Positions 1 to 64,000 of a stretch of 64,000 bases of DNA are shown here, piece by piece. This stretch comes from Curtobacterium sp. MCLR17_007 (lineage in GTDB: Bacteria; Actinomycetota; Actinomycetes; Actinomycetales; Microbacteriaceae): assembly GCF_003234655.2 (NCBI RefSeq), contig NZ_CP126271.1, positions 1,674,001 to 1,738,000 of the forward strand. Direction: 5' to 3'. The notes below the pieces were generated by a model. The model ran no database searches. It saw only the letters and a list, made by a program, of their open reading frames with translations, and was not told the DNA's origin. Positions within the stretch are counted from its first letter, which is position 1, and every line of letters begins with the position of its first letter. Made by a program: the position numbers and the translations under genes.

Positions 1-59
1 GCATGGGCCACGGGCACGCCAACGCGGTCGTCGCCTACGTCCGGCAGGCGCTCGCCTGA
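1..59 (+). CDS. 3' end of a DUF4287-like protein (truncated by window start)
   Basis: The last 18 or so codons of a gene that starts before the window. The visible tail contains GHGHAN followed by a short helix and the stop TGA at 57-59. A GHGHA/GHGHG motif near the end is typical of DUF4287 domain proteins, small actinobacterial proteins of unknown function. The assignment rests on this short tail only. The convergent regulator gene ends four bases further on. Confidence 0.45.
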   Translation, partial: MGHGHANAVVAYVRQALA

Positions 60-63
60 GTGG

Positions 64-354
64 TCAGGAGCGGACCAGGCGGGCGATCGCCTCGGAGGCT
101 TCGCGGACTTTCGCGGCCGGGTCACCACCGTCGGCCATCGCGTCGGCGACGCAGTGGCTGAGGTGGTCCTCGACGAGTCCGAGCGCGACCGACTGCAGGG
201 CCTTCGTCATCGCTGACACCTGCGTCAGGATGTCGATGCAGTACTGCTCGTCCTCGACCATGCGCTGGAGGCCGCGGGCCTGCCCCTCGATGCGCCGCAG
301 ACGCTTCAGGTAGGCGTCCTTCGACGAGATGTAGCCGTGCTCGTGCTCGGTCAT
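64..354 (-). CDS. csoR: CsoR-type copper-sensing repressor
   Basis: A 96-residue all-helical metal-sensitive repressor of the CsoR/RcnR/FrmR family. The three ligands of the copper-sensing branch are present as Cys39 (in YCIDIL), His64 and Cys68 (in DHLSHC), matching Cys36, His61 and Cys65 of M. tuberculosis CsoR. In the family the apo-tetramer binds DNA and Cu(I) releases it, derepressing copper export genes. A short inverted repeat lies 20 bases upstream of the start, which suggests autoregulation. The start ATG follows a GGGAGG ribosome-binding site. No copper ATPase or chaperone gene is visible, so the regulated genes probably lie elsewhere or the gene only controls itself here. Confidence 0.9.
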   Translation of the reverse strand: MTEHEHGYISSKDAYLKRLRRIEGQARGLQRMVEDEQYCIDILTQVSAMTKALQSVALGLVEDHLSHCVADAMADGGDPAAKVREASEAIARLVRS

Positions 355-373
355 GGGGCCTCCCGGGGAGTGG

Positions 374-388
374 TACCCCTCCAGGGTA
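374..388. promoter_or_regulatory. Probable CsoR operator
   Basis: Inverted repeat TACCC-N5-GGGTA between the csoR start and the divergent antitoxin gene. CsoR operators are GC-rich inverted repeats of this TACCC/GGGTA type, and the site sits where an autoregulatory operator should be. No binding evidence beyond the sequence. Confidence 0.55.
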
Positions 389-468
389 TGCCATTGCTCC
401 GGTCTGGTTGACACGGTTGACGGTGCGAGCGTACGGTTGGTTGACATGGTTGCAGGAAGGCGGACCTC

Positions 469-1002
469 ATGCCCACAGCACGACGCGCGGTCACCGGGAC
501 GGCCGAGGCGGCACTGCTCGCCGCGATCCAGGACCGGCTGCGCGGGGGTCGCTACGACGACGCGCTCGCTGCCGTCGAGGACGTCGACGCCCTGGCGGAC
601 CGCATGGTCGCCGCGCTGCCGGCGGTCAAGCACGAGGCTGACGAGTTGATCGGCCCGTTCTACGACGCGGCTTCGCTGGCGAACTGGCGCGGGGTCACGC
701 GACAGGCCATCAGCAAGGCGAGCACCAAAGGCGACCTGCTCGGACTGAAGATCGGCGACGGCAGCCGGATCTTCCCGTCGTTCCAGTTCGGCCCGTCCGG
801 TGCCCCGCTGCCTCGGTTGCGCGAGGTCCTCGACCTGCTCGACCCCGACCGGATCGACCCATGGGGCAGCGCACTGTGGTTGAACACCGTCGCCGACGAG
901 TTCGGCGGCACGACGGCTGCCCAGGCACTCCGTGCCGGGCGGCACGAGCCCGTCCTGCGGGCCGCCCGCCGTGCTGCCCGCGCCTGGCTGGCCGACGCGT
1001 GA
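469..1002 (+). CDS. MbcA/Xre-type antitoxin of a RES toxin-antitoxin pair
   Basis: A 177-residue protein. The middle (about residues 65-105) carries a helix-turn-helix-like stretch with VTRQAISKAS, and the C-terminal 60 residues end in a WLNTVADEFGG element resembling the toxin-binding domain (DUF2384) of MbcA/ParS antitoxins, where a G-G turn sits between two helices. The stop codon overlaps the start of the RES-domain gene (GTGA), the usual arrangement for translationally coupled antitoxin-toxin pairs. By analogy with MbcTA it should bind and neutralise the toxin and repress its own promoter. The start ATG has AGGAAGG upstream. The antitoxin assignment comes mainly from its partner and its C-terminal pattern. 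Confidence 0.7.
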   Translation: MPTARRAVTGTAEAALLAAIQDRLRGGRYDDALAAVEDVDALADRMVAALPAVKHEADELIGPFYDAASLANWRGVTRQAISKASTKGDLLGLKIGDGSRIFPSFQFGPSGAPLPRLREVLDLLDPDRIDPWGSALWLNTVADEFGGTTAAQALRAGRHEPVLRAARRAARAWLADA

Positions 1003-1667
1003 CGGAACGGCGGACCGAGGTCGCACAGCGCGGGCCGGCTCCCGAGGCGGAGCTCGCCGGGTTCCCCACCGTCGAGTCGCGGGGCACGACGTTCTACCGT
1101 GCCAAGCGCCACGACCGCGGTGCGTGGTGGTTCGCGAGCACCCCGGCAGACGCCGATGGCGATGACGGTGGCCGGTTCGACCTGGCCGACCCCCGGGGCA
1201 CCTGCTACTGGGCGGACTCGGTCGAGGTCGCGGTCCGGGAACGCCTCGCCCACCACACGCTGCACACCAACACGGTCTTCGTCGGGCGTGCTCGCGAGAT
1301 GGTCGTCGTGGCGGCGCGGGCGTCGCGTGGTCGGCGGTTCGCCGACGTCACCGCACCCGGAGCGGTCCGGCACGGCGTCGGTGCCGAGCTGCAGACGATG
1401 GTCGACTACCGCGTGCCGCAGGCCTGGGCACGGGCCTTCGACGCCGCGGGGTTCGCCGGTGTCCGGTACAGCACGCGGTTCACGAGCGCCGCTGCCCCGA
1501 ACGCGTGGGCCGTGTTCGGGACGGCGGGCGTACCGCGACGACCCCGACCCGAGCGCGTCCACCGCGACGGCGTCACGGCGTGCCGCGAGTCCGGCATCCG
1601 CGTGCTCGACGACGGCTCGACCGCCGGCCCCGAGCGCTTCACGATCGTGTCGCCGCCCCGCGCCTGA
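999..1667 (+). CDS. RES-domain toxin (NAD+-consuming, MbcT-like)
   Basis: A 222-residue RES-family protein starting at GTG 999, which overlaps the antitoxin stop. RES toxins such as MbcT degrade NAD+ by phosphorolysis or hydrolysis. Visible family features are an Arg in FYRAK, the GRFDL element, the GTCYWADSVEVAVRERL block carrying the conserved Glu, and a later Arg/Ser segment around GVRYSTR. Length fits the family. The domain is intact with no frameshift. Production is presumably limited by coupling to the antitoxin. Confidence 0.82.
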   Translation: MTERRTEVAQRGPAPEAELAGFPTVESRGTTFYRAKRHDRGAWWFASTPADADGDDGGRFDLADPRGTCYWADSVEVAVRERLAHHTLHTNTVFVGRAREMVVVAARASRGRRFADVTAPGAVRHGVGAELQTMVDYRVPQAWARAFDAAGFAGVRYSTRFTSAAAPNAWAVFGTAGVPRRPRPERVHRDGVTACRESGIRVLDDGSTAGPERFTIVSPPRA

Positions 1668-1686
1668 CCTCCCGTCCGGCAGCGCC

Positions 1687-2697
1687 GTGTCGGTGGCTGC
1701 TCCTACCGTTCCCGACGTGGTCGAGCCAGTCGATGCGTGGTGGCGCCGCCGGCAGTTCTCGCGCGGCGTGCCGATGCCGTACGCCGTCGGCCAGTTCCGT
1801 GACGCGTGGGCGTCCTTCCCCGTGCTCATCCGGCAGTACCACCCGGAGTGGAACGCCGGCATCGTCCTGACCCAGATCCCGCCTGCGGCCGAGGTGCTGC
1901 TGACGTGGGAGTGTGACGTCGGCCACGTCTTCGTCGCCACCCCAGCCGAGCAACGCGGCCGACCCGGGCGTGAGCGACGGCGCTCGGTCTGGTGCCCGGA
2001 GTGCACGGTCATGGCCAAGCCGCAGCGCTGGCCCGTCCTGCCCGCGGACTGGCCAGCGGTCGTCCCCGCGCCGCAGCGCGCCGTCCGGGTGACGGGCCGT
2101 CAGACCCTGCCTGCGGCCGGGCGGGTGCGCGCACCCGGTGCGGACGCCGTGCCGACGGGAGCGGTCGCGTCCACACGAGCGGCTCGCCCCGGTGCACGCC
2201 GGGGCACGGTCCGGCGTCCGGCGGCAGAGCGCGATTTCTGCCGCAAGACCCCGCGCCTGCCGTCGGGCGACGCCTTCGTCAGTGTCTGCGCACCGGCGAC
2301 CGCCTCGGCGGTCGAGGCCGAACTCCGCCAGGCCCTGGTGGACCGCTTCGACTTCACGTTCGACCGCAACGCCGTCCGCCTCGACCGGCCCTTCCACGAC
2401 CACGTCGAGGCCTGGCCGGACGTCATCCTGCCCGAGCTGCGCGTCGCGATCGAGTACGACTCGACGGGGCGCCACGGGCTCGAACACGTCGGACCGCGCG
2501 AGGACTCCGACCGGCGCAAGGACCGCGCACTGCGCAGCGTCGGGTGGGAGGTCATCCGGATCCGCACCGGACGGCTGCCGGCGCTCGGTCCGCACGACCT
2601 GCAGGTGTCGGGCGTGTCCGGTCGGACGATCGAGCGCCTGGTCGACACCCTGCGCGACGTCCGCGGTGCGCTCTTCGTCGACGCCTACGCGCGCTGA
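1687..2697 (+). CDS. Zinc-ribbon plus PD-(D/E)XK nuclease-like protein
   Basis: About 336 residues from GTG 1687; the start is uncertain because no clear ribosome-binding site is present (ATG at codon 29, MPYAVG, is an alternative). Residues 70-110 hold a treble-clef zinc ribbon (WECDVGH...WCPEC). The middle is Arg/Ala/Pro-rich. The C-terminal 110 residues contain PELRVAIEYD...RRKDRALRSVGWEVIRIR, the signature of the Vsr/DUF559 branch of the PD-(D/E)XK fold, with the acidic metal ligands in E-x-D and a Lys in RKD. No substrate can be named. It follows the toxin-antitoxin pair in the same direction, so it could belong to a small defence or stress patch. Confidence 0.65.
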   Translation: MSVAAPTVPDVVEPVDAWWRRRQFSRGVPMPYAVGQFRDAWASFPVLIRQYHPEWNAGIVLTQIPPAAEVLLTWECDVGHVFVATPAEQRGRPGRERRRSVWCPECTVMAKPQRWPVLPADWPAVVPAPQRAVRVTGRQTLPAAGRVRAPGADAVPTGAVASTRAARPGARRGTVRRPAAERDFCRKTPRLPSGDAFVSVCAPATASAVEAELRQALVDRFDFTFDRNAVRLDRPFHDHVEAWPDVILPELRVAIEYDSTGRHGLEHVGPREDSDRRKDRALRSVGWEVIRIRTGRLPALGPHDLQVSGVSGRTIERLVDTLRDVRGALFVDAYAR

Positions 2698-2702
2698 GCT
2701 CC

Positions 2703-2878
2703 GCACGGTGCGAGGTCGGGGTGTCGGCACGGTGCGAAGTTGGGGTGTCGGCACGGTGCGAAGTTGCGTGTGCGTGCGACCTTGACCGCCCCGTGCGACT
2801 TTGTTGCGCTGCACGGGGCGATCAACCCCGCACCGTTCCAACCCCGCACCGTTCCAACCCCGCACGGTGCCAACCCCC
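2703..2878. repeat. Intergenic repeat cluster (24-bp x3 and 16-bp x3)
   Basis: Between two convergent genes. On the left are three copies of a 24-bp unit beginning GCACGGTGCGAAGTTGGGG at 2703, 2727 and 2751 (the last diverges at its end). On the right are three copies of a 16-bp unit CCAACCCCGCACCGTT at 2822, 2838 and 2854. The two units are roughly reverse complements, so the cluster can fold across the central hairpin. A related element lies at 32901-32996. Confidence 0.85.
2787..2820. terminator. Bidirectional hairpin between convergent genes
   Basis: A perfect 10-bp stem, CGCCCCGTGC with GCACGGGGCG, around a 14-base loop, midway between the convergent nuclease-like and GIY-YIG genes. No T-tract follows, so any termination would depend on the stem alone. 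Confidence 0.5.
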
Positions 2879-2884
2879 GGCGTG

Positions 2885-3445
2885 TCAGCCGCGCAACGCC
2901 AGCGCCTCGCTGCACCACCGCGCGTGCAGCGCCCAGGGGTCCTCGACGCCCGCGCCCACCACGCGCACGTGGTCGAGCAGCTCCGCGGTGGCACGGAACC
3001 ACTCGGTGCCGGGCCAGCGCGCGCCGGCGAACTGCTCGTGCCGGCGTCGCTCGAGCGTCCGGTCCCCGCGCTCGAACGCCAGCAGGTCCTGGTGAGGGAT
3101 CCGGGCGAGTCGCTGGCGGGGGTTCGTCGTCGTGCCGATCTTCACCCGGTCGCCGACCGCGTCGCGCTGGCGCAGGTAGTAGACGACGTCGACCCGCGGA
3201 GGAGCGAGGTCGCTGTCCGGCACGTCGCCGTACGGCCACTCGCACACGGCGCAGACCGTTCCCGATGCGAACCGCACGCCCAGCCGGCATCCGCAGACGA
3301 GACACGGGCCGGGCAGCGCGTCCTCGACGCCGCGCGTGCCGTCGGCGAAGTCGCGGACCAGGACCACGTGCGCCTCGCACAGCGGGACCGGCGAGCCGGC
3401 GGCGGGCGCACCTGCGCAGCCGGGCACGCAGCAGGAGTCGACCAT
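2885..3445 (-). CDS. GIY-YIG/T5orf172-type nuclease-like protein with zinc-binding N-terminus
   Basis: A 186-residue protein. The first 80 residues hold four cysteine pairs or singles (CCVPGC, CLVCGC, CAVC) that look like two small zinc knuckles. Residues 85-175 match the T5orf172 branch of the GIY-YIG fold: VVYYLRQR, then DRVKIGTTTNPRQRLARI, then the ERRRHEQF helix and the WF-x6-L tail. GIY-YIG domains cut or bind DNA, but the role of these stand-alone actinobacterial proteins is not established. A TAGCGT -10 element at 3453-3458 leaves 7 bases before the ATG, implying a leaderless mRNA and supporting this start. Confidence 0.75.
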   Translation of the reverse strand: MVDSCCVPGCAGAPAAGSPVPLCEAHVVLVRDFADGTRGVEDALPGPCLVCGCRLGVRFASGTVCAVCEWPYGDVPDSDLAPPRVDVVYYLRQRDAVGDRVKIGTTTNPRQRLARIPHQDLLAFERGDRTLERRRHEQFAGARWPGTEWFRATAELLDHVRVVGAGVEDPWALHARWCSEALALRG

Positions 3446-3525
3446 GCGCGGAACGCTAGCGGTCACGACCGACGTGCACCGGGCCTCCCGGCCGTCGCGG
3501 ACGCGACCGTCGGGTCGCGGACGCG

Positions 3526-4365
3526 TCAGTCGAAGACGGCCCCCACCGGTTCGCGCTTCTCCTCCTGGAAGCGGTCCTCGGCGCGGCCGAGCGCCCAGTA
3601 CGCCGACAGTGACATCTGCGCCTTCTCCACGCCCCACTCGTCCTGCAGCAGCCGACGGATCGCCTTCACGGCGGCGCGCTCACCGTGCGCGAACACCTGG
3701 ACCGGCCGGGAGGCCCGCGGCAGCTCCCGGGTCGCGGCCAGCAGGAGCGTGCCCGGCTCGGCGCCGGTGGCGTCGCGGTGCAGCCACCGCAGGTCGACTC
3801 CCGACGGGTGCGGGACGTCCTGTTCGTCGTCGGGGCCCGCGACCTCGACGAGGGCGGTGCCGGTGGCGTCGGCGTGCATCGCCTCGAGCGCGGCGGAGAT
3901 CGCGGGCAGGGCGCTGTCGTCGCCGAGCAGCAGGTGCTCGACCCCGGGGTCGGTTGTCGGCGCGTACCCGCCGCCCGGGCCGGACAGGGCGAGCAGGTCG
4001 CCGGGCTGCGCGGTGGCTGCCCACGGACCGGCGAGTCCGTCGTCGCCGTGCACGACGAAGTCGATCGCGATGGTCTGCGCCCCGTGGTCGACCGCACGCA
4101 CGGTGTAGGTGCGCCGCGCCGGACGGTCCTCCTTCGGCAGCTGCTCGCGCAACGCGTCGAGGTCGTAGGGCGGCTGCAGTCCGAGCTCGCGCCGGGCGAC
4201 GAGGAGCTTGACGTACTTGTCGGTCGTCGCGAGGCGCTCGGGGTCGGCCGCGCCGACGAACTCCGCGAACGCCGGGCCACCCAGGTGCACGCGGACCATG
4301 TGCGGCGAGACGCGTTCGGTGCGGTCGACGACGAACACGTGCTGGGTGCGGTTCTTCGGGCTCAT
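3526..4365 (-). CDS. Siderophore-interacting protein (FAD-dependent ferric-siderophore reductase)
   Basis: A 279-residue member of the SIP/ViuB family, which takes Fe(III)-siderophores in the cytoplasm and reduces the iron with NAD(P)H or ferredoxin through FAD. Seen here: the FAD motif RRTYTVR near residue 85, the IDFVVHG strand, the glycine-rich GPGGGYAP loop, and the C-terminal NAD(P)H-binding domain with LLLGDDSALPAI and a VFAHGERAAV strand. Length is normal. It is divergently transcribed from the heme oxygenase gene, and the DtxR-type iron box between them lies 51 bases from its start, so iron starvation probably induces both. Confidence 0.92.
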   Translation of the reverse strand: MSPKNRTQHVFVVDRTERVSPHMVRVHLGGPAFAEFVGAADPERLATTDKYVKLLVARRELGLQPPYDLDALREQLPKEDRPARRTYTVRAVDHGAQTIAIDFVVHGDDGLAGPWAATAQPGDLLALSGPGGGYAPTTDPGVEHLLLGDDSALPAISAALEAMHADATGTALVEVAGPDDEQDVPHPSGVDLRWLHRDATGAEPGTLLLAATRELPRASRPVQVFAHGERAAVKAIRRLLQDEWGVEKAQMSLSAYWALGRAEDRFQEEKREPVGAVFD

Positions 4366-4415
4366 GCTGGGGGAGCGTCCTCTCGTCGGCGATTCCTGGT
4401 GCGCGCTCGTCCTTG

Positions 4416-4434
4416 TGAGGTTAGCCTCACCTCA
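4416..4434. promoter_or_regulatory. DtxR/IdeR iron box overlapping the heme oxygenase -10 and start
   Basis: TGAGGTTAGCCTCACCTCA matches 16 of 19 positions of the DtxR/IdeR consensus (TTAGGTTAGCCTAACCTAA). It contains the TAGCCT hexamer (4422-4427) that serves as the -10 element, and its last base is the A of the heme oxygenase ATG. Iron-loaded repressor bound here would block the polymerase directly. The same box can serve the divergent siderophore-interacting gene. Confidence 0.88.
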
Positions 4435-5093
4435 TGGACGCATCCGTCACCCGGTTCTCGGAGCTGCTCCGCCTGCGCGCGTCGCGGACACCGGGGTCGA
4501 CGGCCGGGACCGACTTCATGGACGCACTGCGCGAGGGCCGGTGCGAGGTGGCGGACTACGCCGACCTGCTCGGGCAGTACGCCTTCGTGTACGACGCGCT
4601 CGAGCGCGCGACCGACCGGATGGCGGACCACCCCGCGGTCAGCCCCTTCGTGACCGCCCACCTGACGCGGATGCCGGCGATCCGTGCGGACCTGGAGTAC
4701 CTGGTCGGACCGGACTGGTCCGAGCTGGTCTGCCCGACGCCGGCCACGACCGCGTACGTCCGACGCCTGAACGAGGTCGCGTCCACGTGGCCCGGCGGCT
4801 TCGTCGCGCACCACTACACGCGCTACCTCGGCGACCTGTCCGGGGGTCGCGCGATCGGCCTGACGCTCAGCCAGCAGTTCGGCTTCGACACGAACGGCGT
4901 GCTGTTCTGGATCTTCGACCAGCTCGCCGACCCGGCAGGGTTCGAGGACACCTACCGCGCCCAGCTCGACGCCGCCCCGTGGGACGCCGCCGAGCGCGAG
5001 CGGGTGATGGCCGAGGTCGAGCTGGCGTCCACGCTCGACGACGGACTGCTCGCTGAGCTCGACGCGCGGCGCACCGCTGCCGCCACGGCCTGA
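4434..5093 (+). CDS. Heme oxygenase family protein lacking the usual proximal histidine
   Basis: A 219-residue protein with the heme oxygenase fold: the N-terminal helix RFSELLRLRAS...TDFM, the YADLLGQYAFVYDALE helix, and the distal GDLSGG motif in HHYTRYLGDLSGGRAIG. Family members open heme to biliverdin, CO and iron using proximal His (His20 in Corynebacterium HmuO). In a gap-free alignment that position is Pro20, and there is no histidine before about residue 65. Either another residue binds heme or the protein no longer catalyses the standard reaction. Expression should respond to iron (overlapping DtxR/IdeR box). The -10 TAGCCT lies 6 bases before ATG, so the mRNA is probably leaderless. 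Confidence 0.85.
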   Translation: MDASVTRFSELLRLRASRTPGSTAGTDFMDALREGRCEVADYADLLGQYAFVYDALERATDRMADHPAVSPFVTAHLTRMPAIRADLEYLVGPDWSELVCPTPATTAYVRRLNEVASTWPGGFVAHHYTRYLGDLSGGRAIGLTLSQQFGFDTNGVLFWIFDQLADPAGFEDTYRAQLDAAPWDAAERERVMAEVELASTLDDGLLAELDARRTAAATA

Positions 5094-5206
5094 GGGTCCA
5101 CACCGAGCGTGAGCCGACCGGCTGGACGGTCGTCGTCACGCGGGCGCGTCGGCCGATACGCTGCTGGGGTCCCGGCGCTGACGTCCCGGGCGACCGGGAG
5201 GACGAG

Positions 5207-7864
5207 ATGACGGCGATCGACGGCTCGACGCGCTTCGGCAGCGCACGTGACCACGTCAGCGGTGCGGTCGACAGCGACCTGCGCGCGGACGTCCGCTACC
5301 TCGGCAGCCTGCTCGGGCGGGTGCTCCGCGAGAGCGGCGGCGACGACCTGCTGCAGGACGTCGAGTCGCTCCGTGCGGCGGTCATCACGGCGTACGAGGG
5401 CGACGACGCGGACGGTGCTGCGCGGGCCGAGGCCGTCGTCGCGGCGTTGTCGCCGGAGCGGGCAGAAGAGGTCGCCCGCGCCTTCACGACGTACTTCCAC
5501 CTGGCGAACCTGGCCGAGGAACACCACCGCGTGCGCGTCCTCCGTCAGCGTGGCGACGACGGCGGTGTCGCGGGCGACTCGTTCCCCGCCACCTACGCCG
5601 AACTCGTGGACCAGGTGGGCGCGGACGAGGCCGCCGCACGGCTCGACGCCCTCCGCTTCCACCCCGTGCTGACCGCCCACCCGACCGAGGCCCGTCGTCG
5701 CGCGGTCACGACGGCCGTCCGCCGCATCACCGACCTCATCGACGAGCGGGACCGCGCGAAGAACGCCACCGCGCGCGCCGAGAACGAACGGCGGCTACTC
5801 GAGGAGATCACGAACCTCCTGCGCACCTCGCCGCTCCGCACCACCCGGCCGACCCCGCTCGACGAGGTCCGAACGGCGATGAGCGTGTTCGACCAGACGC
5901 TGTTCGAGATCGTCCCGCAGGTCTACCGGCTGCTCGACGACCGGCTGCTCGGGGACGACGCGGGCAGCGGCCCGGTCCGGGCCCCGGCCTTCGTGCGCTT
6001 CGGCACGTGGATCGGCGGCGACCGGGACGGCAACCCGTTCGTCACCGCGGACATCACGCGCCAGGCCGCCGAGATCGCCGCCGAGCACATCCTGCTCGGG
6101 CTCGCCCGTGCCGCCACCCGCATCGGCAGCACCCTGACGCTCGACGCCAGCGAGACGCCCGCCGACGCCGGACTGACCGCGCTCGTGGCCGCCCAGGAAG
6201 CCCTCGACCCGGACATCGCCGAGCGCATCGGCATCCGCGCACCGAACGAGACCCACCGTCGCGCGCTGCTGTTCACGGCGGCCCGCATCGATGCGACCCG
6301 CCGCGGTGACGCACCCCTGGCGTACGACGCGCCCGAGGCGTTCCTTGCCGACCTGCGGACCATCCAGACGTCGCTCGTCGCGGCCGGCGCAGCACGCCCG
6401 GCCCACGGCGAACTGCAGAACCTCATCTGGCAGGTCGAGACCTTCGGGTTCCACCTGGCCGAGCTCGAGGTCCGCCAGCACTCCCAGGTACACCGCACCG
6501 CCCTGGCCGAGATCCGCGCGGGTGGCACGCTGAGCGAGACCACGGAAGAGGTCCTCGCCGTGTTCCGCACGATCGCCGGCCTGCAGCGTCGGTACGGCGT
6601 CCGTGCCGCGAACCGCTACATCGTCTCCTTCACCCAGTCGGCCGCCGACCTGGCGAACGTGCACGAGCTCGCCGTCGCCGCTCTGGGGTCCGAGCAGGAC
6701 GCGCCCGTGCTCGACGTGATCCCGCTGTTCGAGACGTTCGCCGACCTGCACGCGAGCGTCGACATCCTCGACGAGGCCGTCCGCACCGCGGCGTTCCAGC
6801 GTCGTCTCGCCGCCACCGGCCGCAAGCTCGAGGTCATGCTCGGGTACTCCGACTCCTCGAAGGACGTCGGCCCGGTCTCGGCGAACCTCGCGCTCTACGA
6901 CGCCCAGGCGCGCATCGCCCGCTGGGCCGTCGAGCACGACGTCGAGCTGACCCTCTTCCACGGCCGCGGCGGTTCGCTCGGACGCGGGGGTGGCCCCGCG
7001 AACGAGGCCGTGCTCGCGCAGCCACCCGGGTCCATCGACGGTCGGCTGAAGCTCACCGAGCAGGGCGAGGTCATCTTCGCCCAGTACGGCGACCAGGACA
7101 TCGCGGCGCGGCACCTCGAGCAGATGGCGTCGGCGACCCTGTTCGCGTCGTCCCCGTCGAACGAGTCGCGGACCCAGGCTGCTGCCGAGCGCTTCGCCGA
7201 CCTGGCGCAACAGCTCGACGACGTCTCCCGCGAGGCCTTCTACGGACTGGTCAAGGCCGACGGGTTCGCGCCCTGGTTCGCGCGGGTCACGCCGATGGAG
7301 GAGATCGGGCTGCTGCCGCTCGGGTCCCGCCCCGCGCGCCGCGGTCTGAGCGTCGAGTCGCTCGAGGACCTCCGCGCCATCCCGTGGGTGTTCTCCTGGA
7401 CCCAGGCGCGCATCAACCTCGCCGGGTGGTACGGCCTGGGGTCCGCACTCGAGGCCGTCGGCGACGTCGAGCTGCTCCGCACCGCGTACGCCGAGTGGCC
7501 GCTGTTCGGGGCGATGATCAAGAACGTCGCGATGTCCCTGGCGAAGACGGACGAGCACATCGCCCGTCGCTACCTCGACCTCGCCGACCGCGACGACCTG
7601 GCGAGTGCCGTCCTCGACGAGATGGTCCGCACCCGCGACTGGGTCCTCCGCATCTCGGGCGGCTCGGACGTGCTCGAGGACCGTCCGGTGCTCGCCCGTG
7701 CGGTGCGCCTGCGCAGCCCGTACGTCGACGCCCTGTCGCACCTGCAGCTCCGGGCGCTCCGTGCCATCCGCACGTCGGGCAGCACCGACCCGACGGACGC
7801 CGACCACCGGCTGCTCCTGCTCACGGTGAACGGGATCGCCGCCGGCCTGCAGAACACCGGCTGA
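5207..7864 (+). CDS. ppc: Phosphoenolpyruvate carboxylase
   Basis: An 885-residue enzyme adding bicarbonate to phosphoenolpyruvate to give oxaloacetate, the anaplerotic feed of the TCA cycle. The two signature segments are present: HPVLTAHPTEARRRA with the catalytic His near residue 160, and FHGRGGSLGRGGGP near residue 585, the glycine-rich loop. Length is close to the usual 880-970. A TACGCT -10 element at 5157-5162 and a GGGAGGAC ribosome-binding site before ATG 5207 support the start, giving a leader of roughly 40 bases. It is followed by about 370 bases of repeat-bearing noncoding DNA. Confidence 0.97.
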   Translation: MTAIDGSTRFGSARDHVSGAVDSDLRADVRYLGSLLGRVLRESGGDDLLQDVESLRAAVITAYEGDDADGAARAEAVVAALSPERAEEVARAFTTYFHLANLAEEHHRVRVLRQRGDDGGVAGDSFPATYAELVDQVGADEAAARLDALRFHPVLTAHPTEARRRAVTTAVRRITDLIDERDRAKNATARAENERRLLEEITNLLRTSPLRTTRPTPLDEVRTAMSVFDQTLFEIVPQVYRLLDDRLLGDDAGSGPVRAPAFVRFGTWIGGDRDGNPFVTADITRQAAEIAAEHILLGLARAATRIGSTLTLDASETPADAGLTALVAAQEALDPDIAERIGIRAPNETHRRALLFTAARIDATRRGDAPLAYDAPEAFLADLRTIQTSLVAAGAARPAHGELQNLIWQVETFGFHLAELEVRQHSQVHRTALAEIRAGGTLSETTEEVLAVFRTIAGLQRRYGVRAANRYIVSFTQSAADLANVHELAVAALGSEQDAPVLDVIPLFETFADLHASVDILDEAVRTAAFQRRLAATGRKLEVMLGYSDSSKDVGPVSANLALYDAQARIARWAVEHDVELTLFHGRGGSLGRGGGPANEAVLAQPPGSIDGRLKLTEQGEVIFAQYGDQDIAARHLEQMASATLFASSPSNESRTQAAAERFADLAQQLDDVSREAFYGLVKADGFAPWFARVTPMEEIGLLPLGSRPARRGLSVESLEDLRAIPWVFSWTQARINLAGWYGLGSALEAVGDVELLRTAYAEWPLFGAMIKNVAMSLAKTDEHIARRYLDLADRDDLASAVLDEMVRTRDWVLRISGGSDVLEDRPVLARAVRLRSPYVDALSHLQLRALRAIRTSGSTDPTDADHRLLLLTVNGIAAGLQNTG

Positions 7865-7910
7865 CCCGCCGCGTCGCGGTCACGCGGCGCGGTGCGTCCG
7901 TCGGCGCCGC

Positions 7911-8162
7911 CTCGAGGTTCCGGAACAGCGGCATCTCGAGCGCGGGGACGGGGTGTCCGCGCCACCTCGGCGAACGTGCGCGGCACGTCGTGCGACCTGG
8001 CCGTGTCCGGACGGGAGGCCCGGTGCCAGCTGACACCGGGCCTCCCGTCCGTCGTCTCCCGACGTCCCCCCTCCCAGGTGATGCCGGTGTTGCGGAACCT
8101 CGCGTCGTCGGACCGGCCGCTCGCGCGACCTCGACGCACCGCAGGCGGCGAGTCGTGCGACT
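7911..8162. repeat. Composite dispersed repeat region downstream of ppc
   Basis: The ppc-to-transporter gap holds two copies of a dispersed motif. Copy A (7911-7940) reads CTCGAGGTTCCGGAAC then AGCGGCATCTCGAG. Copy B (8080-8102) is inverted: GATGCCGGTGTTGCGGAACCT. Each is followed by a partner segment ending in GTCGTGCGAC (to 7996 and 8125-8161). A third full copy lies at 15419-15502 and a degenerate one at 53915-53944. The palindrome 8009-8050 lies between A and B. No gene is seen in 7865-8221. Confidence 0.75.
8009..8050. terminator. Long palindromic terminator-like hairpin (GGGAGGCCCGG family)
   Basis: A perfect 17-bp stem, GGACGGGAGGCCCGGTG with its complement at 8034-8050, around an 8-base loop CCAGCTGA. 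It is one of at least seven related palindromes in the window, all in gene ends. Likely terminates ppc, although it lies 145 bases past the stop and no T-tract follows. Confidence 0.6.
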
Positions 8163-8234
8163 CCCGGTGCCAGACCCGCGGCACGCGTCCGCGACCCCTG
8201 TCGAATCGATTCGGCGCGGCGTAGCGTGGCGCAG

Positions 8235-9440
8235 GTGACGACGGAGCGCAGCCGGACCAGACCCCGCACCCAGACGACCCTGCCGCCGATCGTCCCCCTG
8301 GCACTGATCGTGGGCGTGTCGCCGTTCGCGACCGACATGTACATCCCCGCACTGCCGACCATCGCGCGGGACCTCGGCACCACACCGAGCGCCGTCCAGC
8401 TGTCGTTGACGGCGTTCCTGGTGGCGTTCGCGGTCGGACAGCTGCTGGCCGGACCCGTCAGCGACGGGATCGGACGCCGGCCGATGCTCCTGGGCGGCAC
8501 CGCGCTGTTCGCGGTCGCATCGCTCGGCTGTGCCGTCGCGCCGGACGTCGTGACGTTGGTCATCGGTCGTGTGGTCGAGGGACTCGCCGGCGCGGCGGCG
8601 GCGGTGGCCGGCCGGGCGATGGTCTCCGACGTGACGGAGGGACCGCGCATGGCGAAGGTGTTCGGCACCCTCGCGGCGATCAACGCGATCGGGCCGGTCG
8701 TCGCGCCGCTGGTCGGGGGAGCGGTCCTGACGGTCGCGTCCTGGCGCGTGATGTTCGTCGTCCTGGCGGTGCTCGGAGCGGTGTTCTTCGTGCTCGTGCT
8801 GCCGTTCTTCCACGAGACGCTCCGGCCGGAGTCCCGCGGTGGCATCGGACTTGCGGCGAACTGGCAGCGGATGCGGCAGCTCGTGCAGATCCCGCGGTTC
8901 CGGGCCTACCTGCTGACGTCCGTCCTGTCGACGATCGGGTTCTTCGCCTACATCGCCACGAGCTCGTTCGTGTTCCAGACGCAGTTCGGGTTCTCCGAGG
9001 GGCTCTACACGATCGTGTTCGCCACGAACGCCACGATGATGATCGTCACGACACTGGTGTTCCGACGCGTGGTCGGGCGGTTCTCCGAGGACGCGCTCCT
9101 GACCGCCGGGCTGCTCGTCGGGACGCTGGGTGCCGCCGGAGTGCTGACGTCGGCGCTGCTCGACCTCGGCCCGGTCCCGGTGTGGTGCTCGCTCGCCGTG
9201 GTCACGGCGGCGTGGGGCTTCGTGCTCCCCGCAGCCATGACGCGGACCCAGCACATCGGCGCGGCGCACCCGGGCACGGCGGCCGCACTGCAGGGCGGTC
9301 TGTCGTTCGGGCTCGGCGGCCTCGGCACGCCCCTCGCCGGACTGCTCGGTGGCACGGCGCTGGCGATGGGCGCGGTGATGGTGACGCTGATGGCAGCGGC
9401 GGTCGTGGTCCAGACGATCGCGACGCGACGAGCCCGGTGA
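8235..9440 (+). CDS. Bcr/CflA family multidrug efflux transporter (MFS)
   Basis: About 401 residues with 12 predicted membrane helices. The FATDMYIPALP segment after helix 1 and the GRRPMLLGG loop between helices 2 and 3 mark the Bcr/CflA branch of drug:H+ antiporters, which export compounds such as bicyclomycin, sulfonamides or chloramphenicol; the substrate here is unknown. I prefer GTG 8235 over GTG 8226, because the TAGCGT -10 element (8222-8227) overlaps the earlier codon and lies 7 bases before the later one, the leaderless spacing seen throughout this window. No regulator gene is adjacent. Confidence 0.88.
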   Translation: MTTERSRTRPRTQTTLPPIVPLALIVGVSPFATDMYIPALPTIARDLGTTPSAVQLSLTAFLVAFAVGQLLAGPVSDGIGRRPMLLGGTALFAVASLGCAVAPDVVTLVIGRVVEGLAGAAAAVAGRAMVSDVTEGPRMAKVFGTLAAINAIGPVVAPLVGGAVLTVASWRVMFVVLAVLGAVFFVLVLPFFHETLRPESRGGIGLAANWQRMRQLVQIPRFRAYLLTSVLSTIGFFAYIATSSFVFQTQFGFSEGLYTIVFATNATMMIVTTLVFRRVVGRFSEDALLTAGLLVGTLGAAGVLTSALLDLGPVPVWCSLAVVTAAWGFVLPAAMTRTQHIGAAHPGTAAALQGGLSFGLGGLGTPLAGLLGGTALAMGAVMVTLMAAAVVVQTIATRRAR

Positions 9441-9560
9441 CCGCGTGCCGCCGCACCCGCTGGCCACGACGCGACGCGCGGGGGACTGTCGAACGCCTGT
9501 CGGACGGCGACCGATAGTGTCGGGTGCGCAGCCCCTACCGATGCAAGGAGAACACCCCGT

Positions 9561-9899
9561 ATGGACATCGTCGTACACGAGGCGCAGACGGACGCTGCCG
9601 TGCTGGAGTGCAAGGGCCGCCTGAACATGGTGTCGGCGCCGGCGTTCCGCGAAGCCGTCGCCAAGGTCGTCGGGGACGGCCGCAACCGAGTGGTCGTCGA
9701 GCTGTCGGGCGTCGAGTTCATGGACTCGTCCGGCCTCGGTGCGTTGGTCGGCTGCCTGAAGACCGCGCGGCAGGCCGGCGGGGACCTCCGCATCGCCGCG
9801 CCGTCGGACCAGGTCAGCATGGTCCTCAAGCTCTCCAACATCGACAAGATCCTGCGGACGTACCCGGACGGGGACGCCGCGGTGTCGACCTGGGCATGA
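9561..9899 (+). CDS. STAS-domain anti-sigma factor antagonist
   Basis: A 112-residue single STAS domain of the SpoIIAA/RsbV type. The phosphorylatable serine lies in FMDSSGLGALV near residue 58, with the GRLNMVSAPAFR strand and helix before it. In such modules the unphosphorylated antagonist binds the anti-sigma kinase and frees the sigma factor. A TAGTGT -10 element at 9515-9520 and an AAGGAG ribosome-binding site at 9545-9550 precede ATG 9561. The stop overlaps the start of the next gene as ATGA, so antagonist and kinase are made together. No alternative sigma factor or phosphatase gene is nearby. Confidence 0.9.
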   Translation: MDIVVHEAQTDAAVLECKGRLNMVSAPAFREAVAKVVGDGRNRVVVELSGVEFMDSSGLGALVGCLKTARQAGGDLRIAAPSDQVSMVLKLSNIDKILRTYPDGDAAVSTWA

Positions 9900-10312
9900 C
9901 CGGCACCGCCGTGGCTGACCACCGTCTGGAGTTCGCGTCGCCGCCCGACGACGTCACGTGCGTGCACGACTTCCTCGCCGCGGTCTGGGGTGCCGAACCC
10001 TCGGTCGGCATCGAGGACCGCATGGCCTTCGAGCTCGCCGTCGTCGAGCTCGCCTCGAACGTCGTCGAGCACGCCGGTGGCGGCGAGCGGGTCGCCTGCT
10101 CACTGTCGCTCGCGGTGAGCGGCCGCGAACTCGAGGCGGAACTCACCGACGATGGTCTGCCCGCGTCCGTCGATCCCGCCGGTGCCGCACTGCCGGACGC
10201 GTCGGCCGAGAGCGGCCGGGGGCTGGCGCTGGTCGGCATGGTCGTCGACGAACTCCGGTACGAGCGTGCCGGCGACCGGAACCACTGGACCGTCCGGCGC
10301 GGTCGGGTCTGA
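9896..10312 (+). CDS. RsbW-like anti-sigma factor serine kinase (HATPase)
   Basis: A 138-residue GHKL-type ATPase. The N-box ELASNVVEHA lies near residue 55, the G1-like DDGLPA near 85, and the G2 box SGRGLALVGMVVDEL near 105. This is the layout of RsbW/SpoIIAB-type kinases, which hold a sigma factor and phosphorylate the STAS antagonist encoded just upstream. ATG 9896 overlaps the stop of the STAS gene, which fixes the start. Partner sigma factor not in view. Confidence 0.85.
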   Translation: MTGTAVADHRLEFASPPDDVTCVHDFLAAVWGAEPSVGIEDRMAFELAVVELASNVVEHAGGGERVACSLSLAVSGRELEAELTDDGLPASVDPAGAALPDASAESGRGLALVGMVVDELRYERAGDRNHWTVRRGRV

Positions 10313-10451
10313 CGCACCAGAACGAGCAGTCGTCAACACTCCGGGGACCCCGGGCAGGCGGACGGTCCGGTAAGCGCACACCGGCGGCCGGAACCCGCGA
10401 GACCCAACGGGGGATTGCGGACCCCCCGGGGGCGCGTGTCACGATGCGCCG

Positions 10452-11411
10452 GTGACCATCGACCACGACCCGCGGATGATCTTCGAGACGTCCGGCGACG
10501 ACCTCGACGACGCGCAGCGCATGTACGAGGCGGCCTACGAGGGATCCGGGTTCAGCACCCACACGACCGACCGGATGTTCCAGTACCGGTTCCGCGTGGT
10601 CGGTGACGAGACGATGTCGTTCCGGTCGAGCCGGTTCGACGCCAGCGTCCGGGGCGAGGTCGAGCTGCGTGACGAGTACGCAGTGATGTGGCTCGCCGAC
10701 GGGGGCGGTCGCGTCGACATCGGGCGCGACGAGGTGTCCTTCGGACCGGGCAACCCGATGATGTTCCCCACGGGACGGCCCTTCGAGTTCGAGCTGGCGG
10801 ACGTCCGGCAGAGCCTGGTGCAGTTCGAGCGCACCTACCTCGAGGGCATGGCGGCGGAGATGCACGGCGTCCAACCGGGTCCGCTCGTCTTCGACCACGC
10901 CGCCACCCCGGCACCCGATGCGCTGCGGTCGTGGAACCGGCAGGTGCAGGAGGCTGCCTCCGTCGTGCTGGCGAAGGCCGCGGTGGCGCCGCTCGTCCTC
11001 GCGGAGACGTCACGGACGACCGCCATGGCCCTGCTGCGTACCTTCCCCCATCGCCTGCTGGCGCCGGACGTGGCGCTGCCCCAGGGAGCGACGGGCCGCG
11101 TCCGCGAGGCCGTCGAGTACATGCACGCCTTCGCGCACACGCCGGTCACGACCACGGACGTCGCCGAGCACGTCGGGCTCAGCGTGCGCGGGCTGCAGCA
11201 GGCGTTCCAGCGACAGGTCGGCATCGCGCCCAACTCGATGCTGCGCGGCATCCGACTCGACCGGATCCGCGAGGAACTGCGACACGGGACCCCGCGTGAG
11301 CTCACCGTCGCGTCGGTCGCGGTGAAGTGGGGCTTCGCCCACCTGGGGCGGTTCTCGGCGGCCTACGCCACCCGGTTCGGCGAGTACCCGCGGGACACGC
11401 TGCAGGGCTGA
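10452..11411 (+). CDS. AraC-family transcriptional regulator
   Basis: A 319-residue regulator. Residues 1-190 form a sensing domain of the AraC-binding-like type (strands around GEVELRDEYAVMWLADGGG and VSFGPGNPMMFP); the last 100 residues hold two helix-turn-helix motifs (TTTDVAEHVGLSVRGLQQAFQ and LTVASVAVKWGFAHLGRFSAAY), the latter being the usual AraC signature. The ligand is unknown and no metabolic genes adjoin it. GTG 10452 follows a CACGAT hexamer at 10440-10445 by 6 bases, consistent with a leaderless message. Confidence 0.85.
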   Translation: MTIDHDPRMIFETSGDDLDDAQRMYEAAYEGSGFSTHTTDRMFQYRFRVVGDETMSFRSSRFDASVRGEVELRDEYAVMWLADGGGRVDIGRDEVSFGPGNPMMFPTGRPFEFELADVRQSLVQFERTYLEGMAAEMHGVQPGPLVFDHAATPAPDALRSWNRQVQEAASVVLAKAAVAPLVLAETSRTTAMALLRTFPHRLLAPDVALPQGATGRVREAVEYMHAFAHTPVTTTDVAEHVGLSVRGLQQAFQRQVGIAPNSMLRGIRLDRIREELRHGTPRELTVASVAVKWGFAHLGRFSAAYATRFGEYPRDTLQG

Positions 11412-11449
11412 GGCCCCCGCCGAGCCCGCGCGCCCTCTACGCTGGAGGG

Positions 11450-11995
11450 GTGAGCCGACCTCGACCCTGGGTGATCGTGCCCGGCATCTGGAACTCCGAC
11501 CCCGAGCACTGGCAGTCACGGTGGCAGGCCGAGCGTCACGGGACCGCGATCCGCATCGCGCCGACGTCGTGGTCCGATCCTGACCCGGTCGACTGGGCGC
11601 GTGCGATCGACCGCGCGGTCGCGGCCACCGACGGACCACCCGTGCTCGTCGCGCACAGCCTGGGCGTGATCGCGGCGTGGCGGTGGCTCGTGGACCACGA
11701 CGACTGTCGGGTCGCCGGGGCGTTCCTCGTCGCCCCACCCGACCCCGCGGCGCCCGGCTTCCCCGCGGCAGCGGCCGGCTTCACGCTGCCCGAGCGCTCC
11801 GTCACGACGCCCACGCTGCTCGTCGTGAGCGACGACGACCCGTACTGCTCGACCGAGCGGGCGACGGCGATGGGTGAGGCGCTCGGTGCCGACGTCCGTC
11901 GGATCGGGGAGCACGGTCACGTGAACGTCGCCAGCGGTGTGGGCGACTGGCCGGTGGGCCGAGGGCTCCTCGAGGACTTCACCGCAGGGCTCTGA
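11450..11995 (+). CDS. RBBP9/YdeN-type alpha/beta hydrolase
   Basis: A 181-residue small serine hydrolase. The nucleophile lies in AHSLGVIAAWRW, the acid in VSDDDPYC and the histidine in EHGHVN, in the right order for a catalytic triad. The GIWNSDPEHWQSRWQ start is typical of the family (PF06821), whose physiological substrates are mostly unknown. GTG 11450 is chosen because TACGCT at 11438-11443 lies 6 bases upstream; the intervening GGAGGGG could alternatively act as a ribosome-binding site. Confidence 0.87.
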   Translation: MSRPRPWVIVPGIWNSDPEHWQSRWQAERHGTAIRIAPTSWSDPDPVDWARAIDRAVAATDGPPVLVAHSLGVIAAWRWLVDHDDCRVAGAFLVAPPDPAAPGFPAAAAGFTLPERSVTTPTLLVVSDDDPYCSTERATAMGEALGADVRRIGEHGHVNVASGVGDWPVGRGLLEDFTAGL

Positions 11996-12099
11996 TCCCG
12001 GGTCCGACACGCCGTTCATCTTCGGCGTGACATGCCGCCGGATGCGCGACACACCGCGGATGTCCCAGCCTCACGTCCCGCGGTGTCCATACTTCGAGC

Positions 12100-13275
12100 A
12101 TGAAGACCCAGTCCGGAGCACGAACGCCGCTCGTCGACCCGTTCGGTCGTGAGCTCGAGGAGTGGCTCCGCGACGCTCCCGCCACCCGTGCGCCGTACCT
12201 GTCGGACCTCGTGGTCCCGCCGGTCACCGGCCCGGTGCAGCGACCGGACACGACCCACACCGAGCTGACCGACACGGCCCAGGACGAGCTGGTCGTCCCG
12301 AGCGACACCGCGCACGACGCGCCGTCCGACGTCGAGCTGGACCACCCGGTCGACAGCGCGCAGGACGTGCCGTCGGACGCGACCTCCGACGTGGCCTTCC
12401 GCCGCCCCCGCGACCGCGGTCGGCACGCGTCCACCTGCGGTCCGTCCTTCCCCGAACCCCCGGAGCGCATCGCCCTGCGCATCGAGGAGCTCGCCGTCGA
12501 GGTCTCCGCACAGAGCGGCCGGCCCACGCTCGAGCGCATCGTGGTGCTCGAGGACGAGGTCCGCCGCCGCGACGAGGACCTCGCACGCCTGACCGCGTGG
12601 GAGGCCGGCATCGCCCACCTGACCGACCCCGAGGTCGATGCCGCGCGCGCCTACGCGCGCTCGGTGTTCGCCGATCTGCTCGCCGACGCTGCCGACGAGG
12701 CCGACCGCCGTGACCGCGTCGCCTCCCGACGCGCCGACGCGAGCCGCGCCGCCGCCGCTACGGGGACCGTGACCCTGCAGCGTCCCGCGCCCGCACCGGA
12801 GTTCGCCGCCACGCCGGTCCCGGTGGCGCCCACGTCCTCTGACGCGCCGGTCCTCGTCCTGCCGGCCGTCGCCGCGCCGGTCTCCGTGCTGGGTGCGCCG
12901 GCGCTGGACGACGCCTCCGCCGACCGGGACGAACCCGCTCGGCTCGTCCCGAGCACCCAGACCGTCACGCCGGTGTCCGCGAACACGCGCCCCACTCCGC
13001 TCATCCAGCCCGCGACCGGGCCGACCGTCATCGACCGCGACGCCTTCGCGGCCGTCCTCCGCTCGCACCGCGCCGAGACGGCCGGGACCCCCGTCGTGTT
13101 CCCCGTCGACCTCACCGCGGACGGCGAACGGGCCGCGGCCGGCGAGGTCGCTGCGGACTCCGCGGCGGCCGACGACGTCGCCGTGGAGCGCGCCGCTGCC
13201 GACCAGGACGCCGACCGCCCCGGCTGGTGGGCACGCGCGGTCGCCGCGGTCCTGCGCCTGCTCGGCCGTCGGTGA
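12100..13275 (+). CDS. Unknown low-complexity protein with hydrophobic C-terminal tail
   Basis: A 391-residue protein I do not recognise. Residues 40-110 are rich in Asp, Thr, Val and Pro with a loose repeated pattern (TDTAQDE, SDTAHDA, VDSAQDV). A helical segment with coiled-coil character follows at 125-220 (LRIEELAVEV...RRRDEDLARL), then an Ala/Pro/Val linker. The protein ends in GWWARAVAAVLRLLGRR, a short amphipathic or membrane-dipping helix. No signal peptide is seen. CATACT at 12088-12093 sits 6 bases before ATG 12100, so it is probably transcribed alone as a leaderless message. Codon use matches its neighbours, so it is likely a real gene. Confidence 0.7.
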   Translation: MKTQSGARTPLVDPFGRELEEWLRDAPATRAPYLSDLVVPPVTGPVQRPDTTHTELTDTAQDELVVPSDTAHDAPSDVELDHPVDSAQDVPSDATSDVAFRRPRDRGRHASTCGPSFPEPPERIALRIEELAVEVSAQSGRPTLERIVVLEDEVRRRDEDLARLTAWEAGIAHLTDPEVDAARAYARSVFADLLADAADEADRRDRVASRRADASRAAAATGTVTLQRPAPAPEFAATPVPVAPTSSDAPVLVLPAVAAPVSVLGAPALDDASADRDEPARLVPSTQTVTPVSANTRPTPLIQPATGPTVIDRDAFAAVLRSHRAETAGTPVVFPVDLTADGERAAAGEVAADSAAADDVAVERAAADQDADRPGWWARAVAAVLRLLGRR

Positions 13276-13319
13276 CCACCGCGCACTGGTTGCCGTCGGC
13301 TCCTCGGTAGACTGTCGGG

Positions 13320-14174
13320 ATGCCGACGCTCCGCGATCTCCAGGCCGTGATCGAGTCCCTCTGGCCGGTCCGGGGTGCCGAGTCGTGGGACGCGGTGGGG
13401 CTCGTCTCGGGTGACCTCGACGCCGATGTCGACCACGTGCACCTCGCCGTCGACGCCGTCCCGGACACCGCGCGCGAAGCCGTCGCCCTGGGTGCCGACC
13501 TGCTGCTGACCCACCACCCGCTGCTGCTGCGCGGTGTCACGACCGTCGCCGAGTCGACCTACAAGGGCGCGGTGCTCGCCACGCTGATCCGCGGCGGCTG
13601 CGCGCTCGTCGCCGCGCACACGAACGCCGACGTGGTGGCCACGGGGACCTCGGCCGTGCTCGCGGACCGCATCGGCCTGACCGACCAGCGTCCGCTCGAG
13701 CCGGGCGCGACCGCCGACACCGGCATCGGCCGCGTGGGCGTGCTCGCCGAGCCGATGTCGCTCGGTGCCCTGGCCCGCCGCATCGTCGACGTCCTGCCCG
13801 CAACGGCATCGGGGGTCCGCGTCTCGGGCGACTACGACCACCCGGTGCGCACGATCGCCCTGTGCGCCGGCGCGGGCGACGCGTACCTCGGCAACCCGCT
13901 GGTGCAGGACGCCGACGTCTACGTCACGAGTGACCTGCGGCACCACCCGGCCTCCGAGTTCCGCGAACAGGCCATGCTGTCCGACGGACCGGCACTGATC
14001 GACACCTCGCACTGGGCCACCGAGTGGCTCTGGCTCGACGTCGCCGCCGAACAGCTCCGCCAGGCGACCGGCCTCCGCGTCACCGTCAGCGACCTGCGCA
14101 CCGACCCGTGGGACTTCGCCGTCCTGCCGAGCGCGCCAGCACCCACCACCGAGCACCAGCACGAAGGAGCCTGA
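13320..14174 (+). CDS. Nif3-like dinuclear metal centre protein
   Basis: A 284-residue member of the NIF3/YbgI family of hexameric, metal-binding proteins often annotated as GTP cyclohydrolase I type 2 but of unproven function. The metal-ligand segments LLLTHHPLLLRG and AAHTNADV are present, as is the C-terminal DTSHWATEW segment with the last His and Glu ligands. TAGACT at 13308-13313 lies 6 bases before ATG 13320 (leaderless). The coiled-coil gene starts two bases after its stop, so the two form an operon, an order common in actinobacteria. Confidence 0.92.
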   Translation: MPTLRDLQAVIESLWPVRGAESWDAVGLVSGDLDADVDHVHLAVDAVPDTAREAVALGADLLLTHHPLLLRGVTTVAESTYKGAVLATLIRGGCALVAAHTNADVVATGTSAVLADRIGLTDQRPLEPGATADTGIGRVGVLAEPMSLGALARRIVDVLPATASGVRVSGDYDHPVRTIALCAGAGDAYLGNPLVQDADVYVTSDLRHHPASEFREQAMLSDGPALIDTSHWATEWLWLDVAAEQLRQATGLRVTVSDLRTDPWDFAVLPSAPAPTTEHQHEGA

Positions 14175-14176
14175 CC

Positions 14177-14911
14177 ATGAAGGCAGCACCCGAGGACCAG
14201 GTCATCCTCCTCGACGTCCAGCGACTCGACAACGACATCACGCGCATCGCGCACCGCATCAGCTCGCTGCAGAAGGGCGACCGGCTCACCGAGCTCGCCA
14301 CCGCCGCAGCCAAGCTCCGGAGCGAGCTCGCCGCCGCCACCGGCGACGTCGAGGACGCCGAGCGCGATCTGGCCCGGCTCGAGTCGGACACCGCGACGGC
14401 GCAGGCGCGCGTCACGCGTGACACCACGCTGCTGGCGAACTCGTCGAGCACGAAGGACTCCGCCGGCCTGCAGAGCGAGCTCGACTCCCTGCAGCGACGG
14501 ATCGGTGACCTCGAGACCTCGGAACTCGAGGTGATGGAGCAGCTCGACGTGTTCCGCGCCCGGGTGGGGGACATCGAGGCGAAGCTGGCCGACGCCGAGG
14601 CGGCACGGAACGCGCTGGTGTCCGAGCGCGACACCGAGATCGGACGACTCGAGAACGACCGGGCCTCGGCGGTGCAGGCCAGGGCAGACGTGGCCGCGAA
14701 GGTGCCGGACGACCTGCTCGCGCTGTACGAGCGCCAGCGCGCCCGCTACGGCTTCGGTGCGTCGCTGCTGCAGGGCGGGGTCTCGACCGCGTCGGGCGTG
14801 ACCCTGACCGGTGCCGACCTGCAGACCGTGCGTCGTGCGGCACCGGATGACGTCGTGCTCTGCCCCGACAGCGAGGCGATCCTGGTCCGCACCGCGGAGT
14901 CCGGCCTGTAG
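14177..14911 (+). CDS. DUF164-type coiled-coil protein with a degenerate zinc ribbon
   Basis: A 244-residue protein. About residues 10-185 form a long antiparallel coiled coil (DRLTELATAAAKLRSELAAATGDVED and so on). The C-terminal domain should be a C4 zinc ribbon, usually two C-x-x-C pairs (CGGC...CxxC), but here the first pair is replaced by a GGVSTASG-like stretch and the second reads LCPDS, so three of four ligands are gone. The rest of the ribbon sequence still aligns. The fold is found next to nif3-like and rnpB genes in actinobacteria; its role is unknown. GAAGGAG lies before ATG 14177, and it is co-transcribed with the nif3-like gene. Confidence 0.85.
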   Translation: MKAAPEDQVILLDVQRLDNDITRIAHRISSLQKGDRLTELATAAAKLRSELAAATGDVEDAERDLARLESDTATAQARVTRDTTLLANSSSTKDSAGLQSELDSLQRRIGDLETSELEVMEQLDVFRARVGDIEAKLADAEAARNALVSERDTEIGRLENDRASAVQARADVAAKVPDDLLALYERQRARYGFGASLLQGGVSTASGVTLTGADLQTVRRAAPDDVVLCPDSEAILVRTAESGL

Positions 14912-14924
14912 ACGCGCCCCCACC

Positions 14925-14986
14925 GACAGACGGGAGGCCCGGTACCAGCTGGCACATACCAGCTGGCACCGGGCCTCCCGTCTGTC
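14925..14986. terminator. Long palindromic terminator-like hairpin
   Basis: A 19-bp perfect outer stem starting GACAGACGGGAGGCCCGGT. Its apex carries ACCAGCTGGCAC twice, as if the usual apex of this palindrome family had been duplicated. It lies between the convergent coiled-coil gene and rnpB and can end both transcripts. Confidence 0.65.
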
Positions 14987-15016
14987 TCGTGGTGGCTCTG
15001 CACCACCGTGGCCTGT

Positions 15017-15379
15017 GCGAACGGGCCGGCCGTACGCCGGGTTCTGTCCTGCCTTGCGGCAGTGACGGCCATCTGTCTCGGACCGACGTTGCCGTCGGCC
15101 TCCAGCGGTCTACCCGAGGACTCGGCGAGCAGCCTCGACGTCCTCTGTCTGACCTTGCTCCGGGCGAGGTTTACCGAGCGGATCCGGTCACCCGGACCCC
15201 TGGTGGTCTCTTACACCACCGTTTCACCCTGACCGGTGTCGCCACCGGCGGTCTGTTCTCTGTGGCACTGTCTCGCGGATTGCTCCGGGTGGGTGTTGCC
15301 CACCGCCCTGCTCTGTGGAGCCCGGACGTTCCTCGGCACTCCCGGGGGAGTGACGCGACCGTCTCACCGACCCGTTCGC
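15017..15379 (-). ncRNA. rnpB: RNase P RNA
   Basis: The ribozyme that trims tRNA 5' ends. On the minus strand, the CR-I-type segment GAGGAACGTCCGGGCTCCAC appears about 30 bases from the 5' end, and the 3' part contains ACAGAACCCGGCGTACGGCC, the conserved CR-V/3' region. The ends were set by the P1 helix: GCGAACGGG at the 5' end pairs perfectly with CCCGTTCGC at the 3' end, giving 363 nucleotides, a normal type A length. A TACACT -10 element lies 7 bases upstream of this 5' end. Confidence 0.93.
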
Positions 15380-15386
15380 AGTCGAG

Positions 15387-15392
15387 AGTGTA
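15387..15392 (-). promoter_or_regulatory. -10 element of the rnpB promoter
   Basis: TACACT on the minus strand, 7 bases upstream of the 5' end predicted independently from the P1 helix. This agreement calibrates the -10 to +1 spacing used for the leaderless genes. No clear -35 element was found. Confidence 0.65.
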
Positions 15393-15418
15393 GCGGAGCG
15401 GTGGGCGCCCCCGCCCCC

Positions 15419-15502
15419 AGGTTCCGCAATATCGGCATCTCGAGCGGCCGGACCGGCAGGACCTGCGACCTCGACGACACGCATACGGCGAGTCGTGCGA
15501 CC
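15419..15502. repeat. Full copy of the GGAACCT/GATGCC dispersed repeat
   Basis: AGGTTCCGCAATATCGGCAT, CTCGAG, a GGACCGGC spacer, then GCGACCTCGAC...GGCGAGTCGTGCGACC. It aligns end to end, without large gaps, with 7914-8000 and has the same two halves as 8080-8161. It lies upstream of rnpB and downstream of ppgK. No gene is seen in 15393-15556. Confidence 0.75.
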
Positions 15503-15556
15503 AGGAGCGGCGTCGTCAGAGCGGTGTCGCCCGACTCGTCATCAACCAGGCGAGGA

Positions 15557-16306
15557 TCAGGCGCTTCGTGCGGCCAGGGTCGCCGCCCCGATGATGCCCG
15601 CGTTGTTGCGGAGCGTCGCCGGGATGACCGGGGCCTGCAGGTCGAGCAGCGGGAGGAACTCCTCGTGGTGCTTCGACACGCCGCCGCCGACGACGAACAG
15701 CTCCGGGGAGAGCAGCGCTTCGAGCCGGGAGTAGTACTTCTGCAGCCGCTTCGCCCAGTGCTTCCACGACAGCTCGTCGCGCTCCTTGGCCGCGAAGGAC
15801 GCCTTCGTCTCGTAGTCCACCCCGTCGATCTCCAGGTGGCCGAGCTCCGCGTTGACGATGAGCACGCCGTCGTTGATGAGCGCCGTGCCGATGCCCGTGC
15901 CGAGGGTCGTCATGATGACCAGGCCGTCGCGACCCTTCGCCGCGCCGAACTGCTGCTCGGCGAACCCGGCTGCGTCGGCGTCGTTGACGAAGTGGATGGA
16001 GCGTCCGAGTTCCTTCTCGAACAGGGCCTCGGCCTCGAAGCCGATCCACTTCTTCGACACGTTCGCCGCCGACATGGTCTTGCCGTCGCGCACGATCGCC
16101 GGGAAGCAGACGCCGACCGCGACGTCCGAGGCCGGGGCGAGCTCGTCGAGGATCTCGACCACGACCGCCACGATGTCGTGCGGCTTGCCCCCTTCCGGTG
16201 TGGCCTTCTTGATCCGCTCAGTGGTGAGTTCGCCGGTCGCCGTGTCGACGATCGCGCCCTTGATGCCCGTACCGCCGATGTCGACGCCGACTGCGAGTGA
16301 GGTCAT
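15557..16306 (-). CDS. ppgK: Polyphosphate glucokinase (ROK family)
   Basis: A 249-residue enzyme phosphorylating glucose with polyphosphate or ATP. The phosphate-binding VDIGGTGIKGAIVD strand-loop, the catalytic Asp in HFVNDADAAG near residue 125, and the TTLGTGIGTALINDG motif are present; a VNAELGHLEIDG segment marks the ROK family. ATG 16306 is 16 bases after the map stop, so map and ppgK form an operon. In many actinobacteria ppgK supplies much of the glucokinase activity, and it lies near sigA in M. tuberculosis, but not here. Confidence 0.95.
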   Translation of the reverse strand: MTSLAVGVDIGGTGIKGAIVDTATGELTTERIKKATPEGGKPHDIVAVVVEILDELAPASDVAVGVCFPAIVRDGKTMSAANVSKKWIGFEAEALFEKELGRSIHFVNDADAAGFAEQQFGAAKGRDGLVIMTTLGTGIGTALINDGVLIVNAELGHLEIDGVDYETKASFAAKERDELSWKHWAKRLQKYYSRLEALLSPELFVVGGGVSKHHEEFLPLLDLQAPVIPATLRNNAGIIGAATLAARSA

Positions 16307-16322
16307 GGGAGCTGTGGCCCTT

Positions 16323-17186
16323 TCAGGAGACGGTGAGGAGTTCGGCGCCACGTTCTGTGACGACGAGGGTCTGTTCGAACTGCGCGGTCCACGACTTGTC
16401 GCGGGTGCTGACGGTCCAGTCGTCAGACCAGATGTCGGCTTCGATCCCACCGAGGGTGAGCATCGGCTCGATGGTGAACACCATGCCGGCCTCGATGACG
16501 GTGTCGTGCTGGGGCGCGTCGTGGTGGGGGATGATCAACCCGGAGTGGAAGGCACGACCGACGCCGTGTCCGGTGTAGTCGCGGACCACGCCGTAGCCGA
16601 AGCGCTTGGCGTAGGACTCGATGGCCCGCCCGATGACGTTCACCTGGCGCCCGGGAGCGACGGCGCGGATGCCGCGCTGCATCGCCGCCTCGGTGCGGGT
16701 GACCAGGTCCTGGACCTCGGGTGCGGCGGCACCGACGACGAACGTGCGGTTCGTGTCGCCGTGCATGCCGTCCTTGTACGCGGTGATGTCGATGTTGACG
16801 ATGTCGCCGTCCTGCAGCACGGTGTCGTCCGGGATGCCGTGGCAGATGACCTCGTTCACGGACGAGCACAGCGACTTCGGGTACCCGCGGTAGCCGAGGG
16901 TCGACGGGTACGCGCCGTGCGCGACGACGAACTCGTGGCCGATCCGGTCGAGCTCGTCGGTGGTGACACCCGGGCGGATCGCCGCGCCGACCGCGTCGAT
17001 GGCCTGCGACGCGATGCGTCCGGCGACGCGGATCCGCTCGACCTCGTCCGGGGTGTAGGTGTCGCCGAGGCCGTGCTCGTGGGGTTCGACCCGGCCGACG
17101 TACTCGGGTCGCTCGATGTCCTTGGGGACGGGCCGCTGCGGGGAGATCCGGCCGGCGGTCAGGTGTCCGTGTTCGTCCCGGGGCAT
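16323..17186 (-). CDS. map: Methionine aminopeptidase type I with N-terminal extension
   Basis: A 287-residue enzyme removing the initiator methionine from nascent proteins. All five metal ligands of the pita-bread fold are visible: the Asp pair around NIDITAYKDGMHGDTN, His in GHGVGRAFHSG, Glu in FTIEPM and Glu in QFEQTLVV, plus the substrate His in ICHGIP. The N-terminal 35 residues (PQRPVPKDIERPEYV) are the proline-rich extension of the MapB/type Ic enzymes of actinobacteria. TAGACT at 17194-17199 lies 7 bases before ATG 17186, implying a leaderless message. It leads the map-ppgK operon. Confidence 0.95.
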   Translation of the reverse strand: MPRDEHGHLTAGRISPQRPVPKDIERPEYVGRVEPHEHGLGDTYTPDEVERIRVAGRIASQAIDAVGAAIRPGVTTDELDRIGHEFVVAHGAYPSTLGYRGYPKSLCSSVNEVICHGIPDDTVLQDGDIVNIDITAYKDGMHGDTNRTFVVGAAAPEVQDLVTRTEAAMQRGIRAVAPGRQVNVIGRAIESYAKRFGYGVVRDYTGHGVGRAFHSGLIIPHHDAPQHDTVIEAGMVFTIEPMLTLGGIEADIWSDDWTVSTRDKSWTAQFEQTLVVTERGAELLTVS

Positions 17187-17217
17187 GCGCACGAGTCTAG
17201 TCAGCACCATGGTGTCG

Positions 17218-17295
17218 CCGGTGACCCGACGTCCCGGGGGGACGACAGGTCACCGGCCGGTGACCCGGCGCCCCGGGGGGACGCCGGGTCACCGG
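17218..17295 (-). terminator. Tandem duplicated hairpin after the secreted-protein gene
   Basis: Two 39-base hairpins in tandem. The nearer one, 17257-17295, has a perfect 14-bp stem (CCGGTGACCCGGCG); the second, 17218-17256, has the same outer arms CCGGTGACC/GGTCACCGG and a mutated inner stem. They lie 8 bases after the stop of the secreted-protein gene. Confidence 0.65.
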
Positions 17296-17302
17296 GTCTC
17301 CA

Positions 17303-18670
17303 CTACGCGCCGACCGTGACGGTGCGCGTGGTGATGTTCGGGCTGACCCACGCGAAGACGACTCGGTCCCCGGCGTGCAGGCCGTGCAGGACCGTCGTGA
17401 AGGCCCCGCGCTTGTCGGTCGCACCCGGCTTCGGCGTCGCCACGAGGGCTCCGTCAGCGGACACGACGTGGTACTGGAACTCCGACGGACCCTTCGTGGA
17501 CCCGGAGAGGTGCGCCACGCCGTTCTCGGCGTCGAACCAGTCCTGGCGGACGGTCGTCTCGCCGCCGGGAGCGTGCCCGTCGCCCGGGTCGGTCCCCGGC
17601 TGCTCGGGGTCGGTCCCCGGCTCCTCGGTTGCGGCACCCGGGGCGGTGAAGGTGGTCCGTGCGAGTTCCGAACCGTTCGACGTCGAGTGCACGACGGTGT
17701 AGGTCGCGCCCGGGGTCCAGTCGACGAGGTACTGCTGGACGAGCGCTCCGCCGCTGTTGGCGTTGCCGCTCGTCATGCTGCGCTCCTTGCCGGTGTCGTC
17801 CTTGACGACGACCATGCCGGCCGCGTGCGTCCGCACGTCGACGGTCAGGCCGCCCGCGGCGTCGACGGCGGTCCGCTCGACGTCGGGGCGGGTGGTCCCG
17901 GTGCCGGGCTCCTCCGGTCCGACGACGGGTGGCAGCGGGTCGACCGTGCCCGGCGCGCTGAAGGACACCGGCTCCGAGGTCCCTCGGTCGGTCTCCCACG
18001 CGGCGCCGTACGTCGCGCCAGCGGAGGCGCCGTCGATCGTGAAGGCGATCCGCCGGTTGCCGAGCGACGCGAATGACGCGGTGACCCGCTTGCCCTCGGC
18101 GTCGAGGATGCGGAGGTACCCGGACTCCCCGGTCGGCAGGCCGGCCACCCCGGTCAGTCGACCGCCGGCGAACGCGACGCCCGACACGACCGGGCTCTGG
18201 ACGGGGTCACTCGTGTCGACCGGAGCATCGACGTCCACGTGGACCGTCCTGCTGACGGGGGTCCGGAGCGCACCGTCGTGCGCGATGAGCACGGCGGCGA
18301 TCGACGTCACGCCGCCGGCGAGCGGCGTGTCGGGAGTGCACCGGAAGTCGCTCCCCAGCGTGCCGAACGCGCCGTCGGCGGCACACACGAGTGCGTCCGT
18401 CGTCGTGTCACGGACCTCGAGGCGCGCGTCCTTTGGGTACCCGAGCGCCGGGACCGAGATGCGCGGCACCGCGTCGGTGACCGCGACCGTGCCGGGTCCG
18501 TCGTTCGAGGTGTACCGCACGTCGTGCCGAGCGACGGTCGCGATGGTCGGGTCGAGGTCCTGCCAGTTGGGGAGGGGGTGCGTGGCAGCGGAGGCCGGGG
18601 CCACACTCGCGATCGTGGCGAGCGCCAGGCCCGTTGCGCCGATGGTCATGAAGAGTCGAGATGACTGCAT
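17303..18670 (-). CDS. Secreted beta-rich protein of unknown function
   Basis: A 455-residue exported protein. Residues 1-29 form a signal peptide (hydrophobic IGATGLALATIASVAPASA, cleavage after ASA). After it come about four segments of 70-90 residues with beta-sandwich character; three near the C-terminus share a rough pattern, a GG-L-T or NGVAHL opening, a Y-x-V strand, and a closing TFTAPG/SFSAPG. Segments are joined by Pro/Glu/Gly-rich linkers (EEPGTGTTRP, EEPGTDPEQPGTDPGD). No sortase motif, membrane anchor or catalytic motif is seen. An AAAGGAC ribosome-binding site precedes the ATG. Possibly a cell-surface-associated or matrix protein; I do not recognise a named family. Confidence 0.75.
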   Translation of the reverse strand: MQSSRLFMTIGATGLALATIASVAPASAATHPLPNWQDLDPTIATVARHDVRYTSNDGPGTVAVTDAVPRISVPALGYPKDARLEVRDTTTDALVCAADGAFGTLGSDFRCTPDTPLAGGVTSIAAVLIAHDGALRTPVSRTVHVDVDAPVDTSDPVQSPVVSGVAFAGGRLTGVAGLPTGESGYLRILDAEGKRVTASFASLGNRRIAFTIDGASAGATYGAAWETDRGTSEPVSFSAPGTVDPLPPVVGPEEPGTGTTRPDVERTAVDAAGGLTVDVRTHAAGMVVVKDDTGKERSMTSGNANSGGALVQQYLVDWTPGATYTVVHSTSNGSELARTTFTAPGAATEEPGTDPEQPGTDPGDGHAPGGETTVRQDWFDAENGVAHLSGSTKGPSEFQYHVVSADGALVATPKPGATDKRGAFTTVLHGLHAGDRVVFAWVSPNITTRTVTVGA

Positions 18671-18771
18671 GGTGTCCTTTCGAGACGGAGCCGAAACGTA
18701 ACATGCGGAATATGTGATGGTCGAACCGACCCGCCCGACGCCCCGAGCACGCCACGCGTAGGGTCGGTGCC

Positions 18772-18948
18772 ATGAGCGACGAACGCATCGAGTCCCAGTG
18801 GTGGTTCAACGACAAGACCCACACCGTCGAACAGGGCCCGCAGTCTCCGCAGCGCGACCGCATCGGCCCGTTCGAGACGCGCGAGGAAGCGGAGCACGCG
18901 CTCGACCGCATCAAGGCCAACAACGAGCAGTGGGACGAGGAGTCCTGA
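18772..18948 (+). CDS. Small SPOR-like conserved protein
   Basis: A 58-residue cytosolic protein (QWWFNDKTHTVEQGPQSP then RIGPFETREEAEHALDRI). The W-x-N-x-K-T-x-x-V-E-G and GPF-x-T-x-E-E-A-x-x-A patterns are shared by a small actinobacterial family often labelled SPOR domain-containing, where one alpha/beta repeat could bind glycan or protein. It is too short for a full SPOR domain and has no signal peptide. TAGGGT at 18759-18764 lies 7 bases before ATG 18772, which supports both the gene and a leaderless mRNA. Confidence 0.8.
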   Translation: MSDERIESQWWFNDKTHTVEQGPQSPQRDRIGPFETREEAEHALDRIKANNEQWDEES

Positions 18949-18978
18949 CCGGTCGCGTCCGCGCGACGCGACCGGGTG

Positions 18979-19020
18979 ACGGACGGGAGGCCCGTGGCGG
19001 CGCCGCCACGGGCCTCCCGT
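18979..19020. terminator. 42-bp perfect palindrome, terminator-like
   Basis: GGACGGGAGGCCCGTGGCGG followed by C and its exact reverse complement, with no unpaired centre. It lies between the convergent small-protein and nadE genes and belongs to the GGGAGGCCC palindrome family. Confidence 0.7.
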
Positions 19021-19057
19021 CCGCCACCGGACCGGTGTGCGTCCGCTGCCGGACCGG

Positions 19058-20803
19058 TCAGGGTCGGTAGGTCACCGGCAGTCGCCGGTCACGGCCGAAG
19101 GCCATGCCCGAGATCTTCGGGCCGATGGCGCCCTGGCGACGCTTCCACTCGGACCGGTCCACCAGCCGGGTGACCTCGGCGACGACGTCGGCGTCGAAGC
19201 CCATCGCGACGATGTCCGCCGCGCCCTGGGCCCGCGTGACGTACTGCTCGAGGACCGCGTCGAGGACCTCGTACGGCGGCAGGGTGTCGTCGTCCTGCTG
19301 TCCGTCGCGGAGTTCGGCGGACGGCGGCTTCGAGATCGAGTTCTCCGGGATCGGTTCGGTCTCGCCCCGCGACGCCGCGAACGCGTTCCGCCAGCGCGCG
19401 AGTGCCCAGACCTTCGTCTTCGGCACGTCCTTGATCGGGGCGAACCCACCGACGGAGTCCCCGTAGATCGTCGAGTACCCGACGGCGAGCTCGGTCTTGT
19501 TGCCCGTGGTCAGCACCAGGTGCCCGTCGAGGTTCGACAGGCCCATCAGGATCACCGCGCGCACCCGGGCCTGAACGTTCTCGGCCGCCAGCCCGGTCAG
19601 GGACAGCTGGGCGTCGAAGGGCGCGACGAGGTCGGCGATGGGCTCGGTCCGGTAGCGCAGCCCGAGCCGGGCGGCGACGTCGTCGGCGTCGGACCGCGAG
19701 TGCTCCGACGACCACCGCGAGGGCATCGACACGCCGTACACCGCGTCCGGACCGATGGCGTCGACGGCGATGGCCGCGCAGACGGCGGAGTCGATGCCGC
19801 CGGAGAGGCCGAGCACGACGGACCGGAAGCCGTTCTTCTCGACGTAGTCCCGCGTACCGAGGACGAGCGCGTCCCAGATCGCGTGCAGCTCGTCGGGGAG
19901 CTCGGCCACGTCGCGAGGGAGCGGCGGACGTGCGGGGAGCTCGCCCGGCGTCGTGTCCGGGGTGTCGAGCGCGACCCGCTGCACGTGCTCGGTGACGACG
20001 GCGTCGGGTCGAGCGGGTGCGGGGTCGACGTCCACGACGAGCACGTGCGGGCGGAACTGCGGCGCACGGGCCAGGACCGTCCCGCGTTCGTCCACCACGA
20101 CCGAGTCGCCGTCGAACACCAGGTCGTCCTGACCGCCGACGATGTTGACGTAGGCGACGATCGTGTCCGACTCGGTCGCACGACGGGTGACGAGGGGCAG
20201 GCGCACCTCGTCCTTGCCGGCGACCCACGGCGAGGCGTTCACCACGAGCAGCAGCCCCGCGTCCGCGTCGAGGACCCGTGCGACCGGACCCCCGTCACGC
20301 CACAGGTCCTCGCAGATGATGACGGCGACGTCGACGTCGACGATGCGCACCACCAGCAGGTCGTCGCCGGGGATGAACACCCGGTACTCGTCGAACACCG
20401 AGTAGTTCGGCAGGTGGTGCTTGGCGGTGGTCGCGACGACGCGCCCGTGCTGCAGGACGCTCGCGCAGTTCGCCGCGATCGCACTGGGAGCGGTGCTGAC
20501 GTCGACGGGTCGGGGTGGGAGCGGTCCGTCGGGGTGCCCGACGACGACGGCCACCGCGCCGAGGCCCTCGTCGTCGAGCGTCCGCGCGAGCTGTTCGACT
20601 GCGGCTCGCGCGGCACGGAGGAACGAGGGCCGCGACGCCAGGTCCTCGATCGGGTAGCCGGAGATCGCCATCTCGCCGAGGGCGACCAGGTCCGCGCCGC
20701 GTGCTGCTGCGGTGCGGACGGCATCGACGATCCCGGCGGCGTTCCGGGCGAAGGCGCCCACGACCGGGTTGGTCTGGGCGAGTGCCAAGCGGAGACGGGG
20801 CAT
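19058..20803 (-). CDS. nadE: Glutamine-dependent NAD+ synthase
   Basis: A 581-residue two-domain enzyme for the last step of NAD+ synthesis. Residues 1-270 form the nitrilase-type glutaminase with Glu in ALGEMAISGYP and the nucleophile Cys in IICEDLWRDG. The C-terminal synthetase domain has the pyrophosphatase loop LGLSGGIDSAV near residue 325 and GNKTELAVGYSTIYGD. TAGGCT at 20811-20816 lies 7 bases before ATG 20803 (leaderless). It diverges from glnA2, whose product family makes the glutamine this enzyme consumes. Confidence 0.95.
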   Translation of the reverse strand: MPRLRLALAQTNPVVGAFARNAAGIVDAVRTAAARGADLVALGEMAISGYPIEDLASRPSFLRAARAAVEQLARTLDDEGLGAVAVVVGHPDGPLPPRPVDVSTAPSAIAANCASVLQHGRVVATTAKHHLPNYSVFDEYRVFIPGDDLLVVRIVDVDVAVIICEDLWRDGGPVARVLDADAGLLLVVNASPWVAGKDEVRLPLVTRRATESDTIVAYVNIVGGQDDLVFDGDSVVVDERGTVLARAPQFRPHVLVVDVDPAPARPDAVVTEHVQRVALDTPDTTPGELPARPPLPRDVAELPDELHAIWDALVLGTRDYVEKNGFRSVVLGLSGGIDSAVCAAIAVDAIGPDAVYGVSMPSRWSSEHSRSDADDVAARLGLRYRTEPIADLVAPFDAQLSLTGLAAENVQARVRAVILMGLSNLDGHLVLTTGNKTELAVGYSTIYGDSVGGFAPIKDVPKTKVWALARWRNAFAASRGETEPIPENSISKPPSAELRDGQQDDDTLPPYEVLDAVLEQYVTRAQGAADIVAMGFDADVVAEVTRLVDRSEWKRRQGAIGPKISGMAFGRDRRLPVTYRP

Positions 20804-20864
20804 GAGCACTAGCCTATTGACCACGGTCGCGGGACGACCGTGGTGGAACGCGGAAAGGGCGTGC

Positions 20865-22202
20865 ATGGACAAGCAGACGGACTTCGTGCTCCGCACCATC
20901 GAGGAGCGGGGCATCAAGTTCATCCGACTCTGGTTCACGGACGTCATCGGGACCCTGAAGTCGGTCGCGATCGCCCCGGCCGAGGTCGAGGGCGCCTTCG
21001 CCGAGGGCATCGGCTTCGACGGCTCCGCGATCGAGGGCCTCAGCCGTTCCTACGAGGCAGACGTCCTCGCGCACCCGGACCCCTCCACGTTCCAGATCCT
21101 GCCCTGGCGCGGTGAGATCGACCCCACCGCACGGATGTTCTGCGACATCGCGACGCCCGACGGGCAGCCGGCCGTCGCCGACCCGCGCAACGTCCTCAAG
21201 CGCACGCTGGCGCGGGCGAGCGAGCGCGGGTTCACGTTCTACACGCACCCCGAGATCGAGTTCTACCTGCTCAAGGACCGCGACTGGAAGGACGGCGGCC
21301 CGAAGCCCGTCGACCAGGCCGGCTACTTCGACAACGTCCCCGGCGGCAGCGCCCACGACTTCCGCCGCCGCGCGGTGCGCATGCTCGAGGACCTCGGCAT
21401 CTCGGTGGAGTTCAGCCACCACGAGGCCGGTCCCGGGCAGAACGAGATCGACCTGCGGTACGCCGACGCGCTGACCATGGCCGACAACATCATGACCTTC
21501 CGCACCGTCGTGAAAGAGGTGGCGATCGAGCAGGGCGTCTACGCGACGTTCATGCCGAAGCCGATCTCCGGTCAGCCCGGCTCCGGCATGCACACCCACG
21601 TGTCGCTGTTCGAGGGCGACCAGAACGCGTTCTACGAGCCCGGCGGCGAGTACCAGCTCTCGACCACCGCCAAGCAGTTCATCGCCGGAGTGCTCAAGCA
21701 CGCGCCGGAGATCACGGCGGTCACCAACCAGTTCGTGAACTCGTACAAGCGACTCTGGGGCGGCGACGAGGCCCCCTCGTTCGTCACGTGGGGCCACAAC
21801 AACCGGTCGGCCCTGGTCCGCGTACCGCTCTACAAGCCGAACAAGGGCCAGTCGTCCCGCATCGAGTACCGCGGCATCGACTCCGCGGCGAACCCGTACC
21901 TGGCGTACTCGCTGCTGCTGGCCGCGGGACTCAAGGGCATCGAAGAGGGCTACGAGCTCCCGCCCGAGGCCGAGGACAACGTGTGGAGCCTGTCCGACTC
22001 CGAGCGCAAGGCCCTCGGGTACGCGCAGCTGCCGGCCAGCCTCGACCACGCCCTGTCGCTGATGGAGGACTCCGAACTCGTGGCCGAGACCCTCGGCGAG
22101 CAGGTCTTCAACTTCGTGCTGCTGAACAAGCGGCAGGAGTGGAAGCGCTACCGCGACCAGGTCACGCCGTTCGAGCTCGACACCAACCTGGGCATGCTGT
22201 AA
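20865..22202 (+). CDS. glnA2: Glutamine synthetase, GlnA2-type
   Basis: A 445-residue type I glutamine synthetase. Seen: the IGFDGSAIEGL strand near residue 50, the metal-binding PEIEFYLL segment, HHEAGPGQNEIDL, the ATP-binding KPISGQPGSGMHTHVS and the NRSALVRVP site. The adenylylation segment of GlnA1 (N-L-Y-x-L-P-P) is replaced by EGYELPPEAEDNVWSLS, a Tyr context that differs from canonical GlnA. In actinobacteria GlnA2 is a secondary enzyme; glnA2 next to glnE is a conserved arrangement. CGGAAAGG precedes ATG 20865. Confidence 0.93.
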   Translation: MDKQTDFVLRTIEERGIKFIRLWFTDVIGTLKSVAIAPAEVEGAFAEGIGFDGSAIEGLSRSYEADVLAHPDPSTFQILPWRGEIDPTARMFCDIATPDGQPAVADPRNVLKRTLARASERGFTFYTHPEIEFYLLKDRDWKDGGPKPVDQAGYFDNVPGGSAHDFRRRAVRMLEDLGISVEFSHHEAGPGQNEIDLRYADALTMADNIMTFRTVVKEVAIEQGVYATFMPKPISGQPGSGMHTHVSLFEGDQNAFYEPGGEYQLSTTAKQFIAGVLKHAPEITAVTNQFVNSYKRLWGGDEAPSFVTWGHNNRSALVRVPLYKPNKGQSSRIEYRGIDSAANPYLAYSLLLAAGLKGIEEGYELPPEAEDNVWSLSDSERKALGYAQLPASLDHALSLMEDSELVAETLGEQVFNFVLLNKRQEWKRYRDQVTPFELDTNLGML

Positions 22203-22207
22203 CGACC

Positions 22208-22243
22208 ATGGGCAGCTCCGCGCCGGCACCCGCCGAACGATGA
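22208..22243 (+). other. 11-codon upstream ORF coupled to glnE
   Basis: ATG 22208 opens MGSSAPAPAER and ends in TGA 22241-22243, overlapping the glnE ATG as ATGA. It begins five bases after the glnA2 stop. It may be a translational relay between glnA2 and glnE, since glnE has no clear ribosome-binding site of its own. A chance ORF cannot be excluded. Confidence 0.35.
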
Positions 22244-25194
22244 CCGGCAGGACGAAGACGTCCCGCTCCGAGCTCGCCCGGCTGGGGTTCGCGGAGCTCT
22301 CGGAGAGCCTCGAGCGCCTGTCCGCACTCGAGTCCCGGTTCGGCTCCGACCTGCCAGTGTCGGTCGGCACGTGGCCGGCCCTGTGGTCCTCGACCGCCGA
22401 CCCGGACGGCGCGTTGCGTCGCCTCGAGCGCCTGGTCGAGACCCACCCCGACGCCCTGCGGCCGATCCTCGACGACCAGGCGGCCACCGAGCGGATGGTG
22501 CGGCTGCTCGGGGCATCGGTGGGGCTCGGTGAGTTCCTGCAGCGCCGCCCCGCCGAACTCGACCTGCTCCTCGCACCGGCCACCGAACCGTGGACCCAGG
22601 CGGAGTACACCGAATCGCTGACCCAGGCGGTCGACGGTGCCGTCGACGAAGCTGCGCGGATGCGGCTGCGGGTCCGCTACCGCCGCCACCTCGCACAGAT
22701 CGCCCTCTACGACGTGCTGCACCCCTCCCCGACACTGGCGTTCCCGGCGGTCGCCGCGGGACTCGCCGACCTCGCCGGCGCGGCGCTGGACGTGGCCGTC
22801 GACGTCGCCCGGCGCGAGGTCCCCTTCCCGGCGGACCAGGTCGCCGCGACACCGCTGTCCGTCATCGCGATGGGCAAGGCCGGCGCGCGTGAGCTCAACT
22901 ACGTCAGCGACGTCGACGTCATCTTCGTCACCGAGCCCACCGACACGGTCGACACCGAGCGCGCGGTCCGGATCTCGACCCGCATCGCGATCGCGGCGAC
23001 GCACGTCATCACCGACCTGGCGGCCGAACCCGCGCTCTGGGAGGTCGACGCGAATCTCCGACCAGAGGGCAAGGACGGTGCGCTGGTCCGCACGTTGGAC
23101 TCGCACGTGGCGTACTACGAGCGCTGGGCCCGCGAATGGGAGTTCCAGGCGCTGCTCAAGGCGCGGCCCATCGCCGGGTCCGTCGACCTGGGGGAGCGCT
23201 ACGCCGCGGCGGTCGCGCCCTTCGTCTGGCGCTCGTCGAAGCGCCCGGGGTTCGTCGAGTCCGTGCAGCGCATGCGCGAGCGGGTGACGGACAACATCCC
23301 GGACGCCGAGGTCGACCGGCAGCTCAAGCTCGGCCCCGGCGGGCTGCGTGACGTCGAGTTCACCGTGCAGCTCCTGCAGCTCGTGCACGGACAGGACGAC
23401 GAGAGCGTCCGCGTGCGGTCGACGCTCGAGGCCATGGACGCCCTGACCGAAGCCGGGTACGTCGGCCGCCCCGAGGCCGCGCGGTTCGGGCCCGACTACG
23501 CCCTGCTGCGCGTGCTCGAGCACCGCATCCAGCTCCGCCGCCTGCAGCGCACGCACCTGATGCCCGTCGACGAGGACGAACTCCGGGTGCTCGCGCGGTC
23601 GAGCGGGCTGGCAACGGGAGCCGCCGCGCTCGAGACCCGGTGGCGGTCGGTGAAGCTCGAGGTGCGCGGGCTGCACGAGCGCCTGTTCTACCGCCCACTG
23701 CTCTCCGCCGTGGCGGCGTCCGACGGCGGGATCGTGCTCACGAGCACCCAGGCACGCGACCGCCTCGGTGCCATCGGCTTCGTCGATCCCGACGGGGCCC
23801 TGCGGCACATCCGCGCCTTGACCCAGGGCACGTCGCGGCGCGCGGCGATCCAGCGGAACCTGCTGCCGGTGCTGCTGCGCTGGATGGCCGAGGGCCCCGC
23901 CCCCGACCGCGCGCTCCTCGCCTTCCGGAAGCTCAGTGACACGCTCGGCGAGTCGAGCTGGTTCCTCCGCATGCTCCGCGACTCGTCGGGTGCGGCGCAC
24001 AGCCTGACGACCGTGCTGTCCGAGTCCGCCTTCCTGTCCGGGCTCCTCGAACGCTTCCCCGAGGCCGTCGCGTGGCTCGACGAACCCGACACGCTGCTGG
24101 TCCCGCGTCCGATCGCGTCGCTGCTGTCCGAGGTCCGCGCCACCACCGCCCGTCACGGTGACGACGTCGCGGCCGCCGCCTCGCTGCTGCGCTCGGTGCG
24201 GCGTCGCGAGACCCTGCGCCTCGGCATGGCGGCCACGCTCGGCCGGCTCGACGTCGACCAGCTCGGTCCCGCGCTGAGCGACATCACCGAGGCGACGCTG
24301 ACCGGCGCGCTGGACCTCGCCCGCCGTGACGCCCCGGACGGTCTCGAGTTCGGCGTCATCGCGATGGGCCGGTACGGCGGGCGCGAGCTCGGGTTCGGCT
24401 CCGACGCCGACGTGCTCTACGTGTACCGGGCGGACGGGGTGCCGCCAGAGGCGGCATCCCGGGCGGCGCAGGGGATCGTCCGCGAACTCTCCCGACTGAC
24501 CGAGGACACGATCTACCCGTTCGACCTCGACATCGACCTGCGCCCCGAGGGCGGGAACGGTCCGGTGGTCCGCACGCTCGAGTCGTACGGCGCGTACTAC
24601 GCCCGCTGGTCGCTGACGTGGGAGGCCCAGGCGCTGCTGCGCGCCCGCGGTGCCGTCGGCGATGACGGGCTGCTGCGCGACTTCGAGCACCTGGCCGACC
24701 GGACCCGGTACCCCGCCTCGATCGCGGAGCGCGAGGTCCGCGAGGTCCGGCGCATCAAGGCCCGGGTCGAGTCCGAGCGGCTGCCGCGCGGCGCGGACCC
24801 GGCGCGGCACCTCAAACTCGGTCGCGGGTCGCTGAGCGACGTCGAGTGGTTCGTCCAACTCCTGCAGCTGCAGTACGCGCTGCGGGTGCCCGCGCTCCGG
24901 ACGACCTCGACCCTGGACGCCCTCGACGGTGCCGTCGCCGAGGGGCTCGTCGCCCCCGAGGACGGCGAGCGACTCGCCGCCGCGTGGCGGTTCGCCTCGC
25001 GGACACGCAGCGCCCTCGTGCTCTGGTCGGGCAAGACCACCGACGTGCTGCCGGTCGACCGCACGCAGCTCGAGGGGGTCGCTCGCCTGATGGAGTACCC
25101 GCCCGGGTCGGCCTCGCAGCTCGAGGAGGACTACCTCGGGGTGACGCGGCGAGCCCGACAGGTGTTCGAGCGCGAGTTCTACGGCACGGTGTGA
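22240..25194 (+). CDS. glnE: Bifunctional glutamine synthetase adenylyltransferase/deadenylylase
   Basis: A 984-residue enzyme that attaches AMP to glutamine synthetase when nitrogen is plentiful and removes it when nitrogen is short. It has two nucleotidyltransferase domains. The N-terminal one has the G-x11-D-x-D motif in GKAGARELNYVSDVDVIFV near residue 210 (adenylyl-removing half). The C-terminal one has GRYGGRELGFGSDADVLYVY near residue 705 (adenylyl-transferring half). Each is followed by a GlnD-like helical regulatory segment with LKLGPGGLRDVEF or LKLGRGSLSDVEW. Length is normal. In M. tuberculosis glnE lies directly between glnA2 and glnA1; here glnA is about 5.7 kb away, beyond the exopolysaccharide operon. 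Confidence 0.96.
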   Translation: MTGRTKTSRSELARLGFAELSESLERLSALESRFGSDLPVSVGTWPALWSSTADPDGALRRLERLVETHPDALRPILDDQAATERMVRLLGASVGLGEFLQRRPAELDLLLAPATEPWTQAEYTESLTQAVDGAVDEAARMRLRVRYRRHLAQIALYDVLHPSPTLAFPAVAAGLADLAGAALDVAVDVARREVPFPADQVAATPLSVIAMGKAGARELNYVSDVDVIFVTEPTDTVDTERAVRISTRIAIAATHVITDLAAEPALWEVDANLRPEGKDGALVRTLDSHVAYYERWAREWEFQALLKARPIAGSVDLGERYAAAVAPFVWRSSKRPGFVESVQRMRERVTDNIPDAEVDRQLKLGPGGLRDVEFTVQLLQLVHGQDDESVRVRSTLEAMDALTEAGYVGRPEAARFGPDYALLRVLEHRIQLRRLQRTHLMPVDEDELRVLARSSGLATGAAALETRWRSVKLEVRGLHERLFYRPLLSAVAASDGGIVLTSTQARDRLGAIGFVDPDGALRHIRALTQGTSRRAAIQRNLLPVLLRWMAEGPAPDRALLAFRKLSDTLGESSWFLRMLRDSSGAAHSLTTVLSESAFLSGLLERFPEAVAWLDEPDTLLVPRPIASLLSEVRATTARHGDDVAAAASLLRSVRRRETLRLGMAATLGRLDVDQLGPALSDITEATLTGALDLARRDAPDGLEFGVIAMGRYGGRELGFGSDADVLYVYRADGVPPEAASRAAQGIVRELSRLTEDTIYPFDLDIDLRPEGGNGPVVRTLESYGAYYARWSLTWEAQALLRARGAVGDDGLLRDFEHLADRTRYPASIAEREVREVRRIKARVESERLPRGADPARHLKLGRGSLSDVEWFVQLLQLQYALRVPALRTTSTLDALDGAVAEGLVAPEDGERLAAAWRFASRTRSALVLWSGKTTDVLPVDRTQLEGVARLMEYPPGSASQLEEDYLGVTRRARQVFEREFYGTV

Positions 25195-25759
25195 CCCCAC
25201 GTCGTCGGGGCCGCAGCCCGTCGACGACCGGCGGTGGCTCCCGTGTCGGCCGGCGCGGGAGCCGCGACACGCCCGGACTCCTGCCAGCGAGCTGAAGCTG
25301 ACGAGCCGTCAGAGGTTAATTCTTCGTGTCGGCAGACGTCCCCCGTTCCCGGGATCGTGTACCCCGTCCGATCAGGGCCCGGACTCTGCTCCGGGTCGTC
25401 GCCGTACCGGCTTGCCGGGGCCGACCGACCGACCCGACCCAGCGCCGCGCGGGTCCGCAACACCGCGCTGACCGGGACTTCCCTGTGGAAGCACCACGAT
25501 CCTCCCGGATGTCTGTCGGTGCACCGGCGGACCGCGCCGCCGGTGGCGCGGTCCACACAACTGCTGTCAGCAAGCGGGGGGACAGCGCTTGTGGGCGGAG
25601 CAGAGGACCACGGTGTACCCCGTCACGAAACGGAAACACCCCCGCGTGGGGGACGCGTTGCACCTGCTCCCTCCGGGGTGCGTGAATGGTGCCACCCGAA
25701 GCGACCCCCGATTTCCCGATGGCGCGGAATCTCCACCCCGAACGTTGAAGCAGGGATCG
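25195..25759 (+). promoter_or_regulatory. Long structured leader of the exopolysaccharide operon
   Basis: 565 bases without a convincing gene. A perfect hairpin with stem GGACCGCGCC and loop GCCGGT occupies 25529-25554, and a second short stem CAAGCG/CGCTTG follows near 25572-25592. Other GC-rich short repeats (GGCCCGGACTC, CCGGGTCGTCG) lie near 25375. TTAATTCTTCG near 25316 is unusually AT-rich for this genome and could be a promoter. The size and hairpins suggest attenuation or a regulatory RNA, but it does not match a riboswitch class I know. Weak GAAGCAGGG precedes the first ATG. Confidence 0.4.
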
Positions 25760-27364
25760 ATGTTCACCTTCATTCTGCAGATCCGGCAGATGGTCGACGG
25801 GCACCCCGAGTTCTACCTCTTCGCCGTGTACTCCATGGTGATCTGGTTGCTCTGGTTGCTCAAGGTCGTGCTGTCTGCGCGGTACCGCCCCTTCACCGGC
25901 ACGTACACCGGGACGACGAGTGTCGTCGTCCCGGTCGTGGACGAGCCACTCGACCTCTTCCGTGACGTGATCGGCCGCATGGTCGAGCAGCGTCCCGGCG
26001 AGATCATCGTCGTCATCAACGGCGCACGCAACGAGGCCCTCGAGGAGGTCTGCGACGAGTTCGCCCCGCTCGTCCGCTGGACCCACACCCCGATCCCCGG
26101 CAAGCGCAACGCCGTCAAGGTCGGGACCGAGATGTCGAACGGGGACATCACCGTCCTGGTCGACTCGGACACCGTCTGGACCCCCGGCGCACTCGAGGAG
26201 CTGCTGAAGCCCTTCGCCGACGAGTCCGTCGGTGGCGTCACCACCCGGCAGCGCATCCTCGAGCCCGAGCGCTCGTGGATCACCCGCTGGGCCGACTGGC
26301 TCGAGAACTCCCGTGCGCTGTACTCGATGCCCGCGCAGAGCGTCCTCGGGCAGATCGGCTGCCTGCCCGGGCGGACGATCGCGTTCCGCCGGAACATCCT
26401 GATGCGGGTCATGGACCGGTTCATGCACGAGAAGTTCATGGGCGTGTTCCTCGAGGTGTCCGACGACCGGACGCTGACGAACCTCACCCTCAAGGAGGGC
26501 TACCGGACCGTCTACCAGTACACCTCGCTCGTGTACACGGACGCTCCGCTGCAGGTGAAGAAGCTGTTCAAGCAGCAGCTCCGCTGGGCCCGTGGTTCGC
26601 AGTACAACACGCTGCGGATGCTGCCCTGGATGCTCGGGCACGCACCGATCCTGGCGCTGTTCTTCCTGACCGACATCATCCTGCCGTTCATGCTGTTCGG
26701 CGTGATCGCCGGCTGGATCTACCGCGCGATCACCGGCCAGGGCGAGAACCTCTACCAGGGGATCCTGCACCAGTACGGCTTCTCGACGGGCTTCGTCTAC
26801 GTCGCCGGTCTCATGGTGGTCTCGAGCGTGCTGAGCATGGCCATCCGGCAGATGCGGCACCTGGCCGAGAAGCCGAGCGACTTCTTCCGCCTGCCGATGT
26901 TCATCATCGTGTCGACGTTCTTCCTCATGCCGATCCGCCTCATCGGGTTCTTCCGCCTGGCACACGCCAGCGGCTGGGGCACCCGTGCCGGTGCCTACGC
27001 CGGTGGTCCGATGGAGACCGGACCCGCGCAGCCCGTCGCACAGGGCACCCGGACACCGGTGAGCCCGATCGACCGGGTCGGCCCCGTGTCGGACGACCAG
27101 GCAGCGGCGGACCGCGCGTTCGACGACCTGTTCGGACCCGCGGCGACGACCTCGGGCACCGGCCTCGACGTTGCCACCAACTCGACCTCGACCGTCCTCG
27201 CGACTCGCCGTGGAGCGGCTGCTGCGGCGGCGGCAGCCAGCGCGCCGACCGCTCCGGCGACGGCTGCGCGCCCCGCCAAGGCCCGTCGCTACAACCCCTA
27301 CGCGGCCATCCCGTACTGCATCGGCATCGCCGTCTTCGCCCTGGAGGCCTTCCTCATTGTCTGA
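25760..27364 (+). CDS. Membrane GT2 polysaccharide synthase
   Basis: A 534-residue processive beta-glycosyltransferase. An N-terminal membrane helix (residues 18-36) precedes a cytosolic GT2 domain with the UDP-binding strand SVVVPVVDEP, the metal-binding DSDT (near residue 131), an acid in VSDDRTL and the QQLRWARG product-binding motif (QxxRW) near residue 275. At least four more membrane helices follow (about 295-430), as in hyaluronan and cellulose synthases, then an Ala/Thr-rich cytosolic region and a last hydrophobic helix at the C-terminus. The polymer is unknown; the co-transcribed UDP-glucose dehydrogenase suggests UDP-glucuronate as a substrate. The stop overlaps the next start. Confidence 0.87.
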   Translation: MFTFILQIRQMVDGHPEFYLFAVYSMVIWLLWLLKVVLSARYRPFTGTYTGTTSVVVPVVDEPLDLFRDVIGRMVEQRPGEIIVVINGARNEALEEVCDEFAPLVRWTHTPIPGKRNAVKVGTEMSNGDITVLVDSDTVWTPGALEELLKPFADESVGGVTTRQRILEPERSWITRWADWLENSRALYSMPAQSVLGQIGCLPGRTIAFRRNILMRVMDRFMHEKFMGVFLEVSDDRTLTNLTLKEGYRTVYQYTSLVYTDAPLQVKKLFKQQLRWARGSQYNTLRMLPWMLGHAPILALFFLTDIILPFMLFGVIAGWIYRAITGQGENLYQGILHQYGFSTGFVYVAGLMVVSSVLSMAIRQMRHLAEKPSDFFRLPMFIIVSTFFLMPIRLIGFFRLAHASGWGTRAGAYAGGPMETGPAQPVAQGTRTPVSPIDRVGPVSDDQAAADRAFDDLFGPAATTSGTGLDVATNSTSTVLATRRGAAAAAAAASAPTAPATAARPAKARRYNPYAAIPYCIGIAVFALEAFLIV

Positions 27365-28880
27365 CCTCTTCCGCTCCACGGGCTCCTGGTGGGCGCCGTC
27401 CAGCAAGCACGCCAAGCGCACGGCGATCGGCACCACCGCGATCGTCCTCGCACTCGCCCTCATCACGTGGTCCGTCTGGGTCTCGCCGTCCAGCCCCGTC
27501 TCCACCGCGGTCCACCACGCCCTCGGCGTCAAGACCGCCTCGGAGAAGGCGGTCGACGCGGACGCTCTGCAGACCAAGCTCACCGCAGCGCAGAAGCAGA
27601 TCTGGAAGCTCGAGGGACAGCTCAAGTCCACGAGCGCCCAGGCCGGCTCCCGCGGCGACCAGCTCACCCAGCTCAAGGCGCAGATCGCCTCGCTGCAGTC
27701 GCAGCTCGGCTCGGCACAGGCGCAGGCCGCCGGGAAGGCCGGGTCCGCGTCCGGTAGCGGGTCGTCGGCCAGCGGGTCCGGAGGCTCGTCCTCGTCCGGC
27801 GGGTCGGGTTCCGGCACCCACACGGCCGGTTCCGGTGGCGGGGTCACCCACCCGAACACCGGTCCGTCGAAGGACCCGACGACCACCCCGGTCGTCGTCC
27901 CGACGAAGCAGCAGATCCTCGACCAGCCCACGCGCTGGTACGGGCTGTACACCGCGCAGTCGCCCTTCAACTGGGCCGAGTACGACCAGGTCTCGCAGCA
28001 GGTCGGCAAGGCCACGAACATGGTCGGGTTCTTCCAGGGCTTCGACCAGGACTTCAACGCGAACGCCGTCAACCGTGCGTGGGCGAACGGTCGCCTGCCG
28101 CTCATGACGTGGGAGTCCGCCCCCGCCCAAACCGGCAACGACCAGAAGTACGTCCCCGGCTACACGAACGAGGACATCATCTCGGGCAAGTTCGACGCCT
28201 ACCTGACCAAGTACGCCCAGGCGCTCAAGGCGAACGGCCAGCCCATGGTCATCCGTCTCGACCACGAGATGAACGGCTCCTGGTACAACTGGTCCGAGGG
28301 GTCGGCGCAGCAGAACGCGGCCGGGTCCTACGTCGCGATGTGGCAGCACGTCCACCAGGTGTTCGCGGACGCCGGCGCGAACGACTACGTCATCTGGAAC
28401 TGGGCGCCGAGCCGGATCGACAAGCTCGGCAACGCGAAGTACCAGACGCTGGCGTACCTGAAGCAGTACTACCCGGGCCCCGACCAGGTCGACTGGGTGG
28501 GCATGAGCGGCTACTACCGCACGGCCTCCGAGACCCCGTCGTTCACGAACACCTTCGGCGCCACGGTCGACCAGCTGCGGCAGATCGCCCCGGACAAGAA
28601 GATCCTGCTCAGCGAGGTCGGCGCCACCGAGACGGGCACCTCGGTGTCCGGCGGGCAGAAGTCCAAGTGGATCACATCGCTCTTCGACGCGCTGGCCCAG
28701 CCCGCCAACGACGACGTCATCGGGTTCTCGTACTTCTCCGAGACCGCGACCACGGTGGTGGACGGCGTCCGCTCCACCAACGACTGGCGACTCAACTCGC
28801 GCTCCGACAGCCTTCAGGCCTTCGTGGACGGCATCAAGCGCACCGACATCGACTACGACCTGCAGGAGGTCACCCAGTGA
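27357..28880 (+). CDS. Membrane-anchored coiled-coil GH26 glycoside hydrolase
   Basis: A 507-residue protein starting at TTG 27357, inside the end of the synthase gene (TTGTCTGA overlap). An uncleaved N-terminal anchor (about residues 22-42) is followed by a coiled coil (60-125: KLTAAQKQIWKLEGQL and so on), a Ser/Gly-rich linker (128-170) and a GH26 domain (about 180-500). The acid/base Glu304 lies in DHEMNGSW and the nucleophile Glu420 in LLSEVGATE, the pair expected for beta-mannanase/beta-glucanase-type GH26 enzymes. By analogy with BcsZ or PslG it may cut the nascent polymer outside the membrane. Its downstream neighbour overlaps by four bases. Confidence 0.85.
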   Translation: MSDLFRSTGSWWAPSSKHAKRTAIGTTAIVLALALITWSVWVSPSSPVSTAVHHALGVKTASEKAVDADALQTKLTAAQKQIWKLEGQLKSTSAQAGSRGDQLTQLKAQIASLQSQLGSAQAQAAGKAGSASGSGSSASGSGGSSSSGGSGSGTHTAGSGGGVTHPNTGPSKDPTTTPVVVPTKQQILDQPTRWYGLYTAQSPFNWAEYDQVSQQVGKATNMVGFFQGFDQDFNANAVNRAWANGRLPLMTWESAPAQTGNDQKYVPGYTNEDIISGKFDAYLTKYAQALKANGQPMVIRLDHEMNGSWYNWSEGSAQQNAAGSYVAMWQHVHQVFADAGANDYVIWNWAPSRIDKLGNAKYQTLAYLKQYYPGPDQVDWVGMSGYYRTASETPSFTNTFGATVDQLRQIAPDKKILLSEVGATETGTSVSGGQKSKWITSLFDALAQPANDDVIGFSYFSETATTVVDGVRSTNDWRLNSRSDSLQAFVDGIKRTDIDYDLQEVTQ

Positions 28881-30304
28881 GTGCTCCGAAGAAGTCCGTC
28901 CCCTCCGCCGACGTCCGTCCGGCACCCGTCATCAGCGTCATCGGCACCGGGTACCTCGGCGCGACGCACGCCGCCGCCATGGCCGAGATGGGCTTCGAGA
29001 CCATCGGCGTGGACGTCGACCCCGCCAAGCTCGCCGCGCTGTCGGCCGGTGAGGTCCCGTTCTTCGAGCCCGGCCTGCCCGAGCTCATCACCAAGCACGT
29101 CGCGAGCGGCAAGCTCCGGTTCACGGCGGACATCGCCGAGGCCGTCGCTGCCGCGGACGTCCACTTCGTGTGTGTCGGCACCCCGCAGAAGGCCGGCTCG
29201 CACGCCGCGAACCTCGCCTACGTCGAGAGCGCGACGCGTGGCGTGGCCGAGAACCTGACGCACCCGGGCCTGATCATCGGCAAGTCGACCGTCCCCGTGG
29301 GCACCGCGGAACGGCTGCGGGGGATCGTCCGCGAGTTCGCGCCGAGCGGGATCGCGGCCGAGCTCATCTGGAACCCCGAGTTCCTGCGTGAGGGCAAGGC
29401 CGTCCAGGACACGCTGCACCCGGACCGCCTGGTCTGGGGCGGCGCGTCGGCAGCCGCGGACGCCGTGATCCGCGAGGTCTACGCCGCACCCATCGCCGAG
29501 GGGACCCCGGTCATCACGACGGACCTGCCGACCGCCGAGCTCGTGAAGGTCAGTGCCAACGCGTTCCTGGCGACCAAGATCTCGTTCATCAACGCGATCT
29601 CCGAGATGTGCGCGATCACCGGGGCCGACGTGACCACGTTGGCCGATGCCCTCGGGCATGACGAGCGCATCGGGCGGAAGTTCCTGAACGCCGGCGTCGG
29701 CTTCGGCGGCGGGTGCCTGCCGAAGGACATCCGTGCCCTCATGCACCGCGCCAACGAACTCGGCGCGGGCCGGGTCGTGGGGCTCATGCAGCAGGTCGAC
29801 GAGATCAACATGGGCCAGCGCCAGCGCGTCATCGACATGGCGATCGACTCGGCCGGGGGATCGGTGCTCAACCGGCGCATCGCGGTCATCGGCGCGGCGT
29901 TCAAGCCCCTCACCGACGACGTCCGGGACTCCCCGGCGCTCAACGTCGCCGCGGCGCTGCACCTGCGCGGTGCCCAGGTCACGCTGTGGGACCCCGAGGC
30001 GATGGAGACGGCGAAGCGCTCCTTCCCGACCCTGAGCTACACGACCGACATGCGCGCGGCGATCGAGGGTGCCGACGTGGTGCTCGTCCTCACCGAGTGG
30101 GACGACATCATCGGCGCGGACCCGGAGGAACTCGGCGGGATCGTCGGGCGCCGGACCGTCATCGACGCGCGCAACTGCCTCCCGGTCCAGGACTGGGTCA
30201 AGGCGGGGTGGACCGTCCGTTCCCTGGGACGACCCACACCGGTCACGGGTGCACCCGTGAGCGTGGCAGCGGGGACGTACGACTCGTTGGCCACGAGCCG
30301 CTAG
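28877..30304 (+). CDS. UDP-glucose 6-dehydrogenase
   Basis: A 475-residue enzyme oxidising UDP-glucose to UDP-glucuronate with two NAD+. The Rossmann motif VIGTGYLGATHAAAMAEMG lies near residue 20, the catalytic Cys in GFGGGCLPKDIRAL near residue 277 and a Lys in SANAFLATKISFINAI. The C-terminal UDP-binding domain starts near IAVIGAAFKP. GTG 28877 overlaps the previous stop (GTGA), so the three genes form one translationally coupled operon, and this one supplies the activated uronic acid. A strong hairpin terminator follows 13 bases after the stop. Confidence 0.93.
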   Translation: MSAPKKSVPSADVRPAPVISVIGTGYLGATHAAAMAEMGFETIGVDVDPAKLAALSAGEVPFFEPGLPELITKHVASGKLRFTADIAEAVAAADVHFVCVGTPQKAGSHAANLAYVESATRGVAENLTHPGLIIGKSTVPVGTAERLRGIVREFAPSGIAAELIWNPEFLREGKAVQDTLHPDRLVWGGASAAADAVIREVYAAPIAEGTPVITTDLPTAELVKVSANAFLATKISFINAISEMCAITGADVTTLADALGHDERIGRKFLNAGVGFGGGCLPKDIRALMHRANELGAGRVVGLMQQVDEINMGQRQRVIDMAIDSAGGSVLNRRIAVIGAAFKPLTDDVRDSPALNVAAALHLRGAQVTLWDPEAMETAKRSFPTLSYTTDMRAAIEGADVVLVLTEWDDIIGADPEELGGIVGRRTVIDARNCLPVQDWVKAGWTVRSLGRPTPVTGAPVSVAAGTYDSLATSR

Positions 30305-30317
30305 TCACCGCAGCAGA

Positions 30318-30348
30318 CGGGGTCCGTGCCGGGGCGGCACGGACCCCG
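30318..30348 (+). terminator. Terminator of the exopolysaccharide operon
   Basis: A perfect 13-bp stem, CGGGGTCCGTGCC with GGCACGGACCCCG, around GGGGC, starting 13 bases after the UDP-glucose dehydrogenase stop and followed by TTCG. Confidence 0.8.
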
Positions 30349-30359
30349 TTCGTGCGCGC

Positions 30360-30411
30360 GGGTGCGGGTGCGTGTGCGGGTGCGGGTGCGTGTGCGTGTG
30401 CGAAGGGTGAT
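30360..30411. repeat. GTGCGG/GTGTGC microsatellite
   Basis: About eight imperfect hexamers alternating GGTGCG and TGTGCG, ending at CGAAGGG. It sits between the operon terminator and the 83-bp array. Simple repeats like this change length by slippage. No gene lies in 30305-30857. Confidence 0.8.
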
Positions 30412-30431
30412 GCAGTCCGGATCGGTCACGA

Positions 30432-30734
30432 AAGCGACATGGTGGCGTGGGAAGCGCGTCGCTTCCGTTGCGCGCATGTCGCATGGTTGCGGGTCGCGTG
30501 GCGGGACGTCAGGGAAGCGACGTGGTGGCGTGGGAAGCGCGTCGCTTCCGTTGCGCGCATGTCGCATGGTTGCGGGTCGCGTGGCGGGACGTCAGGGAAG
30601 CGACGTGGTGGCGTGGGAAGCGCGTCGCTTCCGTTGCGCGCATGTCGCGGGGTTGCGGGTCCCGTGGCGGGACGTCAGGGAAGCGACATGGTGGCGTGGG
30701 AAGCGCGTCGCTTTCGTTGCGCGCATGTCGCGGG
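30432..30734. repeat. 83-bp tandem repeat array with nested hairpins (3.6 copies)
   Basis: Units start at 30432, 30515, 30598 and 30681 (the last partial, 54 bases). Copies 1 and 2 differ at one base; copy 3 differs at about four. Each unit has outer arms GCGACATG/CATGTCGC and an inner stem GGAAGCG-CGT-CGCTTCC. In copies 2 and 3 the outer arm reads GCGACGTG, which keeps a G-U pair only in plus-strand RNA. 83 is not a multiple of three, and no frame is plausible as protein. The function is unknown. Confidence 0.92.
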
Positions 30735-30742
30735 CGCAACCG

Positions 30743-30789
30743 CCTGGAGGCCCGGTGCCGGTCCGACGGACCGGCACCGGGCCTCCAGG
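30743..30789. terminator. 22-bp stem palindrome (GGAGGCCCGG family)
   Basis: Perfect 22-bp arms starting CCTGGAGGCCCGGTGCCGGT around a GAC loop, right after the 83-bp array and before the glnA terminator. Same GAGGCCCGGTGCC core as the other long palindromes. Confidence 0.7.
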
Positions 30790-30810
30790 GGGTCACCACG
30801 CGCACGCGGA

Positions 30811-30838
30811 AGGCCCCGCACCTGACGGTGCGGGGCCT
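30811..30838 (-). terminator. glnA terminator
   Basis: 12-bp stem AGGCCCCGCACC/GGTGCGGGGCCT with a TGAC loop, starting 20 bases past the glnA stop on the minus strand. No long T-tract. Confidence 0.75.
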
Positions 30839-30857
30839 CCTGTCTGCCGGGACGGAC

Positions 30858-32282
<1,425 letters not shown>

Positions 32283-32423
32283 GTGAGTCGTTCTCCTATG
32301 GTTGGGTGGTGGTTCGAGGGGACCAGGAGGCACCCTCCGACGAGGGTATTGACACGGGGTTTCCCGGACGTGACTACGTTGTTTCCGGCGTGTTACGCGG
32401 CGGGGGACGCCTAAACTCGGGAC

Positions 32424-32861
32424 ATGGCCCGCTCCACTCCGCCCTCGTCCGCTGGTGCGGCCGGCTCGTCGAACTCGTGGCCCGGCAAGCTCCTCGGCTT
32501 GCCCGAGTCCGGCCCGCGCTCGATGAGCGGCCTCGGTCGGCGCATCGGTGCACTGGCCATCGACTGGGCGCTCGCATCGGTGATCTCACTGGCGATCGGC
32601 ACGTACGGAGCGGCGGGCAACTTCGCGACCCTCGGCATCTTCGCCGCGCTGCAGGTGGTCTTCATCGCGCTGCTGTCCGGGTCGTTCGGGCACGTGTGCG
32701 TCGGGCTGCGGGTCGTGCCGATCCGCGGCGGCTACGTCGGGGTGTGGCGCCCCGTGGTCCGCACCGTGTTGCTGTGCGTGGTCGTCCCCGCGCTCATCCA
32801 CGCGAAGGACGGTCGGCCGCTCCACGATGCGGCGGCGGGCACGGTGCTGGTCCGGCGCTGA
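32424..32861 (+). CDS. RDD-family membrane protein
   Basis: A 145-residue protein with a disordered N-terminus and an RDD domain: the opening [18 protein letters not shown] (Arg and Asp of the name), a second helix near residue 65, and the closing [16 protein letters not shown] element. Three membrane helices are likely. RDD proteins are small membrane proteins of mostly unknown role; linkage to glnA and DUF4191 is conserved in actinobacteria. TAAACT at 32412-32417 lies 6 bases before ATG 32424 (leaderless). Confidence 0.9.
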
Positions 32862-32900
32862 GGGTCGGGCGCGCCCGGGCGCGCCCGGTCGCCCGCGGTC

Positions 32901-32996
32901 GCACGGTGCGAGGTTCCGCCGCTTCGGCGGCCGTGGTGCGCCGCTGTCAGGGTGGTGCGGGGTTGTTGCCCGGCACGAGGCGATCAACCTCGCACC
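32901..32996. repeat. Second GCACGGTGCGA / GGCGATCAACC repeat element
   Basis: Begins GCACGGTGCGAGGTT and ends GAGGCGATCAACCTCGCACC. Its right half, TTGTTGC-x-C-x-GCACG-x-GGCGATCAACC, aligns with 2803-2832 over about 33 bases with four differences. A short stem CCGCCGCTTCGGCGG lies inside. The gap 32862-33042 holds only this element. Confidence 0.7.
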
Positions 32997-33042
32997 GGCG
33001 CTGGAACGGGCACATGGCAAGCCCCCGCTCGGCACACGCAGA

Positions 33043-33073
33043 AACGCCCCCGACCGATGCGGTCGGGGGCGTT
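33043..33073 (-). terminator. DUF4191 gene terminator (shared with RDD gene)
   Basis: 13-bp stem AACGCCCCCGACC/GGTCGGGGGCGTT around GATGC, between two convergent genes, 18 bases past the DUF4191 stop; T residues flank the stem on the plus strand and A residues give T's on the minus strand. Confidence 0.8.
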
Positions 33074-33090
33074 CGTCGGTGCAGCTCGGG

Positions 33091-33804
33091 TCAGCGCGGA
33101 CGACCGGCGCGCACACGCGTCGGGTCGATGCCCTTCGGGATCGCCGACGCCGGGCTCTGCGTGAGGGAGTCGAGTCGGTTGGCAACCGCCAGGACTTCGT
33201 TCCGGTTCAGCGACTTCTTGTACTTGTTCATCGCACGCGGCAGCTTGTGCAGCGTCACCGCGTCCTTGCCGTCACCGACGTGCACGACGTGCACGGGGAC
33301 GTTCGGAACGATGCGCTGGACCTTGCGGCGCTCTTCGTCGACCTGGCGCGTGAGGTTGCCGAGCGAGCCCTCGGTGATGAGCACCACCCCGGGAGTACCG
33401 ACCGCGCGGTAGACGGCGGCCTGCGAGCGGCCGTGCACGGCGACGGGCATCTCGCTCGAACGCCACTGGCGGCGGAGCGAGTTCGTCAGCACCGCACCGA
33501 CGGCACCGGGCTGGCCCTCGATCTGCGAGTAGGCGGCACGCTCGGCCAGACGCCCGAGCACGATGAGGAACAGCAGCACACCGAGCAACACCCCCGCGAG
33601 GATCCAGAGGACCACGGCGAGCCAGTTCTGTCCGGGCAGGAGGAGCGCGAGGAGCACCCCGAGGACGACCGGGACGAGGAACGCGGCGGCGAACCACCAG
33701 ATCGACGACGGGTCGGCCCGACGGGTCATCTGGAAGACCTGGAACATCTGCTTGAGACGCCCCGGCTCCTTCGCCTTCGTGTCGGTTGTGCTCTTGCGTG
33801 CCAT
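33091..33804 (-). CDS. DUF4191 membrane protein
   Basis: A 237-residue actinobacterial protein. After the basic start (ARKSTTDTKAKEPGRLKQMFQVFQMTRRADPS), two membrane helices span about residues 40-85 (IWWFAAAFLVPVVLG, VVLWILAGVLLGVLLF), followed by a cytosolic domain with IEGQPGAVGAVL and the conserved HGRSQAAVYRAVGTPGVVLI. Function unknown. In M. tuberculosis the orthologue (Rv2219) follows lipB-lipA and precedes the RDD gene and glnA1. TATCCT at 33812-33817 lies 7 bases before ATG 33804 (leaderless). Confidence 0.92.
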   Translation of the reverse strand: MARKSTTDTKAKEPGRLKQMFQVFQMTRRADPSSIWWFAAAFLVPVVLGVLLALLLPGQNWLAVVLWILAGVLLGVLLFLIVLGRLAERAAYSQIEGQPGAVGAVLTNSLRRQWRSSEMPVAVHGRSQAAVYRAVGTPGVVLITEGSLGNLTRQVDEERRKVQRIVPNVPVHVVHVGDGKDAVTLHKLPRAMNKYKKSLNRNEVLAVANRLDSLTQSPASAIPKGIDPTRVRAGRPR

Positions 33805-33932
33805 GCCGTCAAGGATACGGCCTGACCGCGTTCCTGGGGACCGCCGACGACCAGGCTGTGGGCGAACGACGTTCTCCACAGGTCACCACGTTCGTCCGGG
33901 AGGCCCGGCTCGCCTCCGCCACGCTGGTCACC

Positions 33933-34862
33933 ATGGAGACGATCACCGTGCACCAGCGTTGGACCGGCCCGGACACGGGCCCGTTCGCGGCGTGGGTGGC
34001 GGATCGCGCTTCGGCGGACCCGACGCACTGCGTGCGCGTCGACGCCGTGGGGCGCGACCCGTCCGGGCGCCTCGTCGTGTGTGCCGAGTCGCTGCGGGGG
34101 ACCCGACTGCCGGACGCACTCGACCGGATCGGCGTGCCCACGGTGGGCGTCGCGGTGACCCTGACCGTCCCGCTGATCGAACTCGCGGCGCAGGCGCGAT
34201 CCGGCGCGATCGTGCTCGGCGACGCCCGCGCGGACGACGTCCTGGTGGACGACGCCGGTCTCACCGTCCTGGTCGACCACCCACCCGACGCCGACGTCGA
34301 CGGGCACGGTGTCGATCGGTACGGTCTCGGTCAGCGCGATGCTGACGCGTCCGCCAGGGACGCCCGCACTCGCTGCGGACCCTCGGGTGGGCGCGGGCGG
34401 CCCCGACAGGCGTCGACATCATCAGCAGCGCTGTCAGCATCAGCAGCGCCGTCAGCAGCGTCGCGGTCGTCCCAGGCGCCGGGTGCGACGGCCCTCCTGT
34501 TCGCCGTGCGGGCCGTGTGGGAACGCGTGGACCCGCGCGAACCCTGTCGGGCCGCCATCGACCGCGCCGTCGCCGAAGCAGTCGACGGTGCGGACGCGGA
34601 CGTGCTCCGACTGCTCGAGGTCGTCCGGGCGACCGGACCCCCGCGCCCGGTGCGGTGGGATCCTCCGCGCGACGACTTCGTGTTCGTCGCGCCGCAGGAG
34701 CCTGCCTCGCCGGGGCTCGCGGGGGTGTTGCGGCAGTTCGTCGAGGACGGCGTGCGCGTCGGTGGTGCCGTCCGTGTCCCGATGCGGCGGCTGCTCGTCG
34801 GCGCCGTGGTGCTCGCCGGTGTCGTGGCAGCGGGGGTGTTCGCGCTGCGAGGTCCAGGATGA
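33933..34862 (+). CDS. Unknown pseudokinase-like membrane-anchored protein
   Basis: A 309-residue protein I cannot assign. Residues 70-120 read like the catalytic-loop region of a protein-kinase fold with its catalytic residues altered: GAIVLGDARADDVLVDDAGLTVLVDHP resembles the H-G-D-L-x-x-x-N-V-L-V...L-I-D pattern, with N replaced by D and the flanking acid context changed. A Ser/Ala-rich stretch (165-195) follows, then a helical segment and one membrane helix at the C-terminus (VGAVVLAGVVAAGVFAL). CACGCT at 33920-33925 lies 7 bases before ATG 33933. It sits where lipB and lipA are found in related genomes. Confidence 0.65.
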   Translation: METITVHQRWTGPDTGPFAAWVADRASADPTHCVRVDAVGRDPSGRLVVCAESLRGTRLPDALDRIGVPTVGVAVTLTVPLIELAAQARSGAIVLGDARADDVLVDDAGLTVLVDHPPDADVDGHGVDRYGLGQRDADASARDARTRCGPSGGRGRPRQASTSSAALSASAAPSAASRSSQAPGATALLFAVRAVWERVDPREPCRAAIDRAVAEAVDGADADVLRLLEVVRATGPPRPVRWDPPRDDFVFVAPQEPASPGLAGVLRQFVEDGVRVGGAVRVPMRRLLVGAVVLAGVVAAGVFALRGPG

Positions 34863-34887
34863 CCGGACACAGTCGTCCGCCGACGCC

Positions 34888-34925
34888 GACGGCCCCGGCT
34901 CCCACGAAGGGGAACCGGGGCCGTC
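34888..34925. terminator. Bidirectional terminator before sucB end
   Basis: GACGGCCCCGG / CCGGGGCCGTC arms with a GGCTCCC...GGGAACC interior, between the convergent pseudokinase-like and E2 genes. Confidence 0.75.
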
Positions 34926-34957
34926 GAGTGGACCGTGCAGTCCGGGCGAATCGCGGG

Positions 34958-36481
34958 TCAGTACCCGAGGTTCGGGGCGAAGTTGCCTTCTTCGAGGCGG
35001 TTCTTCACTGCGACGAGGTACCGCGACGCATCCGCACCGTCGATGATCCGGTGGTCGTACGACAGCGCCAGGTAGACGAACGAACGGATCGCGATCGCTT
35101 CCTGACCGTCGACCTTCACGACGGCCGGGCGCTTCGTGACGATGCCCGTGCCGAGGATCGCCGACTGCGGCAGGAACACCACGGGGGTGTCGAACAGCGC
35201 GCCGCGCGAGCCGGTGTTGGTCAGCGTGAAGGTGCCGCCGGCGAGCTCGTCGGGCTTCAGCTGGTTGTTGCGCGTGCGCTCGGCCAGGTCGGCGATCGAC
35301 TTCGAGAACTGCGCCAGGTCGAGCGACGCCGCGTCCTTGATCACCGGGGTGAGGAGCCCGCGCTCGGTGTCGACCGCGATCGAGACGTTCTCGGTCTCCG
35401 GGTAGACGATCTCCTCGCCCTCGACCGTGGAGTTGATCTTCGGGTGGGCCTTGAGGGCCTCCGAAGCAGCCAGGGCGAAGAACGGCATGAAGGAGAGCTT
35501 CGAGCCGGTCTTCTCGAGGAACTCGGCCTTGTGTGCGTCGCGGAACTGCGCGACCTTCGTCACGTCGACCTCGACCACGCTGGTGAGCTGTGCGGTCGAC
35601 GTCATCGACTGCACAGCGCGCTCGGCGACGACCTTGCGCAGACGCGTCATCTTCTCTCGCGTGCCGCGGAGCGGTGACACCTCGGCGACGAACGGGCCGG
35701 ACGCGGCCGGAGCCGAGCTGCCCTGGTCGGACGAGCCGGCGGCCGGAGCGGCGGGGACGGCGGCGAGCACGTCCTCCTTCCGGATGCGCCCACCGACACC
35801 GGTGCCGGTGACCGTCGACAGGTCGACGCCCTGCTCGTTCGCGAGCTTGCGCACGAGCGGCGTGACGTAGCCCGACGCTGCGCCGTTCTGCGTCGGCTTC
35901 GGGACCTCCGCCGACGCGGTCGGGGCGCTCGACACTGCGGCTGCCGGAGCGGGGACCGCGGCCGGGGGAGCCGGAGCCGCGGCGGGCGGCGGGACCGGAG
36001 CGGCCTGCGGCACGGGCGACGCTGCGGGCGGTGCCGACGGCGCTGCCGGGGCGGCGGGCTGGGTCTGTCCAGCGGGAGCCGGCTCGGGCTCCGTCGGCTG
36101 GGGTGCGGGGGTCTCGGAGTCCTGCTCGGTGCTGGGCTCGACCTCGGGGGCCTCGTCCTCGGCAGCGGCCTCGTTGGAGGACTCCGCGGACTCGGCGCCG
36201 GCGTCGGATGCGCCCGAGTCGGAACCCGAGTCGGAGGACCCGTTGCCGTCACCGATCTTGACCAGGGGAGTCCCGACCTCGACGGTCTCGTCCTCGCCGA
36301 CGAGGATCTCCTCGACGACGCCGGCGATCGGCGACGGGATCTCGGTGTCGACCTTGTCGGTGGAGACCTCGAGCAGCGGCTCGTCGACCTCGACCCGGTC
36401 ACCGACGTTCTTCAGCCATCGGGTCACCGTGCCCTCGGTGACGCTCTCGCCGAGCGCCGGGAGGTTGACGGATTCGCTCAT
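34958..36481 (-). CDS. sucB: Dihydrolipoamide acyltransferase E2 of a 2-oxoacid dehydrogenase
   Basis: A 507-residue E2 subunit. Residues 1-80 form one lipoyl domain with the modified Lys in EVSTDKVDTEIPSP. A very long Ser/Asp-rich then Pro/Ala-rich linker (80-215) leads to the peripheral-subunit-binding domain (TPLVRKLANEQGVDLSTVTGTGVGGRI) and the catalytic acyltransferase domain, ending with the active-site SYDHRIIDGADASR. Many actinobacterial E2 proteins have two lipoyl domains; only one is present here. It probably serves pyruvate and/or 2-oxoglutarate dehydrogenase, as DlaT does; E1 genes are not in the window. It follows lpdA in an operon, with GAGGAG before the ATG. Confidence 0.92.
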   Translation of the reverse strand: MSESVNLPALGESVTEGTVTRWLKNVGDRVEVDEPLLEVSTDKVDTEIPSPIAGVVEEILVGEDETVEVGTPLVKIGDGNGSSDSGSDSGASDAGAESAESSNEAAAEDEAPEVEPSTEQDSETPAPQPTEPEPAPAGQTQPAAPAAPSAPPAASPVPQAAPVPPPAAAPAPPAAVPAPAAAVSSAPTASAEVPKPTQNGAASGYVTPLVRKLANEQGVDLSTVTGTGVGGRIRKEDVLAAVPAAPAAGSSDQGSSAPAASGPFVAEVSPLRGTREKMTRLRKVVAERAVQSMTSTAQLTSVVEVDVTKVAQFRDAHKAEFLEKTGSKLSFMPFFALAASEALKAHPKINSTVEGEEIVYPETENVSIAVDTERGLLTPVIKDAASLDLAQFSKSIADLAERTRNNQLKPDELAGGTFTLTNTGSRGALFDTPVVFLPQSAILGTGIVTKRPAVVKVDGQEAIAIRSFVYLALSYDHRIIDGADASRYLVAVKNRLEEGNFAPNLGY

Positions 36482-36545
36482 CGGGTGGACTCCTCTTCGC
36501 AGGGGTGGTTCGTGGTGGTGGATGTCATGGTGCGCTCTGCCGTGC

Positions 36546-37919
36546 TCACAGCGCGTGCAGGGGCTTGCCCGCGAGGTGCAGGAAGGCTTCGCCGAGGGCT
36601 TCACTCTGCGTCGGGTGCGCGTGGACGAGCGGGGCCACGTCCTCGGGGTGGGCTTCCCAGTTCACGGCGAGCTGGGCCTCAGCGATCAGTTCGCCGACGC
36701 GGGCGCCGATCATGCTGACGCCGACGACCGGGCCGTCGATCACCCGGACGACCTTGACGGCCCCCGAGGTGCCGATGATGTGGCTCTTGCCGTTGCCAGC
36801 GAGGTTGTACTCGTACATGTCGATCTTGTCGGCGCCGTACTGCTCTTCGGCCTTGGCCTGGGACAGTCCGACCGAGGCGACCTCGGGGTCGGAGTACGTG
36901 ACCTTCGGGATGTTCTTGTCCTCGATGATCACCGGGTTGAGGCCGGCGATCTCCTCGGCGACGAAGATGCCCTGCTGGAAGCCGCGGTGGGCGAGCTGCA
37001 GGCCGGGGACGATGTCGCCCACGGCGTACACGTTCGGCAGGTTCGTGGCGAGGCGTTCGTTGGTGGTGACGAAGCCGCGGTCCATCGCGACGCCGACCTC
37101 GTCGTAGCCGACGTTCTGCGTGACGGGGCCGCGACCGACGGCCACCAGCAGGACGTCACCGTCGAAGGTCTTGCCGTCCTCGAGCGTCACGACGACGCCG
37201 TTCTCGTGCTGCTCGACGCCCTGGAAGCGCACGCCGAGCGAGAACTCGATGCCGCGCTTGCGGAACGCGCGCTCGAGCTGCTTCGACATGGACTCGTCCT
37301 CAGCGGGGATGAGGTGGGGGAGCGCCTCGACGATGGTGACCTCGGCGCCGAAGGACTTCCAGACGCTGGCGAACTCGACGCCGATCACGCCGCCGCCCAG
37401 GATCACGACCTTGTTCGGGACGTAGTCCATCTTGAGCGCGGTCTCGGAGCTGATGACCCGGCCACCGAGCTCGAGCCCCGGCAGGGACTTCGAGTACGAC
37501 CCGGTCGCCAGCACCACGTTCTTGCCGGTGACGGTCTGGTCGCCGACCTGCACGGTGTTCTGGGAGGTCAGCCGACCCCAGCCCTCGACCACGGTGATCC
37601 CGCGGGCCTTGATGAGCCCCTGCAGGCCCTTGTACTTGGAGTTGATGACGCCCTGCTGGTACTCGATGACCTTCGGGACCTCGACACCGGCGAACTCCGC
37701 GATCACGCCGTACTTCTCGGCGTCGCGGGTGGCGTCGGCCACCTCGGCCGCGTGCAGGAGCGCCTTGGTCGGGATGCAGCCGCGGTGCAGGCACGTCCCG
37801 CCGAGCTTGTCGCCCTCGATGAGCGCGACGCTCATCCCGAGCTCGGCCGCCCGCAGCGCTGCGGCGTACCCGCCGCTGCCGCCTCCGAGGACCACGACGT
37901 CGTAAGTCTGTTCCGTCAC
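36546..37919 (-). CDS. lpdA: Dihydrolipoyl dehydrogenase (E3)
   Basis: A 457-residue flavoprotein re-oxidising dihydrolipoamide on E2 with NAD+. The FAD motif VVLGGGSGGYAAALRAAELG, the redox disulfide GGTCLHRGCIPTKALLH (two Cys four apart), the NAD motif VVILGGGVIGVEFASVW, the FAD-binding YAVGDIVPG and the C-terminal HAHPTQSEALGE with the active-site His-Glu are all present. The start is GTG 37919 (VTEQTYDVVVLGG). It is the first gene of the lpdA-sucB operon, with 64 bases between. Confidence 0.97.
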   Translation of the reverse strand: MTEQTYDVVVLGGGSGGYAAALRAAELGMSVALIEGDKLGGTCLHRGCIPTKALLHAAEVADATRDAEKYGVIAEFAGVEVPKVIEYQQGVINSKYKGLQGLIKARGITVVEGWGRLTSQNTVQVGDQTVTGKNVVLATGSYSKSLPGLELGGRVISSETALKMDYVPNKVVILGGGVIGVEFASVWKSFGAEVTIVEALPHLIPAEDESMSKQLERAFRKRGIEFSLGVRFQGVEQHENGVVVTLEDGKTFDGDVLLVAVGRGPVTQNVGYDEVGVAMDRGFVTTNERLATNLPNVYAVGDIVPGLQLAHRGFQQGIFVAEEIAGLNPVIIEDKNIPKVTYSDPEVASVGLSQAKAEEQYGADKIDMYEYNLAGNGKSHIIGTSGAVKVVRVIDGPVVGVSMIGARVGELIAEAQLAVNWEAHPEDVAPLVHAHPTQSEALGEAFLHLAGKPLHAL

Positions 37920-38088
37920 CTGGTGCAACTCCCTCGTGCGCGTCGGGGCCGGATCCGTCCTGTGGACACCGGCCCGCACATGGACACCACCGATGCGGCG
38001 TCCGACGGTCGGACCGCATGGTTCCGGTCCCGTCCCGTTCGTACCGGCGGGTGGCGCTGGAAAGGCCGCCCCGCCGGTACCAAACCTA

Positions 38089-39570
38089 CTACTTCGCCTG
38101 GAGCTCTTCTGCGAGGCCGATGAGCGTCCGGACCATCACGCCGGTCGCGCCCTTGCCGAGCCAGCCGTAGCCACCGCCCTTGTTCTCGGATGGGCCCGCG
38201 ATGTCGAGGTGCGCCCAGGGGACATCGCCCTCGACGAAGCGCTCCAGGAACTTGCCCGCGAGCAGCATCCCGCCGGCGGGGTTGCCCACCGTGGCGTTCA
38301 CCATGTCGGCGACCTCGCTGGCCAGCCGGGCGTCGAGTTCCTCGGGGAGGGGCATCGGCCAGATCGGCTCGGCGACCGCCGCGGCCACTGCGCGGATCTG
38401 CGCGACGAGGTCGTCCGTGCCCATGAGCCCGGTCGTGCGGTCCCCGAGTGCGACCACCTGGGCGCCGGTCAGGGTGGCGACGTCGACGACGGCGTCGGGC
38501 TGTTCGAGCGTGGCGGCGACCAGGCCGTCACCCAGGACGAGGCGACCCTCAGCGTCGGTGTTCGTGACCTCCACCGTCTTGCCGTTCTTCAGCGTCAGGA
38601 CGTCACCGGGGCGCGTCGCCGAGCCCGACGGCATGTTCTCGGCCAGGCACAGCCATGCGGTGACCTTGACGTCGAGTCCCAGTCGGGCAGCGGCCACGGT
38701 GGTGGCGAGCACGGTCGCGGCACCGGTCATGTCCGTCTTCATGCCGAGCATCGACGCGGCCGGCTTGAGCGAGAGCCCGCCCGAGTCGAACGTGATGCCC
38801 TTGCCGACGAGCGCGAGGTGCTTCGTCGCGGTCTCCGGCGCGTACCGGACGACGACCAGGCGCGGCGGCCGGACGGAGCCGACGCCCACCCCGAGGATGC
38901 CGCCGAAGCCCTGCGCCTCGAGTTCGGTCTCGTCGAGGACCTCGACGGTGAGCGGCAGCCCCTCGGCCAGGTCCGTCGCGACGGACGCGACGTCGGCCGG
39001 CCCGAGGTCGCCAGCGGCGGTGTTGACGAGGTCACGGACGAGCGCGGCGGCGTCGGCGACGATGGCCGGACGGACGGTCGCGTCCGCAGCGACCGAGTCC
39101 GGCGCGAGCACCGTGACGGTCTGCGAGCCGCGGGCGGGCGTGGTCGTGCCCGCGCCCTTGTGCCGGGTGAAGGCGTACGCGCCGAGCGCTGCGCCCTCGA
39201 GTGCGGCGTCGACGAGCTCGGTCGTGTCGGAGGGCAGCGCGAGGGCGATCGACGCGACCTGGGGCAGCTGACGGACGGCGCTGCCCGCGGCGGAGCGCAC
39301 GGCGGCGGCGTCGGTGCCGGAGCCCAGACCGATCAGCGCGATGCTCGTGGCGTCGATGCCGGTCGCGGGGATGCGGACGAGCTGGTCCTTGGCGCCCGTC
39401 GCGCCGATCGCGGTGAGGTCGAGGACGTCGAGGGCGTCGACGCTGCCCGTTGCGGGCGCTGCGAGCGAGGCGGGACCACCGTCGGCGCCGGGTCGCACGC
39501 CGACCACGAGCACGTCGGCGGAGATCGAAGAGGGGGAGGAACTGGCGGTGGAGAGCGTGGGTCGGACCAT
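38089..39570 (-). CDS. pepA: Leucyl aminopeptidase (M17)
   Basis: A 493-residue hexameric zinc/manganese peptidase. The metal and catalytic segments are visible: LVGKGITFDSGGLSLKP (Lys and Asp), KTDMTGAATVL, and NTDAEGRLVLGDGL with its Asp, Glu and Arg. The N-terminal macro-like domain is Ala/Thr-rich. TAGGGT at 39578-39583 lies 7 bases before ATG 39570, so it is probably leaderless. The order pepA-lpdA-sucB is conserved in actinobacteria; the 169-base gap 37920-38088 suggests lpdA has its own promoter. Confidence 0.95.
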   Translation of the reverse strand: MVRPTLSTASSSPSSISADVLVVGVRPGADGGPASLAAPATGSVDALDVLDLTAIGATGAKDQLVRIPATGIDATSIALIGLGSGTDAAAVRSAAGSAVRQLPQVASIALALPSDTTELVDAALEGAALGAYAFTRHKGAGTTTPARGSQTVTVLAPDSVAADATVRPAIVADAAALVRDLVNTAAGDLGPADVASVATDLAEGLPLTVEVLDETELEAQGFGGILGVGVGSVRPPRLVVVRYAPETATKHLALVGKGITFDSGGLSLKPAASMLGMKTDMTGAATVLATTVAAARLGLDVKVTAWLCLAENMPSGSATRPGDVLTLKNGKTVEVTNTDAEGRLVLGDGLVAATLEQPDAVVDVATLTGAQVVALGDRTTGLMGTDDLVAQIRAVAAAVAEPIWPMPLPEELDARLASEVADMVNATVGNPAGGMLLAGKFLERFVEGDVPWAHLDIAGPSENKGGGYGWLGKGATGVMVRTLIGLAEELQAK

Positions 39571-39655
39571 GCCTCCGACCCTACCCACGTCCTGTTCGCT
39601 GTCGGCGTGGGTTGCGCAGCAGGTGTGGACGAACGCCCCGCCTAGCATGGGGACG

Positions 39656-40579
39656 GTGAACCACCCCGAGGACCTCTACACCTTCGACGCGTCCGCCCCG
39701 ACGGTGCCGACCGGCCTCCACCTGGTCGCCGGCCTGACCGGGTTCGCCGACGCCGGTTCCGCCGTCGCGCAGGTGACGACCGCGATCACCGAACGCCTCG
39801 AGACCCGTCTCGTCGCGGAGTTCGACCCCGACGTGCTGCTCGACTGGCGCGCGCGTCGGCCGGTGATCACCTTCGACCACGACCACATCAGCGACGTCGA
39901 ACCGCCGCGCCTCGCCCTGCACCTGGTCCGCGACGAGCTCGGCCAGCCGTTCCTGTTCCTGTCCGGGTACGAGCCCGACTTCCAGTGGAACCGGTTCGTC
40001 CGCGCGGTGACCGACCTGGCCGCCCAGCTGCAGGTCGTCGACACCACGTGGGTGCAGTCGATCCCGATGCCGGTGCCGCACACCCGCGCGATCAACATGA
40101 CCGTGTCCGGCACCCGGGCCGACCTGATCGAGTCGATGAGCGTCTGGAAGCCGCAGACCCAGGCGCCCGCCAACGTCCTGCACCTGGTCGAGCACCGGCT
40201 CACCGAGCTCGAGCAGCAGGTGACGGGGCTGGTGCTGCTGGTGCCGCACTACCTGTCCGACACCGAGTACCCCGACGCGGCCGTCGCGGCGCTGTCCGGG
40301 ATCTCCGCCTCGACCGGACTGATCTTCCCGACGGACGCCCTACGCGAAGAGGGCCGCGAGTTCCTGTCGCGGGTCGACGAGCAGGTCGCCGGCAACGGCG
40401 AGCTGCAGCGGCTCGTCTCGGCGCTCGAGGAACGGCACGACACGTACATGGAGGGCAACGCCGTGTCCTCGCCGCTCACCAACGTCGACGGCGAGGTCCC
40501 GACGGCCGACGCGATCGCCGCGGAGCTGGAGCGGTTCCTCGCGGACCGCCGCGTGGACGGCGACGGCTCCGACAACTGA
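39656..40579 (+). CDS. PAC2 family protein
   Basis: A 307-residue protein of the PAC2 family, related to proteasome assembly chaperones. The start LHLVAGLTGFADAGSAVAQV, the GYEPDFQWNRF turn and VQSIPMPVPHTRAINMTVSGT match actinobacterial members (Rv2125-like). These are proposed to act in proteasome or protein-quality pathways, but function is unproven and no proteasome gene is in view. GTG 39656 is chosen because TAGCAT (39643-39648) lies 7 bases upstream; an in-frame ATG at 39647 overlaps that hexamer and is less likely. Confidence 0.9.
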   Translation: MNHPEDLYTFDASAPTVPTGLHLVAGLTGFADAGSAVAQVTTAITERLETRLVAEFDPDVLLDWRARRPVITFDHDHISDVEPPRLALHLVRDELGQPFLFLSGYEPDFQWNRFVRAVTDLAAQLQVVDTTWVQSIPMPVPHTRAINMTVSGTRADLIESMSVWKPQTQAPANVLHLVEHRLTELEQQVTGLVLLVPHYLSDTEYPDAAVAALSGISASTGLIFPTDALREEGREFLSRVDEQVAGNGELQRLVSALEERHDTYMEGNAVSSPLTNVDGEVPTADAIAAELERFLADRRVDGDGSDN

Positions 40580-40672
40580 GATCCGGACGGGAGGCCCTCC
40601 ACGGGTCGTCCGCTCGGCACGCGTCCTCCACGGGCCGCCTCGGCGGCGGGGCCGCGCCGCTACCCTTGTCGG

Positions 40673-41998
40673 GTGAACTCCCGCCGTGCCTTCGTCGTCT
40701 GGGGCGTCGCGGTGCTCGCCTACGTGCTGGCGGTCGTCCAGCGGTCCTCGCTCGGGGTCTCCGGTGTCGACGCCCAGGACCGCTTCGCGGTGTCGGCGGC
40801 CGTGCTGTCCACCCTGGCGGTCGTGCAGATCGCCGTCTACGCCGGACTGCAGATCCCGGTCGGCATCGCACTCGACCGGATCGGACCGCGCCGACTCGTG
40901 CTGCTCGGCGCGCTGCTGCTGACGGTCGGACAGGTCGTCGTGGCGGTGTCGCCGACGATCGGGCCCGCGATCGTGGGGCGCGTGCTCGTCGGGGCCGGGG
41001 ACGCGATGACCTTCATCTCGGTGATCCGTCTGCTGCCGATGTGGTTCAGCGGCAGGATCCTGCCGCAGATCTCGCAGTGGACGGGCAACCTCGGGCAGCT
41101 CGGACAGGTGGCGTCGGCGTTCCCGTTCGCCCTGCTGCTGCACGCCGCGGGCTGGACCGCCGCCTTCTCGGTCGCCGCTGCGGCCAGCGCGGTCGGGCTG
41201 GTGCTCGCGTTCGTCTTCGTCCGGAACGGCCCGGTCCCCGTCCGGACCGACACCATCCCGCTGCCGCTCGACCACACCTGGGCCGCGGCCTTCCACACGT
41301 TCGGGCACGCACTCCGTCGTCCGGGCACGCAGCTCGGCTTCTGGTCGCACTACGTCACGCAGTCGTCGGGGACGGTGTTCAGCCTGCTGTGGGGCGTCCC
41401 GATGCTGCGCGGGCTCGGGTACTCGTCGACCGAGGCGGCGGGCTTCCTGACCGTCATCGTCGTGGTCGGGTTCGTCGCCGGACCCCTGCTCGGCATCCTG
41501 TGTGCACGGTTCCCGCTCCGCCGGTCGAACCTGGTGCTCGGCGTGGTCGTCCTGCTCGGCGCGGTGTGGACCGCGGTGCTGCTCTGGCCGGGCCACCCGC
41601 CGACGTGGTTGCTCGTGCTGCTCGTCGTCGCGATGGGCATCGGCGGTCCCGGGTCGCTCATCGGGTTCGACTTCGCGCGCTCGTTCAACCCGATGGGGTC
41701 GCTCGGGTCGGCGAACGGCGTCGTGAACGTCGGCGGGTTCCTGGCGGCCTTCGTGATGATGTTCTGCATCGGCACCCTGCTCGACGCGGTGTCGCACGCG
41801 ACGGGCCAGACGGTCTTCGCATGGGCGAACTTCCGGATCGCGCTGACCGTGCAGTACGTCGTGGTGGGCTTCGGCGTGGCGATGCTCCTGCACGCACGAC
41901 GGCGGACCCGTGCGGTGATGCACGCCCAGGACGGAATACGGGTGGCCCCGCTCTGGGTTGCACTCGTTGCACGCCTGCGGAAGCAGAGCGTGCAATAA
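40673..41998 (+). CDS. Major facilitator superfamily transporter
   Basis: A 441-residue protein with 12 predicted membrane helices. The MFS loop between helices 2 and 3 reads GIALDRIGPRRLVLLG, and GRVLVGAGDAMTFISVIRLLPMWF fills helix 4 and the following loop, a pattern seen in NimT/CynX- and NNP-like carriers; a C-terminal Arg-rich tail follows. The substrate cannot be told. TACCCT at 40661-40666 lies 6 bases before GTG 40673 (leaderless). A terminator follows three bases after the stop. Confidence 0.85.
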   Translation: MNSRRAFVVWGVAVLAYVLAVVQRSSLGVSGVDAQDRFAVSAAVLSTLAVVQIAVYAGLQIPVGIALDRIGPRRLVLLGALLLTVGQVVVAVSPTIGPAIVGRVLVGAGDAMTFISVIRLLPMWFSGRILPQISQWTGNLGQLGQVASAFPFALLLHAAGWTAAFSVAAAASAVGLVLAFVFVRNGPVPVRTDTIPLPLDHTWAAAFHTFGHALRRPGTQLGFWSHYVTQSSGTVFSLLWGVPMLRGLGYSSTEAAGFLTVIVVVGFVAGPLLGILCARFPLRRSNLVLGVVVLLGAVWTAVLLWPGHPPTWLLVLLVVAMGIGGPGSLIGFDFARSFNPMGSLGSANGVVNVGGFLAAFVMMFCIGTLLDAVSHATGQTVFAWANFRIALTVQYVVVGFGVAMLLHARRRTRAVMHAQDGIRVAPLWVALVARLRKQSVQ

Positions 41999-42000
41999 TG

Positions 42001-42030
42001 ACTGACGGACCCATCGGGTTCCCCGTCAGT
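42001..42030 (+). terminator. MFS transporter gene terminator
   Basis: ACTGACGG / CCGTCAGT arms (8 bp perfect, 14-base interior that can extend by GGGTT/AACCC-like pairing), three bases past the stop TAA, upstream of the sigA leader. Confidence 0.7.
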
Positions 42031-42193
42031 GGTGCTCCTTCCAGAGCGCCGGTTTCGCCGGGGGACTTGACATGGGTCCTAGTGCTGCCCGGATGAATAG
42101 GACCGGCGACGCGGGGGAGACTGCGGCGCAGGCCCTGGGCAGCGAGGGAAGGCCACGAACCCGTCAACGTGGCATGACGAGAGAGGTGATCGC
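42031..42193 (+). promoter_or_regulatory. sigA promoter and leader
   Basis: A consensus -35 TTGACA lies at 42067-42072, rare in this window. A matching -10 is not obvious at 16-18 bases; GGATGAATAGG at 42091-42101 contains the nearest AT-rich stretch. About 90 bases of leader follow, ending in GAGAGGTGATCGC before ATG 42194. No gene is seen here. Confidence 0.5.
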
Positions 42194-43477
<1,284 letters not shown>

Positions 43478-43484
43478 GCCGCAC

Positions 43485-44744
43485 GTGCGTTTCTTCATCC
43501 CGATCCTGATCGGGCGGATCCTCCGCACCCTGGCTCGTGCCCGGGGCGGAGGGTCCGCGTACCCCGGCTTCATCGTGCTGAAGCTCGTGCCGGACTTCCT
43601 GCAGCACGTCACGAAGCAGTTCCCGAACGGTGTCGTGTTCGTCCTGGGGTCGAACGGCAAGTCGACGACGACGCACATGATCTCCGACATCGTGCGTGCA
43701 CACGGCTTGCGGGTGTTCACGAACCCGTCCGGTGCGAACCTGCCGCAGGGCATCGCGTCGGCGCTGCTGTCCGAGGTGTCGCTCGGCGGCAAGCTCAAGG
43801 CGGACATCGGCATCCTCGAGGTGGACGAGGCCTTCGCGGTCGAGCTCGCCGGCATCCTGTCGCCCTCGACGGTGACGATGCTCAACGTGCAGGTGGACCA
43901 GCTCTACCGCTTCTTCGAGACCGAGCGCGTGGCGACCATGATGCTCGACACCGCCTCGCTGTCGACGGCGAACGTCATCACCAACCACGACGACCAGTTC
44001 CTCGACGCCTACGTCGGCGTCGACGGCCAGCGCGTGCTCCGCTTCGGCGCGAGTGCCGACGTCGTCGCCGCCAGCCCGAACGGCCTGCAGAACGCCGACG
44101 ACTTCGACCGTGCCGACGCCACCGCGACGACGATCGACGCCGAGGTGACCGCGCACACGGGGGACGCCGCCACGATCGCGTTCGCCGGTGCCGACATCGC
44201 CGTGCGCCTGCCTGCACGCGGCCTGCACTACGCGGTCGACGCCGCAGCGGCCACGGCGACGGCCAGCGCCGCGCTCGGCTCGCAGTTCCAGGCGGCCGCC
44301 GTCACGCGGGCCTTCTCGACGATGAAGCCCGCCTACGGCCGCGGAGAGCGACTCCCCATCGCGGGCGAGTCCGCCGAGTTCACGATGTTCAAGAACGCCG
44401 CGAGCCTGCAGCTCAACCTCGATGCCCTGCCCGACCACCCGGAGCAGGTGCTCATGGCGATCGACGAGGGCACGCCGGACATCTCGTGGATCTACGACAT
44501 CGACTTCTCGAAGCTCGACCACGTCGACGTCGTCTCGGGCGACAAGGCCTGGCAGATCGCGATCGCCCTCGAGCACGCCGGCGTCCGCATCGGCAGGGTC
44601 GAGCCCGACGTCGAGACGGCGATCAAGCACATGCAGCAGCTCGGGTCGACGACGTCCGGCACGAAGAACTTCATCGTCAACTACGAGATCATGATGATCG
44701 CCCGCAAGGCGCTGGGCCACCCGGACCTGGAGAAGACCGCATGA
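43485..44744 (+). CDS. MurT-like Mur ligase without zinc ribbon
   Basis: A 419-residue homologue of MurT, the ATP-using half of the lipid II isoglutaminyl synthase MurT/GatD. The P-loop VLGSNGKSTTTHM has Lys59; the acidic ILEVDEAF segment and the C-terminal DUF1727 domain with SWIYDIDF (Asp338, equivalent to the catalytic Asp349 of S. aureus MurT) are kept. Canonical MurT has a four-cysteine zinc ribbon in its middle domain; this protein has no cysteine at all. GTG 43485 lies 7 bases after the sigA stop. It overlaps the GatD-like gene by four bases, so the two products likely form a complex. Confidence 0.85.
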   Translation: MRFFIPILIGRILRTLARARGGGSAYPGFIVLKLVPDFLQHVTKQFPNGVVFVLGSNGKSTTTHMISDIVRAHGLRVFTNPSGANLPQGIASALLSEVSLGGKLKADIGILEVDEAFAVELAGILSPSTVTMLNVQVDQLYRFFETERVATMMLDTASLSTANVITNHDDQFLDAYVGVDGQRVLRFGASADVVAASPNGLQNADDFDRADATATTIDAEVTAHTGDAATIAFAGADIAVRLPARGLHYAVDAAAATATASAALGSQFQAAAVTRAFSTMKPAYGRGERLPIAGESAEFTMFKNAASLQLNLDALPDHPEQVLMAIDEGTPDISWIYDIDFSKLDHVDVVSGDKAWQIAIALEHAGVRIGRVEPDVETAIKHMQQLGSTTSGTKNFIVNYEIMMIARKALGHPDLEKTA

Positions 44745-45514
44745 CGGCCGATCGCCTGACCATCCTGCACGTGTACCCGCGGCAGATGGGGGTGTCGGGG
44801 GACCGTGGCAACGTGGTCGCACTCACCCGCCGTGCGGCTGCCGCCGACCTGGCGACCCAGGTGCTCGAGTACGCCCCCGGCGATGCGCTGCCCACCGAGG
44901 CCGACGTCGTCGTGGTGGGCAACGGACCGCTCAGCGCGATGCGCTCCCTCGGGCCCGACGTGACCCGCATCGGTGGTGCGCTCCGTGAGTTCGCCGCAGC
45001 CGGTGTGCCCGTCGTGGCCGTCGGGGGTGGCTTCGACCTGGCCACGAACCAGGTCGTCCCGACGGACGGCGCGCCCGTCGAGGGGTTCGGCGTGTTCGAC
45101 GCGCGGGCCGTCCGAGGTGCCGAGCGCAGGGTGAACTACTTCGTGCTCGAGACCCGCTACCCGTTGCTCCCCGGCGCCGACAGGCGGCTGGCCGCCTTCG
45201 AGGACCACGCCACGAAGATGGAACTCGGCAGCGGCGTCACGCCGTTCGCCGACGTCGTCTCGGGCGGCGGTAACCAGGCCGGGCAGCCGGTCGAGGGCGC
45301 GATCTCGGGCTCCTCGTTCGGCACCCACGCCCAGGGGCCGCTCCTGCCGCTCAACCCGGCGCTGACCGACGCGGTGCTCGCAGCGGCGGCTGCACGGCTC
45401 GGGCGCGACTACGCACCCGACGCCGAGCGCACCGCCGACATCGACCGGTACGCGCGCGAAGCGCGGGCCACGGTCGACCGGTACGTCGACAAGGCGTTCA
45501 AGCGCATCGCCTGA
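44741..45514 (+). CDS. GatD-like amidotransferase domain lacking the catalytic Cys and His
   Basis: A 257-residue homologue of GatD, the glutaminase that feeds ammonia to MurT. The fold is intact along its length: TILHVYPRQMGVSGDRGNV at the start, GVPVVAVGGGFDLATNQV in the nucleophile-elbow region, VEGFGVFD, FEDHATK, and GTHAQGPLLPLNPAL at the end. In S. aureus the elbow reads ICGGYQ with Cys94; here it is VGGGFD with Gly95. The catalytic His189 (YLHGP) is Gln198 (HAQGP), and the protein has no cysteine. It cannot release ammonia by the known mechanism. ATG 44741 overlaps the MurT-like stop. Confidence 0.85.
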   Translation: MTADRLTILHVYPRQMGVSGDRGNVVALTRRAAAADLATQVLEYAPGDALPTEADVVVVGNGPLSAMRSLGPDVTRIGGALREFAAAGVPVVAVGGGFDLATNQVVPTDGAPVEGFGVFDARAVRGAERRVNYFVLETRYPLLPGADRRLAAFEDHATKMELGSGVTPFADVVSGGGNQAGQPVEGAISGSSFGTHAQGPLLPLNPALTDAVLAAAAARLGRDYAPDAERTADIDRYAREARATVDRYVDKAFKRIA

Positions 45515-45542
45515 TCGCGACCGCGGACAGACCCGGCCGCAG

Positions 45543-45588
45543 ACAGACAGGAGGCGCGGTGCCAGCTGGCACCGCGCCTCCTGTCTGT
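45543..45588. terminator. 46-bp perfect palindrome, terminator-like
   Basis: ACAGACAGGAGGCGCGGTGC then CAG and the exact reverse complement, centred on AGCT. Between the convergent GatD-like and DUF7455 genes. One of the GGAGGC-GC palindrome family. Confidence 0.75.
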
Positions 45589-45621
45589 GTGTCGGATCGC
45601 GATCACTGTGTCGGGTCGCGA

Positions 45622-45846
45622 CTACTTCGACTCGCGGAGTCGGCTGCTCTCGTCGTGCCACTCGATGGCGGTCGCCGCGAGCTTGTCCTTGAACTCGGCG
45701 CCGTGGTGGGCGCAGAAGAACAGTTCGCCGCTGGCCATGGTGGCGCGGATGTATGCCTGCGCTCCGCAGCTGTCGCAACGGTCGGCAGCCGTGAGCTGGT
45801 TGTTGCCGAGTTCGTCGATGGAGAGGTCCTGCACGGTCTGGGTCAT
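45622..45846 (-). CDS. DUF7455 zinc-binding small protein
   Basis: A 74-residue protein. A CDSCGAQAYIRATMASGELF segment followed by FCAHHGAEFKDKL gives two C-x-x-C/C-x-H-H ligand pairs for one zinc. The family sits next to sigA, parE or gyrB-like genes in most actinobacteria; its role is unknown. GAGGAG precedes ATG 45846. An extra upstream ATG would extend the protein but is not supported by the family. Confidence 0.88.
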   Translation of the reverse strand: MTQTVQDLSIDELGNNQLTAADRCDSCGAQAYIRATMASGELFFCAHHGAEFKDKLAATAIEWHDESSRLRESK

Positions 45847-46045
45847 TGCTGTGCTCCTCACGGATCGCAGGGGTGCGGGTGACAACTCGCACTGCTGCGG
45901 GTTGGTTGACCCATTCCAACACGTGCAGCCTGAATGCCGCGCATTGTGGCGGGCCATTTCGCTGAGCGCGGATCGATCGTCCCCAGAGCGGGTGTCAGGC
46001 GAGTGTCAGCACGGGTCTGTCCCCGCCGCTCGGTACGCTCGGGAG

Positions 46046-48172
46046 GTGAGCTCCGACTACTCCGCACGTCATCTCTCCGTCCTCGAAGGACTCGAGGCCG
46101 TTCGGAAGCGTCCCGGCATGTACATCGGGTCGACCGACTCCCGGGGCCTGATGCACTGCCTGTGGGAGATCATCGACAACTCCGTCGACGAAGCGCTGGC
46201 CGGGCACGGTGACGAGATCGGGGTGCGGCTCTTCCGCGACGGCTCCGTCCAGGTCACCGACACCGCGCGCGGCATCCCGGTCGACGTCGAGCCCAAGACG
46301 GGTCTGACGGGCGTCGAGGTCGTCTTCACGAAACTGCACGCCGGCGGCAAGTTCGGCTCGGGGTCCTACGCGGCGTCGGGCGGGCTGCACGGCGTGGGCG
46401 CTTCGGTCGTGAACGCGCTGTCGGAGCGCCTCGACGTCGAGGTCGACCGTGGCGGCAAGACCTACGCCATGTCGTTCCACCGCGGCGAGCCGGGCATCTT
46501 CGACGACGCCGCCGGCATCGGCCCGGACGCCCCGTTCGCGCCGTTCACCTCGGGCAGCGAACTGCGTGTCGTCGGCAAGGTCAAGCGCGGCGTGACCGGG
46601 TCGCGGATCCGCTACTGGGCGGACCGGCAGATCTTCACGAAGGACGCCGCCTTCAGCATGGACGACCTGGTGAACCGCGCGCGTCAGACGGCGTTCCTGG
46701 TGCCCGGCCTCGGCCTGACCATCACGGACGAGCGTCCCGCGGCCATCCAGGCTGCGGCCGCGCGCGCCGAGGCCACGGGCACCGACGCCGTCGCCGGCCC
46801 GGTCGTCGAGCGCTTCCGGTACGAGGGCGGCATCGGCGAGTTCGTCGAGCACCTCGCCCCGGACACCGCGATCACCGACGTCTGGCGCGTGCAGGGCACC
46901 GGCACCTTCACCGAGACCGTCCCGATGCTCGACGACAAGGGGCACATGGTGTCCACCGACGTCGAGCGCTCGTGCGAGGTCGACCTGGCGCTCCGGTGGG
47001 GCGGCGGCTACGAGACCGTCTTCCGCAGCTTCGTGAACATCATCGCGACCCCGAAGGGCGGCACCCACCAGGCCGGGTTCGAGAGCGGCCTGATGAAGGC
47101 CGTCCGCACCCAGGTCGAGGCCAACGCCCGCAAGCTCAAGGTGGGCCAGGACAAGCTCGACAAGGACGACGTCCTGGCCGGCATGACCGCCGTGCTGACC
47201 GTCCGGCTGCCGGAGCCGCAGTTCGAGGGCCAGACCAAAGAGGTCCTCGGCACCCCGGCGGTCCGCAAGATCGTCGACCAGGTCGTGTCGAAGCGCCTCA
47301 CCGAGATCCTCACCTCGACGCAGCGCACCGAGAAGGCCCAGGCGGCGATCCTGCTCGAGAAGGTCGTCTCCGAGATGAAGTCCCGCATCTCGGCGCGTGC
47401 CCACAAGGAGACCCAGCGACGCAAGAACGCGCTCGAGAACTCCTCGTTGCCGACGAAGCTCGCCGACTGCCGGTCGAACGACGTCGAGGGTACAGAGCTC
47501 TTCATCGTCGAGGGTGACTCCGCGCTCGGCACCGCCAAGCTCGCGCGCAACAGCGAGTACCAGGCGCTGCTGCCCATCCGCGGCAAGATCCTCAACGTGC
47601 AGAAGGCGTCGGTGTCGGACATGCTCGGCAACGCCGAGTGCGCGTCGATCATCCAGGTCATCGGCGCGGGCTCGGGTCGGACGTTCGAGCTCGACCAGGC
47701 CCGGTACGGCAAGGTCATCATCATGTCGGACGCCGACGTCGACGGTGCCCACATCCGCACGCTGCTGCTGACCCTGTTCTTCCGGTACATGCGACCGATG
47801 ATCGAGCAGGGGCGCGTGTTCGCCGCGGTCCCGCCGCTGCACCGGGTCGTCGTGGTGAACCGGGGCAAGCCGAACGACACGCTGTACACGTACTCCGAAC
47901 AGGAACTCCAGACGCTGCTCAAGAAGCTCGTGAAGTCGGGCAAGAAGTACCAGGAGCCGATCCAGCGGTACAAGGGCCTCGGCGAGATGGACGCGGACCA
48001 GCTGGCGGAGACCACGATGGACCGCACGCACCGCACGCTGCGCCGGGTCAACGTCAGCGATGCCGAGGGTGCCGCGAAGGTCTTCGAGCTGCTCATGGGC
48101 AACGACGTCGCGCCGCGCAAGGAGTTCATCCTGGCCGGCGAGGGCCTGGACCGCGACCGCATCGACGTCTGA
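46046..48172 (+). CDS. parE: DNA topoisomerase IV subunit B
   Basis: A 708-residue type IIA topoisomerase ATPase subunit. The GHKL ATPase motifs EIIDNSVDEALAG, TDTARGIPVD and ASGGLHGVGASVVNAL lie in the first 120 residues; the TOPRIM domain shows FIVEGDSALG (Glu) and IMSDADVDGAHI (Asp-x-Asp), followed by YKGLGEMDADQL. It works with ParC, encoded convergently, to decatenate replicated chromosomes. It could be called GyrB2; the pairing with a second GyrA-like gene supports topoisomerase IV. TACGCT at 46034-46039 lies 6 bases before GTG 46046 (leaderless, with GGGAGG between). Confidence 0.93.
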   Translation: MSSDYSARHLSVLEGLEAVRKRPGMYIGSTDSRGLMHCLWEIIDNSVDEALAGHGDEIGVRLFRDGSVQVTDTARGIPVDVEPKTGLTGVEVVFTKLHAGGKFGSGSYAASGGLHGVGASVVNALSERLDVEVDRGGKTYAMSFHRGEPGIFDDAAGIGPDAPFAPFTSGSELRVVGKVKRGVTGSRIRYWADRQIFTKDAAFSMDDLVNRARQTAFLVPGLGLTITDERPAAIQAAAARAEATGTDAVAGPVVERFRYEGGIGEFVEHLAPDTAITDVWRVQGTGTFTETVPMLDDKGHMVSTDVERSCEVDLALRWGGGYETVFRSFVNIIATPKGGTHQAGFESGLMKAVRTQVEANARKLKVGQDKLDKDDVLAGMTAVLTVRLPEPQFEGQTKEVLGTPAVRKIVDQVVSKRLTEILTSTQRTEKAQAAILLEKVVSEMKSRISARAHKETQRRKNALENSSLPTKLADCRSNDVEGTELFIVEGDSALGTAKLARNSEYQALLPIRGKILNVQKASVSDMLGNAECASIIQVIGAGSGRTFELDQARYGKVIIMSDADVDGAHIRTLLLTLFFRYMRPMIEQGRVFAAVPPLHRVVVVNRGKPNDTLYTYSEQELQTLLKKLVKSGKKYQEPIQRYKGLGEMDADQLAETTMDRTHRTLRRVNVSDAEGAAKVFELLMGNDVAPRKEFILAGEGLDRDRIDV

Positions 48173-48190
48173 CGCGCCGGCCAGCCCTGC

Positions 48191-48262
48191 CGAGGCGCCA
48201 CCGCGCTCCCGAGGCGCCGCTGCGATCCCGAGGCGCCGCTGCGATCCCGAGACGCCGCCGGG
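48191..48262. repeat. 19-bp tandem repeat between parE and parC
   Basis: Unit CGAGGCGCCGCTGCGATCC at 48210 and 48229 (identical), preceded at 48191 by a diverged copy and followed at 48248 by a partial one. The units lie in the gap between convergent genes and contain the GGCGCC palindrome. Confidence 0.85.
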
Positions 48263-48319
48263 GACAGCGGCGTCCGGAGCAGAGCGGGGTGTGTGGAGCA
48301 GACAGCGACAGCCCGGGCG

Positions 48320-50806
<2,487 letters not shown>

Positions 50807-50844
50807 GGCACCTTCCTGCAACCCCAGTGTGATCTGGGAGACTC

Positions 50845-52002
50845 ATGGGGATGGCAACCAGCGTACCGACGACACCCGACGACACCGCGAACCTCGCCGA
50901 CGTCCTCCCGAGTTGCCTCGTCGCGCTCGGCGCCGCGGACGACACGTGGTTGCGCACCAACGGCCTGGAGGCCCGGATCGCTCTCCGCCCCGCCCGTTCC
51001 GCGATCGTCGTGCTGGTCGACGGCCTGGGGGCCAACGCGCTGAGCGCGCGCTCCGGACACGCCCGGTTCCTCGCCGCCACCAAGCGGCGGCTGCGGAGCG
51101 GCTTCCCGACGACGACCGCCGCGGCACTGTCGACGCTCACGACCGGTCGGTCGCCCGGCACCCACGGGGTCGTCGGTTACAGCGGCTGGAACCCGGACAC
51201 CGGTGCGGTGATGAACCTGCTCAGCGGGTGGGACGACGAGGTCCCGGCCGGGTGGCTGCGTTCGACCACGCTGTTCACGGCGGCGGCGACGCTCGGGGTC
51301 GACCCCGTCGTGGTCGGGCCGGCGCGGTACCGCTCGTCGGGGATGACGGCGAACGTGCTCGGCGGCGCACGGTACGTCGGGGCGGACTCGATCCCCGAGC
51401 GGGTCGACGCCGCGATCGCCGAGACCGTGGGCGGCCGCAGCCTGGTCTACCTCTACGTGCCGGAACTCGACTCGATCGGGCACAAGCACGGGTGGCAGTC
51501 CGACCGGTGGACCGCGGCCCTCGAACTGCTCGACGGTGAACTCGCCCGGCTCGACGCACGCGTGGCACCGGACGTCGGGGTCCTCGTCACGGCGGACCAC
51601 GGCGTGCTCGACGTGCCGGACGACGCGAACGTCGCGATGGACCCGGAGCTGCTCGTCGACGTGGTCGGCGTCGCGGGCGACCCGCGCTGCCGACAGCTGA
51701 CGGTGGCGCCGGGTACCGACGTGCCCGCGCTCGTCGACGCCTGGCGTGCCTCGGTCGGCAAGCGGGCGATCGTGGCGAGCCGCGACGAGGCCGTGTCCGC
51801 CGGGTGGTTCGGTGCGGTGACCGACGACGTGCTGCCGCGGATCGGGGACGTCCTGGTCGTGGCGCGGGGGTCGTGGGCGTTCAACGACGACCGGCAGCTC
51901 GACCCGCGCAAGGACCCGAAGCGGATGATCGGCCAGCACGGGGCGCTGACGGACGACGAGGTCGGCGTGCCCCTGCGCCTGGCCGGCGCCTTCGCCACCT
52001 GA
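50845..52002 (+). CDS. Alkaline phosphatase superfamily phosphodiesterase
   Basis: A 385-residue protein of the nucleotide pyrophosphatase/phosphodiesterase type. The metal ligands and nucleophile are visible: Asp in VVLVDGLGANAL, Thr in FPTTTAAALSTL, Asp and His in VPELDSIGHKHG, TADHGVLD and the final His in IGQHGAL. No signal peptide is apparent, so it probably acts in the cytosol. The substrate is unknown. Homologues lie between parC and sepH in many actinobacteria. The start could be ATG 50845 or the ATG two codons later. Confidence 0.9.
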   Translation: MGMATSVPTTPDDTANLADVLPSCLVALGAADDTWLRTNGLEARIALRPARSAIVVLVDGLGANALSARSGHARFLAATKRRLRSGFPTTTAAALSTLTTGRSPGTHGVVGYSGWNPDTGAVMNLLSGWDDEVPAGWLRSTTLFTAAATLGVDPVVVGPARYRSSGMTANVLGGARYVGADSIPERVDAAIAETVGGRSLVYLYVPELDSIGHKHGWQSDRWTAALELLDGELARLDARVAPDVGVLVTADHGVLDVPDDANVAMDPELLVDVVGVAGDPRCRQLTVAPGTDVPALVDAWRASVGKRAIVASRDEAVSAGWFGAVTDDVLPRIGDVLVVARGSWAFNDDRQLDPRKDPKRMIGQHGALTDDEVGVPLRLAGAFAT

Positions 52003-52020
52003 CCCGGGGGTGGAACGCGA

Positions 52021-52055
52021 CCGCCCCGGTCACGCGTCATGCGCGACCGGGGCGG
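52021..52055 (+). terminator. Terminator of the phosphodiesterase gene
   Basis: 11-bp stem CCGCCCCGGTC/GACCGGGGCGG with a 13-base interior, 18 bases past the stop. Confidence 0.7.
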
Positions 52056-52080
52056 GGCGGGCCTCCCGTGTGCCTGGCGC

Positions 52081-52190
52081 AGGCTATGTCGTCGCCTTGT
52101 GGCGGCGCGCGCGGGTGCCGGGTCTGCGTCAGGCCATGCCGTCGCCTTGTGGCGGCGCGCGCGGGTGCGGGTGTGCGTCAGGCCATGTCG
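52081..52190. repeat. About 50-bp direct repeat including the 3' end of sepH
   Basis: AGGCTATGTCGTCGCCTTGT at 52081, AGGCCATGCCGTCGCCTTGT at 52131 and AGGCCATGTCGTCG at 52180. The last is the reverse complement of the final sepH codons (DDDMA stop). The 3' tail of sepH with its flank appears to have been duplicated downstream. No gene is seen in 52056-52177. Confidence 0.8.
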
Positions 52191-53203
52191 TCGTCGGGGC
52201 GCGTGCCGAACACGATCTCGTCCCAGCTCGGCATCGAGCGGCGCGAGCGCTTCTTGCGCTCCTGACGCGCCTCGGCGTCCGGCGCGGACGACGGGCGCCC
52301 GTCCGGCTGCGGCCCGGTGTCCGCGGTGTCCTCGAAGCCCTGCAGGGGGATGTCGACGACGCTCACCGTGCTGCGCGACTCGTCCTGGGGCTGCTCGGCG
52401 AAGGCGACCGACTCGCGCTCACCGCGGCGACGGCGGAGGGCCTCGAGCAGGTCAGCGGTCTCGTTGCCGGGGGCACGCTCCTCGATCTGGGCGGAGCCGA
52501 TGCGGGGGAGCGGCGGACGGAGCGGCGCACGCTCGGCGACGTCGGGGTTGGTGACGTCCTCGTCGGGCTCGTCGACGCGGAAGGCGCCGGAGTCGAAGCG
52601 GGTGCCGTCGGTGTCCTGCTGGGTCGGTTCCACGGCGCGCAACCGGGGCGCGATGCCGTCGTCCTCGGTGTGGGACAGGCGGTGGGCGTCGCCGTTCTCG
52701 GGCGTGAGCGTCGACGTCTTCGGGTCGAAACGCCACTGGGCGTCGTGCTCGACCTCGGTGGCCGTGTAGCGGACCTGGACGGTCCAGCCGTTCTCCACGT
52801 GCTTCCAGCTCGACCAGTCGACGGACGATGCCTCGCCCGCCTCGAGCCGGGTGGTGATCGCCTCGCCGAACGTGTCGGGTGCCGCGTCGTCGGTGGGCGT
52901 GACGGACACGCGGCGTGCGGCGTCGAGGATGAAGGCGCGCTCGGCGAGCACGGGGCCCTCGAAGCGGCGGACGTACTCGACGTCGACGTCGAGGGCTGCC
53001 GCGACGTCGGCTGCGTCGGCACCGCCACGGATCCGTGCCTGGACGTCCTTCGGGGACACGCGCTTCTGCGGTGTGCCGTCGGGGTTCGCCTGCCGGACCT
53101 GTCCCGGCAGTGCCGAGGTGACGGGCAAGCGGAACTCGCTGCCGCCGTCGGTCGCGAGCAGGAGTGCCCCGGATTCCACTCCGATGACTCTCACGTCTTG
53201 CAT
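52178..53203 (-). CDS. sepH: Septation protein SepH
   Basis: A 341-residue actinobacterial cell-division protein that binds FtsZ and promotes filament assembly. Residues 1-175 form the DUF3071 domain (MQDVRVIGVESGALLLAT, and the helix-turn-helix-like SPKDVQARIRGGADAADVAAALDV). The C-terminal half is disordered and acidic, with a closing RKKRSRRSMPSWDEIVFGTRPDDD motif typical of the family. GGAAGGCGG precedes ATG 53203. Confidence 0.95.
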   Translation of the reverse strand: MQDVRVIGVESGALLLATDGGSEFRLPVTSALPGQVRQANPDGTPQKRVSPKDVQARIRGGADAADVAAALDVDVEYVRRFEGPVLAERAFILDAARRVSVTPTDDAAPDTFGEAITTRLEAGEASSVDWSSWKHVENGWTVQVRYTATEVEHDAQWRFDPKTSTLTPENGDAHRLSHTEDDGIAPRLRAVEPTQQDTDGTRFDSGAFRVDEPDEDVTNPDVAERAPLRPPLPRIGSAQIEERAPGNETADLLEALRRRRGERESVAFAEQPQDESRSTVSVVDIPLQGFEDTADTGPQPDGRPSSAPDAEARQERKKRSRRSMPSWDEIVFGTRPDDDMA

Positions 53204-53374
53204 GGTTCCGCCTTCCGAGCGTCACGTGGTCGTGCGTCGTACCCGGGAAGTATGCAGCGCGCGAGGGCCGATCCCGGGGAGGCGCACGGGCGTGCCGCGC
53301 ACGTTTCCGGGACTGCGGGAATGGACCGCACCACCGGCCGGTTGCACGCCCAGACGAGCCACCCGACGCTCAGT

Positions 53375-53403
53375 TTGCATCGGGGTGGCGCGTGTTGCAT
53401 ACT
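53375..53403 (+). promoter_or_regulatory. Sigma-70 promoter of the DUF4193 gene
   Basis: TTGCAT (-35, 53375-53380), exactly 17 bases, then CATACT (-10, 53398-53403). About 44 bases of leader follow to ATG 53454. One of the few promoters here with a clear -35. Confidence 0.7.
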
Positions 53404-53453
53404 GTCGCCGCCGATCTCCGGCGACGACCTCTCGATACGAGAAATGGATGGGC

Positions 53454-53753
53454 ATGGCCACCGATTACGACGCCCCCCGGAAGACCGACGACAACTCTGA
53501 TTCTGAGTCGATCGAGGCCCTCAAGGAGCGCGTGCCCGACAAGATGTCGGGGGTCGTCGACGACGACTCAGACAACCCCGGCAGCTTCGAGCTCGCCGGA
53601 CAGGACCTCAGCGACGTCGACCTCGACGTCGTGGTGCTCCCCCCGCAGGTCGACGAGTTCACCTGTGTCGAGTGCTTCCTCGTGAAGCACCGCTCACAGC
53701 TCGACCACGAGTCGAAGCTCGGCCCGGTCTGCGCGGAGTGCGCAGCGCTCTAG
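53454..53753 (+). CDS. DUF4193 zinc-binding protein
   Basis: A 99-residue protein conserved across actinobacteria. It starts MATDYDAPRKTDD, has an acidic middle (GQDLSDVDLDVVVLPP) and ends in a zinc finger of two C-x-x-C pairs (FTCVECFLVKHRSQL and CAECAAL). Function unknown; RNA polymerase association has been speculated for such small zinc proteins. An in-frame ATG two codons earlier exists, but the family starts at MATDYDAP. Confidence 0.93.
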   Translation: MATDYDAPRKTDDNSDSESIEALKERVPDKMSGVVDDDSDNPGSFELAGQDLSDVDLDVVVLPPQVDEFTCVECFLVKHRSQLDHESKLGPVCAECAAL

Positions 53754-53767
53754 GGCACGCACGGAAT

Positions 53768-53815
53768 CACGAACGGGAGGCGCCCTGCCAGCTGGCAGGG
53801 CGCCTCCCGTTCGTG
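53768..53815 (+). terminator. 48-bp perfect palindrome, terminator-like
   Basis: CACGAACGGGAGGCGCCCTG then CCAG and the exact reverse complement, centred on AGCT, 15 bases past the DUF4193 stop. The longest perfect palindrome in the window and a member of the same family. Confidence 0.8.
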
Positions 53816-53914
53816 TCGTGGCGCGGTGGCGGGCTGGCGCGGTGACGCAACTGGCGCGGGGGCAAGACTCGCCGCTCAGTTCCGGTGAGGTCTCACGATC
53901 GACCGGTTCTGGGC

Positions 53915-54015
53915 GTCGAGATGCCAGAATTCTGGGATCTCGACGGATCACGACGACCCGACCGGCCGACCCGACCCGACCCCTCGACCCGACCGGTCGA
54001 CCCGACCGATCGGGC
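53915..54015. repeat. GATGCC-type palindrome and GACCC microsatellite
   Basis: GTCGAGATGCCAGAATTCTG then GGATCTCGAC (53915-53944) is a 30-bp palindrome with one mismatched pair, related to the GATGCC...GGAACCT dispersed motif. It is followed by an array of CGACC-type pentamers (53953-54015). 53816-53914 shows nothing recognisable. Confidence 0.7.
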
Positions 54016-54021
54016 TGTCCG

Positions 54022-54486
54022 TCAGGACTGCAGCGCCTGCACGACCTTGTCGGGCCGCCGCACACTGACCAACCAGTACGGCGTCGGGTCGGCCTCGTCG
54101 CTGACCTCGACGCGCACGACCCCCTGGACGTACCCGCGGAAGAGCGTCCACGCGCGGGCGTCGAGCTTCGGCCCGCGCTGGGTCGTCGCCTCTGCGCCGC
54201 CGAACGCTGCGACGTCCCCGACGAGTCCGCGCGGCAGGTGCGCCCGACCCGCGCGGAACTCGGTGTCCGTCACCTCGACCACGGGCGCGAGCACCCACAG
54301 CAGCACGAGCACGGCGACCTCCATCAGCACCGCGACGATGATCCCCGTCACGATGCTGATCGGCAGGAACACGAGCAGGCTCGCGGGGATGACGAGCGCC
54401 GTCGCCAGGTACAGGCTCGGCGGCGCCCAGAGGCGTTCGCGGTACAGGGTCACGAGACCATTCGACCACGACTCGGCTGAGGTCAC
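54022..54486 (-). CDS. DUF3093 membrane protein
   Basis: A 154-residue protein with two adjacent membrane helices (residues 20-65: YLATALVIPASLLVFLPI, IIVAVLMEVAVLVLLW) and a C-terminal domain with the family's DARAWTLFRGYVQGVVRVEV and DPTPYWLVSVRRPDKVVQAL. Function unknown. DUF3093 lies opposite dut in many actinobacteria, and the pair diverges here from a 32-base gap. The start is GTG 54486. Confidence 0.92.
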   Translation of the reverse strand: MTSAESWSNGLVTLYRERLWAPPSLYLATALVIPASLLVFLPISIVTGIIVAVLMEVAVLVLLWVLAPVVEVTDTEFRAGRAHLPRGLVGDVAAFGGAEATTQRGPKLDARAWTLFRGYVQGVVRVEVSDEADPTPYWLVSVRRPDKVVQALQS

Positions 54487-54518
54487 GGAACGATCACGGT
54501 CTGCACTACCCTCGACAC

Positions 54519-54983
54519 GTGACCGAACCAGTCGACGTGCTCTGGACCGGGGAGAACCCTCCCGGCTACGCCCACCCCGGGGACGCCGGTGCGGACCTCG
54601 TCTCCACCGAGGCCTTCGAGCTCGCGCCGGGCGAGCGCCGCCTGGTCGGGACCGGAGTGTCGATCGCGCTGCCCGAGGGGCACGCCGCGTTCGTCGTCCC
54701 GCGCAGCGGACTCGCCGCCAAGCACGGCATCACGATCGTCAACGCGCCCGGCACCGTCGACAGCGGCTACCGCGGCGAGGTCAAGGTCGCGCTGCTGAAC
54801 ACCGACGCGACCACCCCCTACGCGGTGCAGGTCGGTGACCGGATCGCGCAGATGATCGTCATGCCGGTGGCCCAGGCGGTCTTCACCCGGGTCGACACCC
54901 TGCCGGACAGCGTCCGTGGTCGGGGCGGGTTCGGCTCGTCGGGCTACGGTGTCACGAACGAGCAGGAAGGAACGCAGCGATGA
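54519..54983 (+). CDS. dut: dUTP diphosphatase
   Basis: A 154-residue trimeric enzyme cleaving dUTP to dUMP and pyrophosphate, keeping uracil out of DNA and supplying dTMP synthesis. The five motifs are present: HPGDAGADLVS, PRSGLAAKHG, GTVDSGYRGEVKV, GDRIAQMIV and RGRGGFGSSGYG. TACCCT at 54507-54512 lies 6 bases before GTG 54519 (leaderless). The DUF3710 gene overlaps its end by four bases. Confidence 0.97.
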   Translation: MTEPVDVLWTGENPPGYAHPGDAGADLVSTEAFELAPGERRLVGTGVSIALPEGHAAFVVPRSGLAAKHGITIVNAPGTVDSGYRGEVKVALLNTDATTPYAVQVGDRIAQMIVMPVAQAVFTRVDTLPDSVRGRGGFGSSGYGVTNEQEGTQR

Positions 54984-55702
54984 GGATCGGGCGACGCAAG
55001 CGTGACGAGGTCGAGGTGGCCGAGCAGGTCACCGGCGACGTCGAGATGGCGGAGACCTCTCCCGAGGTCGACATCGCGGACCAGGCCGACGCCGGCCTCG
55101 ACGAGGTCGTGGCAGTGGCGCCCACGGGCAAGTCCGCGCCGGCCGACCGCGAGGAAGTGGGCCCGCTCGACGAGACCGAGGCCAACCCGGTCCGTCCCTA
55201 CGTCGACCTGGGTGGCGTCAAGATCCTGCCGCGCGAGGGGCTGCACCTGCGCCTCGAGGTCGAGGAGGGTTCGCAGCGCGTCGTCGCGGTCGGGCTCGAC
55301 TACGACGAGTCCACGCTGCAGGTCCAGCCGTTCGCCGCACCGCGTTCCACGGGCCTGTGGCACGAGATCCGCGCGCAGATCGCCGAGCAGATCGAGCGGC
55401 AGGGCGGCTCCGTGACCGAGGTCGACGGGCCGTTCGGACCCGAGCTCCGTGCTTCCGTCCCCGTCATGGTCGACGGTGACGGCGGTGTCGCCGGCGAACG
55501 TCCGGCGCGTTTCATCGGCGTCGACGGACCGCGCTGGTTCCTGCGCGGTGTCATCGCCGGCAAGGCCGCCGAGCAGCCGGACGACGCCGACGAGATCGAA
55601 GAGCTCTTCCGCAGCGTCGTCGTGGTGCGCGGCGGCACGCCGATGCCGCCCCGCGACCTGATCCCGCTGCACATGCCGAAGTCGACGCAGTCGGCCATCT
55701 GA
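54980..55702 (+). CDS. DUF3710 protein
   Basis: A 240-residue actinobacterial protein of unknown function. After a basic and then acidic low-complexity N-terminus (residues 1-65), the conserved domain runs from YVDLGGVKILPREGLHLRLEV through AAPRSTGLWHEIRAQIAEQI and GPRWFLRGVIAGKAA to PMPPRDLIPL. ATG 54980 overlaps the dut stop (ATGA). The dut-DUF3710-DUF3159 order is widespread. Confidence 0.93.
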   Translation: MRIGRRKRDEVEVAEQVTGDVEMAETSPEVDIADQADAGLDEVVAVAPTGKSAPADREEVGPLDETEANPVRPYVDLGGVKILPREGLHLRLEVEEGSQRVVAVGLDYDESTLQVQPFAAPRSTGLWHEIRAQIAEQIERQGGSVTEVDGPFGPELRASVPVMVDGDGGVAGERPARFIGVDGPRWFLRGVIAGKAAEQPDDADEIEELFRSVVVVRGGTPMPPRDLIPLHMPKSTQSAI

Positions 55703-55731
55703 CCCGCTCGACGACACCTCCTGGAGGCCCG

Positions 55732-56535
55732 GTGCCGGACCGTCCCGACCCTGCTGACCCCGAGACGGGCGCGTCCCACGGCGCGCCCGGCACGTCGGAT
55801 CCGCTCCGCGACGAGCGCGAGGCACCCGTCTCCCTGAACGCGCAGCTGCGCGACGCCGCCCGCAAGGCCGGCATCGGCCAGGTGGCTCCGGGCGAGGCCC
55901 CGACGGGTCAGGCCCTGGTGACGGCGATCGGCGGCGCGCGCGGCATCGCCGAGTCGGTGCTGCCCGGGTTCGCCTTCCTGGTGGTCTACGCGGTCACGAA
56001 GGAGCTCGTCCCGAGCGTGCTGATCCCGGTCGCCGTCGGGTTCGTGTTCGTGGTCGTCCGACTCGTGCAGCGGCAGTCGCTGGCGATGTCCTTCGCCGGG
56101 ATCCTCGGCGTCGCGATCTCGGCGGGGCTCGCGCTCATCACGGGCAAGGCCGAGAGCAACTTCATCCCGGGCATCCTCATCAACGTCGCGTGTCTGGTCG
56201 GACTGCTGGTGTCGCTCGCGGTGCGCCGACCGTTGATCGGCGTCATCGTCGGGTTCCTGCTGCCGCCGAACGCCGACGGCAGCCACCAGGACTGGCGTGC
56301 GGACCGGGCGAAGCGGCGCGTGCTGACCGTCGCCACGTGGATGTGGGTCGGTCTGTTCGCGGTCCGCCTGGTCATCGAGATCCCGCTGTACCTGACCGCG
56401 CAGGTCGAACTGCTCGCCGGCATCAAGCTCATCACCGGGGTGCCGCTGTACGCCGCCCTGCTCTGGGTGACGTGGCTGCTCGTCCGCACCGTGTTCCACC
56501 GCGAGGAGACCGCCGACGACGCTGCCGCGGTGTAG
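55732..56535 (+). CDS. DUF3159 membrane protein
   Basis: A 267-residue membrane protein with five to six hydrophobic segments (about residues 80-250) and the family segments [21 protein letters not shown] and [17 protein letters not shown]. It starts at GTG 55732 after CCTGGAGG. Function unknown; the family is specific to actinobacteria. In M. tuberculosis, an OB-fold gene lies between the DUF3710 and DUF3159 genes and Trk potassium genes follow; neither is found here. Confidence 0.92.
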
Positions 56536-56540
56536 AGTTC

Positions 56541-56605
56541 TCTCGACATCAAGACAGTTTCCCCGGGCGGTCCACCGGTCGCGGGATTAGGTTTGCCTTG
56601 CTGGT
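56541..56605. promoter_or_regulatory. Candidate acnA operators: TCTCGACATCAAGA palindrome and a partial iron box
   Basis: TCTCGACATCAAGA (56541-56554) is a near-perfect 14-base palindrome of a type bound by dimeric regulators. TTAGGTTTGCCTTGC (from 56587) matches the first half of the DtxR/IdeR box closely and the whole 19-mer at about 12 positions; it also contains a TAGGTT -10-like hexamer. Both lie upstream of acnA. Confidence 0.4.
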
Positions 56606-56663
56606 GGGACGCTCCGCGGCCCGCTTGGATGGGGGCTCACCGACGAACTCAGGAGGCGGCACA

Positions 56664-59501
<2,838 letters not shown>

Positions 59502-59515
59502 CGCTTTCCGGATCG

Positions 59516-59555
59516 GACGGGAGGCCCGTGGCGGACCCGCCACGGGCCTCCCGTC
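59516..59555. terminator. Palindromic terminator after acnA
   Basis: 19-bp perfect stem GACGGGAGGCCCGTGGCGG with a 2-base AC loop, 14 bases past the acnA stop. Same family as 18979-19020. Confidence 0.8.
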
Positions 59556-59609
59556 TGCTGTCGGGGGACGCGCATAGAGTGGGCCGACAGCACGACGAAA
59601 GGAGCGCCC

Positions 59610-61589
59610 GTGAGCCTGCTCGCCAGCATCACGTCCCCGCGCGACCTGAAGCGTCTCAGCGACGCGCAGATGACCGAACTCGCCGCCGAGATCCGGCGCT
59701 TCCTGGTGGCCGAGGTCGCCAAGACCGGCGGACACCTCGGCCCGAACCTCGGCGTCGTCGAGCTGACCCTGGCCATGCACCGCGTGTTCGACTCGCCGCA
59801 GGACCCGTTCGTGTTCGACACCGGACACCAGTCGTACGTGCACAAGCTCGTCACCGGGCGACAGGACTTCTCACACCTGCGTGAGCGGGGCGGCATCGCC
59901 GGGTACCCGCAGCGCAGCGAGTCGGAGCACGACATCGTCGAGTCCTCGCACGCGTCGTCGTCGCTGTCCTGGGCGGACGGCATCTCGCGGGCGTTCGCGC
60001 AGACGGGGCAGTCGGACCGCACGGTCGTCGCCGTCGTCGGCGACGGCGCGCTGACCGGCGGCATGACCTGGGAAGCGCTCAACAACATCTCCGACGACAA
60101 CGGTCGCCGGCTCGTCATCGTCGTCAACGACAACGGCCGCTCGTACGCCCCGACGATCGGCGGCATGGCGCGGTACCTCAACTCCGTCCGCACCCGGCGC
60201 GAGTACCGCGCCCTGTACGAGAAGACCCGCGACGCGGCCGACCGCTTCGGCGCACCCGGGCGTGCGGTGTACCGGGGCCTGCGCGGCGGCCTACACGGGT
60301 TCCTGTCGCGGTTCACGAACAACGAGGCGCTCTACTCGAACCTCGACGTCAAGTACATCGGGCCGGTCAACGGGCACGACCAGCAGGCGATGGAAGCCGC
60401 GCTGCGCCAGGCCAAGGAGTACGGCGCCCCGGTGATCGTGCACGCGATCACCGAGAAGGGCCACGGCTTCGAGCCGGCGCTCCGCGACCAGGCCGACCAG
60501 TTCCACGCCGTCGGGCACATCGACCCCGAGACGGGCGAGTCCCTCGAGACCGCCTCGGGTCCGTCGTGGACCTCGGTGTTCGCGTCCTCGCTGGCCGACC
60601 TGGGCGACGAGGACCCGCGCATCGTCGCGATCACGGCGGCCATGCTCCGACCGACCGGGCTGCACCTGTTCCAGCAGCGGCACCCCGACCGCGTCATCGA
60701 CGTCGGGATCGCCGAGCAGCACGCGGTCACCTCCGCTGCCGGGCTGGCGTTCGGTGGCCTGCACCCGGTCGTCGCCCTCTACGCCACGTTCCTCAACCGG
60801 GCGTTCGACCAGGTGCTCATGGACGTCGCCCTGCACCGTGCGGGCGTGACCTTCGTGCTCGACCGAGCGGGTGTCACCGGACCGGACGGCCCCTCGCACC
60901 ACGGCATGTGGGACCTGGCGCTGCTGCAGGTCGTCCCGGGCATCCGCATCGCGGCCCCGCGCGACGCCCCGACGCTGCGCGAGGAGTTCCGCGAAGCCGT
61001 CGCGATCGACGATGCTCCGACGGTGCTCCGCTGGTCGAAAGGCCAGGTCGGGCCGGACATCCCGGCGCTCACGCGCCTGGCCGACGGCGTCGACGTGCTG
61101 CACCGCGCCGAGTCCGACGCCGAGGACGTGCTCTTCGTGGCTGTCGGCTCGATGGTGCCGGTCGCCCTCGACGCCGCGGCGCTGCTCGAGGCGCAGGGCA
61201 TCGGCGTCACCGTGGTCGACCCGCGATGGGTCGTGCCGATCCCGACGTCGCTCATCGAGCTGTCCCGCACCCACCGCCTCGTCATCACCATCGAGGACGG
61301 CGTCCGCGTCGGCGGGGTCGGGACCCGGCTGCGACAGGACCTGCGCGCGGCAGGGGTCGACACCGGGGTGAACGAACTCGGGCTGCCGGACGCCTTCATC
61401 GACCACGCCACCCGCTCGCAGATCCTCAGCGACGTCGGCCTGACCGCCGAGGCGATCGCACGCGACGTGTTCGACCAGGTGGTCGGCACGAAGCTGCCGC
61501 AGGCCAAGCCCGCGCGGTCGCGTGAGTCCGCCGCGTCGGGGTCGGCGTCCGCGTCGTCGTCGTCAGCGTCGTCGTCCACCGAGCGCTAG
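59610..61589 (+). CDS. dxs: 1-deoxy-D-xylulose-5-phosphate synthase
   Basis: A 659-residue thiamine-diphosphate enzyme joining pyruvate and glyceraldehyde 3-phosphate, the first step of the MEP isoprenoid pathway. The TPP motif GDGALTGGMTWEALNNI, the substrate segment KTGGHLGPNLGVVELT, FDTGHQSYVHKLVTGR and DVGIAEQHAVTSAAGLA are present. The C-terminal tail of about 25 residues is almost pure Ser/Ala. TAGAGT (59575-59580) and AAAGGAG (59598-59604) precede GTG 59610. Curtobacterium-type organisms make carotenoids from this pathway, but no carotenoid gene is seen here. Confidence 0.97.
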   Translation: MSLLASITSPRDLKRLSDAQMTELAAEIRRFLVAEVAKTGGHLGPNLGVVELTLAMHRVFDSPQDPFVFDTGHQSYVHKLVTGRQDFSHLRERGGIAGYPQRSESEHDIVESSHASSSLSWADGISRAFAQTGQSDRTVVAVVGDGALTGGMTWEALNNISDDNGRRLVIVVNDNGRSYAPTIGGMARYLNSVRTRREYRALYEKTRDAADRFGAPGRAVYRGLRGGLHGFLSRFTNNEALYSNLDVKYIGPVNGHDQQAMEAALRQAKEYGAPVIVHAITEKGHGFEPALRDQADQFHAVGHIDPETGESLETASGPSWTSVFASSLADLGDEDPRIVAITAAMLRPTGLHLFQQRHPDRVIDVGIAEQHAVTSAAGLAFGGLHPVVALYATFLNRAFDQVLMDVALHRAGVTFVLDRAGVTGPDGPSHHGMWDLALLQVVPGIRIAAPRDAPTLREEFREAVAIDDAPTVLRWSKGQVGPDIPALTRLADGVDVLHRAESDAEDVLFVAVGSMVPVALDAAALLEAQGIGVTVVDPRWVVPIPTSLIELSRTHRLVITIEDGVRVGGVGTRLRQDLRAAGVDTGVNELGLPDAFIDHATRSQILSDVGLTAEAIARDVFDQVVGTKLPQAKPARSRESAASGSASASSSSASSSTER

Positions 61590-61602
61590 CGCGGTTCGGC
61601 GC

Positions 61603-61662
61603 CGCACAACCGGAACCGCCTCGCACCACGGACGTCCGTGGTGCGAGGCGGTTTTGGTTGTG
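61603..61662. terminator. Extended bidirectional terminator
   Basis: GCACAACC outer arms, a 2-base bulge, then 20-bp inner arms AACCGCCTCGCACCACGGAC and complement. TTTT follows the inner stem on the plus strand. It lies between convergent dxs and a small gene. Confidence 0.8.
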
Positions 61663-61736
61663 CGATGCCAGTCCGCACCGGTGCCCGCTCGGGCGGCAGC
61701 GGCAGCGGCAGCGGCAGCGCGGGGCTGTGGGGTGCG

Positions 61737-62087
61737 TCAGGACGGCGGCGGCGGAGTGGCGGCGGCGCGTGCTTCGCAGAGGATCGCCCGCGCCATCGGG
61801 CTCACGACGAGCACCCTGCCGTAGTCGAGGCCGTCGCGGCCCTCGCGGATGATGCGCACGCGGCTCGACGTCGCGTCGATGGGCTCGAACGCCATGACGA
61901 TGTTCTCGGCGCGGACGGCGAAGGACGTCCGGCGGCCGATCACCGCGCCGTCCGCCCGGATCTCCATCGCGGCAGCTCCCGGGACGGCGTCGATCGCGCG
62001 TCGGAGTACGGCCGGGACCTCGGGGAGCGGGAGTGGGAGCACGACGGACGGCCCACCGGCCGTCTTCGGCGCCCACCAGTCATGCAT
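61737..62087 (-). CDS. Small unknown protein
   Basis: A 116-residue protein (MHDWWAPKTAGGPSVVLPLP, then strands around AAAMEIRADGAVIGRR, FAVRAENIVMAFEPI and SRVRIIREGRDGLDYGRVL). It looks like a small alpha/beta domain and ends in an Ala/Pro tail. No signal peptide or motif that I recognise. The start is ATG 62087; a longer version reading upstream would cross the palindrome 62135-62176 and is unlikely. Confidence 0.6.
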   Translation of the reverse strand: MHDWWAPKTAGGPSVVLPLPLPEVPAVLRRAIDAVPGAAAMEIRADGAVIGRRTSFAVRAENIVMAFEPIDATSSRVRIIREGRDGLDYGRVLVVSPMARAILCEARAAATPPPPS

Positions 62088-62134
62088 GGCTCGAAGCGAC
62101 GCCCGGACAGAGCCCCCGCCGCACTGCACCGTCG

Positions 62135-62176
62135 AACGGACACAGCACCACGGGAATCCGTGGTGCTGTGTCCGTT
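62135..62176 (-). terminator. fadB-like gene terminator
   Basis: 19-bp stem AACGGACACAGCACCACGG with GAAT loop, 26 bases past the stop of the fatty-acid oxidation gene on the minus strand. Confidence 0.75.
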
Positions 62177-62202
62177 GCGCGATGTGGTGGCCCGCCGGGC
62201 GG

Positions 62203-64000
62203 CTAGCGCGAGGCGGGGCCGACGATCGCCGGGTCGTGGAACGTGCCGCCGAAGACACGCTCGGACGCTCCACTACGGTCGAGGTAGGGGCTGATGCCAC
62301 CGGCCTGGAACGGGTACCCGGCGCCGAGGATGAGCCCGAGGTCGATCTCCTCGACGTGCTGGACGACCTGGTCCTCGAGCATGCGGTGCACCTCGTCGGC
62401 CAGGGCGTCCTCGAAGCGCTGCTGCATGGTCGCAGCGTCGACCGGTGAGGCGTCCTTCTTCGCCGGTGCGACGAGCTTGACGGCTGCCGGGTCGTAGCCG
62501 GTGACCGTGCCCTTCTTGTCGCGGGTCAGGATCGTGCCGTGCTCGGCGATGCGCTTGAGTCCGTCGCCCGGGTAGAAGCGCTCGGGCCAGGCCGCGTGGT
62601 GGGAGTCGAGCACGTGCGCGCCGACCGGGAGCCCGACGAGTTCGAGCAGCTCGAAGGGCGACATCGGCAGACCGAGCGGCTGCGCGCCGGCGGCGACGAC
62701 GTCGAACGGGGTGCCCTGCTCGACCCCGCGCATCGCCTCGCCGAGCACACGGGCGAGGACCCGGTTGACGACGAAGCCCGGCTGGTCGGCCGTGACGATC
62801 GCCGTCTTCTTGAGGGTCTTCGCGACGGCCAACGCGGTCGCGACGGCCTCGTCCGAGGTCTCCTCGGCGCGCACGACCTCGACCAGCGGCATCACGGCCA
62901 CGGGGTTGAAGAAGTGGAACCCGACCAGGCGCTCCGGGTTCGTCAGCACGGACGCCATCTCGTCGACGGACAGCGACGATGTGTTCGTGGCGAGGATCGC
63001 GTCAGGCGCGATGACCTGCTCGATCTTCCGGAGGACGTCCTGCTTGACGCCCATCTCCTCGAAGACCGCCTCGATCACCCAGTCCGCGTCGGAGAAGGCG
63101 TCGTACGACACCGAACCGCTGACCAGCGCCGTGATGCGGTTCGCGTCGTCCGGGGACACGCGGCCCTTCTCGAGCAGCTTCGCGACCTCGCCGCGGATGC
63201 GCGCGACACCGGCATCGACGCGGGACTGGTCGACGTCGGTGATGACCACGGGGACACCGAGTCGTCGGGCGAACAGCAGCGCGAACTGCGACGCCATCAG
63301 CCCGGCGCCGAGCACACCGACCTTCGTGATCTTCTTCGCGTCGACGCCCTCAGGGGCCCCGACCGGACGCTTGGCCCGCTTCTGCACCAGGTCGAACGCG
63401 TACATCGAGGCGGCGAACTGGTCACCCGAGAGCAGGTCGGCCAGGGCGTCGTCCTCACCGGCGAACCGCTCGTCGAGCGACCCCGACTTGGCGGCTGCCA
63501 CCAGGTCGAGCGCGCGGAACGGCGACTTCGGGACGGTGCCGATCTTCGACGCGACCTGCGACCGCGCGACCTTGACGACCGTGCCCCATGCGGCCTTCTC
63601 GAGCATGCCGGGCTCGTTCTTCCGGACGACCTTCGTCCGGCCGGACACGACGCCGTCGGCCCAGGCGACCGCAGACGGCAGGAACGTCACCGACGGGATG
63701 AGCGCGTCGCCGATGCCCAGGTCGACCGCTGCGCGCCCGTCCATCAGGCGGTTGTTCTTGAGCGGGTTCTCGACGATGACGCGGAGCGCCTTCTCGGGGC
63801 CGATCAGGCGGGGGAGCAGGGTGGCCCCGCCCCAGCCGGGGATGATGCCGAGGAACACCTCGGGCAGACCGATGCCCTGCGCGGCTGACGAGAAGACGCG
63901 GTAGGTGCAGTGCAGCCCGACCTCGAGCCCGCCGCCGAGTGCGATGCCGTTGATGAACGCGAAGGACGGGACGCCCAGGTCGCTGAACTTGCGGAGCGTT
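62203..64000 (-). CDS. Fatty-acid oxidation multifunctional protein, FadB/FadJ-like (5' truncated)
   Basis: The 3' 599 codons of a gene that runs out of the window with an open frame. The first part is an enoyl-CoA hydratase domain (INGIALGGGLEVGLHC, then FLGIIPGWGGATLLPRL with the catalytic Glu). A 3-hydroxyacyl-CoA dehydrogenase follows: NAD motif GVLGAGLMASQFALLF, HFFNPVAVMPLVEVV with the catalytic His, and GFVVNRVLARVLGEA. The C-terminus ends with a second dehydrogenase-like helical domain. It hydrates trans-enoyl-CoA and oxidises the hydroxy product in beta-oxidation; the thiolase partner is not in view. Confidence 0.93.
   Translation of the reverse strand, partial: TLRKFSDLGVPSFAFINGIALGGGLEVGLHCTYRVFSSAAQGIGLPEVFLGIIPGWGGATLLPRLIGPEKALRVIVENPLKNNRLMDGRAAVDLGIGDALIPSVTFLPSAVAWADGVVSGRTKVVRKNEPGMLEKAAWGTVVKVARSQVASKIGTVPKSPFRALDLVAAAKSGSLDERFAGEDDALADLLSGDQFAASMYAFDLVQKRAKRPVGAPEGVDAKKITKVGVLGAGLMASQFALLFARRLGVPVVITDVDQSRVDAGVARIRGEVAKLLEKGRVSPDDANRITALVSGSVSYDAFSDADWVIEAVFEEMGVKQDVLRKIEQVIAPDAILATNTSSLSVDEMASVLTNPERLVGFHFFNPVAVMPLVEVVRAEETSDEAVATALAVAKTLKKTAIVTADQPGFVVNRVLARVLGEAMRGVEQGTPFDVVAAGAQPLGLPMSPFELLELVGLPVGAHVLDSHHAAWPERFYPGDGLKRIAEHGTILTRDKKGTVTGYDPAAVKLVAPAKKDASPVDAATMQQRFEDALADEVHRMLEDQVVQHVEEIDLGLILGAGYPFQAGGISPYLDRSGASERVFGGTFHDPAIVGPASR

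Follow-up and report, generated by a model that had tools for sequence, protein, structure and literature searches.

The closest described system is the MurT/GatD lipid II isoglutaminyl synthase of Staphylococcus aureus, Streptococcus pneumoniae and mycobacteria, with which the gene pair studied here shares the gene order, the Pfam domains and the ATP and acceptor residues of MurT. The pair differs from it in lacking the GatD Cys, the catalytic His and the gate Arg of MurT, in a shorter DNAAD/YADGRD loop of MurT and in having no zinc ribbon, the last being true of canonical pairs of the order as well. The FemABX/MurM branch ligases (FemABX being aminoacyl-tRNA dependent and acting on residue 3 in the A-type wall) are alike in the role proposed below, adding an interpeptide-bridge amino acid, with a different Pfam family and a largely complementary distribution. 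MurC to MurF and the archaeal pMurC, pMurD and pMurE, which add amino acids by acyl-phosphate chemistry, gave low-scoring matches to the MurT found here. Unlike these ligases, MurT has no UDP-binding N-terminal domain, according to the accessible part of the S. aureus structure paper (PMC6113224), and pairs with GatD. The roles used below for K59, N85, D112-E113 and Arg135 come from the accessible text on S. pneumoniae MurT (PMC6085368), in which the equivalent of P-loop lysine K59 is needed and N85A is inactive. For S. aureus, the sections available state that replacing the GatD Cys by Gly or Ser (C94G, C94S) abolishes lipid II amidation in vitro (PMC6085368, PMC6113224), and that MurT D349 pairs with the GatD His and inactivates MurT when mutated (PMC6113224). 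Among the matches listed, the open-access literature named no enzyme for joining the bridge residue to D-Glu in the B-type wall, and contained no proposal of MurT with a dead GatD, or of a CofE-like protein, as a bridge ligase.

The window, that is, the whole stretch of 64,000 nt analyzed here, belongs to a Curtobacterium strain and holds a murT-like and a gatD-like gene in a slot between two ORFs that we take to be rpoD and parE (Table 1); the small reverse-strand protein of 111 aa at the downstream border is presumably DUF7455. The GTG start of murT lies 7 bases past the rpoD stop, and murT and gatD overlap by ATGA. All Pfam domains scored above their gathering thresholds (Mur_ligase_M and MurT_C in MurT, GATase_3 in GatD), so that the pair has the domain set of the isoglutaminyl synthase, a Mur ligase middle domain and MurT_C beside GATase_3. 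The NCBIfam equivalogs were not reached, the best being 94 bits for MurT versus a cutoff of 800 and 71 versus 450 for GatD. This is the only MurT in the genome (E = 4e-274, versus 3e-5 for the second-best match), and the GatD matches nearest to the window, among those listed with names, were from Curtobacterium. Both genes are real. A MurT match below 1e-140 was found in 64 of 66 Curtobacterium genomes, the exceptions being one assembly in 790 contigs (G459) and one that is 73% complete (G501). Together with the lack of the nucleophile Cys in 119 of 120 GatD homologues (among the matches listed), this indicates that the loss of the GatD catalytic residues is no chance defect.

Table 1. Features of the ligase slot and its borders in the 64,000-nt window
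Feature	Position	Strand	Basis
Principal sigma factor gene rpoD, bordering the ligase slot upstream	42194..43477	+	ORF
murT-like ligase, 419 aa, GTG start, Cys-free	43485..44744	+	ORF, Pfam
MurT Lys59, P-loop lysine	43659..43661	+	87/87 dead-class, 46/46 named
MurT Asn85, proposed acceptor-carboxylate contact	43737..43739	+	87/87, 46/46
MurT Glu112-Val-Asp114-Glu115, Mg/ATP and acceptor residues	43818..43829	+	E, D, E each 87/87, 46/46
MurT Val137, in place of S. pneumoniae gate Arg135	43893..43895	+	Alignment
MurT Arg286, hinge/ATP arginine	44340..44342	+	87/87, 46/46
MurT Asp332 (D349 in S. aureus), paired with GatD His in the former triad	44478..44480	+	87/87; 45/46 named
gatD-like protein, 257 aa, without glutaminase residues	44741..45514	+	ORF, Pfam
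GatD Gly95 at nucleophile Cys position	45023..45025	+	Alignment
GatD Gln198 at catalytic His position	45332..45334	+	Alignment
parE-like topoisomerase ORF, downstream slot border; true start further in	45587..48172	+	ORF; tree of relatives
Small protein, 111 aa, downstream slot border	45622..45957	-	ORF; relatives adjoin most slots

MurT was aligned from 116 loci spread over genera, 105 of them from the family of the window (Microbacteriaceae) and 11 from other families of the order, including an Arthrobacter-bearing one. The gate motif (Asn-x-x-Arg-Asp-Gln) split these MurTs into 87 of the dead class, the window included, and 29 canonical ones (18 from the family and 11 from outside). A second set of 46 named pairs was found by rpoD alone, from the best 80 loci of the RpoD scan described below. 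No Cys occupied the nucleophile column in any of the 86 dead-class GatDs or the 46 named ones, versus 18/18 canonical GatDs in the family and 11/11 outside it; a Cys elsewhere in the segment was present in 3 of the 86. The catalytic position still held His in 54/86. Of the 87 dead-class loci, 86 retained a GatD next to MurT and one had no GatD. A dead GatD had already been claimed by the sequence-only reading of this DNA, and the alignment agrees, with both residues replaced in the window. The gate Arg was present in 0/87 dead-class and 29/29 canonical MurTs, a comparison that is circular because the classes were split by this same motif; this circularity does not touch the Cys counts or the named set. 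In the named pairs, which were not chosen by the gate Arg, it was absent from 45 of 46 and kept only in a divergent pair (L147).

Eight MurT residues (K59, N85, E112, D114, E115, R142, R286 and D332) were each present in all 87 dead-class sequences. The first seven were also invariant in the 46 named pairs, with D332 in 45 of them, and the claim that the P-loop Lys59 is kept thus held in both sets. The loss therefore appears selective at the level of residues, those predicted to make ammonia being gone and those predicted to activate the carboxyl being retained. The catalytic Asp had been assigned to Asp338, but this residue corresponds to S. pneumoniae Asp361 in the alignment, and only 34/87 dead-class MurTs have an Asp there; it is Asp332 that aligns with S. 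aureus D349 and S. pneumoniae Asp355, and Asp338 was discarded as the key Asp on both grounds. Because Asp332 persists without a GatD triad, a second role for this residue is probable. The window MurT has no Cys at all, as had been read from the sequence. The significance given to the lost four-Cys ribbon did not hold, because CxxC was found in 0/87 dead-class, 0/18 family canonical and 0/11 outside canonical MurTs (1/46 in the named set), which makes its absence uninformative. The available text of the S. aureus structure paper likewise describes the MurT zinc finger as a feature of some bacteria only (PMC6113224). A Cys-free MurT was consequently dropped as a marker of the variant, since canonical pairs of the order with intact GatD also lack CxxC. 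It is the dead GatD, and not the Cys-free MurT, that is diagnostic, marking an rpoD-linked pair that is widespread in the family. The occurrence of the same pair in amidating A-type organisms had been named as evidence that would count against a role in B-type walls; the Cys-free feature does occur there, including in an Arthrobacter-type pair, but the dead GatD was not found in them.

The genomic position of the pair was followed with the final 100 aa of RpoD from a relative as the query, taking the best 80 loci with flanks of up to 10 kb. The slot held MurT with a dead GatD in 46 of them, a CofE-like protein in 31, neither in 3 (all labelled Leucobacter) and both in none, counts that include one locus labelled Stenotrophomonas (L176), the divergent L147 and 5 loci that end before parE. 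Among the 25 of these loci labelled Microbacterium, 21 had the CofE-like protein and 4 MurT. The alternative occupant is a 225- to 227-aa match to a ligase family of a Pfam different from that of MurT, the CofE/F420-0:gamma-glutamyl ligase family (F420_ligase, PF01996); four proteins tested scored 28.7 to 46.9 bits versus a threshold of 25, and two tested against the F420 CofE equivalog scored 25 and 31 bits versus a cutoff of 181. In the fetched flanks (ca. 1.5 kb), rpoD was present at 80/87 dead-class and 0/29 canonical loci, indicating that the dead pair mostly occupies a single rpoD-linked locus, with canonical copies located elsewhere. Curtobacterium G307 has both the rpoD-linked dead pair and a canonical copy.

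Genome-wide searches gave a similar picture. Sixteen named genomes without slot MurT (Microbacterium, Salinibacterium, Gulosibacter and others) had no MurT match better than 9e-12 anywhere, while the three Leucobacter genomes all had a strong MurT match outside the slot, the two loci read being intact canonical pairs. MurT was found in 58 of 60 Agromyces genomes, the misses being a 77% complete genome (G418) and one with the CofE-like protein instead (G139). In 32 genomes of the best 80 loci, the CofE-like protein was detected in 7/7 with a CofE slot, 0/22 with MurT (leaving out one match at 8e-4 in a MurT genome) and 0/3 Leucobacter. Within a sample of 199 genomes of the family, 143 had a MurT of any class below 1e-70, 19 had intermediate matches (1e-56 to 1e-27) and 37 had none better than 2e-16; all 27 strong CofE-like matches (below 1e-80) fell among these 37. 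Three weak matches near 1e-35 (G201, G268 and G291) and two near 1e-3 were not counted as CofE-like. In G201 and G268 the weak match accompanied an intermediate MurT. In G291, whose MurT is of the dead class, it is a distant CofE-family protein (43%, 9e-36) that we count against the reading given below. Fisher tests beside the MurT and CofE-like counts gave 4e-19 and 2e-25, values that ignore relatedness. In a tree built from ParE (74 rows, after the removal of 7 out of 81 in which ParE was short or missing), slot type required 12 changes, at least 8 of them forced by starred branches; since parE adjoins the slot, the tree does not amount to an independent species phylogeny.

Ten of the 37 genomes had neither MurT nor a strong CofE-like match. 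Three of these are incomplete (G170, G245 and G290, 66 to 87%), whereas incompleteness does not apply to the other seven (G167, G197, G199, G210, G264, G266 and G317). G199 and G266 had no MurT, strong CofE-like or FemAB match and also count against the reading below. At L232, L233 (300-2750), L230, L234 and L235, we saw no slot ligase, with transporter-like genes or ca. 800 bases between rpoD and parE. Being absent genome-wide from the 16 named genomes, the pair is not present in every B-type organism, and its proposed tracking with the B-type wall as a whole had to be abandoned in view of the MurT-less genomes and the CofE-like slots. Nor is it the general B-type branch ligase that it had been proposed to be, because the CofE-like protein takes its place in 31/80 of the best loci.

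We also examined companion genes in the interval bounded by rpoD and parE and in as much as 2.5 kb past it. Among the best 80 loci, an ATP-grasp gene (PF14397) was present in 28/31 CofE slots and 1/46 MurT slots, and alanine-racemase-like genes (PF01168/PF00842, often paired) in 18/31 and 18/46, respectively. Genome-wide, the ATP-grasp query matched 6/7 CofE genomes and 0/26 others, this strain included. The Gulosibacter slot has a class-III aminotransferase, which we liken to EctB, and that of Microcella alkaliphila an integral membrane protein, presumably a MurJ-like flippase. None of these companions (racemase-like, ATP-grasp, aminotransferase or flippase-like) was found in the window. In MurT-less relatives, the rpoD-parE intervals at L178 (10300-14329), L162 (10300-16654) and L210 (10300-15470) combine the CofE-like and ATP-grasp genes with racemase-like, class-III aminotransferase or flippase-like genes, and such an interval is possibly a wall-bridge cassette.

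The classical branch-ligase family FemAB (PF02388) was sought in 94 genome handles, a few of which may be the same genome twice; the slot itself was read in part of them. FemAB was present in 3/48 dead-class, 0/16 CofE-like and 0/4 divergent genomes, versus 13/17 with only canonical MurT (one Leucobacter MurT was unread; 3/3 named Leucobacter are included) and 5/7 with neither. This amounts to 3/68 genomes with the dead, divergent or CofE-like type and 18/24 without. These counts do not include G141, a relative within the order that has FemAB, or G207, in which the slot is empty, the MurT match is intermediate and FemAB is absent. The complementarity is thus evident but not strict, and it is clustered in few lineages.

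As for wall chemistry, D-Orn directly on D-Glu is the chemotype of the B-type genus Curtobacterium, Leucobacter is also B-type, and Microbacterium esteraromaticum, M. resistens, M. testaceum and M. schleiferi are Orn types. The first two of these species are among the MurT-positive Microbacterium names and the last two among the MurT-negative ones; with Orn types on both sides and no split, D-Orn versus L-Lys was rejected as the cause of MurT presence in that genus. Agreia, with D-Orn in its bridge, falls into the same MurT motif class as Curtobacterium, and it is suggestive that the motif classes may read out the bridge residue. Against this, a Glaciihabitans strain belongs to that class too, and its genus is apparently DAB-bearing according to a published table. 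Published descriptions, in their accessible parts, report DAB for Subtercola, L-DAB with D-Orn for Agreia and D-Orn for Frondihabitans (PMC5945732), Lys/Orn for Salinibacterium (PMC7033078), D-Orn, L-Lys or DAB for Microbacterium (PMC10757982) and, in Clavibacter, D-DAB joining D-Glu to D-Ala (PMC9603630), the last of which we count in favour of the reading given next.

Taken together, these observations lead us to lean towards MurT with dead GatD being a candidate ATP-dependent amino-acid ligase that forms the bridge on D-Glu. Such a ligase would be the simplest reading of a slot swapped repeatedly between two unrelated ligase families, of the racemase-like genes and of the FemAB complementarity. 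MurT would activate the D-Glu residue of the stem peptide by phosphorylating its alpha-carboxyl, the reaction ascribed to canonical MurT, and the conserved MurT acceptor residues point to this target. The amine of the bridge amino acid (D-ornithine in Curtobacterium) would then attack in place of ammonia, and the B-type interpeptide bridge would start with the bond so formed. GatD would stay as a structural partner of MurT and not as an ammonia source, perhaps because ammonia would compete with the amino acid. In other family members the CofE-like protein, usually beside the ATP-grasp gene, would probably carry out the same step. The pair is best read as one of at least two alternative solutions and not as "the" B-type ligase. 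The sequence-only idea that it adds an amino acid to D-Glu thus survives in kind, through the residue pattern, the ligase-swapped slot, the racemase-like and ATP-grasp neighbours and the FemAB complementarity, but not in detail. We give about even chances to the broader proposal that an exchangeable bridge-ligase cassette behind rpoD, with either MurT and its dead partner or the CofE-like protein and ATP-grasp, builds the B-type wall of the family as an alternative to tRNA-dependent FemABX, with racemases supplying the D-amino acid.

Several observations count against the bridge-ligase reading, namely, the MurT-less CofE-like genomes, the occurrence of both states in Microbacterium, Leucobacter with FemAB and a MurT elsewhere, the clustering of the FemAB complementarity, and the His retained by 54/86 dead-class GatDs. 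This His, along with the intact MurT chemistry residues, could mean that D-Glu amidation by the pair continues, fed by free ammonia or by that of another glutaminase, for instance, to cap uncross-linked stems. Amidated D-Glu does occur among the Clavibacter muropeptides in the accessible part of the report on that genus, which is outside our locus set, and could be explained by an ammonia-using MurT (PMC9603630). Set against such amidation are the complete absence of the GatD Cys in 86 dead-class and 46 named proteins and the in vitro inactivity of the C94G and C94S complexes, as far as those sources go; it would also leave the CofE-like replacement and the racemase-like neighbours unexplained, and we regard it as quite unlikely.

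It would also be conceivable that the slot amide ligases have a target other than the D-Glu alpha-carboxyl, either in a different part of the envelope or at a residue further along the bridge. Family membership is all that identifies MurT and the CofE-like protein, and ATP-grasp_ST is named for sugar transfer. Nevertheless, MurT retains Asn85 and Asp114-Glu115, which the available S. pneumoniae text (PMC6085368) links to the stem-peptide acceptor carboxyl, and the FemAB complementarity speaks for the bridge, which makes another target unlikely. Finally, the loss of both GatD catalytic residues here might suggest that both proteins are remnants in decay or pseudoenzymes with a regulatory function, a view that we find hardly credible given the eight active-site residues invariant in 87 MurT sequences and the retention of the gene in 64/66 Curtobacterium genomes. 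The preferred bridge-ligase reading offers two concrete candidate ligases for the B-type bridge and predicts that a genome has one or the other, rarely both. If correct, an amidotransferase would have become a peptide ligase by losing ammonia production, that is, a new function gained through loss.

Some additional MurT types were seen along the way. A divergent MurT/GatD-like type lies behind rpoD at L224, L225, L226, L227 and L228 (about 300-3700) and at L147 (10304-12504); five family loci of this type scored 158 to 176 bits against the MurT profile, with ATP-grasp beside three of the five. Second MurT copies away from rpoD (L075, L099, L118, L101 and L042 as a set) are of two kinds. One is divergent, with the motif NVMIDQLHRW, and occurs in Amnibacterium and G267; the other consists of canonical pairs that still have the Cys (Curtobacterium G307, G202 and G214). 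A dead-GatD pair also stands behind rpoD at L072 in a 0.9-Mb genome (G163), which we take to be Tropheryma whipplei. In a Curtobacterium flaccumfaciens record (L175, 10219-12333), MurT and GatD are in shifted frames, probably through a sequencing error, as the same coordinates belong to a 65% complete assembly (G447). The records labelled Stenotrophomonas, Neobacillus and Planococcus (L176, P0016 and P0326) carry Microbacteriaceae-like genes and are probably mislabelled or contaminated.
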